From IMG/VR virus record IMGVR_UViG_3300031857_000303, positions 1 through 49,805 of that record: a DNA stretch of 49,805 bases; one strand, given 5' to 3'. This stretch comes from a virus. The position numbers and the translations under genes were made by a program. The notes beneath the pieces were generated by a model. That model was not told where the DNA came from. It made no database searches and was given only the letters and a program-made list of their open reading frames with translations. Below, in pieces: positions 1 to 49,805 of the stretch. Each line of letters opens with the position of its first letter. Positions within the stretch are counted from its first letter, which is position 1.

Positions 1-111
1 TGCCTCGCTATAAGAAAGGCCAGTGAAAACAGTAGTTTTCCGCGCCTTGGCGAAAGTTTCCCAAGAGGTACAAGAGCGGAGGAAAGTTTTGTATTTAGGG
101 TAAGCGTTCAT
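1..111 (-). CDS. conserved phage hypothetical protein, 3' end outside window
   Basis: Only the first 37 residues are present and the frame stays open through the left edge. The start MNAYPKYKTFLRSCTSW resembles a small phage family I recall with a YPKYK-x-FL-x-SCTSW opening; its function is unknown. The ATG lies 7 nt after a perfect TATAAT, so the start is well supported. Later residues are Ala/Lys/Thr rich. Confidence 0.8.
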   Translation of the reverse strand, partial: MNAYPKYKTFLRSCTSWETFAKARKTTVFTGLSYSEA

Positions 112-118
112 GGTGTAT

Positions 119-146
119 ATTATACGGGATTAATAGAGAGAGTCAA
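119..146 (-). promoter_or_regulatory. promoter of gene 1..111
   Basis: Reads TTGACT, 16-bp spacer, TATAAT, then 7 nt to the ATG. Confidence 0.85.
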
Positions 147-338
147 GGATTATTTACAGATTAGGACAAGAAAAGAAAGTTAGTCTAGGCTAAGATTGTT
201 ATTTAGGAGAAAGAAAAGTCAAGGATAATACTTTACCAACCAGTCAACTATTTGTCAACCCTTAAAATTTGCTTTGTTCTGTTATCCTTAGTATTATTCC
301 TACTCTCTATTCTCTATAGTTTACCCGTCAAGAGGTTT
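147..338 (-). promoter_or_regulatory. gene-free stretch with clustered -35-like boxes
   Basis: I see no ORF with a sensible start here. On the minus strand four further TTGAC boxes occur, at about 222-227, 255-260, 263-268 and 329-334. One pairs with TAAAGT after 17 bp and others face only weak -10 boxes. The stretch is AT-rich, with short echoes such as GTCAAGGAT appearing twice. It may give extra transcription into the left-edge gene; I see no terminator hairpin. Confidence 0.45.
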
Positions 339-596
339 TTATTCCCCCTCTTTGAATTCGTTTCTATTTTCCCATGCGAGGTTTCCAGAAAGGGCGAGAG
401 GTTTCTCGCCGCTTTCTTCTGAAATAGGGCGTTCCACGTTTTGTTCCACATTTTTAACTTGCACGTTTTGCGCGAAGAAATTGCCCATATATTCGTAAAG
501 CCCTCGCCTCACTATATAGTCAAAATCCTCTTTTGTCAAGGCGTTTAACGAGTCATTTTCGCTAGAGAGTTCAACAACAAAAGTTCGTTTGTTCAT
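339..596 (-). CDS. hypothetical protein, 85 aa
   Basis: Not recognised. The N-terminal half is a plausible small fold (acidic, with a central Tyr/Phe cluster). The C-terminal third is Glu/Ser/Asn rich and looks disordered. It has its own promoter and the ATG is 5 nt after the -10. Confidence 0.8.
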   Translation of the reverse strand: MNKRTFVVELSSENDSLNALTKEDFDYIVRRGLYEYMGNFFAQNVQVKNVEQNVERPISEESGEKPLALSGNLAWENRNEFKEGE

Positions 597-601
597 ACGG
601 C

Positions 602-630
602 AAGCTAATCTAAGATTTCCCAGTCGTCAA
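602..630 (-). promoter_or_regulatory. promoter of gene 339..596
   Basis: TTGACG, 17-bp spacer, TAGCTT (weak -10), 5 nt to ATG. Confidence 0.65.
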
Positions 631-633
631 GCC

Positions 634-693
634 TTAAAAAAGAAAAACCCCAAAAAGAAACGGCCAAAAATATCCAAACAAAGGATTTGACAT
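634..693 (-). CDS. possible 19-aa hydrophobic micropeptide
   Basis: ATG to TAA, 19 codons, almost entirely Phe, Leu, Gly, Trp and Pro (MSNPLFGYFWPFLFGVFLF). It follows the stop of gene 708..941 by 14 nt, so it would be the second cistron. It could be a single membrane span. No ribosome site is visible, and a chance ORF cannot be excluded at this length. Confidence 0.35.
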   Translation of the reverse strand: MSNPLFGYFWPFLFGVFLF

Positions 694-707
694 AAAGGGC
701 GGCCAAA

Positions 708-941
708 TCACTTGCTTGGCAATCCCTTTAATTCGATTTTCATTCTTTCGGCCATTAGTCGCACGCCAAAAAGCAATTCAGAACGGCTTCTGTCAAGAGA
801 AACGTGATACATTCCAACCTGATATTGCTCGCGTTTAGGTTCAAAACTGTAAACCTCTTCTGGATTCCAAATACCATAGGTAGTTTCCTTCACGACGATT
901 CCGTTAGTGAGGGCGAATTGAATGATTTCTTCTTTGTTCAT
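708..941 (-). CDS. hypothetical protein, 77 aa
   Basis: Not recognised. Mixed alpha/beta composition with basic C-terminus. The start is fixed by a strong promoter whose -10 ends 6 nt before the ATG; an overlapping plus-strand frame has no such signal. Confidence 0.8.
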   Translation of the reverse strand: MNKEEIIQFALTNGIVVKETTYGIWNPEEVYSFEPKREQYQVGMYHVSLDRSRSELLFGVRLMAERMKIELKGLPSK

Positions 942-947
942 GGCAAA

Positions 948-976
948 ATATTACCTCAATATTTGTTATCTGTCAA
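948..976 (-). promoter_or_regulatory. promoter of gene 708..941
   Basis: TTGACA, 17-bp spacer, TAATAT, 6 nt to ATG. Confidence 0.85.
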
Positions 977-1015
977 GCGGCCAATTGTTTTTTCTCATTT
1001 TTGAGAATGGGCCGT

Positions 1016-1183
1016 TCAAATCATGCAAACTGCTTTTTTGGCCTTTTCAATCAGTTCAATTGAGCAATCGAGAAAGGAAATATTCTCGCCCTCGCTTGTT
1101 AAGATACTATGGAGATAATCGCACCCCTTTTTGGCAAAGGCAATGTATTTTTCGCCGTGGTGAATAAATTCTGCTTTGTTCAT
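1016..1183 (-). CDS. hypothetical protein, 55 aa
   Basis: A short gene supported mainly by its promoter: ATG to TGA gives 55 residues beginning MNKAEFIHHGEKYIAF. It is predicted helical, with a Lys/Ala-rich end. No family recognised. Confidence 0.75.
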   Translation of the reverse strand: MNKAEFIHHGEKYIAFAKKGCDYLHSILTSEGENISFLDCSIELIEKAKKAVCMI

Positions 1184-1189
1184 GGATAA

Positions 1190-1217
1190 AAGATACAGAA
1201 AAGCGGCCCATTGTCAA
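1190..1217 (-). promoter_or_regulatory. promoter of gene 1016..1183
   Basis: TTGACA, 16-bp spacer, TATCTT, 6 nt to ATG. Confidence 0.8.
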
Positions 1218-1228
1218 GTCAAAATCCT

Positions 1229-1495
1229 TTATTCTGTCATGGTAGCAGGATCAAGCGCGAGATTTTCCCATGAATTCCCGCCTCCGACCTCTTCTCCGAA
1301 AGAATATTCCACATGCCATCCAGTAAGGTGCCAGTCATCGGGAGCCTTACGATCAAAAGCATTTATCGCGGATTCCCTGTTTTTCGCTAGGAAAATTTCT
1401 TTTCCCTGTTTTGGATTTCTCAACCAATAGCCGCGTTTTGCTTTTGTTGTTCTGTCTGAGATGGGCGGGAGTCCTTTTTTAGTGTGATGAATCAT
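1229..1495 (-). CDS. hypothetical protein, 88 aa
   Basis: Not recognised. The frame is open 11 codons further upstream, but a TATCAT box ends 5 nt before the internal ATG at 1495, and the upstream ATG would lie inside the -35. I therefore start at MIHHTKKGLPPISDR. Central part is basic (KAKRGYWLRNPKQGKE) and the C-terminus is Gly/Glu rich. Confidence 0.75.
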   Translation of the reverse strand: MIHHTKKGLPPISDRTTKAKRGYWLRNPKQGKEIFLAKNRESAINAFDRKAPDDWHLTGWHVEYSFGEEVGGGNSWENLALDPATMTE

Positions 1496-1500
1496 AAAGT

Positions 1501-1528
1501 ATGATACCGCATCTAAAGAATGATGCAA
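1501..1528 (-). promoter_or_regulatory. promoter of gene 1229..1495
   Basis: TTGCAT, 16-bp spacer, TATCAT, 5 nt to ATG. Confidence 0.75.
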
Positions 1529-1752
1529 GTTTTAGTTTTCATTAATTCATCAAAAAGAGCTTTTTCTTTTTCGCAGCAAGTGCTCCCCTTAAAATGAGAC
1601 AAGTGATACATTAAGGAGCCTTCTTTTAGCCATTTTAAACGGTGTTTGAATTCAGGATTGCTTTTTGCACTTAGTAGAGCCTCGCTAAGAGCGCAATTTT
1701 CTCTTGCTTTAAGAAATGCGCGGCAAGCTCTTGTTTTCACTTTCACAATCAA
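1513..1752 (-). CDS. hypothetical protein, 79 aa
   Basis: Second cistron behind gene 1749..1952: the TTG start at 1752 overlaps that gene's TGA (TGATTG), a translational-coupling layout; a GTG at 1746 is the alternative. Basic N-terminus, then a helical region and a CCEKE motif. Function unknown. Confidence 0.65.
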   Translation of the reverse strand: MIVKVKTRACRAFLKARENCALSEALLSAKSNPEFKHRLKWLKEGSLMYHLSHFKGSTCCEKEKALFDELMKTKTCIIL

Positions 1753-1952
1753 AGCGTCACCCTGTTTGCCAGTTTTTCGCTAATTTCTCCCGATTTTGCC
1801 AAGCTATCCACAAAATCCACAAACGCGCAGCGCGTGTCGCAATTTTGAGAATTTTGGCCTTTAGAAAGCGTGCCGCGCTTGCGGGCAGTTTCTTCTAGTT
1901 CGGGATAGGCGGCCCAAAATGATTTTCTAATTTGTTTTTGGTTTGTGAGCAT
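1749..1952 (-). CDS. conserved phage hypothetical protein, 67 aa
   Basis: Matches from memory a widespread small phage family with the pattern IR-x-x-FW...PE...QN-x-x-x-x-x-TR-x-AFVDFVD-x-LA-x-x-G-x-IS-x-x-LA-x-RVTL, here nearly complete. Its role is unknown. Strong own promoter. Confidence 0.85.
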   Translation of the reverse strand: MLTNQKQIRKSFWAAYPELEETARKRGTLSKGQNSQNCDTRCAFVDFVDSLAKSGEISEKLANRVTL

Positions 1953-1957
1953 GGTTT

Positions 1958-1986
1958 AGTATATTATTGCACGATACACTTGTCAA
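1958..1986 (-). promoter_or_regulatory. promoter of gene 1749..1952
   Basis: TTGACA, 17-bp spacer, TATACT, 5 nt to ATG. Confidence 0.85.
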
Positions 1987-2006
1987 GTTTATTGTGCGAG
2001 TTTAGT

Positions 2007-2177
2007 TTATCGAGCTAATTTTTCAGGAAAAGCTTTCCAATTAGGGTTTTTCGCCCGCAATTTTTGGAGTTCTTCGCTAGATGGGCCGTTTTCCTGCTTT
2101 CCAAGCCAATCGAAAAAACTCATTCTATCGGCCAAAACATTGTGAGAAGAGCGGAAATGCTGAGTTTGAGTTTTCAT
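2007..2177 (-). CDS. hypothetical protein, 56 aa
   Basis: Found from its promoter: MKTQTQHFRSSHNVLADRM, then FFDWLGKQENGPSSEELQ. A hydrophilic helical peptide of unknown function. The stop is about 20 nt before the next gene's -35. Confidence 0.75.
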   Translation of the reverse strand: MKTQTQHFRSSHNVLADRMSFFDWLGKQENGPSSEELQKLRAKNPNWKAFPEKLAR

Positions 2178-2182
2178 ATTAA

Positions 2183-2211
2183 ATTATACCTCAATTACCC
2201 TTCCGCGTCAA
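2183..2211 (-). promoter_or_regulatory. promoter of gene 2007..2177
   Basis: TTGACG, 17-bp spacer, perfect TATAAT, 5 nt to ATG. The -35 lies in the last codons of gene 2195..2383. Confidence 0.85.
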
Positions 2212-2383
2212 CCTCTTTTTTAGCCTCTTCTCCACATTTCTTATAGAGGATTGAATAAAACGAATCCTCATCCCTATAATCATTATGAATTCCATAAACG
2301 GCGCAAATCGCATCAACCAGCTTCCATGCAGTGCGAGCTTGGATTTGGCAATGTCTTAGGGTTTGTTTTTCTTCTTTGGTCAT
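2195..2383 (-). CDS. hypothetical protein, 62 aa
   Basis: Not recognised. Helical and acidic at the C-terminus, with three Cys. Its 3' end carries the -35 of the next gene. Confidence 0.8.
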   Translation of the reverse strand: MTKEEKQTLRHCQIQARTAWKLVDAICAVYGIHNDYRDEDSFYSILYKKCGEEAKKEVDAEG

Positions 2384-2388
2384 AAAGG

Positions 2389-2417
2389 ATTATATTCCAA
2401 TTATTTTGCGGCGTCAA
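2389..2417 (-). promoter_or_regulatory. promoter of gene 2195..2383
   Basis: TTGACG, 17-bp spacer, TATAAT, 5 nt to ATG. The -35 lies in gene 2401..2568. Confidence 0.85.
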
Positions 2418-2568
2418 GATGTTTTCCGCCGATTTCTTTAATTTCCAAAACAGTCCACAAACTGTACTCCCTAGAAAGGCGGTTTTCTAGCTCATCTTCA
2501 CTTGAAGCGTGAAAAATTCCAGAATGTTCTTTACCGAAAATTGTGTACTTAACTTTGAAGGTTTTCAT
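2401..2568 (-). CDS. hypothetical protein, 55 aa
   Basis: MKTFKVKYTIFGKEHSG, then an acidic helix and EIKEIGGKHLDAAK. Looks like a small beta-beta-alpha unit; function unknown. The promoter is weaker than its neighbours': TTGACA at 2597-2602 but no clear -10. Confidence 0.7.
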   Translation of the reverse strand: MKTFKVKYTIFGKEHSGIFHASSEDELENRLSREYSLWTVLEIKEIGGKHLDAAK

Positions 2569-2598
2569 GGCTATACCTTAGCAGTTAAAATCAACCTG

Positions 2599-2814
2599 TC
2601 AACGGCGAAAATATTGTTCCAAGTCGCCGTAACTTTCGACACGCTCGAAATCTTCAATGATTTCACTCTCTTGAACGTGATATTGCCAAGCAATTTCAGC
2701 CGCTTCGCTCCATTCTGTAATATCAGGATCAAACCTTGAACAATGGCGATTATAAATGAAGTTAACCAAATTTTGGTCGCCGTATTGTTCTGCAATGGAT
2801 TCTAGTGTTTTCAT
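2599..2814 (-). CDS. hypothetical protein, 71 aa
   Basis: Acidic, ends DFERVESYGDLEQYFRR. An upstream in-frame ATG at 2829 lies inside the promoter spacer, so I start at 2814 (MKTLESIAEQYG), 5 nt after the -10. Unknown function. Confidence 0.75.
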   Translation of the reverse strand: MKTLESIAEQYGDQNLVNFIYNRHCSRFDPDITEWSEAAEIAWQYHVQESEIIEDFERVESYGDLEQYFRR

Positions 2815-2819
2815 GAGTG

Positions 2820-2848
2820 AATTTGCCATTAAACCAAATTAAAGTCAA
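2820..2848 (-). promoter_or_regulatory. promoter of gene 2599..2814
   Basis: TTGACT, 17-bp spacer, CAAATT (weak -10), 5 nt to ATG. Confidence 0.6.
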
Positions 2849-3123
2849 ATCTTTTCTCGCTTAATTTGCGCCGCTTGATAATCTTCTTTTAAATGGTCGG
2901 CGATGTAAAAGAAAACCCGCCCGCTTTCGCCCCACCATTCACTATGCGAGTTCTTTTCTGTAGTCAAGAAACCAAAGCCCCTGTAATTGCCCGAATCATG
3001 AAGCAAATTAGAAACAAAACTGGCAATCGCCTTGCGTTCCGCGCTCAATTCGTCAATCGAATTGGCGAGAGTATGATTTGCCTTTTCGAGAATTGCGCCA
3101 ATGGGGAGGGTTTTCTTTTTCAT
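2845..3123 (-). CDS. hypothetical protein, 92 aa
   Basis: Not recognised. Predicted helical first half (KANHTLANSIDELSAERK), then an aromatic, Gly-rich strand region. Own promoter. Confidence 0.8.
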   Translation of the reverse strand: MKKKTLPIGAILEKANHTLANSIDELSAERKAIASFVSNLLHDSGNYRGFGFLTTEKNSHSEWWGESGRVFFYIADHLKEDYQAAQIKREKI

Positions 3124-3129
3124 GGGTAG

Positions 3130-3158
3130 AATATAATTCTTAATTTATCCAGCGTCAA
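3130..3158 (-). promoter_or_regulatory. promoter of gene 2845..3123
   Basis: TTGACG, 17-bp spacer, TATATT, then CTACCC directly before ATG. Confidence 0.85.
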
Positions 3159-3160
3159 CC

Positions 3161-3511
3161 TCAATCTTGAACAAATTCCACCAACGTTTTCACGTCGCAA
3201 TCGCTCGTTTCAATTGAAATATAAACGCTTCTTTGAAGTGCGGAAGATGAGCGGCCAAAAATCGCCCAAGGAAAACGCTTAGGCGCATAGTAATACGTCG
3301 AGACTCCGCGCCCGTGACTCTCATTCACGCGGCCCCCGTTTGGGAAATCCCGCCACCAATTAGAGCAGGCTACCCATTTTTCTTGTGTTGTCAAATCAGA
3401 ATTTACCAAATTCTCAAACCCCTCAACCTCGCGCAAAAATTCATTCCAGTTTTCGGCGGAAGATGGATAATCACGGAGAATGTATTTCGGGCAGGTTTTG
3501 GAGAGCTTCAT
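3161..3511 (-). CDS. hypothetical protein, 116 aa
   Basis: Not recognised. Trp- and Tyr-rich middle (NWWRDFPNGG, STYYYAPKRFPW); probably a small globular protein. Ends just before the -35 of the next gene. Confidence 0.8.
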   Translation of the reverse strand: MKLSKTCPKYILRDYPSSAENWNEFLREVEGFENLVNSDLTTQEKWVACSNWWRDFPNGGRVNESHGRGVSTYYYAPKRFPWAIFGRSSSALQRSVYISIETSDCDVKTLVEFVQD

Positions 3512-3517
3512 AGGTAG

Positions 3518-3546
3518 ATCATAACGCTAAAATTAGTCACTGTCAA
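3518..3546 (-). promoter_or_regulatory. promoter of gene 3161..3511
   Basis: TTGACA, 17-bp spacer, TATGAT, CTACCT, ATG. The spacer end ATTTTAGCGT is shared with the promoter at 3753-3781. Confidence 0.85.
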
Positions 3547-3746
3547 GGCTCCAAATCAATTTCATCCAAAAATGACTGAAAATTTGTGCCAATTACTCGC
3601 CAGCGATGGCGGTTGTTTTTGCCCTTTTCAGTCAATTCTAACTCTGCCCCGCCCATAATACAAGCGGGATTTCCCTTTCCAAAACCAGTTTTCCAATCGG
3701 GCCAAAATGGTTTTCCCCAGCGAAGGCGAGCGGTTTTTCTTTTCAT
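3543..3746 (-). CDS. hypothetical protein, 67 aa
   Basis: Basic N-terminal half rich in Trp/Lys/Gly (RLRWGKPFWPDWKTGFGKG), acidic end. Unknown; a nucleic-acid-binding role is only a guess from charge. Confidence 0.75.
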   Translation of the reverse strand: MKRKTARLRWGKPFWPDWKTGFGKGNPACIMGGAELELTEKGKNNRHRWRVIGTNFQSFLDEIDLEP

Positions 3747-3752
3747 GGGTAG

Positions 3753-3781
3753 ATTGTAACGCTAAAATCAACCATTGTCAA
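3753..3781 (-). promoter_or_regulatory. promoter of gene 3543..3746
   Basis: TTGACA, 17-bp spacer ending GATTTTAGCGT, TACAAT, CTACCC, ATG. Confidence 0.85.
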
Positions 3782-4166
3782 CCTCACTTTGGGCAAATTC
3801 TGAATTTGAGTAAAAATCACAAGCTTCTTTTGTCAAATCGTTTTCCCACCAAATTTCATCGGCCAATTTTTCAATTCGATTTATTTCCTCTTGCAAATCA
3901 TTTTCGTCAAAGGTGCTGCAATAAAGGGTTTCGCCAGCAATTTCAGCATCAGAACCCTCTACAATTGAGCCTAAACGAATTCCAATTACATTATTAGCGG
4001 CCCAAGGTTTTTTGTTTTGATAATCCGTCAAGTCGGAAGATGGAATTTCTCCCTTGGGAGTGATAAAAGTAATCCATGCACCGCAAGAGGTCAAATCGTA
4101 AATTTCTTTTGCGAGTTCGCGAAGATTTTCCGCCGAATAAAAAGAGAGAATTTGTGAGATTGTCAT
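3768..4166 (-). CDS. hypothetical protein, 132 aa
   Basis: Not recognised. Acidic C-terminal half (ENDLQEEINRIEKLADE...), N-terminus helical. Strong own promoter. Confidence 0.8.
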   Translation of the reverse strand: MTISQILSFYSAENLRELAKEIYDLTSCGAWITFITPKGEIPSSDLTDYQNKKPWAANNVIGIRLGSIVEGSDAEIAGETLYCSTFDENDLQEEINRIEKLADEIWWENDLTKEACDFYSNSEFAQSEVDNG

Positions 4167-4172
4167 AGGTAG

Positions 4173-4201
4173 ATTATATTCAAGAATTAAACCGCCGTCA
4201 A
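4173..4201 (-). promoter_or_regulatory. promoter of gene 3768..4166
   Basis: TTGACG, 17-bp spacer, TATAAT, CTACCT, ATG. Confidence 0.9.
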
Positions 4202-4477
4202 ATCTTTTTCGCGTTCAACGCAAACTCTACCATCTGGCCATTTTACCTCATAGCGGCCAAAGCCATTTTCCATATAAAAACCATAAACCTCACCAATTCC
4301 GATAGATTGGCTGAATCTAGAATATGGAGATGGTTTAACTTTTGCGCCAATTTGAAAAATTTGTTTTTCTTTTCCTGCTGGCGTGGCAGGTATTTTGAGG
4401 TTTTTGTAGTAGCCTGAAAACTGGCGATTTTCTTCGATCTGGTTGAAAATAGAGGCGGTGGCTTGTTTGGCTTTCAT
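4187..4477 (-). CDS. hypothetical protein, 96 aa
   Basis: Start placed at 4477 (MKAKQATASIF), because the ATG at 4492 falls between the -10 and -35. C-terminal part (GEVYGFYMENGFGRYEVKWPDG) resembles a small SH3-like barrel; that is inference. Basic. Confidence 0.75.
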   Translation of the reverse strand: MKAKQATASIFNQIEENRQFSGYYKNLKIPATPAGKEKQIFQIGAKVKPSPYSRFSQSIGIGEVYGFYMENGFGRYEVKWPDGRVCVEREKDLTAV

Positions 4478-4482
4478 AAACG

Positions 4483-4511
4483 AATATATCACTCTACCAT
4501 TGCCCGTGCAA
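4483..4511 (-). promoter_or_regulatory. promoter of gene 4187..4477
   Basis: TTGCAC, 17-bp spacer, TATATT, 5 nt to ATG. Confidence 0.8.
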
Positions 4512-4512
4512 G

Positions 4513-4671
4513 CTAAAAATCCAAGGGAATGATTGTTTGATTACTTCCAACAACAAAGGGTACCGTGTCAACGTATGGCCCTTCCGAGAAATCGTGGTTA
4601 TCGCTAATTTCAACGATTTTATCTTCAAAACCGCCAGTTTTCATGTTGTAAGCGCGAAGAATAGCTTCCAT
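4513..4671 (-). CDS. hypothetical protein, 52 aa
   Basis: Small acidic protein beginning MEAILRAYNMKTGGFEDKI and ending in hydrophobic VVGSNQTIIPLDF. Found from its promoter. Unknown. Confidence 0.7.
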   Translation of the reverse strand: MEAILRAYNMKTGGFEDKIVEISDNHDFSEGPYVDTVPFVVGSNQTIIPLDF

Positions 4672-4675
4672 AACT

Positions 4676-4939
4676 TTATGATACATGCTTTCCAGAGAAA
4701 GCGCAAGTCGTTTCTCTCATTTTATTTCTTAATTGAATTCCTTTTTCGGCGGAAAAATAGTAATGAAAGCGATTTTCGCCCATTTCCCCGCCTTTCTCAA
4801 TTTTGAGAATCCCGCATTTCACGCCATAATCAAGCAAAACGTCATTTTTCAACGTGGCAATGATAGGCTCATCATTCTCGCACCAATAGGCGCGGAGAGC
4901 TTTCAATCGGCGCTTTAGGGCGGGCAGACTTGCTTTCAT
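4676..4939 (-). CDS. hypothetical protein, 87 aa
   Basis: Basic N-terminal helix (LKRRLKALRAYW), then a two-helix region that could be a winged-helix-like fold; unproven. The stop is 4 nt above the start of gene 4513..4671. Confidence 0.75.
   Translation of the reverse strand: MKASLPALKRRLKALRAYWCENDEPIIATLKNDVLLDYGVKCGILKIEKGGEMGENRFHYYFSAEKGIQLRNKMRETTCAFSGKHVS
4678..4706 (-). promoter_or_regulatory. promoter of gene 4513..4671
   Basis: TTGCGC, 17-bp spacer, TATCAT, 6 nt to ATG. Confidence 0.75.
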
Positions 4940-4945
4940 AGGGTG

Positions 4946-4974
4946 AATATACTAGTTAATCACTTCCCGCGCAA
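4946..4974 (-). promoter_or_regulatory. promoter of gene 4676..4939
   Basis: TTGCGC, 17-bp spacer, TATATT, 6 nt to ATG. Confidence 0.8.
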
Positions 4975-5376
4975 GGTTTTTTTCTTCTTATTTACCAATT
5001 TAAAATGAATCGCCCATTTCAAAAACTCTTCTGGATTGTCGAAAATAGGACAATAAAGAGACGGCGATGAATACGGCATTTCGCAAACCTTGAATTCGTG
5101 ATTTTTGCCAGTCTTATCGGAAAACGCGGATGAAAAATAAATTGAATCCAAAATCCAAAGCGTCCAATTGCTTTTTAAAAACGATTTTGACGGCCCCTCT
5201 TCATACCATCCAACGGCTTTTCCGTCAACGTAAACTTTGTGACGGGCACAAGAATTCATTCTGCCAAAATTGGCAACAAATTGTGTTTTTATTTTATGGC
5301 CGTCTATTTCAATTTCCTCTTCGAGTGAGGCTAAATCGGAGCTAATTCTTTTGAGTTTTTTGATTAGATCAACCAT
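4960..5376 (-). CDS. hypothetical protein, 138 aa
   Basis: Not recognised. N-terminal helical segment, a basic beta-rich middle, and a Lys-rich tail (KLVNKKKKTLRGK). The tail's codons contain the -35 of the next gene. Confidence 0.8.
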   Translation of the reverse strand: MVDLIKKLKRISSDLASLEEEIEIDGHKIKTQFVANFGRMNSCARHKVYVDGKAVGWYEEGPSKSFLKSNWTLWILDSIYFSSAFSDKTGKNHEFKVCEMPYSSPSLYCPIFDNPEEFLKWAIHFKLVNKKKKTLRGK

Positions 5377-5381
5377 ACCTA

Positions 5382-5410
5382 ATTATAGTGCAGAACTATT
5401 AGCGGCGCAA
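5382..5410 (-). promoter_or_regulatory. promoter of gene 4960..5376
   Basis: TTGCGC, 17-bp spacer, TATAAT, 5 nt to ATG. Confidence 0.85.
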
Positions 5411-5411
5411 G

Positions 5412-5615
5412 TTATTTATCCAATATTTCCACGATTTGAACTATGCAACCACCGTAATCATAGATTTTCGCCTCAATAATTTCTTCGCTGGCCTCTACGC
5501 CATAGTCAAAAACCACGGCGCAAAATGCCTCAACCGCATCTTCTAGCGTTTCGTAAGATGAACCGCCAAGCATTTTATTGTCGCAGATTTCACAAACGAG
5601 GTATTTTGTTTTCAT
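5412..5615 (-). CDS. hypothetical protein, 67 aa
   Basis: Acidic; an N-terminal CEICDNK pair of cysteines could be half of a metal site. Unknown function. Confidence 0.8.
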   Translation of the reverse strand: MKTKYLVCEICDNKMLGGSSYETLEDAVEAFCAVVFDYGVEASEEIIEAKIYDYGGCIVQIVEILDK

Positions 5616-5620
5616 AGATT

Positions 5621-5649
5621 AATATGGGTTATTTATTGCGGCTTGTCAA
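5621..5649 (-). promoter_or_regulatory. promoter of gene 5412..5615
   Basis: TTGACA, 17-bp spacer, CATATT, 5 nt to ATG. Confidence 0.8.
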
Positions 5650-5656
5650 GTGTAAT

Positions 5657-5833
5657 TCACGGATTTTGAACCTCAAAGTCTTCTGGCTTTAGGGTTTTAT
5701 CTATGAAATAGCCTTTTCGGCAGTATTCGGGGATAGTTTCTTTCAAAAACTTTTCTGCTGATTGGCGAGACAGAAACAGTCCATGAACCGCCAAGGGGTT
5801 TTTCTTTTCTACAATCTTATAATCGTGCTTCAT
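5657..5833 (-). CDS. conserved phage hypothetical protein, 58 aa
   Basis: The segment FLSRQSAEKFLKETIPEY then KGYFIDKTLKPEDFEV matches a small phage family I recall (FLSREAAE...IP-x-Y-x-x-x-GYF-x-DKTL-x-x-EDFEV). Role unknown. The stop sits just before the next -35. Confidence 0.85.
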   Translation of the reverse strand: MKHDYKIVEKKNPLAVHGLFLSRQSAEKFLKETIPEYCRKGYFIDKTLKPEDFEVQNP

Positions 5834-5837
5834 GCTT

Positions 5838-5867
5838 TTATTATCGGTTAAATTGGCCGATTGTCAA
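5838..5867 (-). promoter_or_regulatory. promoter of gene 5657..5833
   Basis: TTGACA, 18-bp spacer, TAATAA, 4 nt to ATG. Confidence 0.75.
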
Positions 5868-5871
5868 GCTA

Positions 5872-5888
5872 GCAAATCAAAGATTTGC
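5872..5888 (-). terminator. 7-bp inverted repeat without U-tract
   Basis: GCAAATC and GATTTGC flank a 3-nt loop between the end of the 5942..6232 unit and the next -35. There is no following T run, so it is at best a weak terminator or an insulator. Confidence 0.3.
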
Positions 5889-5891
5889 CGA

Positions 5892-5948
5892 CTACCTACT
5901 CCGCCATCCCATATACATGAGAACGGCCAAGCCTAAAATTACTAGCAT
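5892..5948 (-). CDS. possible 18-aa membrane micropeptide
   Basis: MLVILGLAVLMYMGWRSR: a single hydrophobic span with a basic tail. It overlaps the 3' end of gene 5942..6232 by 7 nt and is preceded by GGGAGGTG, one of the few good Shine-Dalgarno matches in the window. Very short; could be chance. Confidence 0.4.
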   Translation of the reverse strand: MLVILGLAVLMYMGWRSR

Positions 5949-6232
5949 TTCACCTCCCGCGTTTTGTATTTGACAGCCCCAAATTGGAGAAACTCCAGCC
6001 CTTTAAACGCGGCAAAATCTTTCAGTTCTTCCAGCGTGCCGATGTATTGGTTCATTTTATACTTGTCCGACTTGAAGCCGAGCCGCTTGATTTTCGGCGA
6101 AAGTTCGGCGATTCCCCCGCGAGCTTTGCGCGGCTGGAAATGCCAGTTGTTTTTCTTGGGCTTGATTCGGGGCGCGGCCCAGATGCTAGATGCGATGCCT
6201 TTAGGGGAGCGAGGTTCGGGTTGTTCTTTCAT
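5942..6232 (-). CDS. hypothetical protein, 96 aa
   Basis: Basic, Pro/Arg/Lys-rich N-terminal 60 residues; the C-terminal 35 (MNQYIGTLEELKDFAAF...) look folded. An internal ATG at that point is a possible alternative start, but the promoter favours 6232. Unknown. Confidence 0.75.
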   Translation of the reverse strand: MKEQPEPRSPKGIASSIWAAPRIKPKKNNWHFQPRKARGGIAELSPKIKRLGFKSDKYKMNQYIGTLEELKDFAAFKGLEFLQFGAVKYKTREVKC

Positions 6233-6238
6233 GCTTAG

Positions 6239-6267
6239 AGTATAGCGTTAATTTATCAGCGAGTCAA
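6239..6267 (-). promoter_or_regulatory. promoter of gene 5942..6232
   Basis: TTGACT, 17-bp spacer, TATACT, 6 nt to ATG. Confidence 0.85.
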
Positions 6268-6273
6268 GGTTTA

Positions 6274-6678
6274 TTAGCAAATTTCGCTCAAATCTTCACG
6301 CATTTGTTTGGTGAAAAAGAATTTTTGCAGTTTGGCCGAAAACTTTGAAAGAGCTTTAAACGTCTTTTCCGCTTGGCGGGAGTCGTTATCGTACCCAAAT
6401 TCATTACAAAATTCCTCAAAAGTGTCGGGACAATAGAGTTCACTTGAACAACAAGCCAGAACCGAATAAGCGTCAAGTTCTTTTATTCCCTTTTCAAAAT
6501 TTCTTGTAGAATCAAAAAAGTCAAAAGAAACTCGCCGAGTACCTTTTCGGAATGTGACAATAAAATGATTGCATTGACGCCCATTGTCCCAAGATGGGCG
6601 TTTGGTATTCGCCAATTTAAAGGAAAAAGAAATTCCATGCTTGGCGAGAAAGTCGGAGGCTTGTTGTTGGTAGTTCAT
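6274..6678 (-). CDS. conserved phage hypothetical protein, 134 aa
   Basis: Belongs by eye to a common phage family with NHF-x-VTF-x-x-x-x-R-x-x-FDFF, a YSVLAC motif, then DTFEEFCNEFGYDNDS and a long basic helix ending L-SEI. I recall this layout from many phage genomes; no function is established. Four Cys. Confidence 0.85.
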   Translation of the reverse strand: MNYQQQASDFLAKHGISFSFKLANTKRPSWDNGRQCNHFIVTFRKGTRRVSFDFFDSTRNFEKGIKELDAYSVLACCSSELYCPDTFEEFCNEFGYDNDSRQAEKTFKALSKFSAKLQKFFFTKQMREDLSEIC

Positions 6679-6685
6679 GGCTAAT

Positions 6686-6713
6686 ATATTAGCGGTTAAA
6701 TGTGGCGAGTCAA
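6686..6713 (-). promoter_or_regulatory. promoter of gene 6274..6678
   Basis: TTGACT, 16-bp spacer, TAATAT, 7 nt to ATG (a TATATT 3 nt further is an alternative). Confidence 0.8.
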
Positions 6714-7003
6714 GACTTTTGATTTATCCCGCGCAAATTTTGGATAAAAATTCCAAGCTGCTGATGGGCATATTCGAGTTCTGAAAGCACGCTTTCGCCG
6801 CTATAATCGCCAGACATTTCGGCACGACTCATTGCTGCGGCGATTGTCGCATCTACGCAATCTCCCATTGCTTGAAATCCTGCGCCGTTTTCAGAAATTG
6901 CCTGCTTGTGGCGATGGATTTGATCGGTTAGAAAAACCTTGTTGCCATCCATTCCAACAAAAAGACAGCCTTCAAGATTAAATTGATCGGTTAGTTTGTT
7001 CAT
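6710..7003 (-). CDS. hypothetical protein, 97 aa
   Basis: Not recognised. N-terminal beta region (CLFVGMDGNKVFL), then helices with DATIAAAMSRAEMSGDYSG; ends hydrophobic/basic. Own promoter. Confidence 0.8.
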   Translation of the reverse strand: MNKLTDQFNLEGCLFVGMDGNKVFLTDQIHRHKQAISENGAGFQAMGDCVDATIAAAMSRAEMSGDYSGESVLSELEYAHQQLGIFIQNLRGINQKS

Positions 7004-7009
7004 ACTCTG

Positions 7010-7038
7010 ATTATATCCCTTTATTTAAGCGGGCGCAA
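7010..7038 (-). promoter_or_regulatory. promoter of gene 6710..7003
   Basis: TTGCGC, 17-bp spacer, TATAAT, 6 nt to ATG. Confidence 0.85.
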
Positions 7039-7039
7039 G

Positions 7040-7294
7040 CTATTTTTGGCCGTGCTGATTCTTTTTTATCGCTGGGAATTTACTTTTTATCTGTTTTCCA
7101 AGCGTAAAGTAAAACCAATTTGTTGAACAGTCGCCCGATTTCTGTTTTTCTTTTGCTCTTGACAGGTAATAATCGTCGTTTGGCTTAGCGCCGTTTTCGC
7201 ACAACAGAATTATTTCTGATGGTGTCAACCATCCAGCCCATACGTCACGATGAACCTGTTTGCATTTTTTAATGGCACGGAGAAGCTTTTCCAT
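7040..7294 (-). CDS. hypothetical protein, 84 aa
   Basis: Basic, Lys-rich, three Cys. Segment WAGWLTPSEIILLCENGAKPNDDYY could be a helix-turn unit. Unknown. Confidence 0.8.
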   Translation of the reverse strand: MEKLLRAIKKCKQVHRDVWAGWLTPSEIILLCENGAKPNDDYYLSRAKEKQKSGDCSTNWFYFTLGKQIKSKFPAIKKNQHGQK

Positions 7295-7299
7295 ACTGA

Positions 7300-7328
7300 A
7301 TTATATTCCGCATTTTGAGTAAATGCAA
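7300..7328 (-). promoter_or_regulatory. promoter of gene 7040..7294
   Basis: TTGCAT, 17-bp spacer, TATAAT, 5 nt to ATG. Confidence 0.85.
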
Positions 7329-7341
7329 GTTAATTCTCCCC

Positions 7342-7611
7342 TTAAACTTGCACAAATTCAAACAACGACGCAACAAATTCGGCCAAAATTGCCGAATCTT
7401 TTTGGCGGCGAATTCGCAAGTTTCCAGTGTTTCGCGGCCCCAAGTGCTCATTGCACCCGCCTTTGCGGCATGATTCCATGAACTTTTGGCGGTAAACAAG
7501 GAGATTGTCTTTTGACGGTTTGCCATATTCTTTTCGCCATTCTCCGAAACAATGCCAGCCGTAGCCAACTTTTTCTTCAACGATTAGGGGGATGGTTTTG
7601 GATTTGCCCAT
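7342..7611 (-). CDS. hypothetical protein, 89 aa
   Basis: Contains ESCRKGGCNEHLGPRNTGNLRIRRQ, a basic Cys/His-containing region. An overlapping frame from 7580 lacks a promoter and is treated as a shadow. Unknown. Confidence 0.8.
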   Translation of the reverse strand: MGKSKTIPLIVEEKVGYGWHCFGEWRKEYGKPSKDNLLVYRQKFMESCRKGGCNEHLGPRNTGNLRIRRQKDSAILAEFVASLFEFVQV

Positions 7612-7616
7612 GTTAA

Positions 7617-7645
7617 ATTATGAACCTGTTAATCTTTTCGGTCAA
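7617..7645 (-). promoter_or_regulatory. promoter of gene 7342..7611
   Basis: TTGACC, 17-bp spacer, CATAAT, 5 nt to ATG. Confidence 0.8.
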
Positions 7646-7659
7646 CCAATTTGTTTCTT

Positions 7660-7860
7660 TTATTCTTCAAAAGTGAAATCGGCCCATCCACTTTCCAGAA
7701 ACTTTCTGTGTTGCAATTCAAGCATTGAATCTCGGAGTTTTGGGCCGTAGCCAATATATAACCGCGTTTTCTCCAATTTGTCAAGACAATCTTCAAACGT
7801 TGATCCAAACGATTCTTCTTTGAAGATTTGGCCGTGATGGACAGTCATTGTGATTTTCAT
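7660..7860 (-). CDS. hypothetical protein, 66 aa
   Basis: MKITMTVHHGQIFKEESFGS, then a helix and an aromatic acidic end (GWADFTFEE). Unknown. Confidence 0.8.
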   Translation of the reverse strand: MKITMTVHHGQIFKEESFGSTFEDCLDKLEKTRLYIGYGPKLRDSMLELQHRKFLESGWADFTFEE

Positions 7861-7866
7861 GTCTGG

Positions 7867-7895
7867 AATATAACCAATAAATTACTCCACGTCAA
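7867..7895 (-). promoter_or_regulatory. promoter of gene 7660..7860
   Basis: TTGACG, 17-bp spacer, TATATT, 6 nt to ATG. Confidence 0.85.
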
Positions 7896-8055
7896 GCCTA
7901 ATTTCTTCTTCTTCTGTCGTTTTTAGTGTCAAGTGTGGATTGAATTTTTTCTCTCTTTTAAACCGCTCCATTAAAGAATCTAGGCAATCAGTAGAGAAGA
8001 ACTCTATCCATTTATTAAGCCCTGCTCCCCAATAGTAAAGATGGTATTTGTTCAT
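7882..8055 (-). CDS. hypothetical protein, 57 aa
   Basis: Begins MNKYHLYYWGAGLNKW; ends with an acidic run (TTEEEEIRLDVE). Its last codons hold the -35 of the next gene. Unknown. Confidence 0.75.
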   Translation of the reverse strand: MNKYHLYYWGAGLNKWIEFFSTDCLDSLMERFKREKKFNPHLTLKTTEEEEIRLDVE

Positions 8056-8060
8056 AGGAG

Positions 8061-8089
8061 AATATAATCGGTTATTCCTTTCGGCGCAA
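8061..8089 (-). promoter_or_regulatory. promoter of gene 7882..8055
   Basis: TTGCGC, 17-bp spacer, TATATT, 5 nt to ATG. Confidence 0.8.
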
Positions 8090-8103
8090 GTTATTTTCGG
8101 CGG

Positions 8104-8274
8104 TTATTTAATTTGGCCGTTTTTGTTTCTTTTTGCGGCGCAAATTGTGCTTTTATCAAGTTTTACGCCGCGATATTGCACGGTGTACCATCCGTCGTGA
8201 ATTCGTTTGACGCCAGCATATTTGAGCAATTCGGCGTTGTCAAATTGTGAGGAGTGAATTTGTAGGGTGTTCAT
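8104..8274 (-). CDS. hypothetical protein, 56 aa
   Basis: Begins MNTLQIHSSQFDNAELLKYAG; the middle DGWYTVQYRGVKLDKS suggests two beta strands; the tail is basic. Unknown. Confidence 0.75.
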   Translation of the reverse strand: MNTLQIHSSQFDNAELLKYAGVKRIHDGWYTVQYRGVKLDKSTICAAKRNKNGQIK

Positions 8275-8279
8275 GTAGT

Positions 8280-8308
8280 ATATTAGGTTAATATTTCCGC
8301 CGAATCAA
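8280..8308 (-). promoter_or_regulatory. promoter of gene 8104..8274
   Basis: TTGATT, 17-bp spacer, TAATAT, 5 nt to ATG. Confidence 0.75.
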
Positions 8309-8472
8309 GGATTTTCAACCGCTTTTACAAAGAAATCAATCCCTGCCTTTTGGCCCGTCGTTCTTGTCAAGTAATTTTCTAACGCCTCAATGACTCCAAA
8401 TCTTGAAATCTTGGTCAAATCCTCGTCTTGAAGGATTGTTATGACAAATTGTTTTGGTTCAAGGTTTTTCAT
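8305..8472 (-). CDS. hypothetical protein, 55 aa
   Basis: The frame is open to 8565 but that extension runs through the promoter and into the tRNA-like element, so the start is 8472 (MKNLEPKQFVITILQDEDL). Small alpha/beta protein, unknown. Confidence 0.75.
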   Translation of the reverse strand: MKNLEPKQFVITILQDEDLTKISRFGVIEALENYLTRTTGQKAGIDFFVKAVENP

Positions 8473-8477
8473 GCAGT

Positions 8478-8506
8478 ATTTTAGCCCGTGGTTTTTGACT
8501 ATGCAA
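8478..8506 (-). promoter_or_regulatory. promoter of gene 8305..8472
   Basis: TTGCAT, 17-bp spacer, TAAAAT, 5 nt to ATG. Confidence 0.8.
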
Positions 8507-8528
8507 GGGTTATTTGCTGAAATATAAG

Positions 8529-8613
8529 AGACTGGCGGAGGAATCGAACCTCGTAACCTATCCATCCCGCTTTTAAAGGAGCACCTTAGAACGATGCGGC
8601 GGTTTCGCCAGCC
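8529..8613 (-). tRNA. tRNA-like element, isotype uncertain (candidate Arg-TCT)
   Basis: The ends are those of a tRNA: a perfect 7-bp acceptor (GGCTGGC with GCCAGTC, one G-U) and a T-arm GAGG-TTCGATT-CCTC. A strong anticodon arm GCATC-GTTCTAA-GGTGC would give anticodon TCT. However, only 9 nt are left for the D-arm and 27 nt lie between anticodon and T arms. Another reading has loop TTTAAAA (Leu TAA) with a poor stem. CCA is not encoded. It may be degenerate or unusually folded. It follows gene 8623..8796 by 9 nt, probably on the same transcript. Confidence 0.55.
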
Positions 8614-8622
8614 ATTTAAAAA

Positions 8623-8796
8623 CTAACCACAAACAGATTTATCAAACTCCGCAATCGTTTGAACGTATTCAGCGAATTCCTTTTGCAGTTTGCGCGATTC
8701 AATAAAGCCGCTCAAGATTTCCAAGTCGGAGTCTGTATCCCAGCAGACTTGATTTTTGTCGTCAATTTCGCGGAGAAGAGAGAGGATTGTGTTCAT
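8623..8796 (-). CDS. hypothetical protein, 57 aa
   Basis: Start at 8796 (MNTILSLLREIDDKNQV), 5 nt after the -10; the frame extends upstream through the promoter. Acidic and helical (SGFIESRKLQKEFAEYVQTI). Unknown. The tRNA-like element follows directly. Confidence 0.75.
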   Translation of the reverse strand: MNTILSLLREIDDKNQVCWDTDSDLEILSGFIESRKLQKEFAEYVQTIAEFDKSVCG

Positions 8797-8801
8797 TTTG
8801 T

Positions 8802-8829
8802 ATATTGGGCTAATCTTCCAAGCAATCAA
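8802..8829 (-). promoter_or_regulatory. promoter of gene 8623..8796
   Basis: TTGATT, 16-bp spacer, CAATAT, 5 nt to ATG. Confidence 0.65.
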
Positions 8830-8966
8830 CCATTTTTGGCCGCAAAATCAACCAATTTCTTCACCCCTTCCAGCGAATCAGCCCGCAAGTATCCAAATCC
8901 TGCGATAAAGGCTGAATACATGCCCGAATGTCCGAGTCTTTCAATAATGGCGTTTTTGTAAGTCAT
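8826..8966 (-). CDS. conserved small phage protein, 46 aa
   Basis: MTYKNAIIERLGHSGMYSAF then IAGFGYLRADSLEGVKKLV, a pattern I recall from small phage ORFs (a helix, GFGYLRADTL, a helix). Function unknown. Confidence 0.75.
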   Translation of the reverse strand: MTYKNAIIERLGHSGMYSAFIAGFGYLRADSLEGVKKLVDFAAKNG

Positions 8967-8971
8967 GGGTT

Positions 8972-9000
8972 ATTGTAGGTTAGATTTTCGGGCGAGTCAA
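8972..9000 (-). promoter_or_regulatory. promoter of gene 8826..8966
   Basis: TTGACT, 17-bp spacer, TACAAT, 5 nt to ATG. Confidence 0.85.
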
Positions 9001-9002
9001 GA

Positions 9003-9614
9003 CTAATCTTCGCGTTTTCCTTCTACCGTGAAAGTGTAGCCATTGCTTTCCAGTAATTCGTCAATCACTTCGTCGGAGTTTTGGTATTCGTATTCTTTTT
9101 CCAATTGTTTGTAAATCCATTTGAAGAAGCGAACGCAATCTTCTTGAAAATCCTTATATTTGAAAGATTCTGGCTCGTCAATCTGATAATCGTTTTCATC
9201 GCTAAAAATGAAATCGTAATCAACTGACCTTTCGTGGCAGTATCTATCCCTATGAGTAATTTTGACCAAAAGATTAGGGTATTTTTCGGCCCATTCTTTA
9301 AACGAATCGGCGATTTTTTTAATCTCTGTTGTTGCGTCATTTTCGCCCCATCCTTCCGCAATGCCTCCAACAAAATCCTTTGCGTGCCATTTGCCAATAA
9401 AGCATGCGCCATCGCCCTGTGCGGCAAAACCACTCCACAAAACATCGTCAACGTCAAACCCAATAAGGGATGCCTGCTCTTTTGCCTCGTCAATAACGCA
9501 TTCGCTCCAAAATGAATCGCCGCATGATGCGTTGCGATACCAGTCTCGGGCCTTTTCTTTGGCCGAATCAGAGAGTTCGTCGAACGTGTAGAGGTTAATG
9601 GTTTTCGTGGTCAT
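9003..9614 (-). CDS. conserved phage protein of the 'YTFDELSDSAKEKARDWYR' family, 203 aa
   Basis: The N-terminus (YTFDELSDSAKEKAR, then GFAAQGDGACFIGKW) matches a large phage family often labelled 'antitoxin of toxin-antitoxin stability system' in public annotations. That label has no basis in this sequence: no toxin partner lies beside it. The protein is acidic, with a CFKW-like aromatic C-terminal helix region (CVRFFKWIYKQLEKEYEY). Likely cytosolic; function unknown. Confidence 0.85.
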   Translation of the reverse strand: MTTKTINLYTFDELSDSAKEKARDWYRNASCGDSFWSECVIDEAKEQASLIGFDVDDVLWSGFAAQGDGACFIGKWHAKDFVGGIAEGWGENDATTEIKKIADSFKEWAEKYPNLLVKITHRDRYCHERSVDYDFIFSDENDYQIDEPESFKYKDFQEDCVRFFKWIYKQLEKEYEYQNSDEVIDELLESNGYTFTVEGKRED

Positions 9615-9620
9615 GGGTTG

Positions 9621-9649
9621 AGTATATATTAGTTATTCGCCCGCGTCAA
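9621..9649 (-). promoter_or_regulatory. promoter of gene 9003..9614
   Basis: TTGACG, 17-bp spacer, TATACT, CAACCC, ATG. Confidence 0.85.
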
Positions 9650-10022
9650 CTGGAAACTCTTTAAAGTGATGTGGCGGCCACAAATCACGATTCAAAACAG
9701 AAAGTGCCGATTCAGTGTTTTTGCCATGAAATTTCCTAATTCTTTCGATTAAATCGGCCAATTCTTCCTTATTATTAAGGATTTTCTTCGATTCAAAATA
9801 CCATCCAATATGATCTTTAAGCGTTAAAGATGATGGATTTTCGCCGTAATGAGTTAAAACCTCTTTATAGATTTCGGGCGTCAAATCTGGGAATTGCTTT
9901 TGCAGATTTTTAATTAAAAGAGCGCGGAAATCTTCATCGCTCATTTCTGACATTTCTTTTGTTGAAATATCTAAGTCGCAAGATGCCAGCATTCGGGCAA
10001 TAATCTTCGAGAAGCCTTTCAT
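9633..10022 (-). CDS. hypothetical protein, 129 aa
   Basis: Second gene of a two-gene operon, 3 nt after 10026..10232, with no own -10. All-helical, with acidic and Lys-rich stretches. Unknown. Confidence 0.8.
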   Translation of the reverse strand: MKGFSKIIARMLASCDLDISTKEMSEMSDEDFRALLIKNLQKQFPDLTPEIYKEVLTHYGENPSSLTLKDHIGWYFESKKILNNKEELADLIERIRKFHGKNTESALSVLNRDLWPPHHFKEFPVDAGE

Positions 10023-10025
10023 AAG

Positions 10026-10232
10026 TTAAACAATCATCAAACATTCGCCGCTTTCATTCGAGTAATATCCGCCGAAAACGTTTGAATCTTTCCGCCACGA
10101 ATAACCCTCTTTCGCTTGGCAGAAAGCGTGACATTCGGCGGTTGTTCCCTCAAAAATAATCGGCAAATCAAAATACGTCTTGCCACCGTCTAGTTGAGAA
10201 ATGGAATGGAAATCGCGGACTGTTGTTTTCAT
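10026..10232 (-). CDS. hypothetical protein, 68 aa
   Basis: Small aromatic alpha/beta protein (YFDLPIIFEGTTAECHAFCQAKEGY). Its promoter lies just downstream of the tRNA-Lys gene. Unknown. Confidence 0.8.
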   Translation of the reverse strand: MKTTVRDFHSISQLDGGKTYFDLPIIFEGTTAECHAFCQAKEGYSWRKDSNVFGGYYSNESGECLMIV

Positions 10233-10238
10233 GTGTTT

Positions 10239-10266
10239 ATTTTACCAAAAATACGCCCACTGTCAA
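10239..10266 (-). promoter_or_regulatory. promoter of operon 10232 to 9633
   Basis: TTGACA, 16-bp spacer, TAAAAT, 6 nt to ATG. Confidence 0.85.
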
Positions 10267-10274
10267 GTCTAAAG

Positions 10275-10346
10275 TTCTCCCACTGAGACTCGAACTCAGA
10301 TTAACGCCTTAAAAGGGCGCTACTTTAGCCATTAAGTTATGGGAGA
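10275..10346 (-). tRNA. tRNA-Lys (anticodon TTT)
   Basis: A canonical 72-nt cloverleaf: 7-bp acceptor TCTCCCA/TGGGAGA, D-stem ACTT/AAGT with GG in the loop, 5-bp anticodon stem with loop CTTTTAA (anticodon TTT, reads AAA/AAG), T-arm CTGAG-TTCGAGT-CTCAG. CCA is not encoded. It follows gene 10352..10555 by 5 nt and probably shares its transcript. Confidence 0.95.
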
Positions 10347-10351
10347 GTTTG

Positions 10352-10555
10352 TTATTTTATTCCATTAGACCACATCGCCGCCTCAAGATCAAACAAATTA
10401 TCAGCATAAATGGCCGATGATTCAAATTTACACATCCATCCGCCATCGCAGGTTTTGATTTTTGCGTCAAATTTTGCGGCAATCTCGGCCAGTTTATTGA
10501 ATTGGTTGTTTGTTTGCTGCTTTGATTTTCTGGTCGCGGTTGAGTTGCTGAACAT
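10352..10555 (-). CDS. hypothetical protein, 67 aa
   Basis: Ser/Thr/Gln-rich start (MFSNSTATRKSKQQTNNQ), then a small folded region with CDGGWMCKF. Overlaps the upstream gene by 62 nt but has its own promoter within it. Unknown. Confidence 0.75.
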   Translation of the reverse strand: MFSNSTATRKSKQQTNNQFNKLAEIAAKFDAKIKTCDGGWMCKFESSAIYADNLFDLEAAMWSNGIK

Positions 10556-10739
10556 GGTTTACAATATCACTCTTTGCTTTTGGAGTCAAGTGCAAAAGTT
10601 TGTAACCTTTCCTTTTTAGGGTTGACCATGAAACCCTATAATGCCTAGAAACTTCTGCTTTAGAAGCCTCGGCGCTACATGAGACAAAACAAAAATACAA
10701 TCCCCCGCATGGCGATTGAGGAATATAAGCCTTAATCAT
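10494..10739 (-). CDS. hypothetical basic protein, 81 aa
   Basis: Third gene of the operon from 11242; its ATG overlaps the stop of 10732..10866. N-terminus Cys-rich and hydrophobic; the segment EVSRHYRVSWSTLKRKGY looks like a short helix-turn-helix, followed by a basic tail. DNA binding is inference. Confidence 0.65.
   Translation of the reverse strand: MIKAYIPQSPCGGLYFCFVSCSAEASKAEVSRHYRVSWSTLKRKGYKLLHLTPKAKSDIVNHVQQLNRDQKIKAANKQPIQ
10561..10589 (-). promoter_or_regulatory. promoter of gene 10352..10555 and tRNA-Lys
   Basis: TTGACT, 17-bp spacer, TATTGT, 5 nt to ATG; internal to gene 10494..10739. Confidence 0.75.
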
Positions 10740-10866
10740 TTTCCAAGATTCTGATTTTTTCCTTGATTAATTTCTTCCTATCTCCAATGCAAAACGGCGT
10801 TAAACTGTTCCTAAGATGCCTCAAGTAAAAAGCGACCGCTTCGGCGGTTAGTTTTTCCTTAGTCAT
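10732..10866 (-). CDS. hypothetical protein, 44 aa
   Basis: MTKEKLTAEAVAFYLRHLRN, then a Lys-rich helix. One nt separates the upstream TGA from its ATG, and its stop overlaps the next ATG: coupled on both sides. Unknown. Confidence 0.75.
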   Translation of the reverse strand: MTKEKLTAEAVAFYLRHLRNSLTPFCIGDRKKLIKEKIRILEND

Positions 10867-10867
10867 A

Positions 10868-11242
10868 TCACGAGAAATCTGGGGCCAAAATCCCATACCC
10901 GCCAAAGTCTGTCCACAAGTCGCCCTTGGGGAAAGAATCTTCGCGCATTTTCAAACTATACCCGCGAGGATCACTGTTGACAAAGAAACCGTTTGGCATC
11001 TTTTCAACGGCCAATTTCTTTTGCAGGCGAGCGAGAAACTTTTCCTCCCACTTGTCAAAAGATGCTCCCGACAATTTACCATTGCAATAATCGCACGCTT
11101 TGCGATTTGCCTCTTTTTCTGCGCGGCGCAAAATGTCGTAAACCTCGTAAGGATTAGGAACATCTTTGCCAAACAAGCGGCCCAAAGCTTGAATGTGACG
11201 GTTTGCGGCAGAAATGTTGTGGGTGGAGATTGTGATTTTCAT
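10868..11242 (-). CDS. hypothetical protein, 124 aa
   Basis: First gene of a three-gene operon. Start taken at 11242 (MKITISTHNISAAN), 6 nt after the -10, not the in-frame ATG 5 codons upstream. Contains ACDYCNGK (CxxC) and a basic helical middle; C-terminus GDLWTDFGGYGI. Unknown. Confidence 0.8.
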   Translation of the reverse strand: MKITISTHNISAANRHIQALGRLFGKDVPNPYEVYDILRRAEKEANRKACDYCNGKLSGASFDKWEEKFLARLQKKLAVEKMPNGFFVNSDPRGYSLKMREDSFPKGDLWTDFGGYGILAPDFS

Positions 11243-11248
11243 GTGTTT

Positions 11249-11276
11249 ATTATGCAATTAAATAAAGCGGCGTCAA
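11249..11276 (-). promoter_or_regulatory. promoter of operon 11242 to 10494
   Basis: TTGACG, 16-bp spacer, CATAAT, 6 nt to ATG. Confidence 0.8.
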
Positions 11277-11280
11277 GTCC

Positions 11281-11583
11281 TCAATCAAAATTTTCCCAAG
11301 AAACTACTGATGTGCTGGCCCAAACTCGCCCATTTGTAATATAATCACTAGAATAAACCAATTGAAAATCCTTCATCGTTACGCCGTATTCAAGAAGATG
11401 ATTCATGCATTTGCAAATATCAGCTTTCAAAACCTTCATTCCGTCCTCGAATGAATCGGAAATTACAGCTTTAACGTTGCCAATTAGGGAGATTTCGTTG
11501 TTCCGAAACTTATCCTTCATACAGCCAGCGTGGCGGTATTGGTTGTATTTAAACTCTAGGCGAACAGGAATGATTAGTTGCAT
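11281..11583 (-). CDS. hypothetical protein, 100 aa
   Basis: Not recognised. Beta-rich ends with a central helix (DSFEDGMKVLKADICKCMNH). It has TAATAT 6 nt before the ATG but no clear -35, so it may be read through from 11600..11677. Confidence 0.8.
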   Translation of the reverse strand: MQLIIPVRLEFKYNQYRHAGCMKDKFRNNEISLIGNVKAVISDSFEDGMKVLKADICKCMNHLLEYGVTMKDFQLVYSSDYITNGRVWASTSVVSWENFD

Positions 11584-11599
11584 ATTGGTATATTAAACG

Positions 11600-11677
11600 C
11601 TAAAGATTGCGATAAATTCGCTGCCAAAATTGGCCGTCGAATTGGTAAAGGTCGTAGGTTAGATGGTTAGTGGTCAT
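11600..11677 (-). CDS. possible 25-aa peptide
   Basis: MTTNHLTYDLYQFDGQFWQR and five more residues. A perfect TATAAT ends 5 nt before the ATG, the layout of real starts here, but the -35 (TGGTTA) is poor. Otherwise this stretch would be empty. Confidence 0.45.
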   Translation of the reverse strand: MTTNHLTYDLYQFDGQFWQRIYRNL

Positions 11678-11683
11678 GTTGAA

Positions 11684-11944
11684 TTATATTTCAGATTTTT
11701 CCATTCTAACCATGTCTTGTTCGTAACATTCTGGAACTTTAAAATGTGCCGTTTGCAAGTAATACAAAAGATTATTATAGTCTCGCCTTCTTTGGGCGCA
11801 TTCTTCCAATAAGAAGTTGATAGCTACCGCGCCGTCTTTGGTTTCTTCTGGTTGGCAACTAGAAGATTGCCCAAATTGCCCCTCGTTTTGAATCCTGAAA
11901 TTGGAAAGGGCTTTGGCTATGTATTTAATTTCTCTTGCTGTCAT
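11684..11944 (-). CDS. hypothetical protein, 86 aa
   Basis: All-helical; three Cys; Gln/Arg-rich middle (CAQRRRDYNNLLYYLQ). Its final codons contain the -10 of the next peptide. Unknown. Confidence 0.8.
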   Translation of the reverse strand: MTAREIKYIAKALSNFRIQNEGQFGQSSSCQPEETKDGAVAINFLLEECAQRRRDYNNLLYYLQTAHFKVPECYEQDMVRMEKSEI

Positions 11945-11949
11945 GTTAA

Positions 11950-11977
11950 ATTATACAGGCAATTACCAACTAGTCAA
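11950..11977 (-). promoter_or_regulatory. promoter of gene 11684..11944
   Basis: TTGACT, 16-bp spacer, TATAAT, 5 nt to ATG. Confidence 0.85.
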
Positions 11978-12020
11978 ACCACTTTTCGGCAATTTTGGTT
12001 TTTATTTTTAACAAGGGGTC

Positions 12021-12049
12021 TTAGGGGTTTAGCGGAGCTTAACCCCTAA
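12021..12049 (-). terminator. 9-bp inverted repeat at 3' end of gene 12039..12470
   Basis: TTAGGGGTT and AACCCCTAA form a 9-bp stem with an 11-nt loop overlapping the stop codon. No U-tract follows, so termination would be weak; it could instead protect the mRNA end. Confidence 0.45.
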
Positions 12050-12470
12050 AATAATACGTTTCGCCGTCATAGTCAACCGATGAAAAGTCGCTCATCAACA
12101 TATCTGCCGCCTTTTCCCAATCAATGCAGCAAGCAGGCCACTCCTCGTCTCCACTAATTGCGCCGATTCTTTCGGCAAAATCTTGGGCGTATTCCTCAAA
12201 ATCCTGTTCGCGAATTAGTTCTACACCATCAAACCACTCGCGCCCGAATTGGTCTTTTAGGTCTTGAATTCCCTTGTATTCTTCGCCGTCACTAGTGGCA
12301 ATCATCCATTCGTCTTTGAAATGATGCTCTTCCATTCGGTCAAGCGGTTCTTCCCAATTGTCGGCGATTTCTTTCTTTTCGTCGTCGGTCAACTGTTCGA
12401 GCCAAGTTTGGAACTCGTCATGGAGTTCATTAAGGCGCTCTTCCAAATCGCGGGTGTCGAGTGTTTTCAT
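12039..12470 (-). CDS. ArdA-like antirestriction protein, 143 aa
   Basis: Very acidic. The C-terminal ~75 residues match the ArdA end domain: an acidic loop, FEEYAQDFAERIGAI, then W-PACCIDWEKAA...L-x-x-DFSSVDYDG and a terminal YYFR. ArdA proteins mimic DNA and block type I restriction enzymes. The N-terminal part (RDLEERLNELHDEF) is a helical segment seen in phage relatives and replaces the usual ArdA N-domain, so it is shorter than plasmid ArdA (about 165 aa). Start at 12470 set by the promoter. Confidence 0.8.
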   Translation of the reverse strand: MKTLDTRDLEERLNELHDEFQTWLEQLTDDEKKEIADNWEEPLDRMEEHHFKDEWMIATSDGEEYKGIQDLKDQFGREWFDGVELIREQDFEEYAQDFAERIGAISGDEEWPACCIDWEKAADMLMSDFSSVDYDGETYYFRG

Positions 12471-12476
12471 GCTTTT

Positions 12477-12505
12477 ATTATTAGTTATTTTTGGCCGAAA
12501 GTCAA
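12477..12505 (-). promoter_or_regulatory. promoter of the ArdA-like gene
   Basis: TTGACT, 17-bp spacer, AATAAT, 6 nt to ATG. The -35 lies at the end of gene 12502..12939. Confidence 0.75.
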
Positions 12506-12939
12506 GAGACAACTTGGTATTCTCCAACAAATTTTCGGCCAGAATTTCCGTTCGGGCGGCTCAAGATTGTTTTAATCACGGCCCAATTTTCGCCTTCGGT
12601 TGTGCCGTAGCCATTTTTTCTGGCAATTTCGGGCAAGTTTTTAGGGTGAACGGCCATTACCACATCATCCACAACAACTGAAACAGGGTATTCCGCCCCA
12701 TTTACTTTGACAACGCGGACTTCACTAATCTGTTCTTTCTTGAATAGGACTCGGCGGAGGGGGATTTGTTTTAGAATGTTTTGCTGTTTTACTGAAACGC
12801 TACGCTCTTTAATGCGGTCAACTCCATGAAAAGTTTGAGCCGCAACCCTGACAGCAAACCCGCCGTCAAATTTAACCAAGCAACGGTCAAGAGTTTTCTC
12901 AACCTCGGGCGAAAGCTTGTAGTAAAGAATTTTTTGCAT
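12502..12939 (-). CDS. hypothetical protein, 145 aa
   Basis: Not recognised. Basic, beta-rich (VVKVNGAEYPVSVVVDDVVM), with a Gly/Asn/Arg-rich C-terminus. Own promoter. Confidence 0.8.
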   Translation of the reverse strand: MQKILYYKLSPEVEKTLDRCLVKFDGGFAVRVAAQTFHGVDRIKERSVSVKQQNILKQIPLRRVLFKKEQISEVRVVKVNGAEYPVSVVVDDVVMAVHPKNLPEIARKNGYGTTEGENWAVIKTILSRPNGNSGRKFVGEYQVVS

Positions 12940-12944
12940 ATTTT

Positions 12945-12973
12945 AGGTTAATATGCTGACGGATGTTTGTCAA
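12945..12973 (-). promoter_or_regulatory. promoter of gene 12502..12939
   Basis: TTGACA, 17-bp spacer, TAACCT (weak -10), 5 nt to ATG. The -35 overlaps the stop of 12970..13047. Confidence 0.7.
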
Positions 12974-13047
12974 ACGATTTCTTTCCAGCCTCGAAGAAGA
13001 TATTCGCCAAGTTCGTATTCTGTTACTGCGGCGAAATTAAAATTCAA
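12970..13047 (-). CDS. possible 25-aa peptide, TTG start
   Basis: Starts at a TTG overlapping the TGA of 13044..13397 and ends YELGEYLLRGWKEIV. The end looks like real protein rather than random sequence. It would be the last cistron of the operon from 14465. Confidence 0.45.
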   Translation of the reverse strand: MNFNFAAVTEYELGEYLLRGWKEIV

Positions 13048-13397
13048 ACAAATTCCTGCCAATCTTTCTCCACCATCGCCCGATATTCCTCTTCCGTCAA
13101 GGGGAAACTGCTAATCATTGCTTCTGGTTCGGCGCGAACGATGAATTGGCCTACTGGCAAGCGTGAAATACACGAAAGATTTTCGCCGTCTCCAATGAAT
13201 GAGTGAAAGTAGCCGCCATTTTGGCCGTTTGGTTCCTTTTTCTTCTTTAAAAAGGACAGGCGGGCGTCAATTTGGGCCATAATTTGGCCTTTTTCTTTGC
13301 GCGGAATGTCGGTGTCGGCGGTTAGTTCGTTCTTTGCTTGAATGAGTTGTTCACGAGACAGGGTTTCGATTTCGTCTAGTAGGTCGTAGAGATTCAT
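13044..13397 (-). CDS. hypothetical protein, 117 aa
   Basis: ATGA overlap with 13394..13897. N-terminal two-thirds form a coiled-coil-like helix (LLDEIETLSREQLIQAKNEL, ... IMAQIDARLSFLKKKK); C-terminal part acidic with SFPLTEEEYRAMVEKD. Unknown. Confidence 0.8.
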   Translation of the reverse strand: MNLYDLLDEIETLSREQLIQAKNELTADTDIPRKEKGQIMAQIDARLSFLKKKKEPNGQNGGYFHSFIGDGENLSCISRLPVGQFIVRAEPEAMISSFPLTEEEYRAMVEKDWQEFV

Positions 13398-13897
13398 GGG
13401 TTTGTCGGATAATAAATTGCCTCAATTGTTGGACAAGAGTAGCCATTGCTCACATTGAAGTGGTGGACCGCCCGTGCGGCAAAGATTTTCTTATCCTCAA
13501 GGTTAAGGGCAACTGCCGCAAAATGCAAGAACTCTTCTTCGGAAAGTTTCGGCAAAGCCTGCGCCCATCCTTGACAACCAGTGCCAGCTATTTTGTTTGC
13601 GGCCTCGTATCGGGCATAATCCCATTGGCTGATTCGGTCAGAATAAGCGCAAGCGATTTTTGTGTTGTCTGGAATTTCGGCCTCGTAGCTTTTGTCGCTG
13701 AAAGCGAATTGTTCGCCAATTCCCTCATCGCGCCCTAAAATATTAAAGTAACTTGAATAAAAGCTTGTTTTATAAGTTTGTTTCTCTGAATTTTTCGGCC
13801 AATTTTTACTTTCGCAAATCAAAGCGCCTTGGCTATCTTTGTTGAGATAGTGGTTGTTCCATGTCTGAGGGCGGGCGGTTAGAATTGTTGTTTTCAT
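13394..13897 (-). CDS. hypothetical protein, 167 aa
   Basis: Starts 1 nt after the stop of 13899..14465. Aromatic and Ser-rich, with a helical AALPKLSEEEFLHFAAVALNL-type middle. Unknown. Confidence 0.8.
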   Translation of the reverse strand: MKTTILTARPQTWNNHYLNKDSQGALICESKNWPKNSEKQTYKTSFYSSYFNILGRDEGIGEQFAFSDKSYEAEIPDNTKIACAYSDRISQWDYARYEAANKIAGTGCQGWAQALPKLSEEEFLHFAAVALNLEDKKIFAARAVHHFNVSNGYSCPTIEAIYYPTNP

Positions 13898-13898
13898 T

Positions 13899-14465
13899 TT
13901 ACCAATAGTATTCGCAGTTTTCGCTAACGTACCAGTCTTTACTGTCTTTTGAATCCAAGGCGTAACCGTAACCGTATTCTTCGCCTGTTTCCTTGAATGA
14001 ACACTCTCCGCTCCACGTAATCAAGGTAAAACCTTTGACGCAGGAACTTTTTGTCACTTGACGACATTCGACATCTTTAATCTTGGCTTGTGGAAAAGTG
14101 CGCCGCAATTCTTTAATCATCTTCTGATAGTAAGGGATCGTCTGAGGACAATATCCCACCAAAAGGTGCACATTAACAAACTGCGGCCCGAGATATGGGC
14201 GAACACTATCCCTAAGCAGTTTTTCAGACTCTCTCCTAAGAGATTCAGCCTCTTCTACAATTGCGCACCATTCTGGACTCATTGGCACATCTTTTTTATC
14301 GCGGCGAGCATCGCCGTAAAGTTTTTCAACCCTTTTAAGAAGTTTGTCGCTTTTTTCTTTCGCGGCGCGAAATGTTGTGGTTAGTTCTTGGCCGTCTTTT
14401 AGCATTTTAACTGCTTTGTCAACAAGATAATCCAATCGGCGGTAAATGTATTTGCGGTAGTTCAT
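13899..14465 (-). CDS. hypothetical protein, 188 aa
   Basis: First gene of the operon. Basic helical N-terminal half (ATTFRAAKEKSDKLLKRVEKLYG), then a beta-rich half with VHLLVGYCPQT and a C-terminal GEEYGYGYALDSKD. Six Cys. Unknown. Confidence 0.8.
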   Translation of the reverse strand: MNYRKYIYRRLDYLVDKAVKMLKDGQELTTTFRAAKEKSDKLLKRVEKLYGDARRDKKDVPMSPEWCAIVEEAESLRRESEKLLRDSVRPYLGPQFVNVHLLVGYCPQTIPYYQKMIKELRRTFPQAKIKDVECRQVTKSSCVKGFTLITWSGECSFKETGEEYGYGYALDSKDSKDWYVSENCEYYW

Positions 14466-14470
14466 TGGTT

Positions 14471-14499
14471 ATATTATCGCATTATTATCGGTTTGTCAA
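14471..14499 (-). promoter_or_regulatory. promoter of operon 14465 to 12970
   Basis: TTGACA, 17-bp spacer, TAATAT, 5 nt to ATG. Confidence 0.85.
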
Positions 14500-14721
14500 C
14501 CCCGCAATTTCCCATACGTTAATTTCTTGGATCAATTCGGCGTGTTGTTTGTGCCAAGCCGCATCTTGGCCTAGTGCATAAAAGTATTCGCCGCAATGGG
14601 TGAATTGAATCACGGTAGGGCGACATTCGTACCATGCAACCCAAAAGCTGTTTGGTTGAGGATTGGGCGGAATGGTTGGTTCGTCAGTTTCAAGAGTTTG
14701 GTTTTTAACGAGAAGTTTCAT
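14485..14721 (-). CDS. hypothetical protein, 78 aa
   Basis: Start at 14721, 2 nt after the stop of 14724..15056; an in-frame ATG 6 codons upstream lies inside that gene. Pro/Asn-rich N-terminus, Trp/His-rich middle (FWVAWYECRPTVIQFTHCGE). Unknown. Confidence 0.75.
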   Translation of the reverse strand: MKLLVKNQTLETDEPTIPPNPQPNSFWVAWYECRPTVIQFTHCGEYFYALGQDAAWHKQHAELIQEINVWEIAGLTNR

Positions 14722-14723
14722 GT

Positions 14724-15056
14724 TTAATCCCAATTCCAAGGGTTTTCTTCCTTAATTTTAGCAGTTGGCCCGAATTCGTCAAGCTTTTCCTCGTCTTTGG
14801 ACGCGAGAAGATTGCGTTCGGCGCTACGGTTCTTCTTTTTGTCGAATTTTTTGGTCAATTTTTTCGCGGCAGTATTTTGGTTGTTCTCGGAAGAAAGGCA
14901 CTTGGCAAATTTAACGAGTTCGCGGGCCGAATAATCGACACTCGCCCAAGGGTAATCGCTTTGGCCGATCTTGCGAATGTTGTAGCGGTTTGGAAAGATT
15001 GGCTCCACAAACCAGCCAATGCTTTTAAGATGTTTGATAGCGTCTTGCGTGTTCAT
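14724..15056 (-). CDS. hypothetical protein, 110 aa
   Basis: First half folded (DAIKHLKSIGWFVEPIFPNRY), second half Lys/Asn-rich and likely disordered, ending ENPWNWD. Own promoter; leads a two-gene unit. Confidence 0.8.
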   Translation of the reverse strand: MNTQDAIKHLKSIGWFVEPIFPNRYNIRKIGQSDYPWASVDYSARELVKFAKCLSSENNQNTAAKKLTKKFDKKKNRSAERNLLASKDEEKLDEFGPTAKIKEENPWNWD

Positions 15057-15061
15057 GGGTT

Positions 15062-15090
15062 AAATTAACGCATTAATTTAGCAGAGTCAA
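15062..15090 (-). promoter_or_regulatory. promoter of gene 14724..15056
   Basis: TTGACT, 17-bp spacer, TAATTT, 5 nt to ATG. Confidence 0.8.
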
Positions 15091-15449
15091 CTGTTTCTGT
15101 AAAATTCGTCTCTTACATGGTGGCCGAATTCGTCAAACCCGTCAAAACTAAACGTCGCGCTTTTGTCGGCCCCTTCTTTTGTGCGCAAAAGCAAGAGGGC
15201 TTGGTGAAGTCTATTTTTCTTTCGGCGCGAAAGGTCGAGCGTGAAGTGAATCGGACACTGACTTTCTTTGTTGAAAGCGGAGAGGTTGTCCACGCTAATG
15301 CAGTGAGTCAAATAATTTTCGCTGAAATTAACGCGAAAAGTCAACTGGTCATCATTGATTGTGGCCCAAGATTCGCCGCGAGCTTTAACAATGCCGTCGA
15401 TAGCGTAGTCTCGGAGAACGGCGGAAACTATTTCGTCTAGTGAGTTCAT
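15087..15449 (-). CDS. hypothetical protein, 120 aa
   Basis: Alpha/beta protein (DQLTFRVNFSENYLTHCISV), basic middle, C-terminus FSFDGFDEFGHHVRDEFYR. Unknown. Confidence 0.8.
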   Translation of the reverse strand: MNSLDEIVSAVLRDYAIDGIVKARGESWATINDDQLTFRVNFSENYLTHCISVDNLSAFNKESQCPIHFTLDLSRRKKNRLHQALLLLRTKEGADKSATFSFDGFDEFGHHVRDEFYRNS

Positions 15450-15455
15450 GGGTTG

Positions 15456-15484
15456 AATCTAACCCTCCAACTAACAAACGTCAA
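15456..15484 (-). promoter_or_regulatory. promoter of gene 15087..15449
   Basis: TTGACG, 17-bp spacer, TAGATT, CAACCC, ATG; -35 at the end of gene 15471..15950. Confidence 0.8.
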
Positions 15485-15950
15485 CCACATTCTCCAATTT
15501 CACCATCACAAACGGCGATTGGTTTTTGTCGGCGAGTTCGGGGCGAGTTTTCTTTGGCTCTAATTCACTAGACAAGACCATGTTTTGTATCTGTTCTTCG
15601 GAGACTTGTTTTCCATCCAAAAAGAATAGGCTTTTAGGCTTGTTGCCTGCAACATTTACGCCAAAGCAGGTATTTCCGCCGAAACTTTCGTAGAACTTTA
15701 GACCGTCTTTGTAAAAGCATCGCTTGAATCCTTTTGGAAGATGGGGGGATTCCCGTTCGCCCGATTGAATTCCAGCTTTGACGTTAGCTGTGTTAGCATA
15801 CTCAACACCAAACAATCCTTGAATTTGAGACTGTTTCTCAATATGAACGGAGAAGCCTTTCTTGAGCTTAACGGGGCGGCGCGTTGTAATTGAGAAAATG
15901 CTGCCTTTTGGGCGAGAGGAAAGTTTGGCGGTTAGTTGGTCAATTTTCAT
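15471..15950 (-). CDS. hypothetical protein, 159 aa
   Basis: Last gene of the operon from 17659, 2 nt after 15953..16327. Beta-rich and basic, with GLFGVEYANTANVKAG and a middle KFYESFGGNTCFGVNVAGN. Unknown. Confidence 0.8.
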   Translation of the reverse strand: MKIDQLTAKLSSRPKGSIFSITTRRPVKLKKGFSVHIEKQSQIQGLFGVEYANTANVKAGIQSGERESPHLPKGFKRCFYKDGLKFYESFGGNTCFGVNVAGNKPKSLFFLDGKQVSEEQIQNMVLSSELEPKKTRPELADKNQSPFVMVKLENVVDVC

Positions 15951-15952
15951 GC

Positions 15953-16327
15953 TTACAAACTACCACACGATCCATACTCTAGTAAGTTCAAAATGTCGCC
16001 AACCGCTTCTTTTTCGCCGTCCATTTGACTGCGGCGGAAATCGTTTTCGCGGCCCGAATAAGTGTCTTGCGAATAACTTGCAAGTCGTCGCGCCCAATAA
16101 AAGATTAGACTTTCTTTGGAGATTTCTGGGTGAGCGTTTTGGCAAGCGTCAAAAATGCTTTTGGCCGCTTGGAATTTCCCCGCCAAGTTCACAAAGTATG
16201 GCAACCGATCATATCGCTCAGCCTCAATGTTCTTGAGAATTGGCTTTTTGCAATCGGCGATTTTACCGTCAAGATTGGCCGAAAGTTGTGCGGTCTGGGT
16301 TTTAAATTTTGTCAGGTCGAAGGTCAT
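15953..16327 (-). CDS. hypothetical protein, 124 aa
   Basis: All-helical; ATGA overlap with 16324..16455. Contains YWARRLASYSQDTYSGREND. Unknown. Confidence 0.8.
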   Translation of the reverse strand: MTFDLTKFKTQTAQLSANLDGKIADCKKPILKNIEAERYDRLPYFVNLAGKFQAAKSIFDACQNAHPEISKESLIFYWARRLASYSQDTYSGRENDFRRSQMDGEKEAVGDILNLLEYGSCGSL

Positions 16328-16455
16328 GGTTTAAGGCGCGTTGGTAGTTCTACTCCGTGTTTCAGATAGTGCCAAATCATTGTTTGCGGGGTGCCGCGTT
16401 CATGGTTTGTTCCCAATGGCAGTTCGGGATGGTGTTTTGGCCGTTTAATCTTCAT
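16324..16455 (-). CDS. hypothetical protein, 43 aa
   Basis: MKIKRPKHHPELPLGTNHER then TPQTMIWHYLKHGVELPTRL. The ATG lies in the last codons of 16445..16675 and the stop forms ATGA with the next gene. Basic; possibly a minimal winged-helix fragment, unproven. Confidence 0.7.
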   Translation of the reverse strand: MKIKRPKHHPELPLGTNHERGTPQTMIWHYLKHGVELPTRLKP

Positions 16456-16675
16456 ATCCAGACTCTAGCCTCTGAATTCTACTTTGCAAGAAATATTTTT
16501 GCACAACGTCTAACGGTTCGCTGCTTGAATACGCGCAAATGCTAATGCCGTTAAATACAAACGACACTTTAACTGGCAACCCATCGCGGGCAACGTGTTT
16601 CTTGGCAAAGGCGATGGCGTCTTTGGTTGTTGACCAAATATCACCTAGACAGAATTCGTAGGTTACTTCGCGCAT
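16445..16675 (-). CDS. hypothetical protein, 76 aa
   Basis: Begins MREVTYEFCLGDIWSTTKDA; two Cys, aromatic, acidic end. Starts 2 nt after 16678..17013. Unknown. Confidence 0.8.
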   Translation of the reverse strand: MREVTYEFCLGDIWSTTKDAIAFAKKHVARDGLPVKVSFVFNGISICAYSSSEPLDVVQKYFLQSRIQRLESGYED

Positions 16676-16677
16676 AG

Positions 16678-17013
16678 TTAAAGCATCGCGTTAAATTCCT
16701 GCATTGTCAATGGGTTATTGTCAATATATTCGCCGTCTTTTGGCGGTTCAATCTTGTATAGGAGAATTGGAGTCATTTCTTTCGCCCGCTCTTGTTCGGC
16801 GGCGGCAATGATTTTTTGCCAAAATGTTTTGCGGCGGTTTCTGTTTAGCGCCTTAATGAGAAGAGCGGTTTCTCTATTATTCGGGCCGAAATAAAAACTC
16901 CGATACTTTCGCGGCTTGCCTTTGTATTTGCCCAAACTGTTATGCCAATCATTGAGATAGATTTCTGCCGCAAGTTGGGCGGTTTTGTCTTTGTAGAGGA
17001 GAAGTTTAGTCAT
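16678..17013 (-). CDS. hypothetical protein, 111 aa
   Basis: Basic helical protein (TAQLAAEIYLNDWHNSLGKY..., NRRKTFWQKIIAAAEQERAK). Three nt after 17017..17223. Unknown. Confidence 0.8.
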   Translation of the reverse strand: MTKLLLYKDKTAQLAAEIYLNDWHNSLGKYKGKPRKYRSFYFGPNNRETALLIKALNRNRRKTFWQKIIAAAEQERAKEMTPILLYKIEPPKDGEYIDNNPLTMQEFNAML

Positions 17014-17016
17014 GGT

Positions 17017-17223
17017 TTAAAGGGGAATACAAAAATATCGCGAAAACTTTTCAGTGTCCTTGCCGTCTTTCCAAACATATTCTAATCCAAGCCCCAGCCC
17101 AAGGATTTCAAACGTAAAAATAACATTGTGACTATCCATTGTTGCGCCGATATACAAAAAGTCAAGGGCACAATTTTTTTGAAGGAATAAGTGGAATCTG
17201 TTTCCTGATAGAAGCGAAATCAT
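17017..17223 (-). CDS. hypothetical protein, 68 aa
   Basis: Beta-rich hydrophobic middle (NVIFTFEILGLGLGLEYVW). ATGA overlap with 17220..17429. Unknown. Confidence 0.75.
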   Translation of the reverse strand: MISLLSGNRFHLFLQKNCALDFLYIGATMDSHNVIFTFEILGLGLGLEYVWKDGKDTEKFSRYFCIPL

Positions 17224-17429
17224 GGGTTCAAATCTTTAAGAGCTTCGGGCGACCAGTTTTCATACTCTGTTTCAATCATCTCAAAGCTCAAGCACTTTCT
17301 AATGTCATCGCCGAAAGTTTCGGCGAACGGCCAATTCTTGCGGCAAAAACTCATTTCGCCAGGATTGTAAACGCAATGCTTACAATCAGAGCAAATATCA
17401 TTGTCGGAAATGGAAAGCTGTCGGTTCAT
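17220..17429 (-). CDS. small Cys-rich protein, probable metal binding, 69 aa
   Basis: Cysteines in CSDCKHCVYNPGEMSFCRKN and a later KCLSFE suggest one zinc or Fe-S site. The layout is typical of short phage 'C-x2-C-x2-C...C' proteins. Second gene of the eight-gene operon; ATGA overlap on both sides. No function assigned. Confidence 0.8.
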   Translation of the reverse strand: MNRQLSISDNDICSDCKHCVYNPGEMSFCRKNWPFAETFGDDIRKCLSFEMIETEYENWSPEALKDLNP

Positions 17430-17659
17430 GGGTTTAGTTTGCGCGCTTTATTCCACTCGTCAAGATTCTTTTCGCAAAGTTCAATCCAGTCAATCATCGC
17501 GTAGTCTCTCATAAGAATGGCCCGTTTCTTTGCTTCAAAGAGAAATTCGGCGTATTGTTTTGGACGGTTTTGGAAATAGAGGTTGATTTTGTAATAGCGC
17601 CAGCCGTTGATTAGGCCAAGATGGCGGATGCAGGATAGGAGGGTTTTGATTCCAGACAT
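17426..17659 (-). CDS. hypothetical protein, 77 aa
   Basis: First gene of an eight-gene operon ending at 15471. Aromatic, basic helices (RYYKINLYFQNRPKQYAEFL). Unknown. Confidence 0.8.
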   Translation of the reverse strand: MSGIKTLLSCIRHLGLINGWRYYKINLYFQNRPKQYAEFLFEAKKRAILMRDYAMIDWIELCEKNLDEWNKARKLNP

Positions 17660-17665
17660 GGCTAT

Positions 17666-17693
17666 ATTATAGGCTATTATTTTGACCTGTCAA
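17666..17693 (-). promoter_or_regulatory. promoter of operon 17659 to 15471
   Basis: TTGACA, 16-bp spacer, TATAAT, 6 nt to ATG; -35 in the last codons of the SprT-like gene. Confidence 0.85.
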
Positions 17694-18235
17694 CTCCAAA
17701 CAAACTCCCCAACGCCAGATTTTTTCTCGACTGAAACAGGTTTATTAACTGGAGCTTCGGCACTTGTAACCAATTCCAACTTACCTTTGGCCGATTTGTC
17801 TTTTTTGAGCCAGATTTCGTGAACGCGGTTTGCCCATTTTGGGCGGCGAAAGTATTTGCCTTGAATTTCGCCCGTTTCTTTGTGGCGCAAGAAGTACTTG
17901 TGTTTGGCGGTATTGTTAACCTTGGATGAGTCATAACAACGCTCTGTACTTGCTCCAATTTCCACGCATACGGATTTCCATAGCGCCCCATGTCCGTGGC
18001 CCTTTCGGCCATATTTTTTTACCGCCAAAGCGTGGGCGAGTTCGTGCTTTATCGTACTTTCGACTTCCTCAACTGGATTGTCAAGCGTTAGCCTCCGCGA
18101 AAGAAAAATCATCTTCTTTCTGTAGTGACAAAGGCCGAAACGCCTAACCGATTTATCAAAGGCAAACTTCCAATCATTCAACCCATGTTCACGCATGAGA
18201 TTGAGGGCTAACTTGTGAGCGTCTAGTAGGTTCAT
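17690..18235 (-). CDS. SprT-like zinc metalloprotease, 181 aa
   Basis: SprT/Spartan family: the KHELAHA motif at residues 63-69 (HExxH, zinc ligands H64 and H68, catalytic E65) is preceded by LSRRLTLDNPVEEVESTI and followed by a GHGHGALWK segment that would give the third His. In relatives these proteases cut DNA-crosslinked proteins; whether the phage enzyme does so is inferred. A basic C-terminal tail lacks the usual zinc ribbon cysteines. Starts 1 nt after 18237..18434 and shares the RuvB-like gene's operon. Confidence 0.85.
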   Translation of the reverse strand: MNLLDAHKLALNLMREHGLNDWKFAFDKSVRRFGLCHYRKKMIFLSRRLTLDNPVEEVESTIKHELAHALAVKKYGRKGHGHGALWKSVCVEIGASTERCYDSSKVNNTAKHKYFLRHKETGEIQGKYFRRPKWANRVHEIWLKKDKSAKGKLELVTSAEAPVNKPVSVEKKSGVGEFVWS

Positions 18236-18236
18236 A

Positions 18237-18434
18237 TTACTTCATAGTCCCATATTTAAGGTAATGCAAGTCCCATTTTTTATCGGGCTTGGCGATCATC
18301 TTGTTTTCGGTTGATGAATATTGGAGCCAGTTTAATTCTTCTGCTCTTCTGTCAAGGGTAATTGGCATTAAAAACTGCTCATATAAAATAACGCCAATTA
18401 AAACACCGACATAAATATTAATCAATGTTTTCAT
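18237..18434 (-). CDS. small single-span membrane protein, 65 aa
   Basis: N-terminal hydrophobic segment (IYVGVLIGVILYEQFLMPI, residues 7-25), then a charged cytosolic or periplasmic tail. ATGA overlap with the RuvB-like gene, 1 nt before SprT. Role unknown. Confidence 0.75.
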   Translation of the reverse strand: MKTLINIYVGVLIGVILYEQFLMPITLDRRAEELNWLQYSSTENKMIAKPDKKWDLHYLKYGTMK

Positions 18435-19366
18435 TTGCCGATCATCTTGATTACTTCTTTGCCTTTTGTGGTTAGCTCGCGCTTTCCATTAAGGCGGAGA
18501 AACCCCTTCTTCAACAAATGATGTTCATGATCTTGGCGCAAAGCTGTTGCTGGAATGCTCAAGCAAGCAGAGATTTCTGTCAAAGTCATTGGCCCGCGTT
18601 CGTCAAGCAATTTAAGAACGCTAATCTCGGTATTGTCCAACCCGTGAACCTTAATATCGACAAGGCCGCTCAAGTTAACGAAATCCGCCGAATCAAAGGA
18701 TTTTCGCTTTTTAATGGCGCAAAAGTTTTCAACCTTGCGGGCAATTTGTTCAGCGGCGCGAGGATTTGGCTTGATACTACCAACCAGTTCTTCCAAGACG
18801 TTATCCTCGAATTCAATATCGGGCACGTTTAAGCGAACAATTTCCATGAGTTCTGTTGTTGAATAGGGCGCAAGAGCAATGATTTCCATACGACTCTTCA
18901 ATGGTTTGCCCAACTTGTTAGGATCAGTGGTCGCAAAGTTCATTGACAACTTGCAAAAGTCAAACTCATAGTCTGTGCCGTCGTGATTAACGCGGCGAAC
19001 GTGAGACTTTTCTGTATTAAGCAAGGTCAAAAACCACGTTTGAACGCTGCGGGGAAGTTCGTGCGCCTCATCAAAAAGAATGCAAACATTTTCCCTATCA
19101 AGGATATGCGGCATGTAAACATTATCAATAAACCACTGAACGCTTTTAACGTTCGCAGAGTTAATTTCAATGTATTTGCCCTTTGTACCTGATTGAGTAA
19201 TTTCTTTTGCAAAGGAGCGGATAAATGCAGTTTTGCCGTTACCGAACGCAGCGGTAAACAGAATATGTGGCAACGGCTTTCCAGCCTCTCTTGTTTCAAG
19301 ATGAAATTGAAGAAGCGATTTCACGGCTGATTGGCCGATTAGATTAGCGAATGGTGTCTTAGTCAT
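18431..19366 (-). CDS. RuvB-like AAA+ ATPase, 311 aa
   Basis: RuvB architecture: an N-terminal 'F-x-x-LIGQ-x-x-V' entry, Walker A FGNGKTA (41-47; cellular RuvB has GPPGLGKTT), Walker B CILFDEAH (95-102), sensor 1 NFATTD (143-148), an arginine in NPRAAEQIARK near 205, and a C-terminal winged helix (about 250-311) ending LLKKGFLRLNG. RuvB drives Holliday-junction branch migration; this one probably serves recombination or replication of phage DNA. Leads an operon with a membrane protein and the SprT-like protease. Confidence 0.85.
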   Translation of the reverse strand: MTKTPFANLIGQSAVKSLLQFHLETREAGKPLPHILFTAAFGNGKTAFIRSFAKEITQSGTKGKYIEINSANVKSVQWFIDNVYMPHILDRENVCILFDEAHELPRSVQTWFLTLLNTEKSHVRRVNHDGTDYEFDFCKLSMNFATTDPNKLGKPLKSRMEIIALAPYSTTELMEIVRLNVPDIEFEDNVLEELVGSIKPNPRAAEQIARKVENFCAIKKRKSFDSADFVNLSGLVDIKVHGLDNTEISVLKLLDERGPMTLTEISACLSIPATALRQDHEHHLLKKGFLRLNGKRELTTKGKEVIKMIGK

Positions 19367-19372
19367 GTGATT

Positions 19373-19400
19373 ATTATACGGTGATTATTCTGGTTGGCAA
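19373..19400 (-). promoter_or_regulatory. promoter of the RuvB-like operon
   Basis: TTGCCA, 16-bp spacer, TATAAT, 6 nt to ATG. Confidence 0.8.
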
Positions 19401-19570
19401 GAGCATTCTGTTAAAAGTTCATCGTGAATTGCTTTTCCAGCAACGGTTTCGGCCTGCTCATGTTCGCAGTATTCGCATTTGCGAATTTTACCGAAGCGAG
19501 GAGTGCTAGAAATACATATAATCGTGTGCTCCCATTCAAGCATTTTATGGGACGGGTGAGGTTCCTTCAT
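19385..19570 (-). CDS. small zinc-ribbon-like protein, 61 aa
   Basis: Start at 19570, 1 nt after the stop of 19572..19778. Contains CEYCEHEQ and a terminal TECSC, two Cys pairs that could hold one metal ion. Resembles phage 'RKCEYCEHEQ' proteins I recall. Function unknown. Confidence 0.8.
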   Translation of the reverse strand: MKEPHPSHKMLEWEHTIICISSTPRFGKIRKCEYCEHEQAETVAGKAIHDELLTECSCQPE

Positions 19571-19571
19571 A

Positions 19572-19778
19572 TTAATCAAATTTGAAAACTTCAACTGGCG
19601 TTTCTGGTTCTTTTTCAACTTTCGGCGTAATTATTTGAAACGTTTGGGCGAAATTCTTTGCCGCACGTTTTTGAAGTTCAACTCGCGATGCCAAAAATGG
19701 CTCGTCGTCGGAAAATCCGAGTGCGCGGAGTTGATTGATTGTCATAGTGACAAAGGATGTGGAGCCGTGTGTTCTCAT
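19572..19778 (-). CDS. hypothetical protein, 68 aa
   Basis: Basic helical middle (SRVELQKRAAKNFAQTFQ), acidic end. The first ATG is 9 nt from the -10; an internal ATG at codon 12 is possible. Unknown. Confidence 0.75.
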   Translation of the reverse strand: MRTHGSTSFVTMTINQLRALGFSDDEPFLASRVELQKRAAKNFAQTFQIITPKVEKEPETPVEVFKFD

Positions 19779-19787
19779 ATTTTTGTT

Positions 19788-19815
19788 ATATTAGGTTAAA
19801 TTGGCCGATTGTCAA
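19788..19815 (-). promoter_or_regulatory. promoter of gene 19572..19778
   Basis: TTGACA, 16-bp spacer, TAATAT, 9 nt to ATG. Confidence 0.8.
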
Positions 19816-20184
19816 TCAATAATCTTCGGGCCATTCAATATTTTCACCAATGATTTCCTCAACTTTTTGGCGCAAAGTCCACTTCATGCTGTCAAGCACA
19901 TCAACAACTTGTTTGATTCCCTCGCCAGAAAGAATGTTTGCAAGCCTATTTCCAACAAGCCTGTCAACTTCTTCTTTGCGGATTTTCATCATGTCGGCCA
20001 TTGCCTTTTCCCAAGAAACAGATTTGCCGTTTACAAGAAGCTCAACTTCAACATGCCTGTTAAGCGCTCCATTCGGGAGATTGCCAACATAATAATCAAT
20101 TTCCTTATGACCCTTTTGGCAAAGGATATTCATCAAGGCAATAGACGCGGTTGTTTCGGCGACAAGATCGTGTTTTTCTTTCAT
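19816..20184 (-). CDS. hypothetical protein, 122 aa
   Basis: Start at 20184 (MKEKHDLVAETTASIAL), 5 nt after TATATT; the frame continues 27 codons upstream through the promoter into the neighbour. Helical, with EVELLVNGKSVSWEKAMADM in the middle. Unknown. Confidence 0.75.
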   Translation of the reverse strand: MKEKHDLVAETTASIALMNILCQKGHKEIDYYVGNLPNGALNRHVEVELLVNGKSVSWEKAMADMMKIRKEEVDRLVGNRLANILSGEGIKQVVDVLDSMKWTLRQKVEEIIGENIEWPEDY

Positions 20185-20189
20185 GCTGT

Positions 20190-20217
20190 AATATAACCAC
20201 TCACTTGCCCTTGTCCA
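20190..20217 (-). promoter_or_regulatory. promoter of gene 19816..20184
   Basis: TGGACA, 16-bp spacer, TATATT, 5 nt to ATG. Confidence 0.65.
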
Positions 20218-20644
20218 GTCGTTTATACGCCAATATTTTGCGGCGATTTGCATCGTGCCATTCAACGGGTTCGCCAGTCAAGCTATTGTTGTAAAATGCG
20301 TCGAAGATTTGGCCGTTTTTGATTACTTGCAAGTGTTCTGTTGTGAAAACGAGGTAAGTTCCGCGTTTGAACTTCTGGAAATTCTTGAGAACAGGCCGCT
20401 TTTTGGGCCAAACGGTTTTTCTCTTCTTACCAAAACCTTTTGTCAAGGCGAGAGCTTCATCCCATGTCATATACTTACGCCAATAATAGATTTTACGAGC
20501 GGGCCAGCCCTTTTTCTCGCGCAATTTTTTGAGTCGGCGCTGAACCGTATAAACTGGCTCGCCCGTGATAAGGGAAACCGCCACTGTTCCGCAAGAAATG
20601 TCGCACTCGGGATAGTCGGCGCGATTAAAGGTTTTAAGTTTCAT
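20201..20644 (-). CDS. putative C39-like cysteine-peptidase-fold protein, 147 aa
   Basis: A Cys near the N-terminus (CDISCGTVAVSLITGEPV) and a later RGTYLVFTTEHLQVIKNGQI with a His before a beta strand and D/N residues give the Cys-His order of the C39/papain fold. Similar phage proteins (CGTVA...TG...GTYLV...H...V-x-x-G-x-x-x-D) are common. Catalysis is unproven. Start at 20644 forms ATGA with the upstream stop; a longer frame has no support. Confidence 0.7.
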   Translation of the reverse strand: MKLKTFNRADYPECDISCGTVAVSLITGEPVYTVQRRLKKLREKKGWPARKIYYWRKYMTWDEALALTKGFGKKRKTVWPKKRPVLKNFQKFKRGTYLVFTTEHLQVIKNGQIFDAFYNNSLTGEPVEWHDANRRKILAYKRLDKGK

Positions 20645-20928
20645 AGACCTTGGCCGTTCGCCCATGAAGCGGGAATATCTTCTCGGGGAATTCCGTTGTC
20701 GAGTAAATGCGCCGCTAACCAATGACGCATAAATGCATAAAGATATTCTCGACCTTTGTTTCCAAGAATTTTGCGGCGAAAGCTTTTGTTTTTCTCGAAA
20801 CAATTTTCAGCGCGAGTGAGAATATAACTTTCCGCCGAATCATTATCGAAAGTGGCGAAAGTTCGCGCTTCACTAATAACAATGTCGGCAACAATACAAG
20901 GAACAATGGGCGTCTCGTCTGAAATCAT
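20641..20928 (-). CDS. hypothetical protein, 95 aa
   Basis: Helical; ends PREDIPASWANGQGL, overlapping the next start. Weak promoter: TTGACT (20957-20962), 17-bp spacer, AAAGTT. It directly follows the U-tract of the structured RNA. Unknown. Confidence 0.75.
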   Translation of the reverse strand: MISDETPIVPCIVADIVISEARTFATFDNDSAESYILTRAENCFEKNKSFRRKILGNKGREYLYAFMRHWLAAHLLDNGIPREDIPASWANGQGL

Positions 20929-20963
20929 AAGACAACTTTGGCCGAAAAAGAAGAAAAGTCAAG

Positions 20964-21556
20964 AAAAAAAATTGCCTTGGCTAGACTGAGGCTGACGCAT
21001 TACTAAAGCGTTCCTCATCAGCTTTCGTGTTTAGGAATGGCCTCATACACGCAAGGCAAAATTGTAGAAACCAGAATCCAGCGGGCAGGCCCATTACTTC
21101 CTGCCTTGAGCTATTTACCAGCTACTTGCTACGCGCAGCTTTGGCTGGCTAAATGGACGCCTCGCAACTCAAAATGGTTGCTCACGACCCAAGTGAACCA
21201 CTGTATCACCGCTGGATTCTGGTTTCAGAAAATTAGTGTGAATTTTTTTGGTGGCGTTAAGCCTGCCATCGAATCTTTCCACGGATTAGGTAACTCACAA
21301 ACTATTACTAACCAGTCTCAAAAAGACTTGGATGACTATTGCTAGTTTTTATACTTTCGGCATTTTCAAGGCGTAACTCTCAATAAGCCTACATCTGTTA
21401 TAAAAACAACACCAATACTTGAACAGATACGATTTCTTGGGTTGGGAGCTTAAGAACGGCAGGGTTTCCACCTGCATAACGTGTCAAGTTAGATTTTGGG
21501 TTCGACTTGCCCTCTCCTTTCGGATTCGTTCTCGGGCCAGATTTTAGGTCTGGCAA
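20964..21556 (-). ncRNA. large structured RNA (~590 nt), GOLLD/ROOL-like candidate
   Basis: No plausible minus-strand ORF, but dense complementarity. Plus-strand coordinates of helices: 21067-21084 with 21209-21226 (18 bp, perfect); inside it 21085-21089/21100-21104, 21113-21122/21144-21154, 21164-21168/21177-21181. 3' part: 20972-20979/21052-21059, 20991-20994/21019-21022, 20995-20998/21008-21011; 20987-20992/21040-21045 crosses 21026-21030/21047-21051, a pseudoknot. 5' part: 21393-21399/21422-21428, 21459-21463/21471-21475, 21536-21541/21549-21554, 21314-21318/21324-21328. A run of eight U after the 20972/21059 helix marks a minus-strand 3' end. Size, phage context and nearby tRNAs fit the GOLLD/ROOL kind of giant RNA; class identity is not established. 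Confidence 0.8.
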
Positions 21557-21561
21557 TTTAC

Positions 21562-21807
21562 TCAAGCATACAACTTGTGATTCGTATATGCCGCCTTAAA
21601 CTTACGATAGTTCTTATATCCTGTCAAGCCTTTTTCGCTCATTACACGGAAAATGGCGTTAATGGAAACCTTTTGGCGGCGCATTGTTGAGACTGTTTCG
21701 GCCTCAGATTCAGCCATGATTTCGCGTGGGCGTCCTTTGTTAGACCCCCTGCCCTTCGAGAGAATTCGGGCGCGAGCGATTAGTGTGTTGATTGTGGTTT
21801 TGTCCAT
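21562..21807 (-). CDS. hypothetical helix-turn-helix-like protein, 81 aa
   Basis: Basic; the segment TVSTMRRQKVSINAIFRVMSE reads like a helix-turn-helix, followed by a KNYRKFKAAYT helix. A DNA-binding role is inferred. The ATG follows an A/C-rich, G-free leader of about 20 nt with no Shine-Dalgarno. It ends just before the structured RNA. Confidence 0.75.
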   Translation of the reverse strand: MDKTTINTLIARARILSKGRGSNKGRPREIMAESEAETVSTMRRQKVSINAIFRVMSEKGLTGYKNYRKFKAAYTNHKLYA

Positions 21808-21845
21808 GTTTTTTTGTTTTGTTGTTAAATTTTATGCGGAGCAAA

Positions 21846-22067
21846 CTAATGGATTCCATTGACGACTGACTGTAGCTCAAAGATTGCGCTTTGCAAGTCT
21901 TTTTTGACAAGTTTTGCGGCGTTTGGTTCTTTTTCGTATTTGGCGATTAGTCCGCCGATGAGATAATAAAAGTTCTCCTGCCAGTCAACGGCATCTGTCG
22001 AGCAGTCGATTAGCTGTTGGCGGGGATTGTTTGTGAGGCAGGGTGAGATTCGGTCGATGAGTTTCAT
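21846..22067 (-). CDS. hypothetical protein, 73 aa
   Basis: Helical (ENFYYLIGGLIAKYEKEPNA). Twelve nt after 22080..22310; no clear own promoter. Unknown. Confidence 0.75.
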   Translation of the reverse strand: MKLIDRISPCLTNNPRQQLIDCSTDAVDWQENFYYLIGGLIAKYEKEPNAAKLVKKDLQSAIFELQSVVNGIH

Positions 22068-22079
22068 GTTTTTGTAAGG

Positions 22080-22310
22080 TTAAGCCATTTCGGTGATTGC
22101 TTTGTCGAGAAGGTCTTGGGCCGTTTGTAGGGCGTTTTTATTTTCGGTTTTCTTATACTCTTCCATGTTGAACGTAACGCTTCTGTGTTCGCCATTAGAA
22201 TAAACAATGACGATTTGAGGATAGTAAGAGCCTTCGTCCCATTTTGTGCTCGGATAAATTTCCCGAATGTTGGTCCAATTGTAGATTCGGTTGTGGATTT
22301 TTAGTTTCAT
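22080..22310 (-). CDS. hypothetical protein, 76 aa
   Basis: Start at 22310 (MKLKIHNRIYNWTNIREI), 1 nt after the upstream stop. Beta-rich first half, helical second half. Unknown. Confidence 0.8.
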   Translation of the reverse strand: MKLKIHNRIYNWTNIREIYPSTKWDEGSYYPQIVIVYSNGEHRSVTFNMEEYKKTENKNALQTAQDLLDKAITEMA

Positions 22311-22311
22311 G

Positions 22312-22497
22312 TTAATCAATTCTAACAAAATCTTCTCCTTCTGTCAAGCTGGAAGTGTCAATTTTTGGGTCGGTTTCGTCGATTTCTTCGCCAGCGATGA
22401 AACTTTCGGTTTCCCAATAAGGATTCCAGCAACAACCGTCGCCGCAATAGTCGCCGTTGTCAACGTATAGTTCGCAATCGTGTAAGAGGCTAATCAT
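22312..22497 (-). CDS. acidic Cys-rich protein, 61 aa
   Basis: Cluster CGDGCCWNPYW near residue 18 plus an earlier Cys suggests metal binding; the rest is Asp/Glu-rich. Four nt after 22502..22585. Unknown. Confidence 0.75.
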   Translation of the reverse strand: MISLLHDCELYVDNGDYCGDGCCWNPYWETESFIAGEEIDETDPKIDTSSLTEGEDFVRID

Positions 22498-22501
22498 GTG
22501 T

Positions 22502-22585
22502 TTATTTTTTAATCAAGAAAAGAACTGGCAACGAGAGGAAACAAAGAAACGCGAGCCAGGTTAGGATTTTGTAGGTTGTTTGCAT
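22502..22585 (-). CDS. 27-aa single-span membrane peptide
   Basis: MQTTYKILTWLAFLCFLSLP then VLFLIKK: one transmembrane segment with a Lys-Lys tail. One nt after the stop of 22587..22772, inside an operon, which argues for expression. Confidence 0.6.
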   Translation of the reverse strand: MQTTYKILTWLAFLCFLSLPVLFLIKK

Positions 22586-22586
22586 G

Positions 22587-22772
22587 TTAGTTAAGATCAA
22601 TAACCGCTTTGTCGGGAGGTGTCAAGCCATAGTTTTTGTCTTTTGTCGGCAATTTGTTAGTTGCCATTTGAAATAGAGCTATGGCAATTATAATGGCGGC
22701 CAAAATGCTAAAAATTAGCCAAACAATTGGGCCGAAAATGATCCAGCCAAAGATTTTAGCGAGTTTTTTCAC
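22587..22772 (-). CDS. small membrane protein, 61 aa, GTG start
   Basis: Hydrophobic segment from residue 8 to about 35 (GWIIFGPIVWLIFSILAAII...), long enough for one span or a re-entrant hairpin, then a polar C-terminus. GTG start overlaps 22756..22905 by 17 nt. Unknown. Confidence 0.75.
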   Translation of the reverse strand: MKKLAKIFGWIIFGPIVWLIFSILAAIIIAIALFQMATNKLPTKDKNYGLTPPDKAVIDLN

Positions 22773-22905
22773 GTTCGGCGATTAGTTTTTGAGCTTCGTT
22801 GATGACATCGAGCAAAAAATCATTGAAACGCTTCTCGTCTCCCGTGTTAGCGTCTTTGTTAATGAGGGGCCAGAGGGCGTTTTGGATGTCTTTTAGGGTG
22901 AACAT
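22756..22905 (-). CDS. hypothetical protein, 49 aa
   Basis: MFTLKDIQNALWPLINKDAN then a long helix ending EAQKLIAEREKTR. One nt after 22907..23056. Unknown. Confidence 0.75.
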   Translation of the reverse strand: MFTLKDIQNALWPLINKDANTGDEKRFNDFLLDVINEAQKLIAEREKTR

Positions 22906-22906
22906 A

Positions 22907-23056
22907 TTAGTATCGGGCGCGGCAATCAACGTTCGGGCAAACGCCTTGGCTGTGACGGGTGAAATTTAGAGTTGTTCCACATTTTCGGCAAAAACCGCAG
23001 AATTTGCAGATTTTGCCGAGGTAGTAGAGGAATCGAAGGTGTAGTTTACGAATCAT
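22907..23056 (-). CDS. zinc-ribbon protein, 49 aa
   Basis: Start at 23056, overlapping the upstream stop by 11 nt. After a basic N-terminus, CKFCGFCRKCG and CPNVDC supply Cys pairs for a zinc ribbon. Nucleic-acid or protein contact is a guess. Confidence 0.75.
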   Translation of the reverse strand: MIRKLHLRFLYYLGKICKFCGFCRKCGTTLNFTRHSQGVCPNVDCRARY

Positions 23057-23318
23057 AGTTTTGAGCGCGGAGTTCGTCAAGCATTTTTCTTTTTTCTTGT
23101 TCGAGCTTGTTGAGGTCAATGCAGAAAAATTCAGCAAGAAGTTTCTCATTTGTGGTAAAAATAGGAACGTATTCTTCGCTTCGCCACGGATCATCATTTT
23201 CGCACAAAGAACAAATGCGATAGTTTTTCTCGTAGTCAAGCCATTCCAAGAATTCGCCAATTGCTTGGGATTTGTCTTTTACGGCGGAAAGTTTGTCGTG
23301 TTCGGGGTAGTCTTTCAT
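23046..23318 (-). CDS. conserved phage hypothetical protein, 90 aa
   Basis: YPEHDKLSAVKDKSQAIGEF and LEWLDYEK at the N-terminus match a widespread small phage family; the C-terminus (FFCIDLNKLEQEKRKMLDEL) is the family's usual coiled helix. CSLCE in the middle. Function unknown. ATGA overlap with 23315..23740 and a possible internal promoter. Confidence 0.9.
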   Translation of the reverse strand: MKDYPEHDKLSAVKDKSQAIGEFLEWLDYEKNYRICSLCENDDPWRSEEYVPIFTTNEKLLAEFFCIDLNKLEQEKRKMLDELRAQNYDS

Positions 23319-23740
23319 AGCGATAGTGTAGTATGCCAGTATTCTTCAAAGCTGTCAACCAATTTCCAACAATAATCTTTCTTGCAATCGCTGTTGTAGA
23401 GGTATGAGCCGTCTGGAAGGATGAAAGATAGGAAACCGTCTCCAAACCAGTAATAAAGCATTTTAACTTTTCCCCCGAGTGTTTCTAGTTCGGCACAAGT
23501 AAAATGAAATTCGCAAGTTTCATCCGCGAAAGGAACTAACTTGTCTGGGTCATCACTATGACCCCACTCTGGAACAGGTTGTTTGGGCAATTCTACAACA
23601 TTTTCGCGCAAATTAAAAGTTGAATAACAGCCGAGAGAATAGTTTGGGCCAATTCGATTTTGGTCGAAAAATAGGTGGCGCAAATGTTCACCTACGAGAT
23701 TGGGATTGTCTCGGGCGTCGATGGGGAGATTAAAAGTCAT
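23315..23740 (-). CDS. hypothetical protein, 141 aa
   Basis: Two nt after 23743..24444. Beta-rich, with SDPDKLVPFADETCEFHFTC and a C-terminal GDGFLSFILPDGSYL; four or more Cys. Unknown. Confidence 0.8.
   Translation of the reverse strand: MTFNLPIDARDNPNLVGEHLRHLFFDQNRIGPNYSLGCYSTFNLRENVVELPKQPVPEWGHSDDPDKLVPFADETCEFHFTCAELETLGGKVKMLYYWFGDGFLSFILPDGSYLYNSDCKKDYCWKLVDSFEEYWHTTLSL
23330..23358 (-). promoter_or_regulatory. internal promoter for 23046..23318 and downstream genes
   Basis: TTGACA, 17-bp spacer, CATACT, 11 nt to ATG; lies within gene 23315..23740. Confidence 0.6.
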
Positions 23741-23742
23741 AA

Positions 23743-24444
23743 TTAAAGAGGACTATTTCTATTATTCTCTTCCTCAAGTTCCACCGAAGCTTTCAACGTG
23801 TCAAAATCAAAATCAGCCGCGCCGATTGTTACTTTTGAGGCTTGGCGGTTGCCAATGTGATTTTCGCTCATGGTTTCGTAAAGCTCCTTAACTAGAGACT
23901 TGGAAATTTCGGCGCATCCAAATTTCCACGTTTGGCCGTTGTCTTGGGCGGTGTATTTTTCGCCGCGATGGTTGGTTGTTTCTACGACTGAAACTGGTTT
24001 ACATATGGAAAATGGGTATAGACAACCGTTAACAGACCTCACTCCAATACAATATCCATTATTTGAGATTTCGCAATCCATCATGGGGCTAGTTTTTCCG
24101 CTAACTTCAAGTGCAAGAAAAACATCTTTACAGATATAGGTTTTCTTATCGTGATAATTATAAAAATTCTTACCAATCAGTTTTTTTGCCTCAATTAATT
24201 GAGATTTAATCTCATCAAGGGTGATTGGCTTCTTTTCGTTCATAAAGTTGTCGAGGGCGAGTTGGGCGGCTTCTTTTGAGGGGTAGTATGTGTTTGATGC
24301 GTTATTGTAAGAGTAAACGCCAACGCTTCCATCTTTATTTAGATAAACATCTTTCTCCAAGTGGATGTAATAAGTCCCTCCGACATTTCTGGCGTGTGGA
24401 TTTTCTTTAATGCAGGCATTCGGATATTTTCCTTTATTTGTCAT
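23743..24444 (-). CDS. hypothetical protein, 233 aa
   Basis: First gene of an operon down to about 21562. N-terminal 70 residues contain GGTYYIHLEKDVYLNKDGSV and Y-x-x-KEAAQLAL; C-terminal DNGQTWKFGCAEISKSLVKE. A repeated-strand fold is likely. Unknown. Confidence 0.8.
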   Translation of the reverse strand: MTNKGKYPNACIKENPHARNVGGTYYIHLEKDVYLNKDGSVGVYSYNNASNTYYPSKEAAQLALDNFMNEKKPITLDEIKSQLIEAKKLIGKNFYNYHDKKTYICKDVFLALEVSGKTSPMMDCEISNNGYCIGVRSVNGCLYPFSICKPVSVVETTNHRGEKYTAQDNGQTWKFGCAEISKSLVKELYETMSENHIGNRQASKVTIGAADFDFDTLKASVELEEENNRNSPL

Positions 24445-24452
24445 AGTCCAAC

Positions 24453-24481
24453 ATGATACACATTTTGGGCCGCTTTGTCAA
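24453..24481 (-). promoter_or_regulatory. promoter of operon starting at 24444
   Basis: TTGACA, 17-bp spacer, TATCAT, 8 nt to ATG. Confidence 0.8.
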
Positions 24482-24519
24482 CAAACTTTTTTTTCTTTTT
24501 TGGCGGCAAGGTTTAACTG

Positions 24520-24539
24520 TTTGAGCTGTAATATAGGGC
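24520..24539 (+). promoter_or_regulatory. possible alternative promoter of 24540..25172
   Basis: TGTAATATAGGG ends 1 nt before the start codon, with no TTGACA upstream. The same 12 bases lie upstream of the holin-like gene, so this may be a second promoter class. Confidence 0.4.
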
Positions 24540-25172
24540 ATGGTTCTCGTTTCCCAAGCTCTCCGCCGATTCAAAAAGCTGCCAAGAGAAATAAAAAACT
24601 ATTTGCGAGAACTAGACCAAAAATGCCAAAAATATGGCGTAAAATTAATCCTAAGCGGCGGAAAGTCAGTTAATTTTGGCAGCGGAAGATGTGGCGGATA
24701 TTTTGACGACGCAAGTAAAATTCTCAAAGTGGCAATCGGCGGAAACGAAGAGAGTATTTTAAGTGTCGCACTCCATGAGGAGTCGCACCTTGACCAGTGG
24801 AAAAACCCGCGCTCAATCTGGCACGATTATAAAACCTATAATGGCTACAACAGATTCTTCCACCACATCAACGGCGGGCGAATTTACAAGAAAAAAGAAG
24901 CAGTCCAAGCGGCCATTTCTATCGAAAAAGAGTGTGAACAGTTCACCATCAAGAAAATAAAAGCAAAATGGCTCGGTTTTGTCAATTTAGACAAATATAT
25001 TGCTAATTCTAACTGCTATTTATTCTCCTACTTATATATGGCGGAGACTCGTAAGTGGCCCTCTAAAACTCCTTGTGATCGCAAGTTTCGCGCTCATTGT
25101 CACACAAAATTGTTGAGGAGTTATCGGCAGATTCCTGAAAACCTTCGGGCGGCGTTTGATCGGTATCTTTAA
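24540..25172 (+). CDS. putative HExxH metallopeptidase-like protein, 210 aa
   Basis: One of only three plus-strand genes. After a basic N-terminal helix, the motif VALHEESHLDQW near residue 80 gives HExxH with a downstream Asp; a later HH (RFFHHINGGR) may complete a zinc site. Basic overall (Lys/Arg rich), Cys near the C-terminus. Family not identified; peptidase activity is inferred from one motif. The last 110 nt overlap convergent gene 25063..25302. Confidence 0.7.
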   Translation: MVLVSQALRRFKKLPREIKNYLRELDQKCQKYGVKLILSGGKSVNFGSGRCGGYFDDASKILKVAIGGNEESILSVALHEESHLDQWKNPRSIWHDYKTYNGYNRFFHHINGGRIYKKKEAVQAAISIEKECEQFTIKKIKAKWLGFVNLDKYIANSNCYLFSYLYMAETRKWPSKTPCDRKFRAHCHTKLLRSYRQIPENLRAAFDRYL

Positions 25173-25302
25173 TCTTTTGGAGAATAAAATCATAAACCTC
25201 TTTTAGCGCCAAAAAATCGGCTTGAAGTTCTGATACTTCTTTGTTTTGGCTCTTTGAGGAATCAAAGATTTCTAAGAGTTTTTCAAATGGCGGGAGATTC
25301 AT
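25063..25302 (-). CDS. hypothetical coiled-coil protein, 79 aa
   Basis: Overlaps the 3' end of the plus-strand gene by 110 nt. The N-terminal 45 residues (FEKLLEIFDSSKSQNKEVSE...) form a helix; the C-terminus is acidic. A promoter with correct spacing supports it. Confidence 0.65.
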   Translation of the reverse strand: MNLPPFEKLLEIFDSSKSQNKEVSELQADFLALKEVYDFILQKIKDTDQTPPEGFQESADNSSTILCDNERETCDHKEF

Positions 25303-25307
25303 TCTTT

Positions 25308-25336
25308 ATCTTCGCCCCAAGATAACAAATAGTCAA
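25308..25336 (-). promoter_or_regulatory. promoter of gene 25063..25302
   Basis: TTGACT, 17-bp spacer, GAAGAT (weak -10), 5 nt to ATG; starts right after the terminator. Confidence 0.55.
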
Positions 25337-25337
25337 C

Positions 25338-25366
25338 AAAAAAACCCTCACCTTTTCGGGCGAGGG
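25338..25366 (-). terminator. strong intrinsic terminator of the holin operon
   Basis: CCCTCGCC and GGTGAGGG make an 8-bp stem (one G-U) with a CGAAAA loop, followed directly by T7. It is the clearest terminator in the window and lies 26 nt after the holin-like gene. Confidence 0.9.
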
Positions 25367-25391
25367 CTAATTGGTTAGGGTTAAAGGGCGA

Positions 25392-25571
25392 TTACTTTTT
25401 CTTGAAATTCAGGGCCAAATAGTTGACTACTTTCGCAATCTTAGCAACCCATCCATTATCCTTGTCAGAGGGCGTAAGGTTGGCTACGAGAGAGGCTACG
25501 GTAACAACGCCTGTAACAATGGCAATAAGAGTTTCTGAATTTTCAGTTAGGAATTTGATTGTGTCGTTCAT
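25392..25571 (-). CDS. holin-like membrane protein, 59 aa
   Basis: One hydrophobic segment (LIAIVTGVVTVASLVANL, residues 15-32) after a polar N-terminus; then a short polar linker, TPSDKDNGWVAKIAKVVNYL and a C-terminal KKK. This matches small phage holins I recall ending in 'ANLTP-x-x-KDD...W'. Holins permeabilise the inner membrane at lysis. Last gene of a 12-gene operon. Purine-rich AGGGGAG lies 15-20 nt upstream, and TGTAATATAGGG precedes it. Confidence 0.75.
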   Translation of the reverse strand: MNDTIKFLTENSETLIAIVTGVVTVASLVANLTPSDKDNGWVAKIAKVVNYLALNFKKK

Positions 25572-25584
25572 AAGAGAAGGTCTT

Positions 25585-25600
25585 TCTCCCCTATATTACA
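25585..25600 (-). promoter_or_regulatory. possible alternative promoter of the holin-like gene
   Basis: TGTAATATAGGGG with no TTGACA; matches 12 bases upstream of the plus-strand gene 24540..25172. Could allow separate late expression. Confidence 0.4.
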
Positions 25601-25732
25601 CTAGAATTTCTTAAATTCCGCCCATGCTTTTCTTTTGTTTTGGCGTATATTTTGGGCCGTTTTGGTTTTTTGTGGGCCATTCCACCACCAGTAGAGGAAG
25701 CTAATGACTGACCAGTAGAGAAGTTTTAGCAT
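25601..25732 (-). CDS. small protein with N-terminal hydrophobic segment, 43 aa
   Basis: MLKLLYWSVISFLYWWWNGP then a basic tail rich in Lys, Gln, Arg. Could be a one-span membrane peptide acting in lysis beside the holin; unproven. Thirteen nt after 25745..26155. Confidence 0.65.
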   Translation of the reverse strand: MLKLLYWSVISFLYWWWNGPQKTKTAQNIRQNKRKAWAEFKKF

Positions 25733-25744
25733 TTTGGGCCGAAA

Positions 25745-26155
25745 TTAGTCGGTGTATTCTACATCGTGGATGTTCCCCTTGACTACAACCCTTTTCCAAA
25801 CTCTTGCGTCCATATCCAAGAGCGCTTGGTCATCGTGATTCTTTGTTGATCTACAAACAAATGATCCTTCGTTCCAAATTACTTCTGATTCATATGATGG
25901 GTCGTTTGTCGCTATCAAAATATCACCACGATAGATTTTTCTACCTTTAATGTCGAAATAACCAGTCCACGGTTCCACAATATAATTTCTAGAATCGAGC
26001 GTCTCAATAGAGACGCCCCAATCTCCGCTAAAAACAATTTCTACAATCTTGCCATCTGGCCGCAAAACAAATTCACTCGTTGTTCGCTGATTGGAGGGCC
26101 AAGATGGGGAGTTGGTGTAAAGATTGTGAGATTTGCTAAAGATTCTAAAATTCAT
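25745..26155 (-). CDS. YopX-family phage protein, 136 aa
   Basis: The YopX pattern is clear: a KFR-type start (MNFRIFSKSHNL), GYFDIKGRKIYRGDILI (the family's 'TG-x-x-DKNGKEIYEGDIV'), an EVIWNEGSFVCR strand and a terminal VVVKGNIHD (family: 'EVIGNIYENP'). YopX proteins are common in phages; function unknown. Confidence 0.85.
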   Translation of the reverse strand: MNFRIFSKSHNLYTNSPSWPSNQRTTSEFVLRPDGKIVEIVFSGDWGVSIETLDSRNYIVEPWTGYFDIKGRKIYRGDILIATNDPSYESEVIWNEGSFVCRSTKNHDDQALLDMDARVWKRVVVKGNIHDVEYTD

Positions 26156-26460
26156 GGTTTCTCAAAAATAAAATACGCCTCATACGTTTCACAATATGCT
26201 GGCTTGTCGTAGGTTACTTTCCATCCAACCTTACGATAGGTTTCTTCAATGTCTAGCCATTTGTTGGCGAAAATTTGTTCTCGAAAAGCGGCGGGATTGT
26301 CCATTCCAGCACAAGCTTCTTTTAGGATTTCGTCTTGAAGGATTTTGGCCGATTTTCCACTAAGTTTTTGGCAAATTAGCTTGTTTGTTACCTCGATAAT
26401 GCATGGCGGAATATCGGGCCGAATAGGCTTGGCTTCTTCTGGAGAGATTGGCTTAATCAT
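26152..26460 (-). CDS. hypothetical protein, 102 aa
   Basis: ATGA overlap on both sides. Helical (PCIIEVTNKLICQKLSGKSA); contains an EIL-KEACAGMDNPAAFRE segment. Unknown. Confidence 0.8.
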   Translation of the reverse strand: MIKPISPEEAKPIRPDIPPCIIEVTNKLICQKLSGKSAKILQDEILKEACAGMDNPAAFREQIFANKWLDIEETYRKVGWKVTYDKPAYCETYEAYFIFEKP

Positions 26461-26873
26461 CGCTTTTGTTCTGGTTCCGAATAATACACATCAACAAAAT
26501 ACGGCTTACCTTTGATAAAGTCAAGCGCGTCTTGTCTTTTTTCTACATACAAGTCGAGAACGGGAACATCGCGGCCCATTTCTCGGGCAGCTTTTCTTGT
26601 GCGCAGGGCCGAGCCCGTGTCAACCACACTGCCTTTAATGCCAAACTCTGGAATCTCAACCTTTGTATAATAGGGAAAGTCTTTGGGATCAGCGGCGATT
26701 GTTTTGTAGGAAATCAGGGGTTCACCTGTTGAAGTAAACCCACGACGAGTCCAGCCATCTTCCGCTTTCCAGTAAACCGTAAGGCGAACAGTCTTTTTAT
26801 TCGGCGGAAGGTTGGGTTTTGGGGCGCTACAAGAACAAATTAGAGCGGCCAAAAGAAAAAGAAACGGTTTCAT
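26457..26873 (-). CDS. lipoprotein with 3D (Asp-Asp-Asp) domain, 138 aa
   Basis: Signal peptide MKPFLFLLAALICSCSAPK with a lipobox-like LICSC at 11-15. The rest matches the 3D domain of MltA/YocH-type proteins: YYTKVEIPEFG, GSVVDTGSAL, then VPVLDLYVEKRQDAL. The aspartates in VVDTGSAL and LDLY fit the domain's core. Such domains act on peptidoglycan. Likely envelope-located, part of the lysis or entry toolkit; in the holin operon. Confidence 0.8.
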   Translation of the reverse strand: MKPFLFLLAALICSCSAPKPNLPPNKKTVRLTVYWKAEDGWTRRGFTSTGEPLISYKTIAADPKDFPYYTKVEIPEFGIKGSVVDTGSALRTRKAAREMGRDVPVLDLYVEKRQDALDFIKGKPYFVDVYYSEPEQKR

Positions 26874-27058
26874 GCGTCGTTCGATTTGTCGTTTTCAACC
26901 AAAAAGCGTTGGAGTTCTTTAGTTTCGGCGGTTCCTTGTAGAATGTTTTCACAAATTCCAGCCAATTTTGCGAGGTCGCCAAACAAAAGACGCTTGCAAT
27001 GTTCGGTTTCATAGTGCCACTGGTAAAGGGCGGCTTGTTGGAGGTCTTGGAAGGTCAT
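26870..27058 (-). CDS. hypothetical protein, 62 aa
   Basis: Helical (WHYETEHCKRLLFGDLAKLA), acidic end. ATGA overlap with the lipoprotein gene. Unknown. Confidence 0.8.
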   Translation of the reverse strand: MTFQDLQQAALYQWHYETEHCKRLLFGDLAKLAGICENILQGTAETKELQRFLVENDKSNDA

Positions 27059-27059
27059 A

Positions 27060-27482
27060 TCAATAAAACCTTTCTTGAAGCTCTACAACATGGTCGGCCA
27101 ATTCTAGGATTCTTGCGTTTAAACTTCGGGCGCTGGTTTTAAATCCCGTGCGAAGTTCAAAGTCTTGTAGGGCATTTTCGGCGGAATCTAGTTCATCGTT
27201 AAGTTTTTCAATTTCGGAGCGAACATTTCCCTCCACTTCGGCGGTTTCTTTTTGAGAAACTTCTAGGTCGTGCTTTAAATCGGCGATTTCATTTTTTGCT
27301 TTTGTAAAGGTGCAATCGTCAACTAGAACTTTAATACATTGCGCCCTACCCTCAACATTATAAATTTTACGAACAGGAATTTCTTCTCCATCTGAAAATT
27401 CCACGAAGATTTTCTTGGGCCGCTCAATTGGCAGGTTAAGCGTTCTGGTTTTTGCGCCGTATCTAAAAGACAGTTTTTGCAT
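27060..27482 (-). CDS. coiled-coil protein, 140 aa
   Basis: Beta-rich first 45 residues, then a long heptad-like helix (about 55-110: IADLKHDLEVSQKETAEVEG, ... EIEKLNDELDSAENAL). Soluble. Unknown function. Confidence 0.8.
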   Translation of the reverse strand: MQKLSFRYGAKTRTLNLPIERPKKIFVEFSDGEEIPVRKIYNVEGRAQCIKVLVDDCTFTKAKNEIADLKHDLEVSQKETAEVEGNVRSEIEKLNDELDSAENALQDFELRTGFKTSARSLNARILELADHVVELQERFY

Positions 27483-27483
27483 A

Positions 27484-27726
27484 TTATTGTTGAGTTAATT
27501 CGTCCTCCCATTTGGGGAGAAGGCTGTCTGCATAGTCGATGACAAAATCGGTTATGTCAACATCAACTTCGCCATTGTTAAACGATACGCCAGTGATTTC
27601 ATAATATGCTGGCCTTGGCGGAGTCCCTAGTGAATGCTGCCACTCTCCAGTTTGAGGTTCTGCGGGATGGTAAACGGCCTCAAAAGTTAATCGGCTGTCG
27701 GATGGACATTTAATGGTTTCAGTCAT
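27484..27726 (-). CDS. hypothetical protein, 80 aa
   Basis: Beta-rich: SRLTFEAVYHPAEPQTGEW, then YYEITGVSFNNGEVDVDITD. The pattern recalls small phage proteins with 'ITGV...GE-x-VD'. One nt before the coiled-coil gene. Confidence 0.8.
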   Translation of the reverse strand: MTETIKCPSDSRLTFEAVYHPAEPQTGEWQHSLGTPPRPAYYEITGVSFNNGEVDVDITDFVIDYADSLLPKWEDELTQQ

Positions 27727-28061
27727 TGGCCGAGTTGGTGGTAGTATTTTTTGAAATTTTCTTCTGTTTCCATTGAAAGATAGCCTCCTACGCCGTCTTT
27801 GTCAACATCGCAATAGTTCAAATCGTCGTGAGAACCTAATTTATAATCGGCGAATTTACTTTTTACGCTCTCAGGCTGAATGTTTCGGTCGATAGAATGA
27901 AGGTAAACCATCTTTTCGCCGCCATTTTGCCACTCGTCGCCTTCATTGTCGGGAGATTGCAGCAGTTCGTAAATGACATTCTGGCATTCTTTTTGTGGCC
28001 CGCGATAGACAAAAAGTTTCTTTTTGTTCGGCGGGGGGTTTGGGGCGGGGGATGAGGTCAT
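27723..28061 (-). CDS. hypothetical protein, 112 aa
   Basis: Pro-rich start, acidic, ends HQLGQ with ATGA overlap to the next gene. Unknown. Confidence 0.8.
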   Translation of the reverse strand: MTSSPAPNPPPNKKKLFVYRGPQKECQNVIYELLQSPDNEGDEWQNGGEKMVYLHSIDRNIQPESVKSKFADYKLGSHDDLNYCDVDKDGVGGYLSMETEENFKKYYHQLGQ

Positions 28062-28064
28062 TTG

Positions 28065-28265
28065 TTAATCAATCTTAATTGCAAATATGTCTCCATTTTT
28101 ATCTTCTTTATGAGAACCATAGCTCCGCCAAGGTTTAACATCAGGTCGTAGTTGGACTTCCGAAATTTCTTCCACTTCGTTATAGCCTCCCTCGTAGCCG
28201 CGAATTACAACGATTTTTTCTGGATCAAAACTTTGAAGTTTTTCAATTAGAGTTTTGACTTTCAT
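28065..28265 (-). CDS. hypothetical protein, 66 aa
   Basis: Start at 28265 (MKVKTLIEKLQSFDPEKIVV), 1 nt after the upstream stop. The LI-x-x-LQ-x-FDPE-x-x-VV...GYEGGYNEV pattern is a common small phage family; function unknown. Confidence 0.85.
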   Translation of the reverse strand: MKVKTLIEKLQSFDPEKIVVIRGYEGGYNEVEEISEVQLRPDVKPWRSYGSHKEDKNGDIFAIKID

Positions 28266-28266
28266 A

Positions 28267-28620
28267 TTACACCTTAATCCCATGAAGTTTTTCAAGACGC
28301 TTCAAACATTCGAGAACACCTTGGCGCTTACTAAAGCTGTCTTTCACATAACAATCGGCGCGAACTTTGATTTCTTCTTCGCCGCGTTTGAGTTCAAGAA
28401 TTGTTGCCCCGCCGCGTTCGCTGAAAAGGTGGTATCCAAATGCGCCCATAGTGCCAGTGCCAGTGTTATAACTCATAGCTTCTCGAATCTTTTTGTCGGC
28501 CAAAAGAGGCTCAAGCTTGTCTTTCCACTTTTTGCGGCGGTAGTGATGGATTTTAACTTCAAAACCCTGACTTTTCAGGTTCTTGATTGCGGCGGTGTTG
28601 GGTGGGGTTTTTTTATTCAT
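28267..28620 (-). CDS. hypothetical protein, 117 aa
   Basis: Start at 28620 (MNKKTPPNTAAIKNLKSQGF), just after the membrane gene's stop. Basic first half with HHYRRKKWKDKL, then TGTMGAFGYHLFSERGGATI. The middle resembles small phage proteins with 'GGYT'-type Gly motifs. Unknown. Confidence 0.8.
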   Translation of the reverse strand: MNKKTPPNTAAIKNLKSQGFEVKIHHYRRKKWKDKLEPLLADKKIREAMSYNTGTGTMGAFGYHLFSERGGATILELKRGEEEIKVRADCYVKDSFSKRQGVLECLKRLEKLHGIKV

Positions 28621-28627
28621 ATTATTT

Positions 28628-28822
28628 TTACTTGAATTTAACAAAAGAAACAAAAACGAGGACAGCGGCCAAAAGTGCAACTGGCGCAGATACGAAAATT
28701 GGCGCAACTAAAGAAGCTAACCAGTAAACAACAACAAGCGGCACAACAAATGACAAAATCGCAATCAACGACATTAAAAAGCAGCCGAAGCCGTTATTTG
28801 GGAGAAGGATTGTTTTCTTCAT
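28628..28822 (-). CDS. membrane protein with two spans, 64 aa
   Basis: Two hydrophobic stretches, roughly 15-35 and 40-60, split by a polar turn; short charged ends. First gene of the 12-gene operon that finishes with the holin-like gene. Unknown. Confidence 0.8.
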   Translation of the reverse strand: MKKTILLPNNGFGCFLMSLIAILSFVVPLVVVYWLASLVAPIFVSAPVALLAAVLVFVSFVKFK

Positions 28823-28825
28823 AGA

Positions 28826-29074
28826 TTAATTATAGCTTATAATTTCAACAAGGTCAACCGTTTTTTCTACTTTTCTTGGTTCGTAAAAGCCGCGAATGGG
28901 GCCTTTATCGCCCCACTTTTCGCAAGGGCGATCATTTGACCAGCATACTTCAAAATATTCATCGCCGATTTTGTGATAAGTTTGACCCTCTCTGTTGCCA
29001 TTTTCGTCGTAACGAAATTCACGATCAATAGCGGGATTGGCTTTGAGCCAGTCGTTTAGTTCGTCTTTTGTCAT
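28826..29074 (-). CDS. hypothetical protein, 82 aa
   Basis: Begins MTKDELNDWLKANPAIDREF; a beta-rich GDEYFEVCWSNDRPCEKWGD follows. Own promoter. Unknown. Confidence 0.8.
   Translation of the reverse strand: MTKDELNDWLKANPAIDREFRYDENGNREGQTYHKIGDEYFEVCWSNDRPCEKWGDKGPIRGFYEPRKVEKTVDLVEIISYN
28829..28857 (-). promoter_or_regulatory. promoter of operon 28822 to 25392
   Basis: TTGACC, 17-bp spacer, TATAAT, 6 nt to ATG. Confidence 0.85.
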
Positions 29075-29080
29075 GGGTAG

Positions 29081-29109
29081 ATTATAGGTTAGGAGTTAGG
29101 GGTTGTCAA
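29081..29109 (-). promoter_or_regulatory. promoter of gene 28826..29074
   Basis: TTGACA, 17-bp spacer, TATAAT, CTACCC, ATG: the same proximal cassette as at 3130 and 4173. Confidence 0.9.
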
Positions 29110-29114
29110 GGGTT

Positions 29115-29549
29115 TTACCAAAGATTTTCGCTATATAAAGTTCCTTCTGTTGATACTTTGTTTTTAATTTGGCCATTGGTTTCAGCAATTTTCCATGCTT
29201 CTCCCCTGTCGTAGAATCGCCCGAATTGGTCAACAAAGCCTTGCTCGTAACCCGTAAATGGGTAATTGGCCGCTTTAATTTGGCCGCGCATTAGGTTGTC
29301 GAAATGTCTTGCGCCGCAAAAAATTGTTCCCGTCTCAATGTGTTTGTTGGCGGCACAAACAATCCACGGCTTAATTTCTGGGTCGGGTTGCCAATTTGAA
29401 TCCAATTCTGTTCGGCAAACCCATCCGCGAGAAGTGTTAATGCCGTCATCATCAGAAATCAAATAAATTTCGGCCCATTGTCCTTTGACGAGGACAAAAT
29501 CGCCCGTTTTTAATTCAGTCAGGTGGTCAACTTTGTGGTGTTTGGTCAT
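29115..29549 (-). CDS. conserved protein with 'CAAN-H...GARHFD' pattern, 144 aa
   Basis: IVCAANKH, IFCGARHFDNLM, GYEQGFVDQFGRFYDR and final GTLYSENLW match a phage family I recall, fused to an N-terminal beta domain of about 60 residues. Function unknown. Overlaps the upstream gene by 23 nt. Confidence 0.85.
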   Translation of the reverse strand: MTKHHKVDHLTELKTGDFVLVKGQWAEIYLISDDDGINTSRGWVCRTELDSNWQPDPEIKPWIVCAANKHIETGTIFCGARHFDNLMRGQIKAANYPFTGYEQGFVDQFGRFYDRGEAWKIAETNGQIKNKVSTEGTLYSENLW

Positions 29550-29898
29550 TTTTCAAGAATTCGGCGATTTCTCTTCCATCTTTATACTCTTCAACAATAT
29601 AGCATTCGTTAATTGCTTCTGGCTGTTTCAATTTAAAAAGTTCAATTCGAGCGTCAACCTTTTCTTGCCAATCTTTCTCTACGAAGAACTTAACATAAAC
29701 AGGGTTTGGACCACTGCTCATTGACCAGTCAGATGGCCGCAGTTTTTCTTTATTGGCCGCGAATAATTCGCGCAATTCTAGGCTGTTTTTGTGTAGAATT
29801 TTGACGGCCTTTTCCATAACATCTTTTGGCATTAGAAGGCCGCAATAGGTGTTTGCCGAAAGGTCGTAGAGTTTTTCGCTGTGTAGTTTGAGGTTCAT
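29527..29898 (-). CDS. hypothetical protein, 123 aa
   Basis: Helical (VMEKAVKILHKNSLELRELF), basic; the C-terminus is IVEEYKDGREIAEFL. Own promoter. Unknown. Confidence 0.8.
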   Translation of the reverse strand: MNLKLHSEKLYDLSANTYCGLLMPKDVMEKAVKILHKNSLELRELFAANKEKLRPSDWSMSSGPNPVYVKFFVEKDWQEKVDARIELFKLKQPEAINECYIVEEYKDGREIAEFLKNDQTPQS

Positions 29899-29906
29899 AC
29901 TGGAAC

Positions 29907-29935
29907 AGTATCACCTTCAACTAATGCTTTGTCAA
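29907..29935 (-). promoter_or_regulatory. promoter of gene 29527..29898
   Basis: TTGACA, 17-bp spacer, GATACT, 8 nt to ATG. Confidence 0.75.
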
Positions 29936-29936
29936 C

Positions 29937-30827
29937 TTATTTTGCGGCCAATTGTCGGATTTTGAAGATAGCATGGTCTTTTGCCTTCAATTCACACTCG
30001 AAAACAACCCCTCGCCCATAATCTTTTGGATAAGAAACTGGCAAATCTGCATGTTTCCGCGTGCCATTTACTCCTTCGCTATAATGGAAAATTGGTTCAA
30101 CGGGCCAAGTATCGTAGGCCAAATCAAATGCCTCTTGGTCAGTCAACCCATCTGGCAACAAAGAATGATGCAATGTGTCGAAAGTGATTGGAATACCGCG
30201 AAAATACTCTACCAAATTTTTGACGCTCCAAACACCATTAGCATTGTCATTATTTTCTAGGACAAGGCGATTGCGAACATTGTCTGGCAAACTATCGTAA
30301 ACTTCCCAAACACGATTGGCAATTTTAACGGGATCGCCTTCGGCGCGGACATGAATGTTTAGCGGTGCGCGATGGTCATTTGGCAAGTCTAGCAAGTCAA
30401 AAATTTCGGCGTGCTGTTGAAGGTCGAGAATACTATTGTTAATACACTCAGGATTGTCACTGGAAAGTGTGATATACTCGCTAGGATGAGCGGAAAGGCG
30501 CAAAGGAGATTCGGCCAAAACTGCTTTGATTTGCTCGCAGACTGATTTGATTGCGGTAAAATTTGGAAGATCGCTAATGCGCAAATTAACATTTTTGTGT
30601 GTCAAAATTGGCGCAAGACTACTAGACAGTCGATAACCTTGAATGTTGTTAAGCTGACAAAACCGAATTGTCCGCAAAGTGTTTTTGAAATTGTGAAGAA
30701 TACGCTCAGAAAGTTCAATCAAAGATTCATCAAATGGCCGCTTGCAAAACTGCGTATAAGTCATCGTTTTGAACGAATGGCCGTTGTCAGAGAGGGTTTT
30801 GGAGATGCAGCAGAGGGAGAGTTTCAT
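29937..30827 (-). CDS. uvsE: UV-damage endonuclease (UvsE/UvdE family), 296 aa
   Basis: TIM-barrel UV endonuclease: N-terminal TIRFCQLNNIQGYRLSSSLA, the RLSAHPSEY strand, NIHVRAEGD, LVLENND, then ITFDTLHHSLLPDGL and IFHYSEG carry the His/Glu/Asp metal ligands of the family. These enzymes nick DNA 5' to UV lesions. Length is normal for bacterial UvsE. Start at 30827, 5 nt after the -10; a longer frame runs through the promoter. Useful to a phage of sunlit habitats, which is inference. Confidence 0.92.
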   Translation of the reverse strand: MKLSLCCISKTLSDNGHSFKTMTYTQFCKRPFDESLIELSERILHNFKNTLRTIRFCQLNNIQGYRLSSSLAPILTHKNVNLRISDLPNFTAIKSVCEQIKAVLAESPLRLSAHPSEYITLSSDNPECINNSILDLQQHAEIFDLLDLPNDHRAPLNIHVRAEGDPVKIANRVWEVYDSLPDNVRNRLVLENNDNANGVWSVKNLVEYFRGIPITFDTLHHSLLPDGLTDQEAFDLAYDTWPVEPIFHYSEGVNGTRKHADLPVSYPKDYGRGVVFECELKAKDHAIFKIRQLAAK

Positions 30828-30831
30828 GCTT

Positions 30832-31167
30832 TTATTTAACCCAGCCAATAGACAAAATCAAGGAATTTTTGAAAACTTCCGCCGAATGTTCTTCAATATC
30901 AGGTCTAAAAATATGATAATGAATTGGAAACTGCCAAACAAAACTTTCTGTTCCAGAGCTATTCTTTCGCCAAAATCTCCAAAGACCCCATAAAGTTAGG
31001 TTGAATCTATGGTGTTCTTTATTTTCTACCTTGTCGAAATGCCAGTGGATTGTAGATTTAGGAATTTTCAAAAGAAAACAGTCCCAAGTTTTACCCTCCC
31101 AGAGCAAAAGTTTTTGAAGCGATTGAGTAGCTTTTTGTCGGCCAGACTTCCAGTTGAATAGTTTCAT
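30832..31167 (-). CDS. hypothetical protein, 111 aa
   Basis: Trp-rich and basic (NLTLWGLWRFWRKNSSG), His-rich middle. Start 31167; TTGACC lies at 31195-31200 but the -10 (AGGTTG) is poor. Unknown. Confidence 0.75.
   Translation of the reverse strand: MKLFNWKSGRQKATQSLQKLLLWEGKTWDCFLLKIPKSTIHWHFDKVENKEHHRFNLTLWGLWRFWRKNSSGTESFVWQFPIHYHIFRPDIEEHSAEVFKNSLILSIGWVK
30833..30861 (-). promoter_or_regulatory. promoter of uvsE
   Basis: TTGATT, 17-bp spacer, TAAATA, 5 nt to ATG. Confidence 0.7.
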
Positions 31168-31180
31168 ACTCCAACCTACC

Positions 31181-31411
31181 CTAATTCCACCAATGGTCAA
31201 CCGATAAATCGGCCAAAAGCTCACAAACCCGCTCCATAAACAAAGGCTCGCCCAATTTCATCCACGACAACCATTGTAACCCATGATTTAAAGCAGAACT
31301 CCTGAACCAGAATTTTTTCTGGCTTTTATATGGATATTTAGGATCAACGCATTCCCAACTGTATGAGAAGAGGGAATGTTTAATTGTGTGAATAGTAGAG
31401 AATTTATTCAT
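31181..31411 (-). CDS. hypothetical protein, 76 aa
   Basis: Start at 31411 overlaps the upstream stop by 8 nt. Trp/Ser-rich (HSLFSYSWECVDPKYPYKSQ). Last gene of the RNA-repair operon. It shares with the next gene a Trp-rich composition and SALNHGLQWL-type segment. Unknown. Confidence 0.75.
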   Translation of the reverse strand: MNKFSTIHTIKHSLFSYSWECVDPKYPYKSQKKFWFRSSALNHGLQWLSWMKLGEPLFMERVCELLADLSVDHWWN

Positions 31412-31892
31412 CGAGCAAGCTTTCCAATTCTTCTCTTTGTTTTTGGGCCGCTTTTTTGACATACGGAACAGCCTTGTCGAAGAATTCTTCCCAAGAATCG
31501 AAGCTTTCTCTTTGTTCAAAGTTTGCGTCGATTAGTTTGTTTTTGCCAATGGTAATATTAATACTGTATTCAAATAACCCCGTCTTGAAACTGACATGTC
31601 CGCCGTTATTTTTCCATGTTGGTTGTTCAAGAAACCAGCCCTTCTTTTGCGGGAAAGATTTTACGATGTTTTGCCACTTTTGGGCGCGCTCAACCTCCTC
31701 CTGTGAAATGGCGTCACAGGGTTTTGGGCCGCCAATCAGATAAAACTTCACGCCATTCTTTTCAAAGAAAAGTCTAACATCAAAGTCGTCGTCTTTTCTG
31801 TTTTCTTCGTAGTCTTGGCTATAATAACCATAATAGACTTCTTCGTTGTCGGGGATTTCAGCAATTAGTTCTTTTAGTTCGGCGGCTTTCAT
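31404..31892 (-). CDS. hypothetical protein, 162 aa
   Basis: Acidic; N-terminus MKAAELKELIAEIPDNEEV resembles phage proteins with 'L-x-x-LI-x-x-IPD-x-x-x-V'. C-terminus a charged helix. Unknown. Confidence 0.8.
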   Translation of the reverse strand: MKAAELKELIAEIPDNEEVYYGYYSQDYEENRKDDDFDVRLFFEKNGVKFYLIGGPKPCDAISQEEVERAQKWQNIVKSFPQKKGWFLEQPTWKNNGGHVSFKTGLFEYSINITIGKNKLIDANFEQRESFDSWEEFFDKAVPYVKKAAQKQREELESLLDE

Positions 31893-31894
31893 AA

Positions 31895-32176
31895 TTAATA
31901 TGCCTCCAAATCTTTCGGCGTTTTAAAACAATTAAGGCAAAGCTCCAAAGCCACAAAGTTTCTAATCCTCTCCTCCAAAAGCCATTCAGCAGCTTGCCAT
32001 TCTGGATTGTTAACGGCAATGCTTCCGTTTCTATTGCGAGTTCCTTGTTTGATGCCGTGTTTACGCATTATGTCGTAGAATTTGCGGCGAATTTTGTTAA
32101 ACGAATCAGAATTCTTGATTGGCAAATCTTGAATGTCTGAGAAGACTTTAGATAGGAGTGCTTTTTTACCTTTCAT
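31895..32176 (-). CDS. hypothetical protein, 93 aa
   Basis: Basic; start at 32176 (MKGKKALLSKVFSDIQDL), 2 nt after the upstream stop. Central RRKFYDIMRKHGIKQGTR. Unknown. Confidence 0.8.
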   Translation of the reverse strand: MKGKKALLSKVFSDIQDLPIKNSDSFNKIRRKFYDIMRKHGIKQGTRNRNGSIAVNNPEWQAAEWLLEERIRNFVALELCLNCFKTPKDLEAY

Positions 32177-32178
32177 TG

Positions 32179-32328
32179 TTACCACAAATTGTACATCTCT
32201 TTGTTTGCAAGGTCAATTAATTCTTGGTCAGAAAATTGGCTGATATTTTCTGGCATTTCTACGCCCCAATAAGAGCAGTAAGATTTAATTGTTGCTAAAA
32301 CTATATCTCTCAGGGATTCGTATTGCAT
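32179..32328 (-). CDS. hypothetical protein, 49 aa
   Basis: Start at 32328 (MQYESLRDIVLATIKSYCSY), 1 nt after the upstream stop; a longer frame from 32415 lies in that gene. Helical, acidic. Unknown. Confidence 0.75.
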   Translation of the reverse strand: MQYESLRDIVLATIKSYCSYWGVEMPENISQFSDQELIDLANKEMYNLW

Positions 32329-32329
32329 G

Positions 32330-32566
32330 TCAAAGTTCCTCCAATTCCAAATCCGACAAGTCGTTAAAGTCTTCGGGTTGTTGGTTTTCGTCATAGCAAC
32401 AAAGCATTCCGCCAATGCTTCCTCTCAATTCGTTGGCAAACCTCTTTATCCTCTCAAGATGAGATGGCATAATTGGTTGATCTAAGGGAATAATAGCTAG
32501 TTCTGCGGCTAAATTATTAAATTCCCAAGCAATGTTTCGGCGGAGGCCGTCAAATGATATTTTCAT
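32330..32566 (-). CDS. hypothetical protein, 78 aa
   Basis: Helical; overlaps the upstream gene by 17 nt. Ends DFNDLSDLELEEL, an acidic helix. Unknown. Confidence 0.8.
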   Translation of the reverse strand: MKISFDGLRRNIAWEFNNLAAELAIIPLDQPIMPSHLERIKRFANELRGSIGGMLCCYDENQQPEDFNDLSDLELEEL

Positions 32567-32921
32567 ATTTTACAAGGATTTCGTTAATAATTCTCAAATC
32601 TTGAAGAGACAAATTTTTAGTATTTCTGCCGTATTCAAATGTTTTCCATATTTTTTGGGAAATTTGACGCTCTTCCTTTTCGTTTAGCCAATCTTGCTCT
32701 GTTTCGTAAAGTTTATGGTCTTCGCAATATTGGGTTTTTTGCCGCCATGTGTCGATGTGAAATTCGACAAAAGAGTTCCAGTCAAGGTGTTTGAGCGCGA
32801 AATACTTTCGCCCAACGGAATGGACAATCATTGGCGTGAGTTTTTGTTCAACTCCGTGCCGAAATGCGTTGCCGACATTTAAACTATAGAGGATTTCGCC
32901 GAGTATGGGTTTTCTTTTCAT
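32550..32921 (-). CDS. hypothetical protein, 123 aa
   Basis: Basic, aromatic (GRKYFALKHLDWNSFVEFHI), ends in a helix LSLQDLRIINEIL. N-terminal GEILYSLNVGNAFRHGVEQK resembles phage proteins with a small beta domain. Unknown. Confidence 0.8.
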   Translation of the reverse strand: MKRKPILGEILYSLNVGNAFRHGVEQKLTPMIVHSVGRKYFALKHLDWNSFVEFHIDTWRQKTQYCEDHKLYETEQDWLNEKEERQISQKIWKTFEYGRNTKNLSLQDLRIINEILVKYENII

Positions 32922-32922
32922 G

Positions 32923-33141
32923 TTATTCTTCTGGAAGTTCTTCTTTTGTTACTCTCAACAAGTCAAAGTCGTCCAATTTTCGGGCGTTTGCAAGCTCTTT
33001 TGCGCGAAGGTCGGTATTTTTTACAGCCCGAACAATAGGGTAAAGGCTTTCGGCGCATTCTGTCACGCGATTTCGGCCCTGATTTTGAACCATTTTGGCC
33101 CAAGATTGGTCAGCGGGGAGGGATAGGTTGTTATCAAGCAT
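32923..33141 (-). CDS. hypothetical protein, 72 aa
   Basis: Start at 33141 (MLDNNLSLPADQSWAKMVQN), overlapping the phosphoesterase stop by 8 nt. Helical and charged. Unknown. Confidence 0.75.
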   Translation of the reverse strand: MLDNNLSLPADQSWAKMVQNQGRNRVTECAESLYPIVRAVKNTDLRAKELANARKLDDFDLLRVTKEELPEE

Positions 33142-33793
33142 GATGATCTGGAGCGTATAGGGTTTTCTTATCCATGATTTCACAAACATCTTTAAACTCG
33201 AATAACGGTTTGCCGTGATATTTTAGAGCATTGTCAATTCCAACGTCAAGGAGTTTCATTTCGTCGTTGTAATAATTTGCAATTTCAAGGCTTCCGTGGC
33301 TATGGCCGCAAACACATCCCCACCCATGTTGCATTCCGTCCCAAATTGTCGGAGCAAAATGATTGCAATAAAATTTTCGCCTATCAATAGAGACATAAAA
33401 AGCATCACCCATCATTGTCACATTTCGGGCAATTTTGAGGGGGTAAATGTCAACATCATCAAATCTTTCGGCCAAATAATTATTTTTGGCCCGTTGATAA
33501 GAAGTTTTCAATCCCGAATTATGATTGCCCCAACACATATAAGTCTCGCATGGAATAGCATCAAGCAAAGATTGAACCCTTTCATCGCTTGTGTTAAGCG
33601 CAAAATCACCCAAATAAATCAAAAGATCATCTGGTTGAAGAGATAATAGGTTTTTGACTACGAATTCAGTATGGTCTTCCCATGAATCAAATCCACGAGG
33701 TTTAAAAATAAAGTCTCGCTTGTGATCAATGTGAAAATCAGACGAAAAATAAATATGAGAATAATCTTTGGTTCGGAAATTTAGCTTTTGCAT
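33134..33793 (-). CDS. calcineurin-like metallophosphoesterase, 219 aa
   Basis: All core motifs are present in order: SDFH (18-21), GDF (62-64), GNHN (89-92), a lone metal-binding His in CNHF (145) and GHSH (163-166). These build a two-metal phosphoesterase. Length suits small phage phosphoesterases. The ATG overlaps the end of the RNA-ligase gene by 13 nt, so it is translated with the repair enzymes; removal of 3'-phosphates or 2',3'-cyclic phosphates from RNA ends is a reasonable guess, unproven. Confidence 0.9.
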   Translation of the reverse strand: MQKLNFRTKDYSHIYFSSDFHIDHKRDFIFKPRGFDSWEDHTEFVVKNLLSLQPDDLLIYLGDFALNTSDERVQSLLDAIPCETYMCWGNHNSGLKTSYQRAKNNYLAERFDDVDIYPLKIARNVTMMGDAFYVSIDRRKFYCNHFAPTIWDGMQHGWGCVCGHSHGSLEIANYYNDEMKLLDVGIDNALKYHGKPLFEFKDVCEIMDKKTLYAPDHHA

Positions 33794-34860
33794 GTTTGGA
33801 TGATTAGTTCGGCCAACATTTTATCTGGCATTGGTTTGTTGTCAAGCGCCATGAATGCATAACTTTTGCGCCAGTCGTTATATTTGGCGATAATTTTTGC
33901 GGCGGCTTCTTTTCGGGAATCATGTCGAACATCTTCAAGAAACCACGAAACTTTCGCTGAATCTCTAACAATTTGTTTGTGAGCGTCAACAACTTTTTGA
34001 ATATCTTTGGCCGCTTGTGTGGCAAGCTCAAAATCCAAACTTTGCTCCACAACCTTAAAAAACTCATCGTAATCCGCCGATTTACTGGTTGTCATGTAAA
34101 AATCAACCAGATTAGAAATACTGGAAATATGAGATTTAAGACGATGGCGTGAAAGATAGAGGTCGGCCTTAATTTTCTTCATCGTTCCAGACTGTTCGTG
34201 GTAGAGAACAACTCCCTCCTTATCTTGCCATGCCTTTACGTCGTCTAGGCATTCTTGAACGGATGAGTAAGTGAATTTCTTAGGACGCTTAACTCCCCAA
34301 GATTCGGCCATTACGTCGCAATTATGTTGCGTTTCTAGTCTGGCGCTTTTGTTTTGGATGATTCCGAGGAGGATTAGCTCTGGCTCGCTTGATTCTCTAA
34401 TCACAATTACGCGACTTGGAGTGGTCCATTCACAGAGTATCGTATAATTTTCAGAGTCAATATAGCAGTTATTAAATAGACTCGGATATTTTTGAATCAA
34501 GAAATCAACTTCTTCCGCGCCGTTGTCGTGAATTCGAGCGTCAAAACAACCCCTTGTGCGAAAAATGATTTGGCCGTCAATTTTACTTAAAAGAGCCAGC
34601 GATCCATCTAGCTTGTGACGAGCCTCAAACTCCCATTCTGGATTCCAAGGTTCAAAATTTGGAGATTCGAGCCAATTCACGAACTTTGAAAATCCCCTAG
34701 AAATTACCCTACCATCCGATTTCCGAATCGCAACAGACCGATAATGTTTGTTCTCGTCGTTCCAATCAACGCCCATATCTTTTGGCGTAATCAAAACGCA
34801 ATCGTGGCCGAAGATTTGGCCGTCTTTGTAATTAAACTGGTCGCCGAGTTGTGGGATCAT
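33781..34860 (-). CDS. T4 Rnl1-like RNA ligase, 359 aa
   Basis: Nucleotidyltransferase core: motif I HKLDGS with the adenylated lysine K83, a RSVAIRKSDGRVISRGFSKF lead-in as in T4 RnlA, motif III-like ILCEWTTPSRVIV (140-153), motif IV KEGVVL (214-219) and motif V MKKIKADLY (227-235). The C-terminal ~120 residues are the helical Rnl1-type domain. Rnl1 enzymes seal broken tRNA anticodon loops. Length is close to T4 Rnl1 (374 aa). It follows a PNK-like kinase gene by one small gene. Confidence 0.9.
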   Translation of the reverse strand: MIPQLGDQFNYKDGQIFGHDCVLITPKDMGVDWNDENKHYRSVAIRKSDGRVISRGFSKFVNWLESPNFEPWNPEWEFEARHKLDGSLALLSKIDGQIIFRTRGCFDARIHDNGAEEVDFLIQKYPSLFNNCYIDSENYTILCEWTTPSRVIVIRESSEPELILLGIIQNKSARLETQHNCDVMAESWGVKRPKKFTYSSVQECLDDVKAWQDKEGVVLYHEQSGTMKKIKADLYLSRHRLKSHISSISNLVDFYMTTSKSADYDEFFKVVEQSLDFELATQAAKDIQKVVDAHKQIVRDSAKVSWFLEDVRHDSRKEAAAKIIAKYNDWRKSYAFMALDNKPMPDKMLAELIIQTCKS

Positions 34861-35051
34861 TTTTTGAGTTTTGATATTTCTAATTCAATTTGGCGCATTC
34901 TCATCCTAAACCCCCAATCGCAAACTTCAAGAATTTGTTCGTCTGCGCCAGATGATTTCAAAAAGTTGGCCGCTGTTTCTCTTTTGGCTCTCAGAGAGTC
35001 TAGCAGTTGTTTTCTTTTTTGGAGGGTTTTTTCTTTGTGAGCTAGAGACAT
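34857..35051 (-). CDS. hypothetical coiled-coil protein, 64 aa
   Basis: Basic, one continuous helix (EKTLQKRKQLLDSLRAKRET). Sits between kinase and ligase genes, overlapping both (10 nt and ATGA). A partner role is possible but unproven. Confidence 0.75.
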   Translation of the reverse strand: MSLAHKEKTLQKRKQLLDSLRAKRETAANFLKSSGADEQILEVCDWGFRMRMRQIELEISKLKK

Positions 35052-35452
35052 AGGGACATTTTAATGTTATTCGCCTGCCTGTCAAGTGTAGAAGTTGGAA
35101 CGTTGTGAGAATCTTTTCCTCCATGTCTGTTTTCAATCACGGCGAAAATGACTGGAATGTTTTCTACTTTAGCGCAATCCGAATAATATTGCCAATCGCT
35201 AGGTTTTGCATTGGTGTTGGCAACGATGATTAGTTCGATTTTTGGATCGAAAACCGCTTCGTGGAACCTCTTTTTGCAGAAAGAGTGAGCCTGCCCAAGT
35301 TTCGAGGTGTCAAATCTGTATTCGCCGTCAACAACAAAGAAATCATCGGCGCAACAAATTGCCACTTTTTCTGGAGAAAGTGACAAAAGAGTTTCGGCGA
35401 AAAAGCTCTTACCGCTGCCTGAAACGCCTCTAGTAATTATAATTGTTTTCAT
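35042..35452 (-). CDS. PNK-like P-loop kinase, 136 aa
   Basis: Walker A GVSGSGKS (9-16), the CADDFF motif (34-39), a SKLGQAHSFCKKRFHEA helix and IIVANTN...W-x-x-Y match the 5'-kinase domain of T4 Pnkp/N4BP2-type proteins. T4 Pnkp also has a C-terminal phosphatase, absent here, which the nearby phosphoesterase might replace. Predicted reaction: phosphorylation of RNA or DNA 5'-OH ends, preparing them for the ligase. C-terminus is short. Confidence 0.85.
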   Translation of the reverse strand: MKTIIITRGVSGSGKSFFAETLLSLSPEKVAICCADDFFVVDGEYRFDTSKLGQAHSFCKKRFHEAVFDPKIELIIVANTNAKPSDWQYYSDCAKVENIPVIFAVIENRHGGKDSHNVPTSTLDRQANNIKMSLCL

Positions 35453-35454
35453 GT

Positions 35455-35892
35455 TTAATAGATCAAATTATCATCGGACATAGCATTTTCAAGAAGATAA
35501 ACCGCTTTTCTAGCATCTTCTGAAAGATTTCCAAGGTATATTCTCGACCCTCCTAGCTTCAATTTCACCTGGAAAATTTCAAAATCGGGCGAATCTTTTT
35601 CTAATTCGGCCAAAAATTCTTCCAGCGCATTTAGCCAATTAATCGGCCAACACGAACAGTCAAACCCATAATATCCATCAGGCACTCTATTAAAGTATCT
35701 AATTTGAAGAGTTGTCTCTTTTTCGTATGAGCCTTGAAACTCTGGAAAACTATTAAATCCAATTACAGCGCCTCCCTCCCATCCACAACCGCCGCTTTTT
35801 GATTTGCGCCGTTCTTTAAATGGATTAAAACTGAGCTTTTCTTCCAGTTTGTGTTTTTGAATAATTTGGCGGGTGGTTTCTAGGATAGTCAT
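35455..35892 (-). CDS. hypothetical protein, 145 aa
   Basis: Start at 35892 (MTILETTRQIIQKHKLEEKL), 1 nt after the upstream stop. Gly-rich GGCGWEGGAVIGFNS and a CSCWPINWLNALEEFLAEL segment. Unknown. Confidence 0.8.
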   Translation of the reverse strand: MTILETTRQIIQKHKLEEKLSFNPFKERRKSKSGGCGWEGGAVIGFNSFPEFQGSYEKETTLQIRYFNRVPDGYYGFDCSCWPINWLNALEEFLAELEKDSPDFEIFQVKLKLGGSRIYLGNLSEDARKAVYLLENAMSDDNLIY

Positions 35893-35893
35893 A

Positions 35894-36121
35894 TTATTGG
35901 GCAGCAGCTTGAGCGTAAATCGTGATAATTGCCAACATTGCAGCTTTTCTAGCGTCATTCTCAAACAGGGAGAATAGGCTGGCTGGAACTTCTGTATCGC
36001 TGTCTGGATGCAGTAATGCAGCGGCCATCATCATGTCTGTCCTTAGCTTGTTAAGGTTAACGTCTTTAGAGGGTTTCTCCATTTCGGCGGAGATGGATTT
36101 GAGGAGTTTTTTGAGGTTCAT
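35894..36121 (-). CDS. hypothetical protein, 75 aa
   Basis: Helical, Met/Ala rich (LRTDMMMAAALLHPDSDTEV). ATGA overlap with 36118..36225. Unknown. Confidence 0.8.
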   Translation of the reverse strand: MNLKKLLKSISAEMEKPSKDVNLNKLRTDMMMAAALLHPDSDTEVPASLFSLFENDARKAAMLAIITIYAQAAAQ

Positions 36122-36225
36122 TTTGGGCGGGAGATGTTTTTCATTTTATCAATCATGGTTTGCCACTCGCTGCTAGTCGGGCGGCGCTTGATTGGGATTG
36201 GTTTGCGAGGGTCTGGTTTGTTCAT
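36118..36225 (-). CDS. hypothetical basic peptide, 35 aa
   Basis: MNKPDPRKPIPIKRRPTSSE then WQTMIDKMKNISRPK. Pro/Arg/Lys rich; linked by 1-nt gap upstream and ATGA downstream. Confidence 0.65.
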   Translation of the reverse strand: MNKPDPRKPIPIKRRPTSSEWQTMIDKMKNISRPK

Positions 36226-36226
36226 A

Positions 36227-37399
36227 TTAGAGTTTAATCCACAATCTAAACTTGTCAACGCCATTTCCGTGAAAAAACACCCACAGTCCCGTCTGCGTAA
36301 CGATCAAACAAAACCAGAACCAAAACCACGCCCAACCATCTGGTTCAATGCTCAGGTGGTCAAATTTATGCCAATTGGTTTTTTCGTATTCGTCCAAGAT
36401 TAACCGTTCAATTTCTGGCAAAAGGTTTTCGCCGACTGGATTCTGTAGCAAAAGTTGCTCCAAGTCTCTCTTGAGAATGTCCGAATCACTCCACCCAAAC
36501 ACCTTTGACCAGCCATTTCCATAAACTAATACGAGGTCATTCTTCTTACCGCCAATCCAAAAAGATTTCAAACTTTCGGCCAAGGTGTGATTGGGCGAAT
36601 CAAACCCCACGATGATTAAATTAACCTTTTTAATCGGGCCGAGTTTGGCGTTTAAAATGTCCCATTGTTTTGTGGAAATTTTAGACGCTGCTGTTCCTAA
36701 AACCCTGTTAGACGAGAATGGGTTGTTTGATTCAGGATACTTGAACAGGAGCTTTTCTGTTTCTGGCGAGACTTTGACAAAATTAAAGACAGATTGGGCC
36801 GCTTTTAGGCGATTTACAACTGATTTTTGGCAATGAATTGGCTCGATTATTGAACTCGGGCAACTCGTTTCGTAGTCAAACGGGTCGCCGCCGATTTGGC
36901 GCGAATTGTGCTCAAAGGTTGACCTGTCACCGCGAATTTTCTTTTCGTTTTGCCATTGGGTTTTCCAGTGGTTGTATTGGTCTTTGGAGATAGAATAGCT
37001 GGTGTCGATGTTAGAATAACAAGTAAAATACTCGCTATGCCATCGGGTTCTTGGCTCCCAATGGTCGAAAACCCTGCGAGACTTAGTTACCCTGCGTGTT
37101 TGTCTTCTTCCTTTTGAATCGGTATAGCTTTCAGTATCAGAATAGTATTCTGTGCGGTAAATCGCCTCTTCATAATATTCTTGCCATGCCGAAAACTGCC
37201 GAGCATGAGTAATTTGGCCAGACCACGTTTCAAAATCAGCCGTTTGACTGTTGAAGGAAGTCCAGTGAACGGTTCCAGCGACAAGGAAAGCCGCCGCGCT
37301 TCCAACTAACCACTCCCACCAAACAACCTTCTTAGAAAAGAAGAAAAGAAAAGTGCCGATAAAAATCGGCACTAAACATGAAAAATAAAGCGCCCACAT
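36227..37399 (-). CDS. multi-span membrane protein, 390 aa, partner of LemA-like protein
   Basis: Two N-terminal transmembrane segments (about 1-23 and 28-46), a large soluble middle of ~290 residues, and a C-terminal span (GWAWFWFWFCLIVTQTGLWV). The middle has repeated Tyr/Trp/Arg motifs (EEAIYRTEYYSDTESYTDSK). I recall similar proteins beside LemA-like genes in large phages. No enzymatic motif seen. Starts 1 nt after the LemA-like gene. Confidence 0.8.
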   Translation of the reverse strand: MWALYFSCLVPIFIGTFLFFFSKKVVWWEWLVGSAAAFLVAGTVHWTSFNSQTADFETWSGQITHARQFSAWQEYYEEAIYRTEYYSDTESYTDSKGRRQTRRVTKSRRVFDHWEPRTRWHSEYFTCYSNIDTSYSISKDQYNHWKTQWQNEKKIRGDRSTFEHNSRQIGGDPFDYETSCPSSIIEPIHCQKSVVNRLKAAQSVFNFVKVSPETEKLLFKYPESNNPFSSNRVLGTAASKISTKQWDILNAKLGPIKKVNLIIVGFDSPNHTLAESLKSFWIGGKKNDLVLVYGNGWSKVFGWSDSDILKRDLEQLLLQNPVGENLLPEIERLILDEYEKTNWHKFDHLSIEPDGWAWFWFWFCLIVTQTGLWVFFHGNGVDKFRLWIKL

Positions 37400-37400
37400 A

Positions 37401-37964
37401 TTAGTTCAAGCTAATGTCGTCGTCTTTACCAGTAGAGAAGGTTTGTTCGGTTCTCTCCGAAGTGATAACTTTAGGGTCAATCTTTTGGTGGCCGAAAACG
37501 CTCAGGAAGAACCCTTTGGGTTGCGAAACTAGCAGTGCGTTATATTGTTCGGCGATGCTAACGAGTTCTGTTTGCTTCATTGTCCAAGTGTCTCGCGAGC
37601 CAGTGATGATGTTCATTAGCTGGTCGTAAACTTTTAAGTCAACATTTGGAACGCTCTCCTTAATCCAAGTCATCGTTTGGTTTTCGCCGCCAGTTGAACG
37701 AGAACTTGCGTAGGAATTAAAAATTTCCTTGAATGCTTCTTTCTTTTGTTCGGGAACTTGGGCAGATTGTTTAATCTTTTTCCAGAGGTTGTCCAGCTCA
37801 CTACTATTCGCGACAACCTTCATTTCATAACTATTTCTTAGGGAAGAGGCGGTATTATGCCAAGATAGAACCGTTAGTCCGAAAACGATTGTTCCGATGA
37901 ATCCGCAAGCGAGAATTGCTAGAGCGGCGAGAATGGCGGTTGTTTTGTTTAGGTATTTTTGCAT
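37401..37964 (-). CDS. LemA-like membrane-anchored protein, 187 aa
   Basis: One N-terminal span (residues 9-32) then helical LemA-type sequence: a NSYEMKVVANSSELDNLWKK segment and a C-terminal tail PKVITSERTEQTF and STGKDDDISL typical of the phage branch of this family. LemA proteins have an extracytoplasmic helical domain of unknown role. Leader of about 29 nt is A/C-rich with no Shine-Dalgarno. Confidence 0.75.
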   Translation of the reverse strand: MQKYLNKTTAILAALAILACGFIGTIVFGLTVLSWHNTASSLRNSYEMKVVANSSELDNLWKKIKQSAQVPEQKKEAFKEIFNSYASSRSTGGENQTMTWIKESVPNVDLKVYDQLMNIITGSRDTWTMKQTELVSIAEQYNALLVSQPKGFFLSVFGHQKIDPKVITSERTEQTFSTGKDDDISLN

Positions 37965-37976
37965 GTGGTGTTTGGT

Positions 37977-38153
37977 TTATTTGTGTGAAAGAATGATAAT
38001 CGCAAAATTCAGCAAGTCAATGTATTTATTCCTAACCTCTCCGTCTCCGCCCGAATGACCTTCCATCCACGCAAAATCCCATAGGGCGTCTTTTTGACTT
38101 TGCGAAAGTGTTTTTTCGCCCAAAAACTCGTCTTCTAGTTCGGCGCGAAAGTT
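37977..38153 (-). pseudogene. downstream half of a frameshifted conserved phage gene
   Basis: An open frame without a proper start codon, encoding NFRAELEDEFLGEKTLSQSQ, then LWDFAWMEGHSGGDGEVRNK and a helical end. The 'W-x-x-AW-x-x-GHS-G-x-x-EV' core is a well-known phage family. It lies in the -1 frame of 38135..38332, and the two join at a run of five A (38152-38156). Either translation slips there, or the run lost or gained a base in nature or in assembly. Confidence 0.75.
37993..38020 (-). promoter_or_regulatory. promoter of the LemA-like gene
   Basis: TTGACT, 16-bp spacer, TATCAT, then a 28-nt G-poor leader. Confidence 0.7.
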
Positions 38154-38332
38154 TTTCTTTCCTGCTCTTGAAAATCGTCCCAGAGTTTGCGTTGTTTCTT
38201 GAATTCGTCCCTAGCCAACACTTCAACATACTCTTTTGAGTCGAGAATATAGTCTTGGGGGATAATGATTTGGCCGTTTAGAATTCTTTCTTTAATTTCG
38301 GCGCGGATTTTGGCTTTGTCGGGGTAGGTCAT
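38135..38332 (-). CDS. upstream half of the same conserved phage gene, 65 aa as read
   Basis: MTYPDKAKIRAEIKERILNG, then KEYVEVLARDEFKKQRKLWD, which matches the N-terminal region of family members whose C-terminal GHS motif is found here in the -1 frame. Unshifted reading ends six residues after the A5 run (TFAPN). ATGA overlap with the upstream ligase gene. Joined product would be about 118 aa. Confidence 0.8.
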   Translation of the reverse strand: MTYPDKAKIRAEIKERILNGQIIIPQDYILDSKEYVEVLARDEFKKQRKLWDDFQEQERKTFAPN

Positions 38333-39336
38333 TTTCTTTGATCGTAATTTAGGGATAAAATCTTGAAGCTTGTTTTGGACGTATTAACCACAACGCCCTC
38401 AAACAATTGGCCGTTTAGGTCGTCCAGTTTAGTGTATTTGTCAACCAGTTCTCTCGTCAAAACAACATCTTTCTCTATAATTGGAACAGCGGGCAATCCC
38501 AATTCCTCACAAACAAGAGGAAAATAAAACGGCGAATCCTTTCGATGATATTGAAGCGTGTCCAAATCCAAGACAGAGAAACACGCCCAATCTAGCGGCA
38601 GTTTTGCGTGTGGATTTGTTGGAAAGTTTTGAACGCCATCGCCGTAAATTTCACCGCGCAGGGCTAGGGATTTGTCGTGTTTTTGACAAAAGGAGAGTAG
38701 TTTATCAAGAACCCCATACTTTTCATTAGCTCGGGTGAATCGGTTGGAGCAATCCGTTTTAATTTCCAAGCTGCGAGAGCAGATTCCAGTCTTCCACTCG
38801 TCTCCCACCTTTTTACAGTATAAAGTTGAGCTTTGGCCGTCAATTTTCAACGTAATATCAGAGGTTTCTCCAATTGGAACGTATTTAAGAGACTGTACGC
38901 GATCTTCATCCGTCTTGAAAATGCCATACGGAAGATTGCCTTTGGCATTTAGTTCTTGGGGTTGAGGGGCTTCGTATTTTAAAATACCGATCAAATGGCC
39001 GACTTCTTCCCCAATAGAACAAGTGAAATCTCCAAACTGATCTTCTATAAATTCGGGCGAAAATACCTCATTTGGCGATACGATAATTCCGAAGCTCCAC
39101 TCGCCTCTTATACGCAACGCTTTGACACGTTTTGGCGCGTATTTCTTAAATGTTTCGGCCCAAGGCGTGGAGGGAAGAGTGCTATCTGGATGAATAAGCA
39201 CGACAATATCTCCCACTGAGTATTTGTCCTTGGGAATGATGATATTATATCCTCTAACTTTCGCAACCAAAAGCTTGTCGGCGTTGGAGTGCGGAAGGAT
39301 TTCTGAGATTCTTTCAATAGTGGCGAGATTGTTCAT
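38329..39336 (-). CDS. Deinococcus-type (DraRnl/Rnl5-like) RNA ligase, 335 aa
   Basis: Two-part structure of this family: an N-terminal OB-fold domain (1-110, with LIHPDSTLP and PKRVKALRIRG) and a C-terminal nucleotidyltransferase domain with motif I LKIDGQSSTLY (K164), motif Ia CSRSLE, motif III ALRGEIYGDGVQ (225-236), motif IV FEGVVV (312-317) and motif V SFKIL (K325). Such ligases seal 3'-OH/5'-phosphate RNA nicks. It is the second RNA ligase in this operon and unrelated in subfamily to the Rnl1-like enzyme. Confidence 0.88.
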   Translation of the reverse strand: MNNLATIERISEILPHSNADKLLVAKVRGYNIIIPKDKYSVGDIVVLIHPDSTLPSTPWAETFKKYAPKRVKALRIRGEWSFGIIVSPNEVFSPEFIEDQFGDFTCSIGEEVGHLIGILKYEAPQPQELNAKGNLPYGIFKTDEDRVQSLKYVPIGETSDITLKIDGQSSTLYCKKVGDEWKTGICSRSLEIKTDCSNRFTRANEKYGVLDKLLSFCQKHDKSLALRGEIYGDGVQNFPTNPHAKLPLDWACFSVLDLDTLQYHRKDSPFYFPLVCEELGLPAVPIIEKDVVLTRELVDKYTKLDDLNGQLFEGVVVNTSKTSFKILSLNYDQRK

Positions 39337-39345
39337 TGTGCGTGT

Positions 39346-39374
39346 AACCTACCTCAAGAAAGGAAACTTGTCAA
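39346..39374 (-). promoter_or_regulatory. promoter of the ligase operon
   Basis: TTGACA, 17-bp spacer, TAGGTT, 9 nt to ATG; the -35 overlaps the ATG of the divergent plus-strand gene. Confidence 0.7.
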
Positions 39375-39808
39375 TGACTATTTTGGTGACATCTAGAAGC
39401 GGACAGGGAAAGTCCTATTTTTGCCGTCAATTTTTAAAACACGTTTCCGCCGCTTATTTCAATAACAATGATGTGAGGCGTCAAACAGACAACAACGATT
39501 TCTCTATGAGCGGGCGAATTCTTGCGGCCCAAAACATGAGAAAACTAGCCAGCCAATCTTTCGCCGAAATTAAACTCATTGACATGATTTGTCCAACGCC
39601 CGAGTTGCGCAAAATAGTGGCTCCAGACGTTATTGTTTTTATAGACAGCGACAAACCTTCTAAATATCCTGACACAGACGCTCTATATGTTCGCCCAACA
39701 AAAGATGAAGCGGCCCATTTCTTTTCTTGCTGGACTCGAAAAACAAACGAACTCGTTCAACGGTTAGTATATTTTTTGCAAACCCTGCCAAAAGTTCCAG
39801 ATGTTTAG
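39374..39808 (+). CDS. adenylylsulfate-kinase-like P-loop protein, 144 aa
   Basis: P-loop SRSGQGKS (7-14), then YFNNNDVRR, DFSMSGRILAAQNMRKLA, LIDMICPTPELRKIV-PDV and VFIDSDKPSKYPDTDALY: the layout of phage proteins annotated as adenylylsulfate (APS) kinase, which make PAPS from APS. It is shorter than cellular CysC (about 200 aa), as phage versions are. Start at 39374; AAGGAAAC upstream is a weak SD. Overlaps the sulfotransferase start. Another P-loop kinase role is possible. Confidence 0.75.
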   Translation: MTILVTSRSGQGKSYFCRQFLKHVSAAYFNNNDVRRQTDNNDFSMSGRILAAQNMRKLASQSFAEIKLIDMICPTPELRKIVAPDVIVFIDSDKPSKYPDTDALYVRPTKDEAAHFFSCWTRKTNELVQRLVYFLQTLPKVPDV

Positions 39809-40466
39809 TCCGATTTCAACTTGCGAAAGCAAATGGGTGTATTCTTTTATCGCATTACAGATTCCCAAGACTGCTAGTTCCAGCATTGCTAAGTGTTGCG
39901 GTAGTCGCAATTTAATCCAAAAGCATCGAGGACTCTTTCAAGAAACTTTTGGCCGAAATCCATTATACAAGGGAGTTTTCGATGTGCGCCATGTTATCCC
40001 CGAACACATTTTTTCGCTGATCGGAAGGCAGGTTTATGACTATTTTTCATTTGCAATAGTCAGGAATCCATTCCACCGCATTGAATCGGCGTATTTATTT
40101 GGCCGCAAGATAAAATTGCATGGAGTTTATGGGTTGCCAGAGGATTGTTCGTTTGAGCAGTTCGTGGATTTCCTTTACGAAAGTTGGGAAGCGAATCGTC
40201 AAGACGTTCTCATTTTAAAACCTCAAACTACTTGGACGCATTCTGCTGTTTTTCGGCCCACTGAAATTCTCAAGCTGGAAGAGCTAGAAAAAAGTTGGCC
40301 TCAAATGCTAAAAACTTATGGAATAAGAGGTCTTCCGCCCCTAACAAGAGAAAATGTTACAGACCGTTCGCAATCCTTACCTTGGAACAAGGCTTCTCGG
40401 AGCAAGGTAATAGAGATGTTTGAATCTGAGTTTGATCTTTTGGGGTATTCTAGGACTTTTGTTTGA
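39801..40466 (+). CDS. sulfotransferase family protein, 221 aa
   Basis: 5'-phosphosulfate loop LQIPKTASSSI (19-29), a conserved HVIPEH (64-69), and the 3'-phosphate loop FAIVRNPFHRIESAY (84-98) identify a PAPS-dependent sulfotransferase (Sulfotransfer_2-like). ATG overlaps the kinase stop, so the two are co-translated; donor synthesis and transfer fit together. The acceptor is unknown. Convergent with 40450..40953 (17 nt overlap). Confidence 0.85.
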   Translation: MFSPISTCESKWVYSFIALQIPKTASSSIAKCCGSRNLIQKHRGLFQETFGRNPLYKGVFDVRHVIPEHIFSLIGRQVYDYFSFAIVRNPFHRIESAYLFGRKIKLHGVYGLPEDCSFEQFVDFLYESWEANRQDVLILKPQTTWTHSAVFRPTEILKLEELEKSWPQMLKTYGIRGLPPLTRENVTDRSQSLPWNKASRSKVIEMFESEFDLLGYSRTFV

Positions 40467-40953
40467 TCCAATAATCTACAATCTCTTTAATCTGTTCAAT
40501 CTCTTCTATTGGAGAGAATGGTAAATTCTTTCGTGATTCAAGAAGCTGAGAGATTTTCTCTAAATGGCCGAGTTCGCAGTCTTTCAAGAGGACATAGGTT
40601 GTCAAACTTTTGCCGTCTGGGCCATTTGTTCCCCAAATTGCATTTTCAGCCCGCCATTCAAAGCTTTCCGTGTCTGGAATTTCTTCGGGGGATAGAAGGC
40701 GAACGTCTTCTAGGTTCCAAAGGCCATATTTTCGTGGTTTGTTGAGATTCCAGTCGTTATAGAGTTCGGCAAATGTCTGAGGAACCATAATCCAAATAGG
40801 TTTGCCCCAGCATTGCCCATACCAGCCATGACCATCTAAATCTTGACCGCCATCCATAATAATACGATCCTCCCCCTCTCCTATGGTTCTGTAATCGTGA
40901 CGAGCTACCGAAGCAACTACCTGTTTATTATTGTGAAATCCTAAAAGTTTCAT
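40450..40953 (-). CDS. hypothetical protein, 167 aa
   Basis: Begins MKLLGFHNNKQVVASVARHD; Trp/Gly-rich middle (GHGWYGQCWGKPIWIMVPQT), acidic helical end. The first 23 residues are similar to the orphan peptide 41625..41696. It lacks its own promoter and sits behind the GIY-YIG gene by ATGA overlap. Unknown. Confidence 0.8.
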   Translation of the reverse strand: MKLLGFHNNKQVVASVARHDYRTIGEGEDRIIMDGGQDLDGHGWYGQCWGKPIWIMVPQTFAELYNDWNLNKPRKYGLWNLEDVRLLSPEEIPDTESFEWRAENAIWGTNGPDGKSLTTYVLLKDCELGHLEKISQLLESRKNLPFSPIEEIEQIKEIVDYWIKQKS

Positions 40954-41576
40954 ATTCTTTTCTTTCCTCGCATTTTCTTTTTATAGGGCGGTAATGGGGT
41001 AGGAGAATAAGACCACATAAAACCACCCATTGATTGTTTCTTACCTCGGCAACATGCTGATATATTATCTTTGTGAATACCAGTGAAATTAGCAGCCTTC
41101 GTTACGGAATCGAAATTCCTAATAAGGGTTCCGCTTAGATCAAACATATAAACATTTTTTTTATTTGCTAAATAAATTCCTATTTTTGCCTCGGGAGACA
41201 TTTTTAACCCCAACTTTGACTTTCTAATTTTTTCTCTAGACTCTTCGGAATGTTTAAAGCCCTGGTTAGATTCGGCGGTTTTGCTCGCATTATATCCAAA
41301 GTCTTTCTCATAGCTTTTGTAGAGGTCTAAAAAATACTGTTCTCTTTCGACCAAAACAGAAACGTCGCAAAACTCAATAACTAAAAATTCAAATGAATTA
41401 AGCCCGTATTTATTATATGCCCTTTGAAAGTATCTATTTGCGCCATGTTGTCTTTTTAAAGAACTTCTGTGGCTCTTCCATCTAAGCCTAATATTACTGG
41501 AGCTACCAATATAGATTTTTCCATTTATTTTATTCTTAATCCCATAAATACCGCTTCGATTTAAATTTTGGTGCAT
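40950..41576 (-). CDS. GIY-YIG homing endonuclease, 208 aa
   Basis: Catalytic module SGIYGIKNKINGKIYIGSSS (8-27) with later R and E residues (LRWKSHRSSL, FEFLVIEF), then NUMOD-type DNA-binding repeats: HSEESREKIRKSKLGLKMS and VTKAANFTGIHKDNISACCR, ending MGGFMWSY. AT-rich compared with neighbours. It is a free-standing mobile gene placed between the 23-codon orphan start and its homologous gene. Upstream TTGACA (41611-41616) with TGTAAT 19 bp away may be a promoter. Confidence 0.92.
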   Translation of the reverse strand: MHQNLNRSGIYGIKNKINGKIYIGSSSNIRLRWKSHRSSLKRQHGANRYFQRAYNKYGLNSFEFLVIEFCDVSVLVEREQYFLDLYKSYEKDFGYNASKTAESNQGFKHSEESREKIRKSKLGLKMSPEAKIGIYLANKKNVYMFDLSGTLIRNFDSVTKAANFTGIHKDNISACCRGKKQSMGGFMWSYSPTPLPPYKKKMRGKKRI

Positions 41577-41624
41577 CAATAAATTATTACACCAAAACTC
41601 TTTTGAAGTCTGTCAAATTATAAT

Positions 41625-41696
41625 TTAATTTATATAATCATAATGGGCGACAGATGTTAGGATTTTTTTATTGTTAGTTACGCCGAGCAGTTTCAT
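41625..41696 (-). pseudogene. orphan 23-codon gene start similar to gene 40450..40953
   Basis: MKLLGVTNNKKILTSVAHYD and three more residues, then TAA. It matches the N-terminus of 40450..40953 (MKLLG-x-x-NNK...SVA-x-x-DY) and has a full leaderless promoter. Probably the remnant of a tandem copy or of the original gene start separated by the homing endonuclease. Confidence 0.6.
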
Positions 41697-41701
41697 GTTT
41701 T

Positions 41702-41730
41702 AATTTGTCCTATTTTTAGCGATTTGTCAA
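41702..41730 (-). promoter_or_regulatory. promoter of the orphan start 41696
   Basis: TTGACA, 17-bp spacer, CAAATT, 5 nt to ATG. Confidence 0.7.
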
Positions 41731-41945
41731 TCTCCCTTTCCCAAATAATCTGCCCCAACGTCGTCACACCAGCACTGAACATTTCCTGGCCTGACAACGC
41801 TCAACCCGCAATTTGGCCGATTACACTTTTGCCAAACTCCGCCGAAACCATCACAAACCGTTTTTTCGGGGCAAAATTCGCCAAACCCGCAATCGCATTT
41901 TCGGTTCTCAACACCGACTATAATTTCTAGATTATCTAGGTTCAT
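41727..41945 (-). CDS. Cys-rich zinc-finger-like protein, 72 aa
   Basis: About eight cysteines: CDCGFGEFC, VC, KCNRPNCG and CWC. Likely binds one or two metal ions. ATGA overlap with 41942..42091. Unknown. Confidence 0.8.
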   Translation of the reverse strand: MNLDNLEIIVGVENRKCDCGFGEFCPEKTVCDGFGGVWQKCNRPNCGLSVVRPGNVQCWCDDVGADYLGKGD

Positions 41946-42091
41946 TTTTGTGTATAATTATCAAACCCATTGTCGTAAAGAACTTCTTCTATTCTATCGC
42001 AAAGATATGATCCTTGTTTTCCGCATTCGTAATCATTATCAATCATCCATTGGCGGATTGCTTTTAACAGGTCGGCGATTTCTTTGTTCAT
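41942..42091 (-). CDS. hypothetical protein, 49 aa
   Basis: Start at 42091 (MNKEIADLLKAIRQWMIDND), overlapping the upstream stop as ATGA. Helical, acidic; two Cys. Resembles small phage proteins with 'LLK-x-I-x-x-W'. Unknown. Confidence 0.75.
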   Translation of the reverse strand: MNKEIADLLKAIRQWMIDNDYECGKQGSYLCDRIEEVLYDNGFDNYTQK

Positions 42092-42330
42092 TGTTTTGGG
42101 CGGTTTGGATGATAAAAATGTGTGCATTTTACAAAACCAGACTCATACTCTTCTCGCGTCAACAAATCGTCTTGATTATACTCGCGGAATCCGTCATATG
42201 ATTTAATCACATCGCCGAAATGTTTTTGCCACTCAGCAACGGTTTTGCGCTTTTTAAAAATGCGGTCGTAATTTTCGTCCCACTTGTTTTTGTCAACGGG
42301 GCGTGGTTTGCTGCCTTTGCCCGCGCTCAT
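42088..42330 (-). CDS. conserved phage protein 'GKGSKPRPVDKNKWDENYDRIF', 80 aa
   Basis: The N-terminal MSAGKGSKPRPVDKNKWDEN and following YDRIFKK match a very common short phage protein I recall; the rest is acidic and less conserved. Function unknown. Confidence 0.88.
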   Translation of the reverse strand: MSAGKGSKPRPVDKNKWDENYDRIFKKRKTVAEWQKHFGDVIKSYDGFREYNQDDLLTREEYESGFVKCTHFYHPNRPKQ

Positions 42331-42509
42331 GATTTGTGGATTTTTAAGTATTCGTTAATCAGGATTTGTCGATTATTCTCGCTCTGACAGCAAGGGATTT
42401 CGGTCGTGGTTATTGGCTTTTGCCGCGAATCAAGACCAAAAATGATAAAATCAGAGAAAACTGTCTCCAAATGAGCTTTTGCTAGTGTGATTGCAGCGGG
42501 TTCAGGCAC
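42327..42509 (-). CDS. hypothetical protein, 60 aa, GTG start
   Basis: GTG at 42509 overlaps the stop of 42502..42660 by 8 nt. Alpha/beta (LAKAHLETVFSDFIIFGLDS). Unknown. Confidence 0.7.
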   Translation of the reverse strand: MPEPAAITLAKAHLETVFSDFIIFGLDSRQKPITTTEIPCCQSENNRQILINEYLKIHKS

Positions 42510-42660
42510 AGGTTTTTAGTAGTAGTGGTTGGTTTTTCCTTTTGTTGAGAAGAAAGATACACCAGCTTTTGCCGTTGTCAAATCTTTTCAATTCGCCGAT
42601 TGAAATTTGCCAGCCTTTTGGGCAACGGTAGAAGTTGAAAAATGAAAACTCAAAAGCCAT
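42502..42660 (-). CDS. hypothetical protein, 52 aa
   Basis: MAFEFSFFNFYRCPKGWQIS, then a basic C-terminus. Overlaps the sigma-factor stop by 11 nt. Unknown. Confidence 0.7.
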   Translation of the reverse strand: MAFEFSFFNFYRCPKGWQISIGELKRFDNGKSWCIFLLNKRKNQPLLLKTCA

Positions 42661-43171
42661 TTTTCAAAAGAGCTTGGGCCGCTGCGATTAGCTTCTTCCC
42701 TTGGCGGCATTTTTCAACATGGACAGTAGATGGTTTGACGTTATACTCGGCGCAAATTTGTTCAACGGGTTTTTCATTGAACACGGCCTCGTAGAATAGT
42801 TTAAACCATTTGCTTTTTTTGGGGTTAATTTCTTGAATTGCTCGCTTTAAAAGGCGGCGATGAGTTTCAGGCTGTTCTTTACTTTCGGCAGGTAGAGTGT
42901 CTAGGTTGTTTTCTTCGCCGATTGTTTCGTAGTTCTTGGAGAAGGTTTTCTTTTTATCCATCAAATCGACAAGTCTCCACCTTGTTCTTACGGAAAGAAA
43001 ACCGTCAACGTTTTTATTTTCGTCAACAGTTCCAGCGCTCAGTCTTTTCCAAAAGTCAAGCAACACATTTTGCGCCAAATCTTTTGAATCGGCCTCAGAA
43101 AGGCCAGCCCCAACACCTCGGGCCGTGATTTCTTTGAACTTTTGGGTGTAGAATTCGTTGAAATTTAGCAC
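42650..43171 (-). CDS. ECF-type sigma factor-like protein, 173 aa
   Basis: Region 2 features: EADSKDLAQNVLLDFWKRL (residues 24-42), GFLSVRTRWRLVDLMDKKK (58-76). Region 4: a helix ending EQICAEYNVKPSTVHVEKCR (133-152) with a turn-helix typical of sigma factors and GKKL after it. Size is right for ECF sigma factors. It would direct RNA polymerase to a different promoter class, perhaps late phage promoters; targets unknown. GTG start overlaps the upstream TAA. Confidence 0.8.
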   Translation of the reverse strand: MLNFNEFYTQKFKEITARGVGAGLSEADSKDLAQNVLLDFWKRLSAGTVDENKNVDGFLSVRTRWRLVDLMDKKKTFSKNYETIGEENNLDTLPAESKEQPETHRRLLKRAIQEINPKKSKWFKLFYEAVFNEKPVEQICAEYNVKPSTVHVEKCRQGKKLIAAAQALLKNGF

Positions 43172-43395
43172 AGGATTTGGCTGATTTGGATTTCTCCTTC
43201 GAGAGGTTGCCAGTTGGAGTTTTCGAGTTTAGGATTAGAGACTTGTTGGCCGATGTGATAGCCCGAGTTTTTTTCTGCGGCGAAACAAATTAGTGTTGTT
43301 GCGGTTTCGGGAAATCCTCCAGCAATACTAATTTTTGAAATTCTAGAGGCTACCCATAAAGACTTTCGGGCGCTGTCAGTGTAGTATTCAATCAT
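43165..43395 (-). CDS. hypothetical protein, 76 aa
   Basis: Beta-rich (ISIAGGFPETATTLICFAAE), ends QISQILC overlapping the sigma gene. Unknown. Confidence 0.75.
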   Translation of the reverse strand: MIEYYTDSARKSLWVASRISKISIAGGFPETATTLICFAAEKNSGYHIGQQVSNPKLENSNWQPLEGEIQISQILC

Positions 43396-43396
43396 A

Positions 43397-43570
43397 TTAT
43401 CTTACTTTTAAGTTTTCTGCGACAGCCCATTCTTCGGCCTCTTTTCTGGCTTCTTCGGCGGTTTCGTATGAACCATATCCTGTTTGAACTGGTTCTGGAA
43501 AACCGTTAGAATCGTCAACAAGAACGGCAAACCATCCCCTTAGTCCGTGGCTAGTTGTTAGGTAATACAT
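43397..43570 (-). CDS. conserved phage hypothetical protein, 57 aa
   Basis: MYYLTTSHGLRGWFAVLVDD, then PVQTGYGSYETAEEARKEAE and W. The 'GLRG-x-FAVLVDD...P-x-QTG-x-GSY-x-T-x-EEA...EW' layout is a common small phage family; function unknown. Confidence 0.85.
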   Translation of the reverse strand: MYYLTTSHGLRGWFAVLVDDSNGFPEPVQTGYGSYETAEEARKEAEEWAVAENLKVR

Positions 43571-43571
43571 A

Positions 43572-43787
43572 TCAAAATTGACTCAACTGTTTCTCCAAAC
43601 GCTCAACCGTTTCTGCGCTGTGCCAGATTTCGGGTTTTGGGCCGCTGGTGTAGATTCCTTCTGTTGTTTTTACTTCTGTATTTGGGGCCAAAATAAGAAC
43701 CTTGGGTTGATAGATTCTAGAAAGCGGCGAAATGTCGGGCTTTTGGGCGCAAGAAGTTAGAAGGAGGATTAGAAGGAGTTTTTTCAT
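43572..43787 (-). CDS. small lipoprotein, candidate o-spanin, 71 aa
   Basis: Signal MKKLLLILLLTSCAQKP with lipobox LLTSC (9-13), then a short polar, Pro-containing periplasmic part. Size and lipobox fit an outer-membrane spanin (Rz1-like), and the endolysin is upstream in the same operon; this is a context guess. Confidence 0.7.
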   Translation of the reverse strand: MKKLLLILLLTSCAQKPDISPLSRIYQPKVLILAPNTEVKTTEGIYTSGPKPEIWHSAETVERLEKQLSQF

Positions 43788-43788
43788 G

Positions 43789-44397
43789 TTAGCAATTATT
43801 TTCTTTCAGCCATTCTTCTGTGGGTTTTTCTGATTCTCCATCGACATCCAAATACCAAGGCTCTCCTTTTTCAAATTTTTGGCAAGATTCATTGGCGAAT
43901 TGAATGTCAGAATCTTCGGAATCAGCGAATTGTTTCTTCAAACATGAATAGGTGGTTCCTTCTACTGTGTAATTAGAATATCCATAATCGGCGGAACAAA
44001 AGAATTTGCATGTTGAACATTTACCGTTCCTTTTAAAGAAATCAGTGCCAAGAGTTTTATCCTGTTGAATGGTTTTATCTCGGTTTTTGGCCGTAATTGG
44101 TTTATAGTCTCTCAACTTTGAGAAAATCTTTAGTTGAACATTATCACCGACTTCATACGAATCTCCTATTCCAGATGGATGGATGGCATGAATTTCGCCG
44201 CGAAATCCATCTTTTGTTTTTGAAAAACAGGCGATTGCGTTTCTGGCGTTCCAATCAAAAGTCTTATAAACCTTTCCCGCATATAAACCAATACCAACGC
44301 CTTCTGGTAACTTGTCCAGAGAAACGTTAATCGTTGGAAAACCAATTGCTGCTCCTTGGCCGATTCCTTTTACTCTTTTGGTAATTATTGTTTTCAT
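43789..44397 (-). CDS. riboflavin-kinase-like domain fused to Cys-rich domain, 202 aa
   Basis: Residues 1-115: VKGIGQGAAIGFPTINVSLD, GIGLYAGKVY, AIACFSKTKDGFRGEIHAIH and LKIFSKLRDYKPI follow the flavokinase domain of RibF (G-x-x-LGFPT-x-N, then E-HLL...LR). The catalytic Thr of GFPT and the Glu of GEIH are kept. Residues 120-175: CSTCKFFCSADYGYSNYTVE, then SCLKKQF...SCQKF, a Cys domain common in phage proteins. It may have been repurposed; FMN formation is inferred. Confidence 0.75.
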   Translation of the reverse strand: MKTIITKRVKGIGQGAAIGFPTINVSLDKLPEGVGIGLYAGKVYKTFDWNARNAIACFSKTKDGFRGEIHAIHPSGIGDSYEVGDNVQLKIFSKLRDYKPITAKNRDKTIQQDKTLGTDFFKRNGKCSTCKFFCSADYGYSNYTVEGTTYSCLKKQFADSEDSDIQFANESCQKFEKGEPWYLDVDGESEKPTEEWLKENNC

Positions 44398-44398
44398 A

Positions 44399-44647
44399 TT
44401 ATTTCTGGAAAAATTTCTTGATTTCGGCCAGTTTTTTCTTTTCTTCGACTATTTCTGAAACAATTTCGTCCGCATAGGCTTGACTTTCGGTTGTGGTTTT
44501 TGATCTAGCAACTTGGCGCTGTTTATCCAGTTTGTCAAGCCGCGAATCAAATTTCTCAAGAAGATCAAAATAAACAGTCTGATTTTTCAACCGAAAGTAT
44601 TGCGTAACGACTTCTAAGAAAGACTGAATGAGGGCGAAGATTGTCAT
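44399..44647 (-). CDS. small protein with hydrophobic N-terminus and coiled coil, 82 aa
   Basis: Hydrophobic MTIFALIQSFLEVVTQYF, then charged helix (LLEKFDSRLDKLDKQRQVAR...). The layout fits an inner-membrane spanin or other lysis helper near the endolysin; unproven. Confidence 0.65.
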   Translation of the reverse strand: MTIFALIQSFLEVVTQYFRLKNQTVYFDLLEKFDSRLDKLDKQRQVARSKTTTESQAYADEIVSEIVEEKKKLAEIKKFFQK

Positions 44648-45294
44648 TTGTTTTTAATGCTTTCTAGCTCGGAAGATAAAGCTATTGTTGGCTTATTTAA
44701 GGTAGGCGGAATTTCATGTTCGTCAAGTTCAAATTTGGCAAATTCTCCATGTATTTGGATCGCTGCTTTTCTATAAGCATCACGAGCATCTTCCTCTCTT
44801 TTAAAGTATCCTAAATGATAATTTATGCCCTTATTTGTTATTCCAACCCTCCATTTATTCGCATATTTGGCAAAGCAAACGCCTTTATATTTACTGCTCG
44901 CATTCTTGTTTCCCTCTCTATTCAGGGAGTTTTGATTGTAATCAACTAATCTAAGATTTGATACTTTGTTATTCAGTGGGTTCCCATCTACATGGTCTAT
45001 TAAAAGATTCATTGGGTCAATATCATGAGCTAAAGCATATACAATTCGATGTACGAAATGTACATTTCCATATATGTTAATTCTCCATGAGATTTTCTTT
45101 TTTCTTCCTCTTAATTTTTCTAGGCCACCAGCGGGTTTTCCAGCGCTATCTCTGTTAAATTCGATCCAACGGCCATCGCTAGAAAAATGATGACGAGGAC
45201 GGGTTTTCCATCTTAATCCTGTTGGACTATTCTCATCAACTTCAAAAGTCTCCTTAAGAAGCTCGATTGGTAGTGATCTTGGCTTGCAACTCAT
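44644..45294 (-). CDS. HNH homing endonuclease with AP2 domain, 216 aa
   Basis: HNH core HRIVYALAHDIDP...LIDHVDGNPLNNKVSNLRLV (about 85-120), with NQNSLN after it; then an AP2-type DNA-binding domain KYKGVCFAKYANKWRVGITN with a YHLGYFKREEDARDAYRKAA helix. Free-standing mobile gene inserted by ATGA overlap between the endolysin gene and 44399..44647. AT-rich relative to neighbours. Confidence 0.92.
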   Translation of the reverse strand: MSCKPRSLPIELLKETFEVDENSPTGLRWKTRPRHHFSSDGRWIEFNRDSAGKPAGGLEKLRGRKKKISWRINIYGNVHFVHRIVYALAHDIDPMNLLIDHVDGNPLNNKVSNLRLVDYNQNSLNREGNKNASSKYKGVCFAKYANKWRVGITNKGINYHLGYFKREEDARDAYRKAAIQIHGEFAKFELDEHEIPPTLNKPTIALSSELESIKNK

Positions 45295-45866
45295 TTCGTC
45301 GCTTGAAAATGCATTGCGTCATATCCCCAAAAAGCGCCAGCAGAAAGCCACCCCTCTTTAGCAAATTCTTCCATAATTTCCAATGGCATGTCGGCTTTCA
45401 TAGGCCAAGAATCTCTAAACGTATTATCGTCAGCGTCAAGGTCAATGGCCGCTCCCCATGCATGAACGCTATAACTAGAACCGCCACGTTTATTGCGGAA
45501 ATTATAAACGCCGCCAAAATCTTCTGCCTCTTCAAGAATTTCGCGGTTTTTGCCATATTTTTCTCCAATACTTTTCAATACGCGAACGAGAGAATCGGCC
45601 ACTTTCTTATGGCAACGGAATTTTGTAATCTTTTTACCCTCGTAAAAGGTCGTAAATGGAAAATTTACAGTTACAAGATTTCTTTCGTCTCCAGGATTTC
45701 CGTAGAATCGACACATAGAAGCGGTATCACTTTTCGGCCACGGATTGGGGTTTGGCATTAGCGAACGAAGATGTTTTTGGCAAGCGGCGATTGATTTTGG
45801 CCCCCAAAATCCGTCTGGAGTCGCGCCGATTTTTGATTGAATTGATTTGATTTGCTCTGTTGTCAT
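45291..45866 (-). CDS. M15-family peptidoglycan peptidase (endolysin), 191 aa
   Basis: N-terminal peptidoglycan-binding type repeat (IQSKIGATPDGFWGPKSIAA, 9-28), then a VanY/M15 catalytic domain with SVHAWGAAIDLD (H135, D142) and FWGYDAMHFQ (H187) as zinc ligands. Such enzymes cut peptide crosslinks in the wall. It should be the main lysis enzyme. Leader contains A-rich ACCAAAACAAC and no Shine-Dalgarno. Confidence 0.9.
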   Translation of the reverse strand: MTTEQIKSIQSKIGATPDGFWGPKSIAACQKHLRSLMPNPNPWPKSDTASMCRFYGNPGDERNLVTVNFPFTTFYEGKKITKFRCHKKVADSLVRVLKSIGEKYGKNREILEEAEDFGGVYNFRNKRGGSSYSVHAWGAAIDLDADDNTFRDSWPMKADMPLEIMEEFAKEGWLSAGAFWGYDAMHFQATK

Positions 45867-45881
45867 GTTGTTTTGGTTATA

Positions 45882-45953
45882 TTAACTGATTGTTTTCAAA
45901 TATTCTCCGAATGAATCGGGGGTCCAGACTTTGCCGACATTGTTGTAGCTCAT
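45882..45953 (-). pseudogene. 23-codon remnant resembling the start of an amidase endolysin
   Basis: MSYNNVGKVWTPDSFGEYLK and three more residues, then TAA, 15 nt upstream of the M15 gene. The 'MSYNN-x-GKVW-P-x-x-x-x-EYL' start is that of phage N-acetylmuramoyl-L-alanine amidases I recall, which continue into the amidase domain. It may be a relic or a conserved leader peptide. It has an A-rich, SD-less leader. Confidence 0.6.
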
Positions 45954-45977
45954 AGTTTTTGTTTTTTGTTTTTAAAT

Positions 45978-46097
45978 TGGTCGCCCGCAGGGATTTGAAC
46001 CCCTTCTCTCCAGCCATAGGAGCGCTTTAACGATTGCTAGATCGTCACATTTTCGTCTCTAGCAAGACTACTTTGTGCCTAGTTAAGCTATTGGGCG
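45978..46097 (-). tRNA. expanded tRNA-like element (~120 nt), candidate Ser-GCT
   Basis: tRNA-type ends: 5' CGCCC pairs with GGGCG before an encoded ACCA, a T-arm GGGG-TTCAAAT-CCCT and a D-arm GCTT/AAGT with GG in the loop. A hairpin AGTCT-TGCTAG-AGAC could carry anticodon GCT with a 6-nt loop. Nearly 50 nt follow before the T-arm, with hairpins ACGAT-CTAGCA-ATCGT and CTCC-TATGGCT-GGAG; TTGCTAGA and TCTAGCAA can pair instead. Too long for a normal tRNA; may be degenerate or carry an insertion. Confidence 0.5.
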
Positions 46098-46123
46098 GTT
46101 TTTGGTAAGTTTTTTGTTGGTTT

Positions 46124-46366
46124 TTACCGAAAACAAGCTTGGTTATATCCTTCGGGCGAATCTGGGAAATACAACTCATCCTCGTAAAGGTAGGTTTTCT
46201 TGCCGCAGTCAAATTGGACGGTTAAGTTTTGACCGAGGCTATTTTGTGCTACAGTGGTTCCAGTTTCGCCGAAAAGTGCGGGAATTCCATTGAAAGATTC
46301 AATAGCGCTGAGGTTTTTCGCCACTGCGACTCTTTTGCCGATTAGGGTTTTGGGTTTTGGTGTCAT
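46124..46366 (-). CDS. hypothetical protein, 80 aa
   Basis: Beta-rich middle (TVAQNSLGQNLTVQFDCGKK) resembling a small SH3-like barrel; inference only. First gene of the endolysin-sigma operon. Own promoter. Confidence 0.8.
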   Translation of the reverse strand: MTPKPKTLIGKRVAVAKNLSAIESFNGIPALFGETGTTVAQNSLGQNLTVQFDCGKKTYLYEDELYFPDSPEGYNQACFR

Positions 46367-46371
46367 AAATT

Positions 46372-46399
46372 ATTTTAGCTTAGTTTTTCAGTTTGTCAA
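46372..46399 (-). promoter_or_regulatory. promoter of gene 46124..46366 and downstream operon
   Basis: TTGACA, 16-bp spacer, TAAAAT, 5 nt to ATG. Confidence 0.85.
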
Positions 46400-46521
46400 C
46401 CAACATTCGGCGGAAATGTGCCATTCTTCCAACAAGAAAACACAAAATAAATCAAACAAAACGCCCCAATCAATAAAAGATAGTCTTGCGGATATTTCAT
46501 CGCGGCCAAATTAGTGAACAT
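46396..46521 (-). CDS. 41-aa single-span membrane peptide
   Basis: After MFTNLAAMKYPQDY comes LLLIGAFCLIYFVFSCW, a clear transmembrane segment, then a polar tail. The ATG overlaps the upstream stop; the Met at codon 8 is an alternative. Confidence 0.65.
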   Translation of the reverse strand: MFTNLAAMKYPQDYLLLIGAFCLIYFVFSCWKNGTFPPNVG

Positions 46522-46705
46522 ACTTGATGAAACCTTTCTTGTTTTGGAGGAGAATTTTCTGCGAGAGAGTCATTTTTTCAGTGAGAATTATATGTTTTTC
46601 GGCGAAAACTTGTTCGTAGGTTACGGAAAATTTCCCATGCGCGGCATAGAGCATGCCAAACACCATTGCAAAAGATAGGGATGCGGTGATTAGGAAGGGT
46701 TTCAT
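46511..46705 (-). CDS. small membrane-anchored or secreted protein, 64 aa
   Basis: Hydrophobic N-terminus (FLITASLSFAMVFGMLYAAH, 4-23), then a basic helical part. Could be a signal peptide with an Ala-rich site. ATGA overlap. Unknown. Confidence 0.75.
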   Translation of the reverse strand: MKPFLITASLSFAMVFGMLYAAHGKFSVTYEQVFAEKHIILTEKMTLSQKILLQNKKGFIKYVH

Positions 46706-46986
46706 TCGAGGACTTCTAGGGCTACTTTACCACAGTTTTCGGCGGTTGTCAACCATGCAAATAAGGTTAAATGGTTGTCGCCGATAATTTCTACATGTTG
46801 AATTTCCAAGTCGGCAATTTCTTCGCCGAAAACATTTTGAATGCTAAGACTATACAATCCAAGCGGAAACCGTTCGTCAATACTTTTGGCCGTTTCTTTT
46901 AGCAAGTTTAGCTCTGTCTCCCAAACACTGTTATGATGTTTGGCGAAAAGAGGGGATTCGTCAACGAGTTTTAGTTTGGTTGTCAT
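46702..46986 (-). CDS. hypothetical protein, 94 aa
   Basis: Helical first half, beta-rich second half (DLEIQHVEIIGDNHLTLFAW). Own promoter; leads a three-gene unit with two membrane peptides. Unknown. Confidence 0.8.
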   Translation of the reverse strand: MTTKLKLVDESPLFAKHHNSVWETELNLLKETAKSIDERFPLGLYSLSIQNVFGEEIADLEIQHVEIIGDNHLTLFAWLTTAENCGKVALEVLE

Positions 46987-46991
46987 TACAC

Positions 46992-47020
46992 AAGTAACTC
47001 TAGGGATTTGCTTTTGTCAA
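46992..47020 (-). promoter_or_regulatory. promoter of gene 46702..46986
   Basis: TTGACA, 17-bp spacer, TTACTT, 5 nt to ATG. Confidence 0.75.
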
Positions 47021-47316
47021 GTTTTTTTGTTTTCGCGGAGTTTGAAAAGGGTGATTCCTTCGTTTAGGTCTTTTAGTTTTTCTTCTGTTCTTTCTATTTC
47101 CTTTTCGAGAAGAGGTTGGAGGAAAGACTTGGCCTGTTCAAGGGTTTCAAAGTATTGTTCGTGGTTTGTTTTTCGGGCCACGGCTTTAAAAATGTCATTT
47201 TCGCCCTCGAAAAGAGCACGTTGAACCAGCCAAACACTTTTTTCATTGGCTTTTTGAACCAAAACTTCATGGATTGAGAAGGTGTGAGATTGGGCCTTAT
47301 AAAAAGTTTTATACAT
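47017..47316 (-). CDS. hypothetical protein, 99 aa
   Basis: Alpha/beta N-terminus (VWLVQRALFEGENDIFKAVA) and a coiled C-terminal helix (KEIERTEEKLKDLNEGITLF). Overlaps the methyltransferase gene by 8 nt. Unknown. Confidence 0.8.
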   Translation of the reverse strand: MYKTFYKAQSHTFSIHEVLVQKANEKSVWLVQRALFEGENDIFKAVARKTNHEQYFETLEQAKSFLQPLLEKEIERTEEKLKDLNEGITLFKLRENKKT

Positions 47317-47770
47317 CGAATTCCTTTCTCTTCGTCATTCGGTCATACAAAATGACATTAGCTGTTGCGGCTAAATTCATGCAGTGGTTCGTTGGAACAT
47401 AAACCTTATATTTCGCAAACTTGAGAACGCGGTCATCAAGGGTTGAATCCTCACTGCCGAATACATACATGGCTCGTTCTGGATGAACAAAATTACAAAG
47501 ATTAGTCGCTCCGTCCACTAAATCAACCGCTACAACTTCGCAATCCTTTGGAACAGACGCTTCAATATCTTGGACTTCTAGAAGAGGAATGTGTTTGTGA
47601 GCTTTTTGGGTGTCGAGCTTGGATTTATTGTATCTTTGGCCCGAAACAACAATCAAATCAGCGCCATAACAACCCGCCGCACGAAGAACGCCGCCAACAT
47701 TGCTGGCAGATTTTGGGCGGTCAAGAGCAATGCAGGAGTAGCCGCGTTTTTGTTTTTTGTGTTTAATCAT
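47309..47770 (-). CDS. TrmH/SpoU-family RNA 2'-O-methyltransferase, 153 aa
   Basis: SPOUT motifs in order: PKSASNVGGVLRAAGCYGAD (motif 1), ERAMYVFGSEDSTLDDRVL (motif 2) and THCMNLAATANVILYDRM (motif 3, knot). Enzymes of this type methylate ribose 2'-OH in tRNA or rRNA with S-adenosylmethionine. Close in size to TrmL. It lacks an extra RNA-binding domain. Could modify phage or host tRNA; the target is inferred. Confidence 0.9.
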   Translation of the reverse strand: MIKHKKQKRGYSCIALDRPKSASNVGGVLRAAGCYGADLIVVSGQRYNKSKLDTQKAHKHIPLLEVQDIEASVPKDCEVVAVDLVDGATNLCNFVHPERAMYVFGSEDSTLDDRVLKFAKYKVYVPTNHCMNLAATANVILYDRMTKRKEFDV

Positions 47771-47976
47771 TTTTCTAATTTCGGATTTTCAAAGCTCCAA
47801 AGTTCGTGCGAATCAATCTCAACAACCCAATCTGGTTGTTTGGGCAAAGGTTCGCAAGCCTCGTTGGCTCGATAGAATTCTTGCGGATAGGAGAACCACT
47901 CGTATTTCTTATCGGCGGGAATTAGGTAGTTATGGCCGTCATCATCGGTTGTGAATTTAAATCTCTTGTTTTCCAT
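47767..47976 (-). CDS. conserved phage hypothetical protein, 69 aa
   Basis: Start at 47976 (MENKRFKFTTDDDGHNYLIP), overlapping the upstream gene by 20 nt. The 'F-x-x-DDDGH-x-YLIP...Y-x-WF' pattern recalls a common phage family. Function unknown. Confidence 0.85.
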   Translation of the reverse strand: MENKRFKFTTDDDGHNYLIPADKKYEWFSYPQEFYRANEACEPLPKQPDWVVEIDSHELWSFENPKLEK

Positions 47977-48331
47977 ATTCGTAAACGCACTCATCGAAAT
48001 CCAATTTGTCTTTAACCATGTCCCAAATTTCTTCTGGATCGCTGCTTTCTTTAAAATCGTCTGCGTAATACTTTGAAACCTCAAAATACTTGAGAATGTC
48101 GTCTTTGCTCATTTCGCCAATGATTTCTTCCAAAGATTTGTCGTCAATATAAAGGCTGGAGAACCACATATCGCATCCTCCTTCGTCATTATATTCGCTA
48201 TGACCCTCAAATTCAAAGGTTTTGGCGTCTGGTTTGAAAAGACAAATCCATTGGCCGATAGAATCTAGGTATTCTTCTTCGGCGGCGGATTGTTTGGCTT
48301 TGAGGGCTTCGTTGATTTCAGTTAGTTTCAT
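47957..48331 (-). CDS. hypothetical acidic protein, 124 aa
   Basis: Strongly acidic, aromatic; overlaps the upstream gene by 14 nt. Composition would suit a DNA mimic but no family is recognised. Confidence 0.8.
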   Translation of the reverse strand: MKLTEINEALKAKQSAAEEEYLDSIGQWICLFKPDAKTFEFEGHSEYNDEGGCDMWFSSLYIDDKSLEEIIGEMSKDDILKYFEVSKYYADDFKESSDPEEIWDMVKDKLDFDECVYEYGKQEI

Positions 48332-48710
48332 ATGAGCAGGTTTTGGTTTTGATGAATTCTGGCATTTGGTTCATTAGTTCTTCTTTAATTTCGCGCCATT
48401 GATCCCACGGGTCTTCTTCGTCTGTATAGGGAGACTTTTCGCCGAAAAGTTTTTCGTAAACTTGAGAACCGAGTTTAAAATTAGACTGAACGGATTCTCC
48501 ATCAACATAAAAATCCATCAGGTCGTCGTAATATTCCTCGTCGTTGTAGTTTTCGCCACCTTCAAAAGAAATAGATTTCGCCTCAAAGAATTCAACCACT
48601 CCTTTTAGAAATTTTTGTTGCTCTTGTTCTAGGCTTTTTTCGTAAGCCTCTGTTAGAGGTTTGATGCTCATTTGATAGGTTTGGTTTAGGGTTTTAAGCG
48701 GGTGGTTCAT
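48318..48710 (-). CDS. hypothetical acidic protein, 130 aa
   Basis: Acidic, with DEEYYDDLMDFYVDGESV; ATGA overlap. Similar composition to the neighbour 47957..48331, so the two may be distant paralogs. Confidence 0.8.
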   Translation of the reverse strand: MNHPLKTLNQTYQMSIKPLTEAYEKSLEQEQQKFLKGVVEFFEAKSISFEGGENYNDEEYYDDLMDFYVDGESVQSNFKLGSQVYEKLFGEKSPYTDEEDPWDQWREIKEELMNQMPEFIKTKTCSYETN

Positions 48711-49051
48711 AGAGTTTTTGAGAGTTTTTTCGCTTTTTTATACATCCAAGGCTCTAGTGGAATTTTCAATAACCAATCGGCTACGGTTGGAATAAAGCCA
48801 AAATCCTCCAACATGTGTTGTTCTCCGACTATTCTCACTGGAATTTCTTTCCCAACGGAGTTTTTAATGATTTGGCCGAAAATCTTTTCCGCCATAAAGA
48901 TTCCCTCCGAGTGATGCCTCAGAGCGCGGTGTTGTGCCTCCGCAATATAAGATTTGCTTTCGTCAAACCAGCAATGTAGTGGAAGGTAGTCTTCCAGCTT
49001 ACCGCCAAATTTCTTTGCGGAGCTTTTTGCGTGAAAGTATGAATGGGCCAT
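48707..49051 (-). CDS. conserved phage protein (DUF6915-like), 114 aa
   Basis: Start at 49051 (MAHSYFHAKSSAKKFGGKLE), 1 nt after the upstream stop. DYLPLHCWFDESKSYIAEAQ, HRALRHHSEGIF, EKIFG, VRIVGEQHMLEDFGFIPTVA, DWL is a well-conserved phage/bacterial family. Function unknown. Confidence 0.9.
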   Translation of the reverse strand: MAHSYFHAKSSAKKFGGKLEDYLPLHCWFDESKSYIAEAQHRALRHHSEGIFMAEKIFGQIIKNSVGKEIPVRIVGEQHMLEDFGFIPTVADWLLKIPLEPWMYKKAKKLSKTL

Positions 49052-49052
49052 A

Positions 49053-49271
49053 TTATTCGTAAGTATGAACAACCTCCTGAACAAGAACTAATTCCGCCGC
49101 GTAATGTTGGTCTTGTCCTTGTAAATTTAGGATAACATTTTTAGCGTCTTGCTCTGTGTCAAAGTAGCCCCTCAATGAGTAGTCTTCATCGTAATACGCT
49201 CCTAAAACTGGAGGTTGTTTGAGAAGCCCATCAGGACTGCGTTCGTAGAATTTGTATTTAAAGGTTAGCAT
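49053..49271 (-). CDS. hypothetical protein, 72 aa
   Basis: Alpha/beta, with YYDEDYSLRGYFDTEQDAKN; basic start, acidic end. Two nt after 49274..49555. Unknown. Confidence 0.8.
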   Translation of the reverse strand: MLTFKYKFYERSPDGLLKQPPVLGAYYDEDYSLRGYFDTEQDAKNVILNLQGQDQHYAAELVLVQEVVHTYE

Positions 49272-49273
49272 GT

Positions 49274-49555
49274 TTAACTATCATCTACTGCCTCAGAAAA
49301 GTCAAGCGTTGTTTTGGTCGCTTCTTTAAATTCTTCGAGGGTCATAGTTCCGTCAAATGCGTCTCCAATCAAATTAGAGAATATCATGTCACCATCTACA
49401 GCAGCATATTCTGAGAAATCTCCAAATTCGCCAACGTAAACGCGAACTCGGCCATTTCTATAGCGACCATAAATCATCCTATCATCAATTGTTAATGCGT
49501 CGATTTGGAAGGGATAGGAGCCGCCGTGGTTAAGGATTGTTTTGATTTTAATCAT
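49274..49555 (-). CDS. hypothetical acidic protein, 93 aa
   Basis: Start at 49555 (MIKIKTILNHGGSYPFQIDA), ATGA overlap. Beta-rich with YGRYRNGRVRVYVGEFGD. Unknown. Confidence 0.8.
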   Translation of the reverse strand: MIKIKTILNHGGSYPFQIDALTIDDRMIYGRYRNGRVRVYVGEFGDFSEYAAVDGDMIFSNLIGDAFDGTMTLEEFKEATKTTLDFSEAVDDS

Positions 49556-49788
49556 TTTTTCTCCCAATATCCTTCGTATTTGTTAAATAGGCCGAAAAAC
49601 TTCTTCCCAACAACTTTCTGCCGCCAAATTCCAGCGCCAATTTCTTTTACTTTTCCGCCGCAAAAACCACAAGGGTTAACTGGATGGAAGTCCCAATATT
49701 GGCCAATTGCTTTGCATTCAGCGCATTCTGCTAGACTCGTATAGCCTCCGCAGTAGTAAGCGGGAGGGATTTGGGGTGGGTTATTCAT
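49552..49788 (-). CDS. zinc-ribbon-like protein, 78 aa
   Basis: CAECKAIGQYWDFHPVNPCG followed by FCGG supplies two Cys pairs for a zinc ribbon ('C-x2-C...C-x2-C'). Pro-rich start. Its promoter is not seen before the right edge, so it may continue an operon. Confidence 0.8.
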   Translation of the reverse strand: MNNPPQIPPAYYCGGYTSLAECAECKAIGQYWDFHPVNPCGFCGGKVKEIGAGIWRQKVVGKKFFGLFNKYEGYWEKK

Positions 49789-49805
49789 GTTTTGTTAAGA
49801 GACAA

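Follow-up and report, generated by a model that had tools for sequence, protein, structure and literature searches.

Within a 49,805-nt (49.8 kb) fragment of an uncultivated phage (IMG/VR record IMGVR_UViG_3300031857_000303), hereafter called the window, nearly all genes are carried by the minus strand. Among these are genes for a RuvB/clamp-loader-like ATPase, two RNA ligases and UvdE, along with many small genes of unknown function. A gap of 633 nt (20929-21561) lies between the stop of gene 21562-21807 and the start of gene 20641-20928, and this gap is the subject of the present analysis.

Relatives of this phage are few. Searches of IMG/VR with the clamp loader and its neighbouring genes returned only two contigs, one of them near-identical to the window (99.98% over the shared part, with zero variation within the noncoding stretch), and no copy of the clamp loader was found in GTDB. 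Only one relative is informative, a contig of 165 kb (L004/G002) in which the genes stand in the same order and are approximately 65-92% identical in DNA. Its terminase shares 22-24% identity with those of isolated phages, a distant match, and that collection thus contains no close cultured relative of the lineage. The features of the locus, all given for the minus strand, are as follows.

20201-20644, minus: phrog_3754-like gene, conserved in L004 (79%), which marks the syntenic locus.
20641-20928, minus: downstream gene of 95 aa, not found at the corresponding place in L004.
20934-20962, minus: TTGACT-17-AAAGTT, right after the U8 tract and before the next gene, spaced like the leaderless promoters of this phage; its -10 element is poor and it is unscored in the matrix scan.
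20964-20971, minus: U8 tract, a likely terminator tail, directly after an 8-bp helix.
20964-21561, minus: noncoding stretch and proposed RNA, with its 3' end at U8; no coding signal, stop-rich frames.
20972-21059, minus: domain 3 (the 3' domain), with UUGCCUUG/CAAGGCAA as its closing helix; it may contain pseudoknots (helix search, folding z).
21067-21226, minus: domain 2, an 18-bp perfect helix (21209-21226 with 21067-21084) that closes a 124-nt multi-hairpin loop (inverted-repeat and folding scans).
21552-21559, minus: 5' end AAATTGCC, complementary to 3' end GGCAATTT (20969-20976); a possible end-closing helix that would compete with domain 3.
21562-21807, minus: upstream gene of 81 aa, conserved in L004 (63% at the protein level).
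21599-21627, minus: promoter-like TTGACA-17-TAAGTT (score 12.5) with a predicted start near 21592; it sits within the last part of the upstream gene and overlaps coding sequence.

An initial annotation, made by reading the letters of the window, had proposed that the region holds no plausible minus-strand gene, and this is borne out for the whole of 20929-21561. Specifically, each minus-strand frame of 20964-21556 carries 10-13 stops, and the longest plus-strand open reading frame (21037-21345, 102 aa) scores 0.08 bits per codon versus 0.13-0.44 for genes. A PHROG search of the open reading frames tested from the stretch gave zero matches, and we have dropped the reading of the stretch as a decayed gene because such a match is absent.

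The most prominent structural feature is domain 2. No close inverted repeat in the window is longer than the one formed by its two arms, and the 18-bp perfect long-range helix described in the first-pass annotation is found at exactly the coordinates given there. Its length is also beyond chance, since 60 dinucleotide-shuffled versions of the whole window contain no inverted repeat longer than 14 bp. In a scan of the whole window in 175-nt pieces, the excess of folding energy ranks first of 3309 on both the minus strand (21056-21230) and the plus strand (21061-21235). When compared directly with shuffles, pieces of this size give z scores of -4.7 for 21057-21231 on the minus strand and -8.2 for 21059-21233 on the plus strand.

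Two perfectly matched 18-bp arms spaced 124 nt apart, with a folding excess on both strands, might also be expected of an element that functions as DNA rather than as RNA, such as a small mobile MITE-like inverted repeat, or a DNA hairpin that serves in replication or packaging. However, no target-site duplication adjoins the arms, and the 18-mer is present in single copy in IMG/VR, recurring only in the near-identical contig. These observations led us to reject a MITE-like element despite its inverted repeat, and we judge an element acting as DNA to be highly improbable overall, the least credible of the explanations considered here.

The remainder of the stretch is structured unevenly. Domain 3 (piece 20964-21066) yields a z score of -3.4, whereas z on the minus strand is -0.11 for the 5' 330 nt (21227-21556), and -1.3 for the first 130 nt. 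For the 593 nt as a whole, the minus-strand z score is -2.4 and the plus-strand z score is -5.1. Because the 5' portion folds like its shuffles, the "at least a dozen helices" originally counted across the region shrink to two supported domains that together occupy the last ~265 nt. Crossing pairs near the 3' end had also been reported. The complementary stretches are indeed present, but matches of 5-6 bp are common by chance, and one of the segments involved, UGAGG, has a competing partner.

Domain 3 is closed by an 8-bp helix (21052-21059/20972-20979) enclosing a 72-nt multi-hairpin loop, and the U8 tract (20971-20964) follows directly, as had been noted at the outset. This tract is unusual for the window: no other T run on the coding strand is as long, and only one other coding-strand run in the 49.8 kb (25338-25344) reaches at least seven T residues. 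A strict scan for short-loop terminators reports none at U8 because the helix that precedes it encloses 72 nt. The second T run follows a textbook terminator hairpin, CCCTCGCCCGAAAAGGTGAGGG, whose counterpart in L004 has changed letters (CCCTCGCTCAAAAGGCGAGGG). This terminator (25338-25400, minus strand) sits after a small holin-like gene.

Could the entire stretch then be an untranslated end of the upstream operon, capped by an elaborate terminator? A structured 3' trailer of this kind would use domains 2 and 3 to block 3' exonucleases and to end transcription, and would yield no separate functional RNA. The closing helix and U8 at its end, with the TTGAC of a promoter-like start for the next gene right after, suit this proposal well, and the terminator at 25338-25400 is laid out alike, with TTGAC again coming next. 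That terminator, however, needs only about 30 nt, and a trailer of 600 nt is unlike the tight packing of this genome. We consider a trailer rather unlikely.

Which strand would be transcribed is a matter of several lines of evidence. The folding excess is larger on the plus strand, so that folding energy by itself is no argument for the minus strand. Because the plus strand folds better relative to shuffles, the minus sense rests on the U8 tract, the direction of the coding strand, and a moderate promoter match. The last of these comes from a matrix built from the phage's own promoter-like sites. The same scan finds no site of that class on the plus strand of the noncoding region, and the L004 counterpart of the site at 21599-21627 scores only 7.0. 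We favour the minus strand as the transcribed sense, and do not regard it as proven.

More generally, promoter-like sites of the form TTGAC-N17-TATAAT occur throughout the window on the minus strand (for example at 29109, 4201, 3781, 3546, 3158 and 2211), mostly with an ATG 4-8 nt after them, which corresponds to leaderless-type starts. At a score of at least 12.4, the coding strand of the window has 36 such sites and the opposite strand has 0; in L004 the counts are 19 versus 1.

The corresponding locus of L004 retains the upstream gene, the phrog_3754-like gene and, between them, a U tract (U7) with a downstream TTTCGGCCAAA segment that is common to both phages. The sequence TTTCGGCCAAA, counted together with its one-mismatch variants, is strongly over-represented on both strands of the window and L004 (36 in the window versus 3.7 expected), perhaps as a result of codon usage. 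Between the upstream gene and the U tract, the contents of the two genomes differ. Directly before the U tract of L004 is a 98-nt tRNA (8329-8426; Rfam tRNA, 40.7 bits), with an enlarged anticodon/variable region, that is found by Rfam and missed by ARAGORN. A TnpB-like gene with IS605-like hairpin ends (6884-8074), as read from sequence and translation, is inserted in the syntenic noncoding interval. Also in this interval is an element of 133 nt that has a perfect 12-bp inverted repeat as its closing stem (z -3.7); the element ranks only 82nd of 5225 on its strand in a wider folding scan. No sequence similarity was detected between this interval and the candidate RNA of the window, and covariance models built for domains 2 and 3 from the single sequence of each gave zero matches in L004.

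Given the tRNA directly before the matching U tract, this site carries an RNA gene in a relative, and the position of the tRNA fits a stable-RNA locus that is variable in content. Judging from two genomes, both phages appear to have RNA genes at this locus, with different RNAs in each. The same data could alternatively describe a variable insertion site at which unrelated pieces collect, namely a foreign or decayed segment and the 95-aa gene in the window, and a tRNA, an IS605-type TnpB element and another inverted-repeat element in L004, with no conserved RNA function. The lack of sequence similarity here, although the surrounding genes are ~65-92% identical in DNA, is what such a site should produce, as are the 95-aa gene that was not found at this place in L004 and the TnpB element inserted there. 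Yet a decayed insert is not expected to keep 18 of 18 pairs, as the intact domain 2 does, and both phages keep the U tract. An insertion site with no RNA function is, in our estimation, decidedly unlikely.

Two other regions of the window deserve mention. At 45981-46097 (minus strand) lies a tRNA-like RNA whose CCA end is encoded and whose D-loop carries an insert of ~54 nt (Rfam tRNA 14.3 bits, below the cut-off). It belongs to a 223-nt stretch that is 87% identical in L004 and in which some pairs are kept via G-U changes. This RNA may be an intron-bearing or otherwise odd tRNA. Separately, the open reading frame at 40950-41579 (minus strand) has a start that reads like a GIY-YIG endonuclease (GIYGIKNKINGKIYIGSS), with a hairpin ahead of it, and the piece 41531-41705 is one of those with the greatest folding excess on the minus strand.

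Searches for homologues of the candidate RNA recovered near-identical copies only. No relative emerged from blastn against phage and plasmid records, or from exact and gapped motif scans of IMG/VR with the 3' 21-mer, the 18-bp arm, and the 5' and 3' pseudoknots. Two hits of the 3' pseudoknot scan (L019 and L020) were set aside as chance matches that share no other similarity, and the 5' pseudoknot pattern found nothing in GTDB genomes. Likewise, no Rfam 15 family matched the noncoding stretch at the gathering cut-off, and at E<=10 the only hit was a spurious snoRNA (18.1 bits versus a gathering score of 40). The classes suggested by the first-pass annotation (GOLLD, ROOL, HEARO, OLE, raiA and RNase P) are accordingly all unmatched, as are group I and II introns, HDV-like ribozymes and other Rfam 15 models. 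At E<=10, the GOLLD model (RF02032, conserved 3' region) gave no match, and the ROOL model gave none in the window or L004; the ROOL model had no match in the control genomes either, which leaves its negative result without a positive control. A hammerhead ribozyme was considered on the basis of CUGAUGAG and rejected, because GAAA directly before it leaves no room for stems I and III. A tRNA or tmRNA was also rejected, as neither ARAGORN nor the Rfam tRNA model gave a hit there.

The last ~265 nt are truly structured, are probably closed by a terminator, and probably constitute a noncoding RNA. As the best explanation, held with confidence that is evenly divided, we propose that the stretch encodes an orphan, partly structured noncoding RNA of the phage, read from the minus strand and ending at a terminator. 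RNA polymerase would enter from gene 21562-21807, start near 21592, or both, then read approximately 590-630 nt of untranslated sequence and stop at U8 after domain 3. Domains 2 and 3 (20972-21226) could fold into a compact, structured unit and, during infection, may build up as a stable RNA, whereas the 5' 330 nt would be a weakly structured leader or decayed sequence. Transcription would restart for gene 20641-20928. What the sequences show directly is that a gene is absent, that the 18-bp helix and the unusual U8 are present, and that the relative keeps the U tract and the flanking genes; we infer the transcription, promoter, termination and stability of such an RNA, as well as any function it might have in trans.

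A more ambitious version of this proposal envisions a new class of large phage noncoding RNA. The transcript of ~590 nt would close on itself via AAAUUGCC/GGCAAUUU, with the closing helix of domain 3 as an alternative state, and would be stable and perhaps oligomeric in a lineage that has its own RNA ligases. In this complete form we find the proposal very doubtful. A giant new RNA class as such is possible and would be founded on one sequence. The giant, ornate phage RNA imagined at first thus survives as a noncoding, probably terminator-ended and partly structured stretch, but only its 3' ~265 nt fold better than shuffles, and the ROOL and GOLLD searches are negative.

ROOL, GOLLD and other large structured RNAs of phages are widespread and still await explanation. 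If the stretch encodes an independent RNA of this sort at a site that carries a tRNA in a relative, this would suggest that structured RNAs are recruited to such sites repeatedly. At present the stretch is a single-copy candidate, whose main use is as a seed for bigger metagenome searches.

Both established classes are phage-borne: ROOL RNAs are often located near tRNAs, and GOLLD RNAs are sometimes near tRNAs or contain them (PMC12286853). The ROOL model (RF03087) spans 574 nt, a length similar to that of the stretch in the window, but the 5' half of the latter is without significant structure. The stretch is also shorter than typical GOLLD RNAs, many of which exceed 800 nt. A long structured 3' UTR with an intrinsic terminator is likewise noncoding, follows a gene, and has a stem plus U8 at its end. 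The terminator of that type is a short hairpin, whereas in the window an 8-bp stem encloses a multi-hairpin loop.
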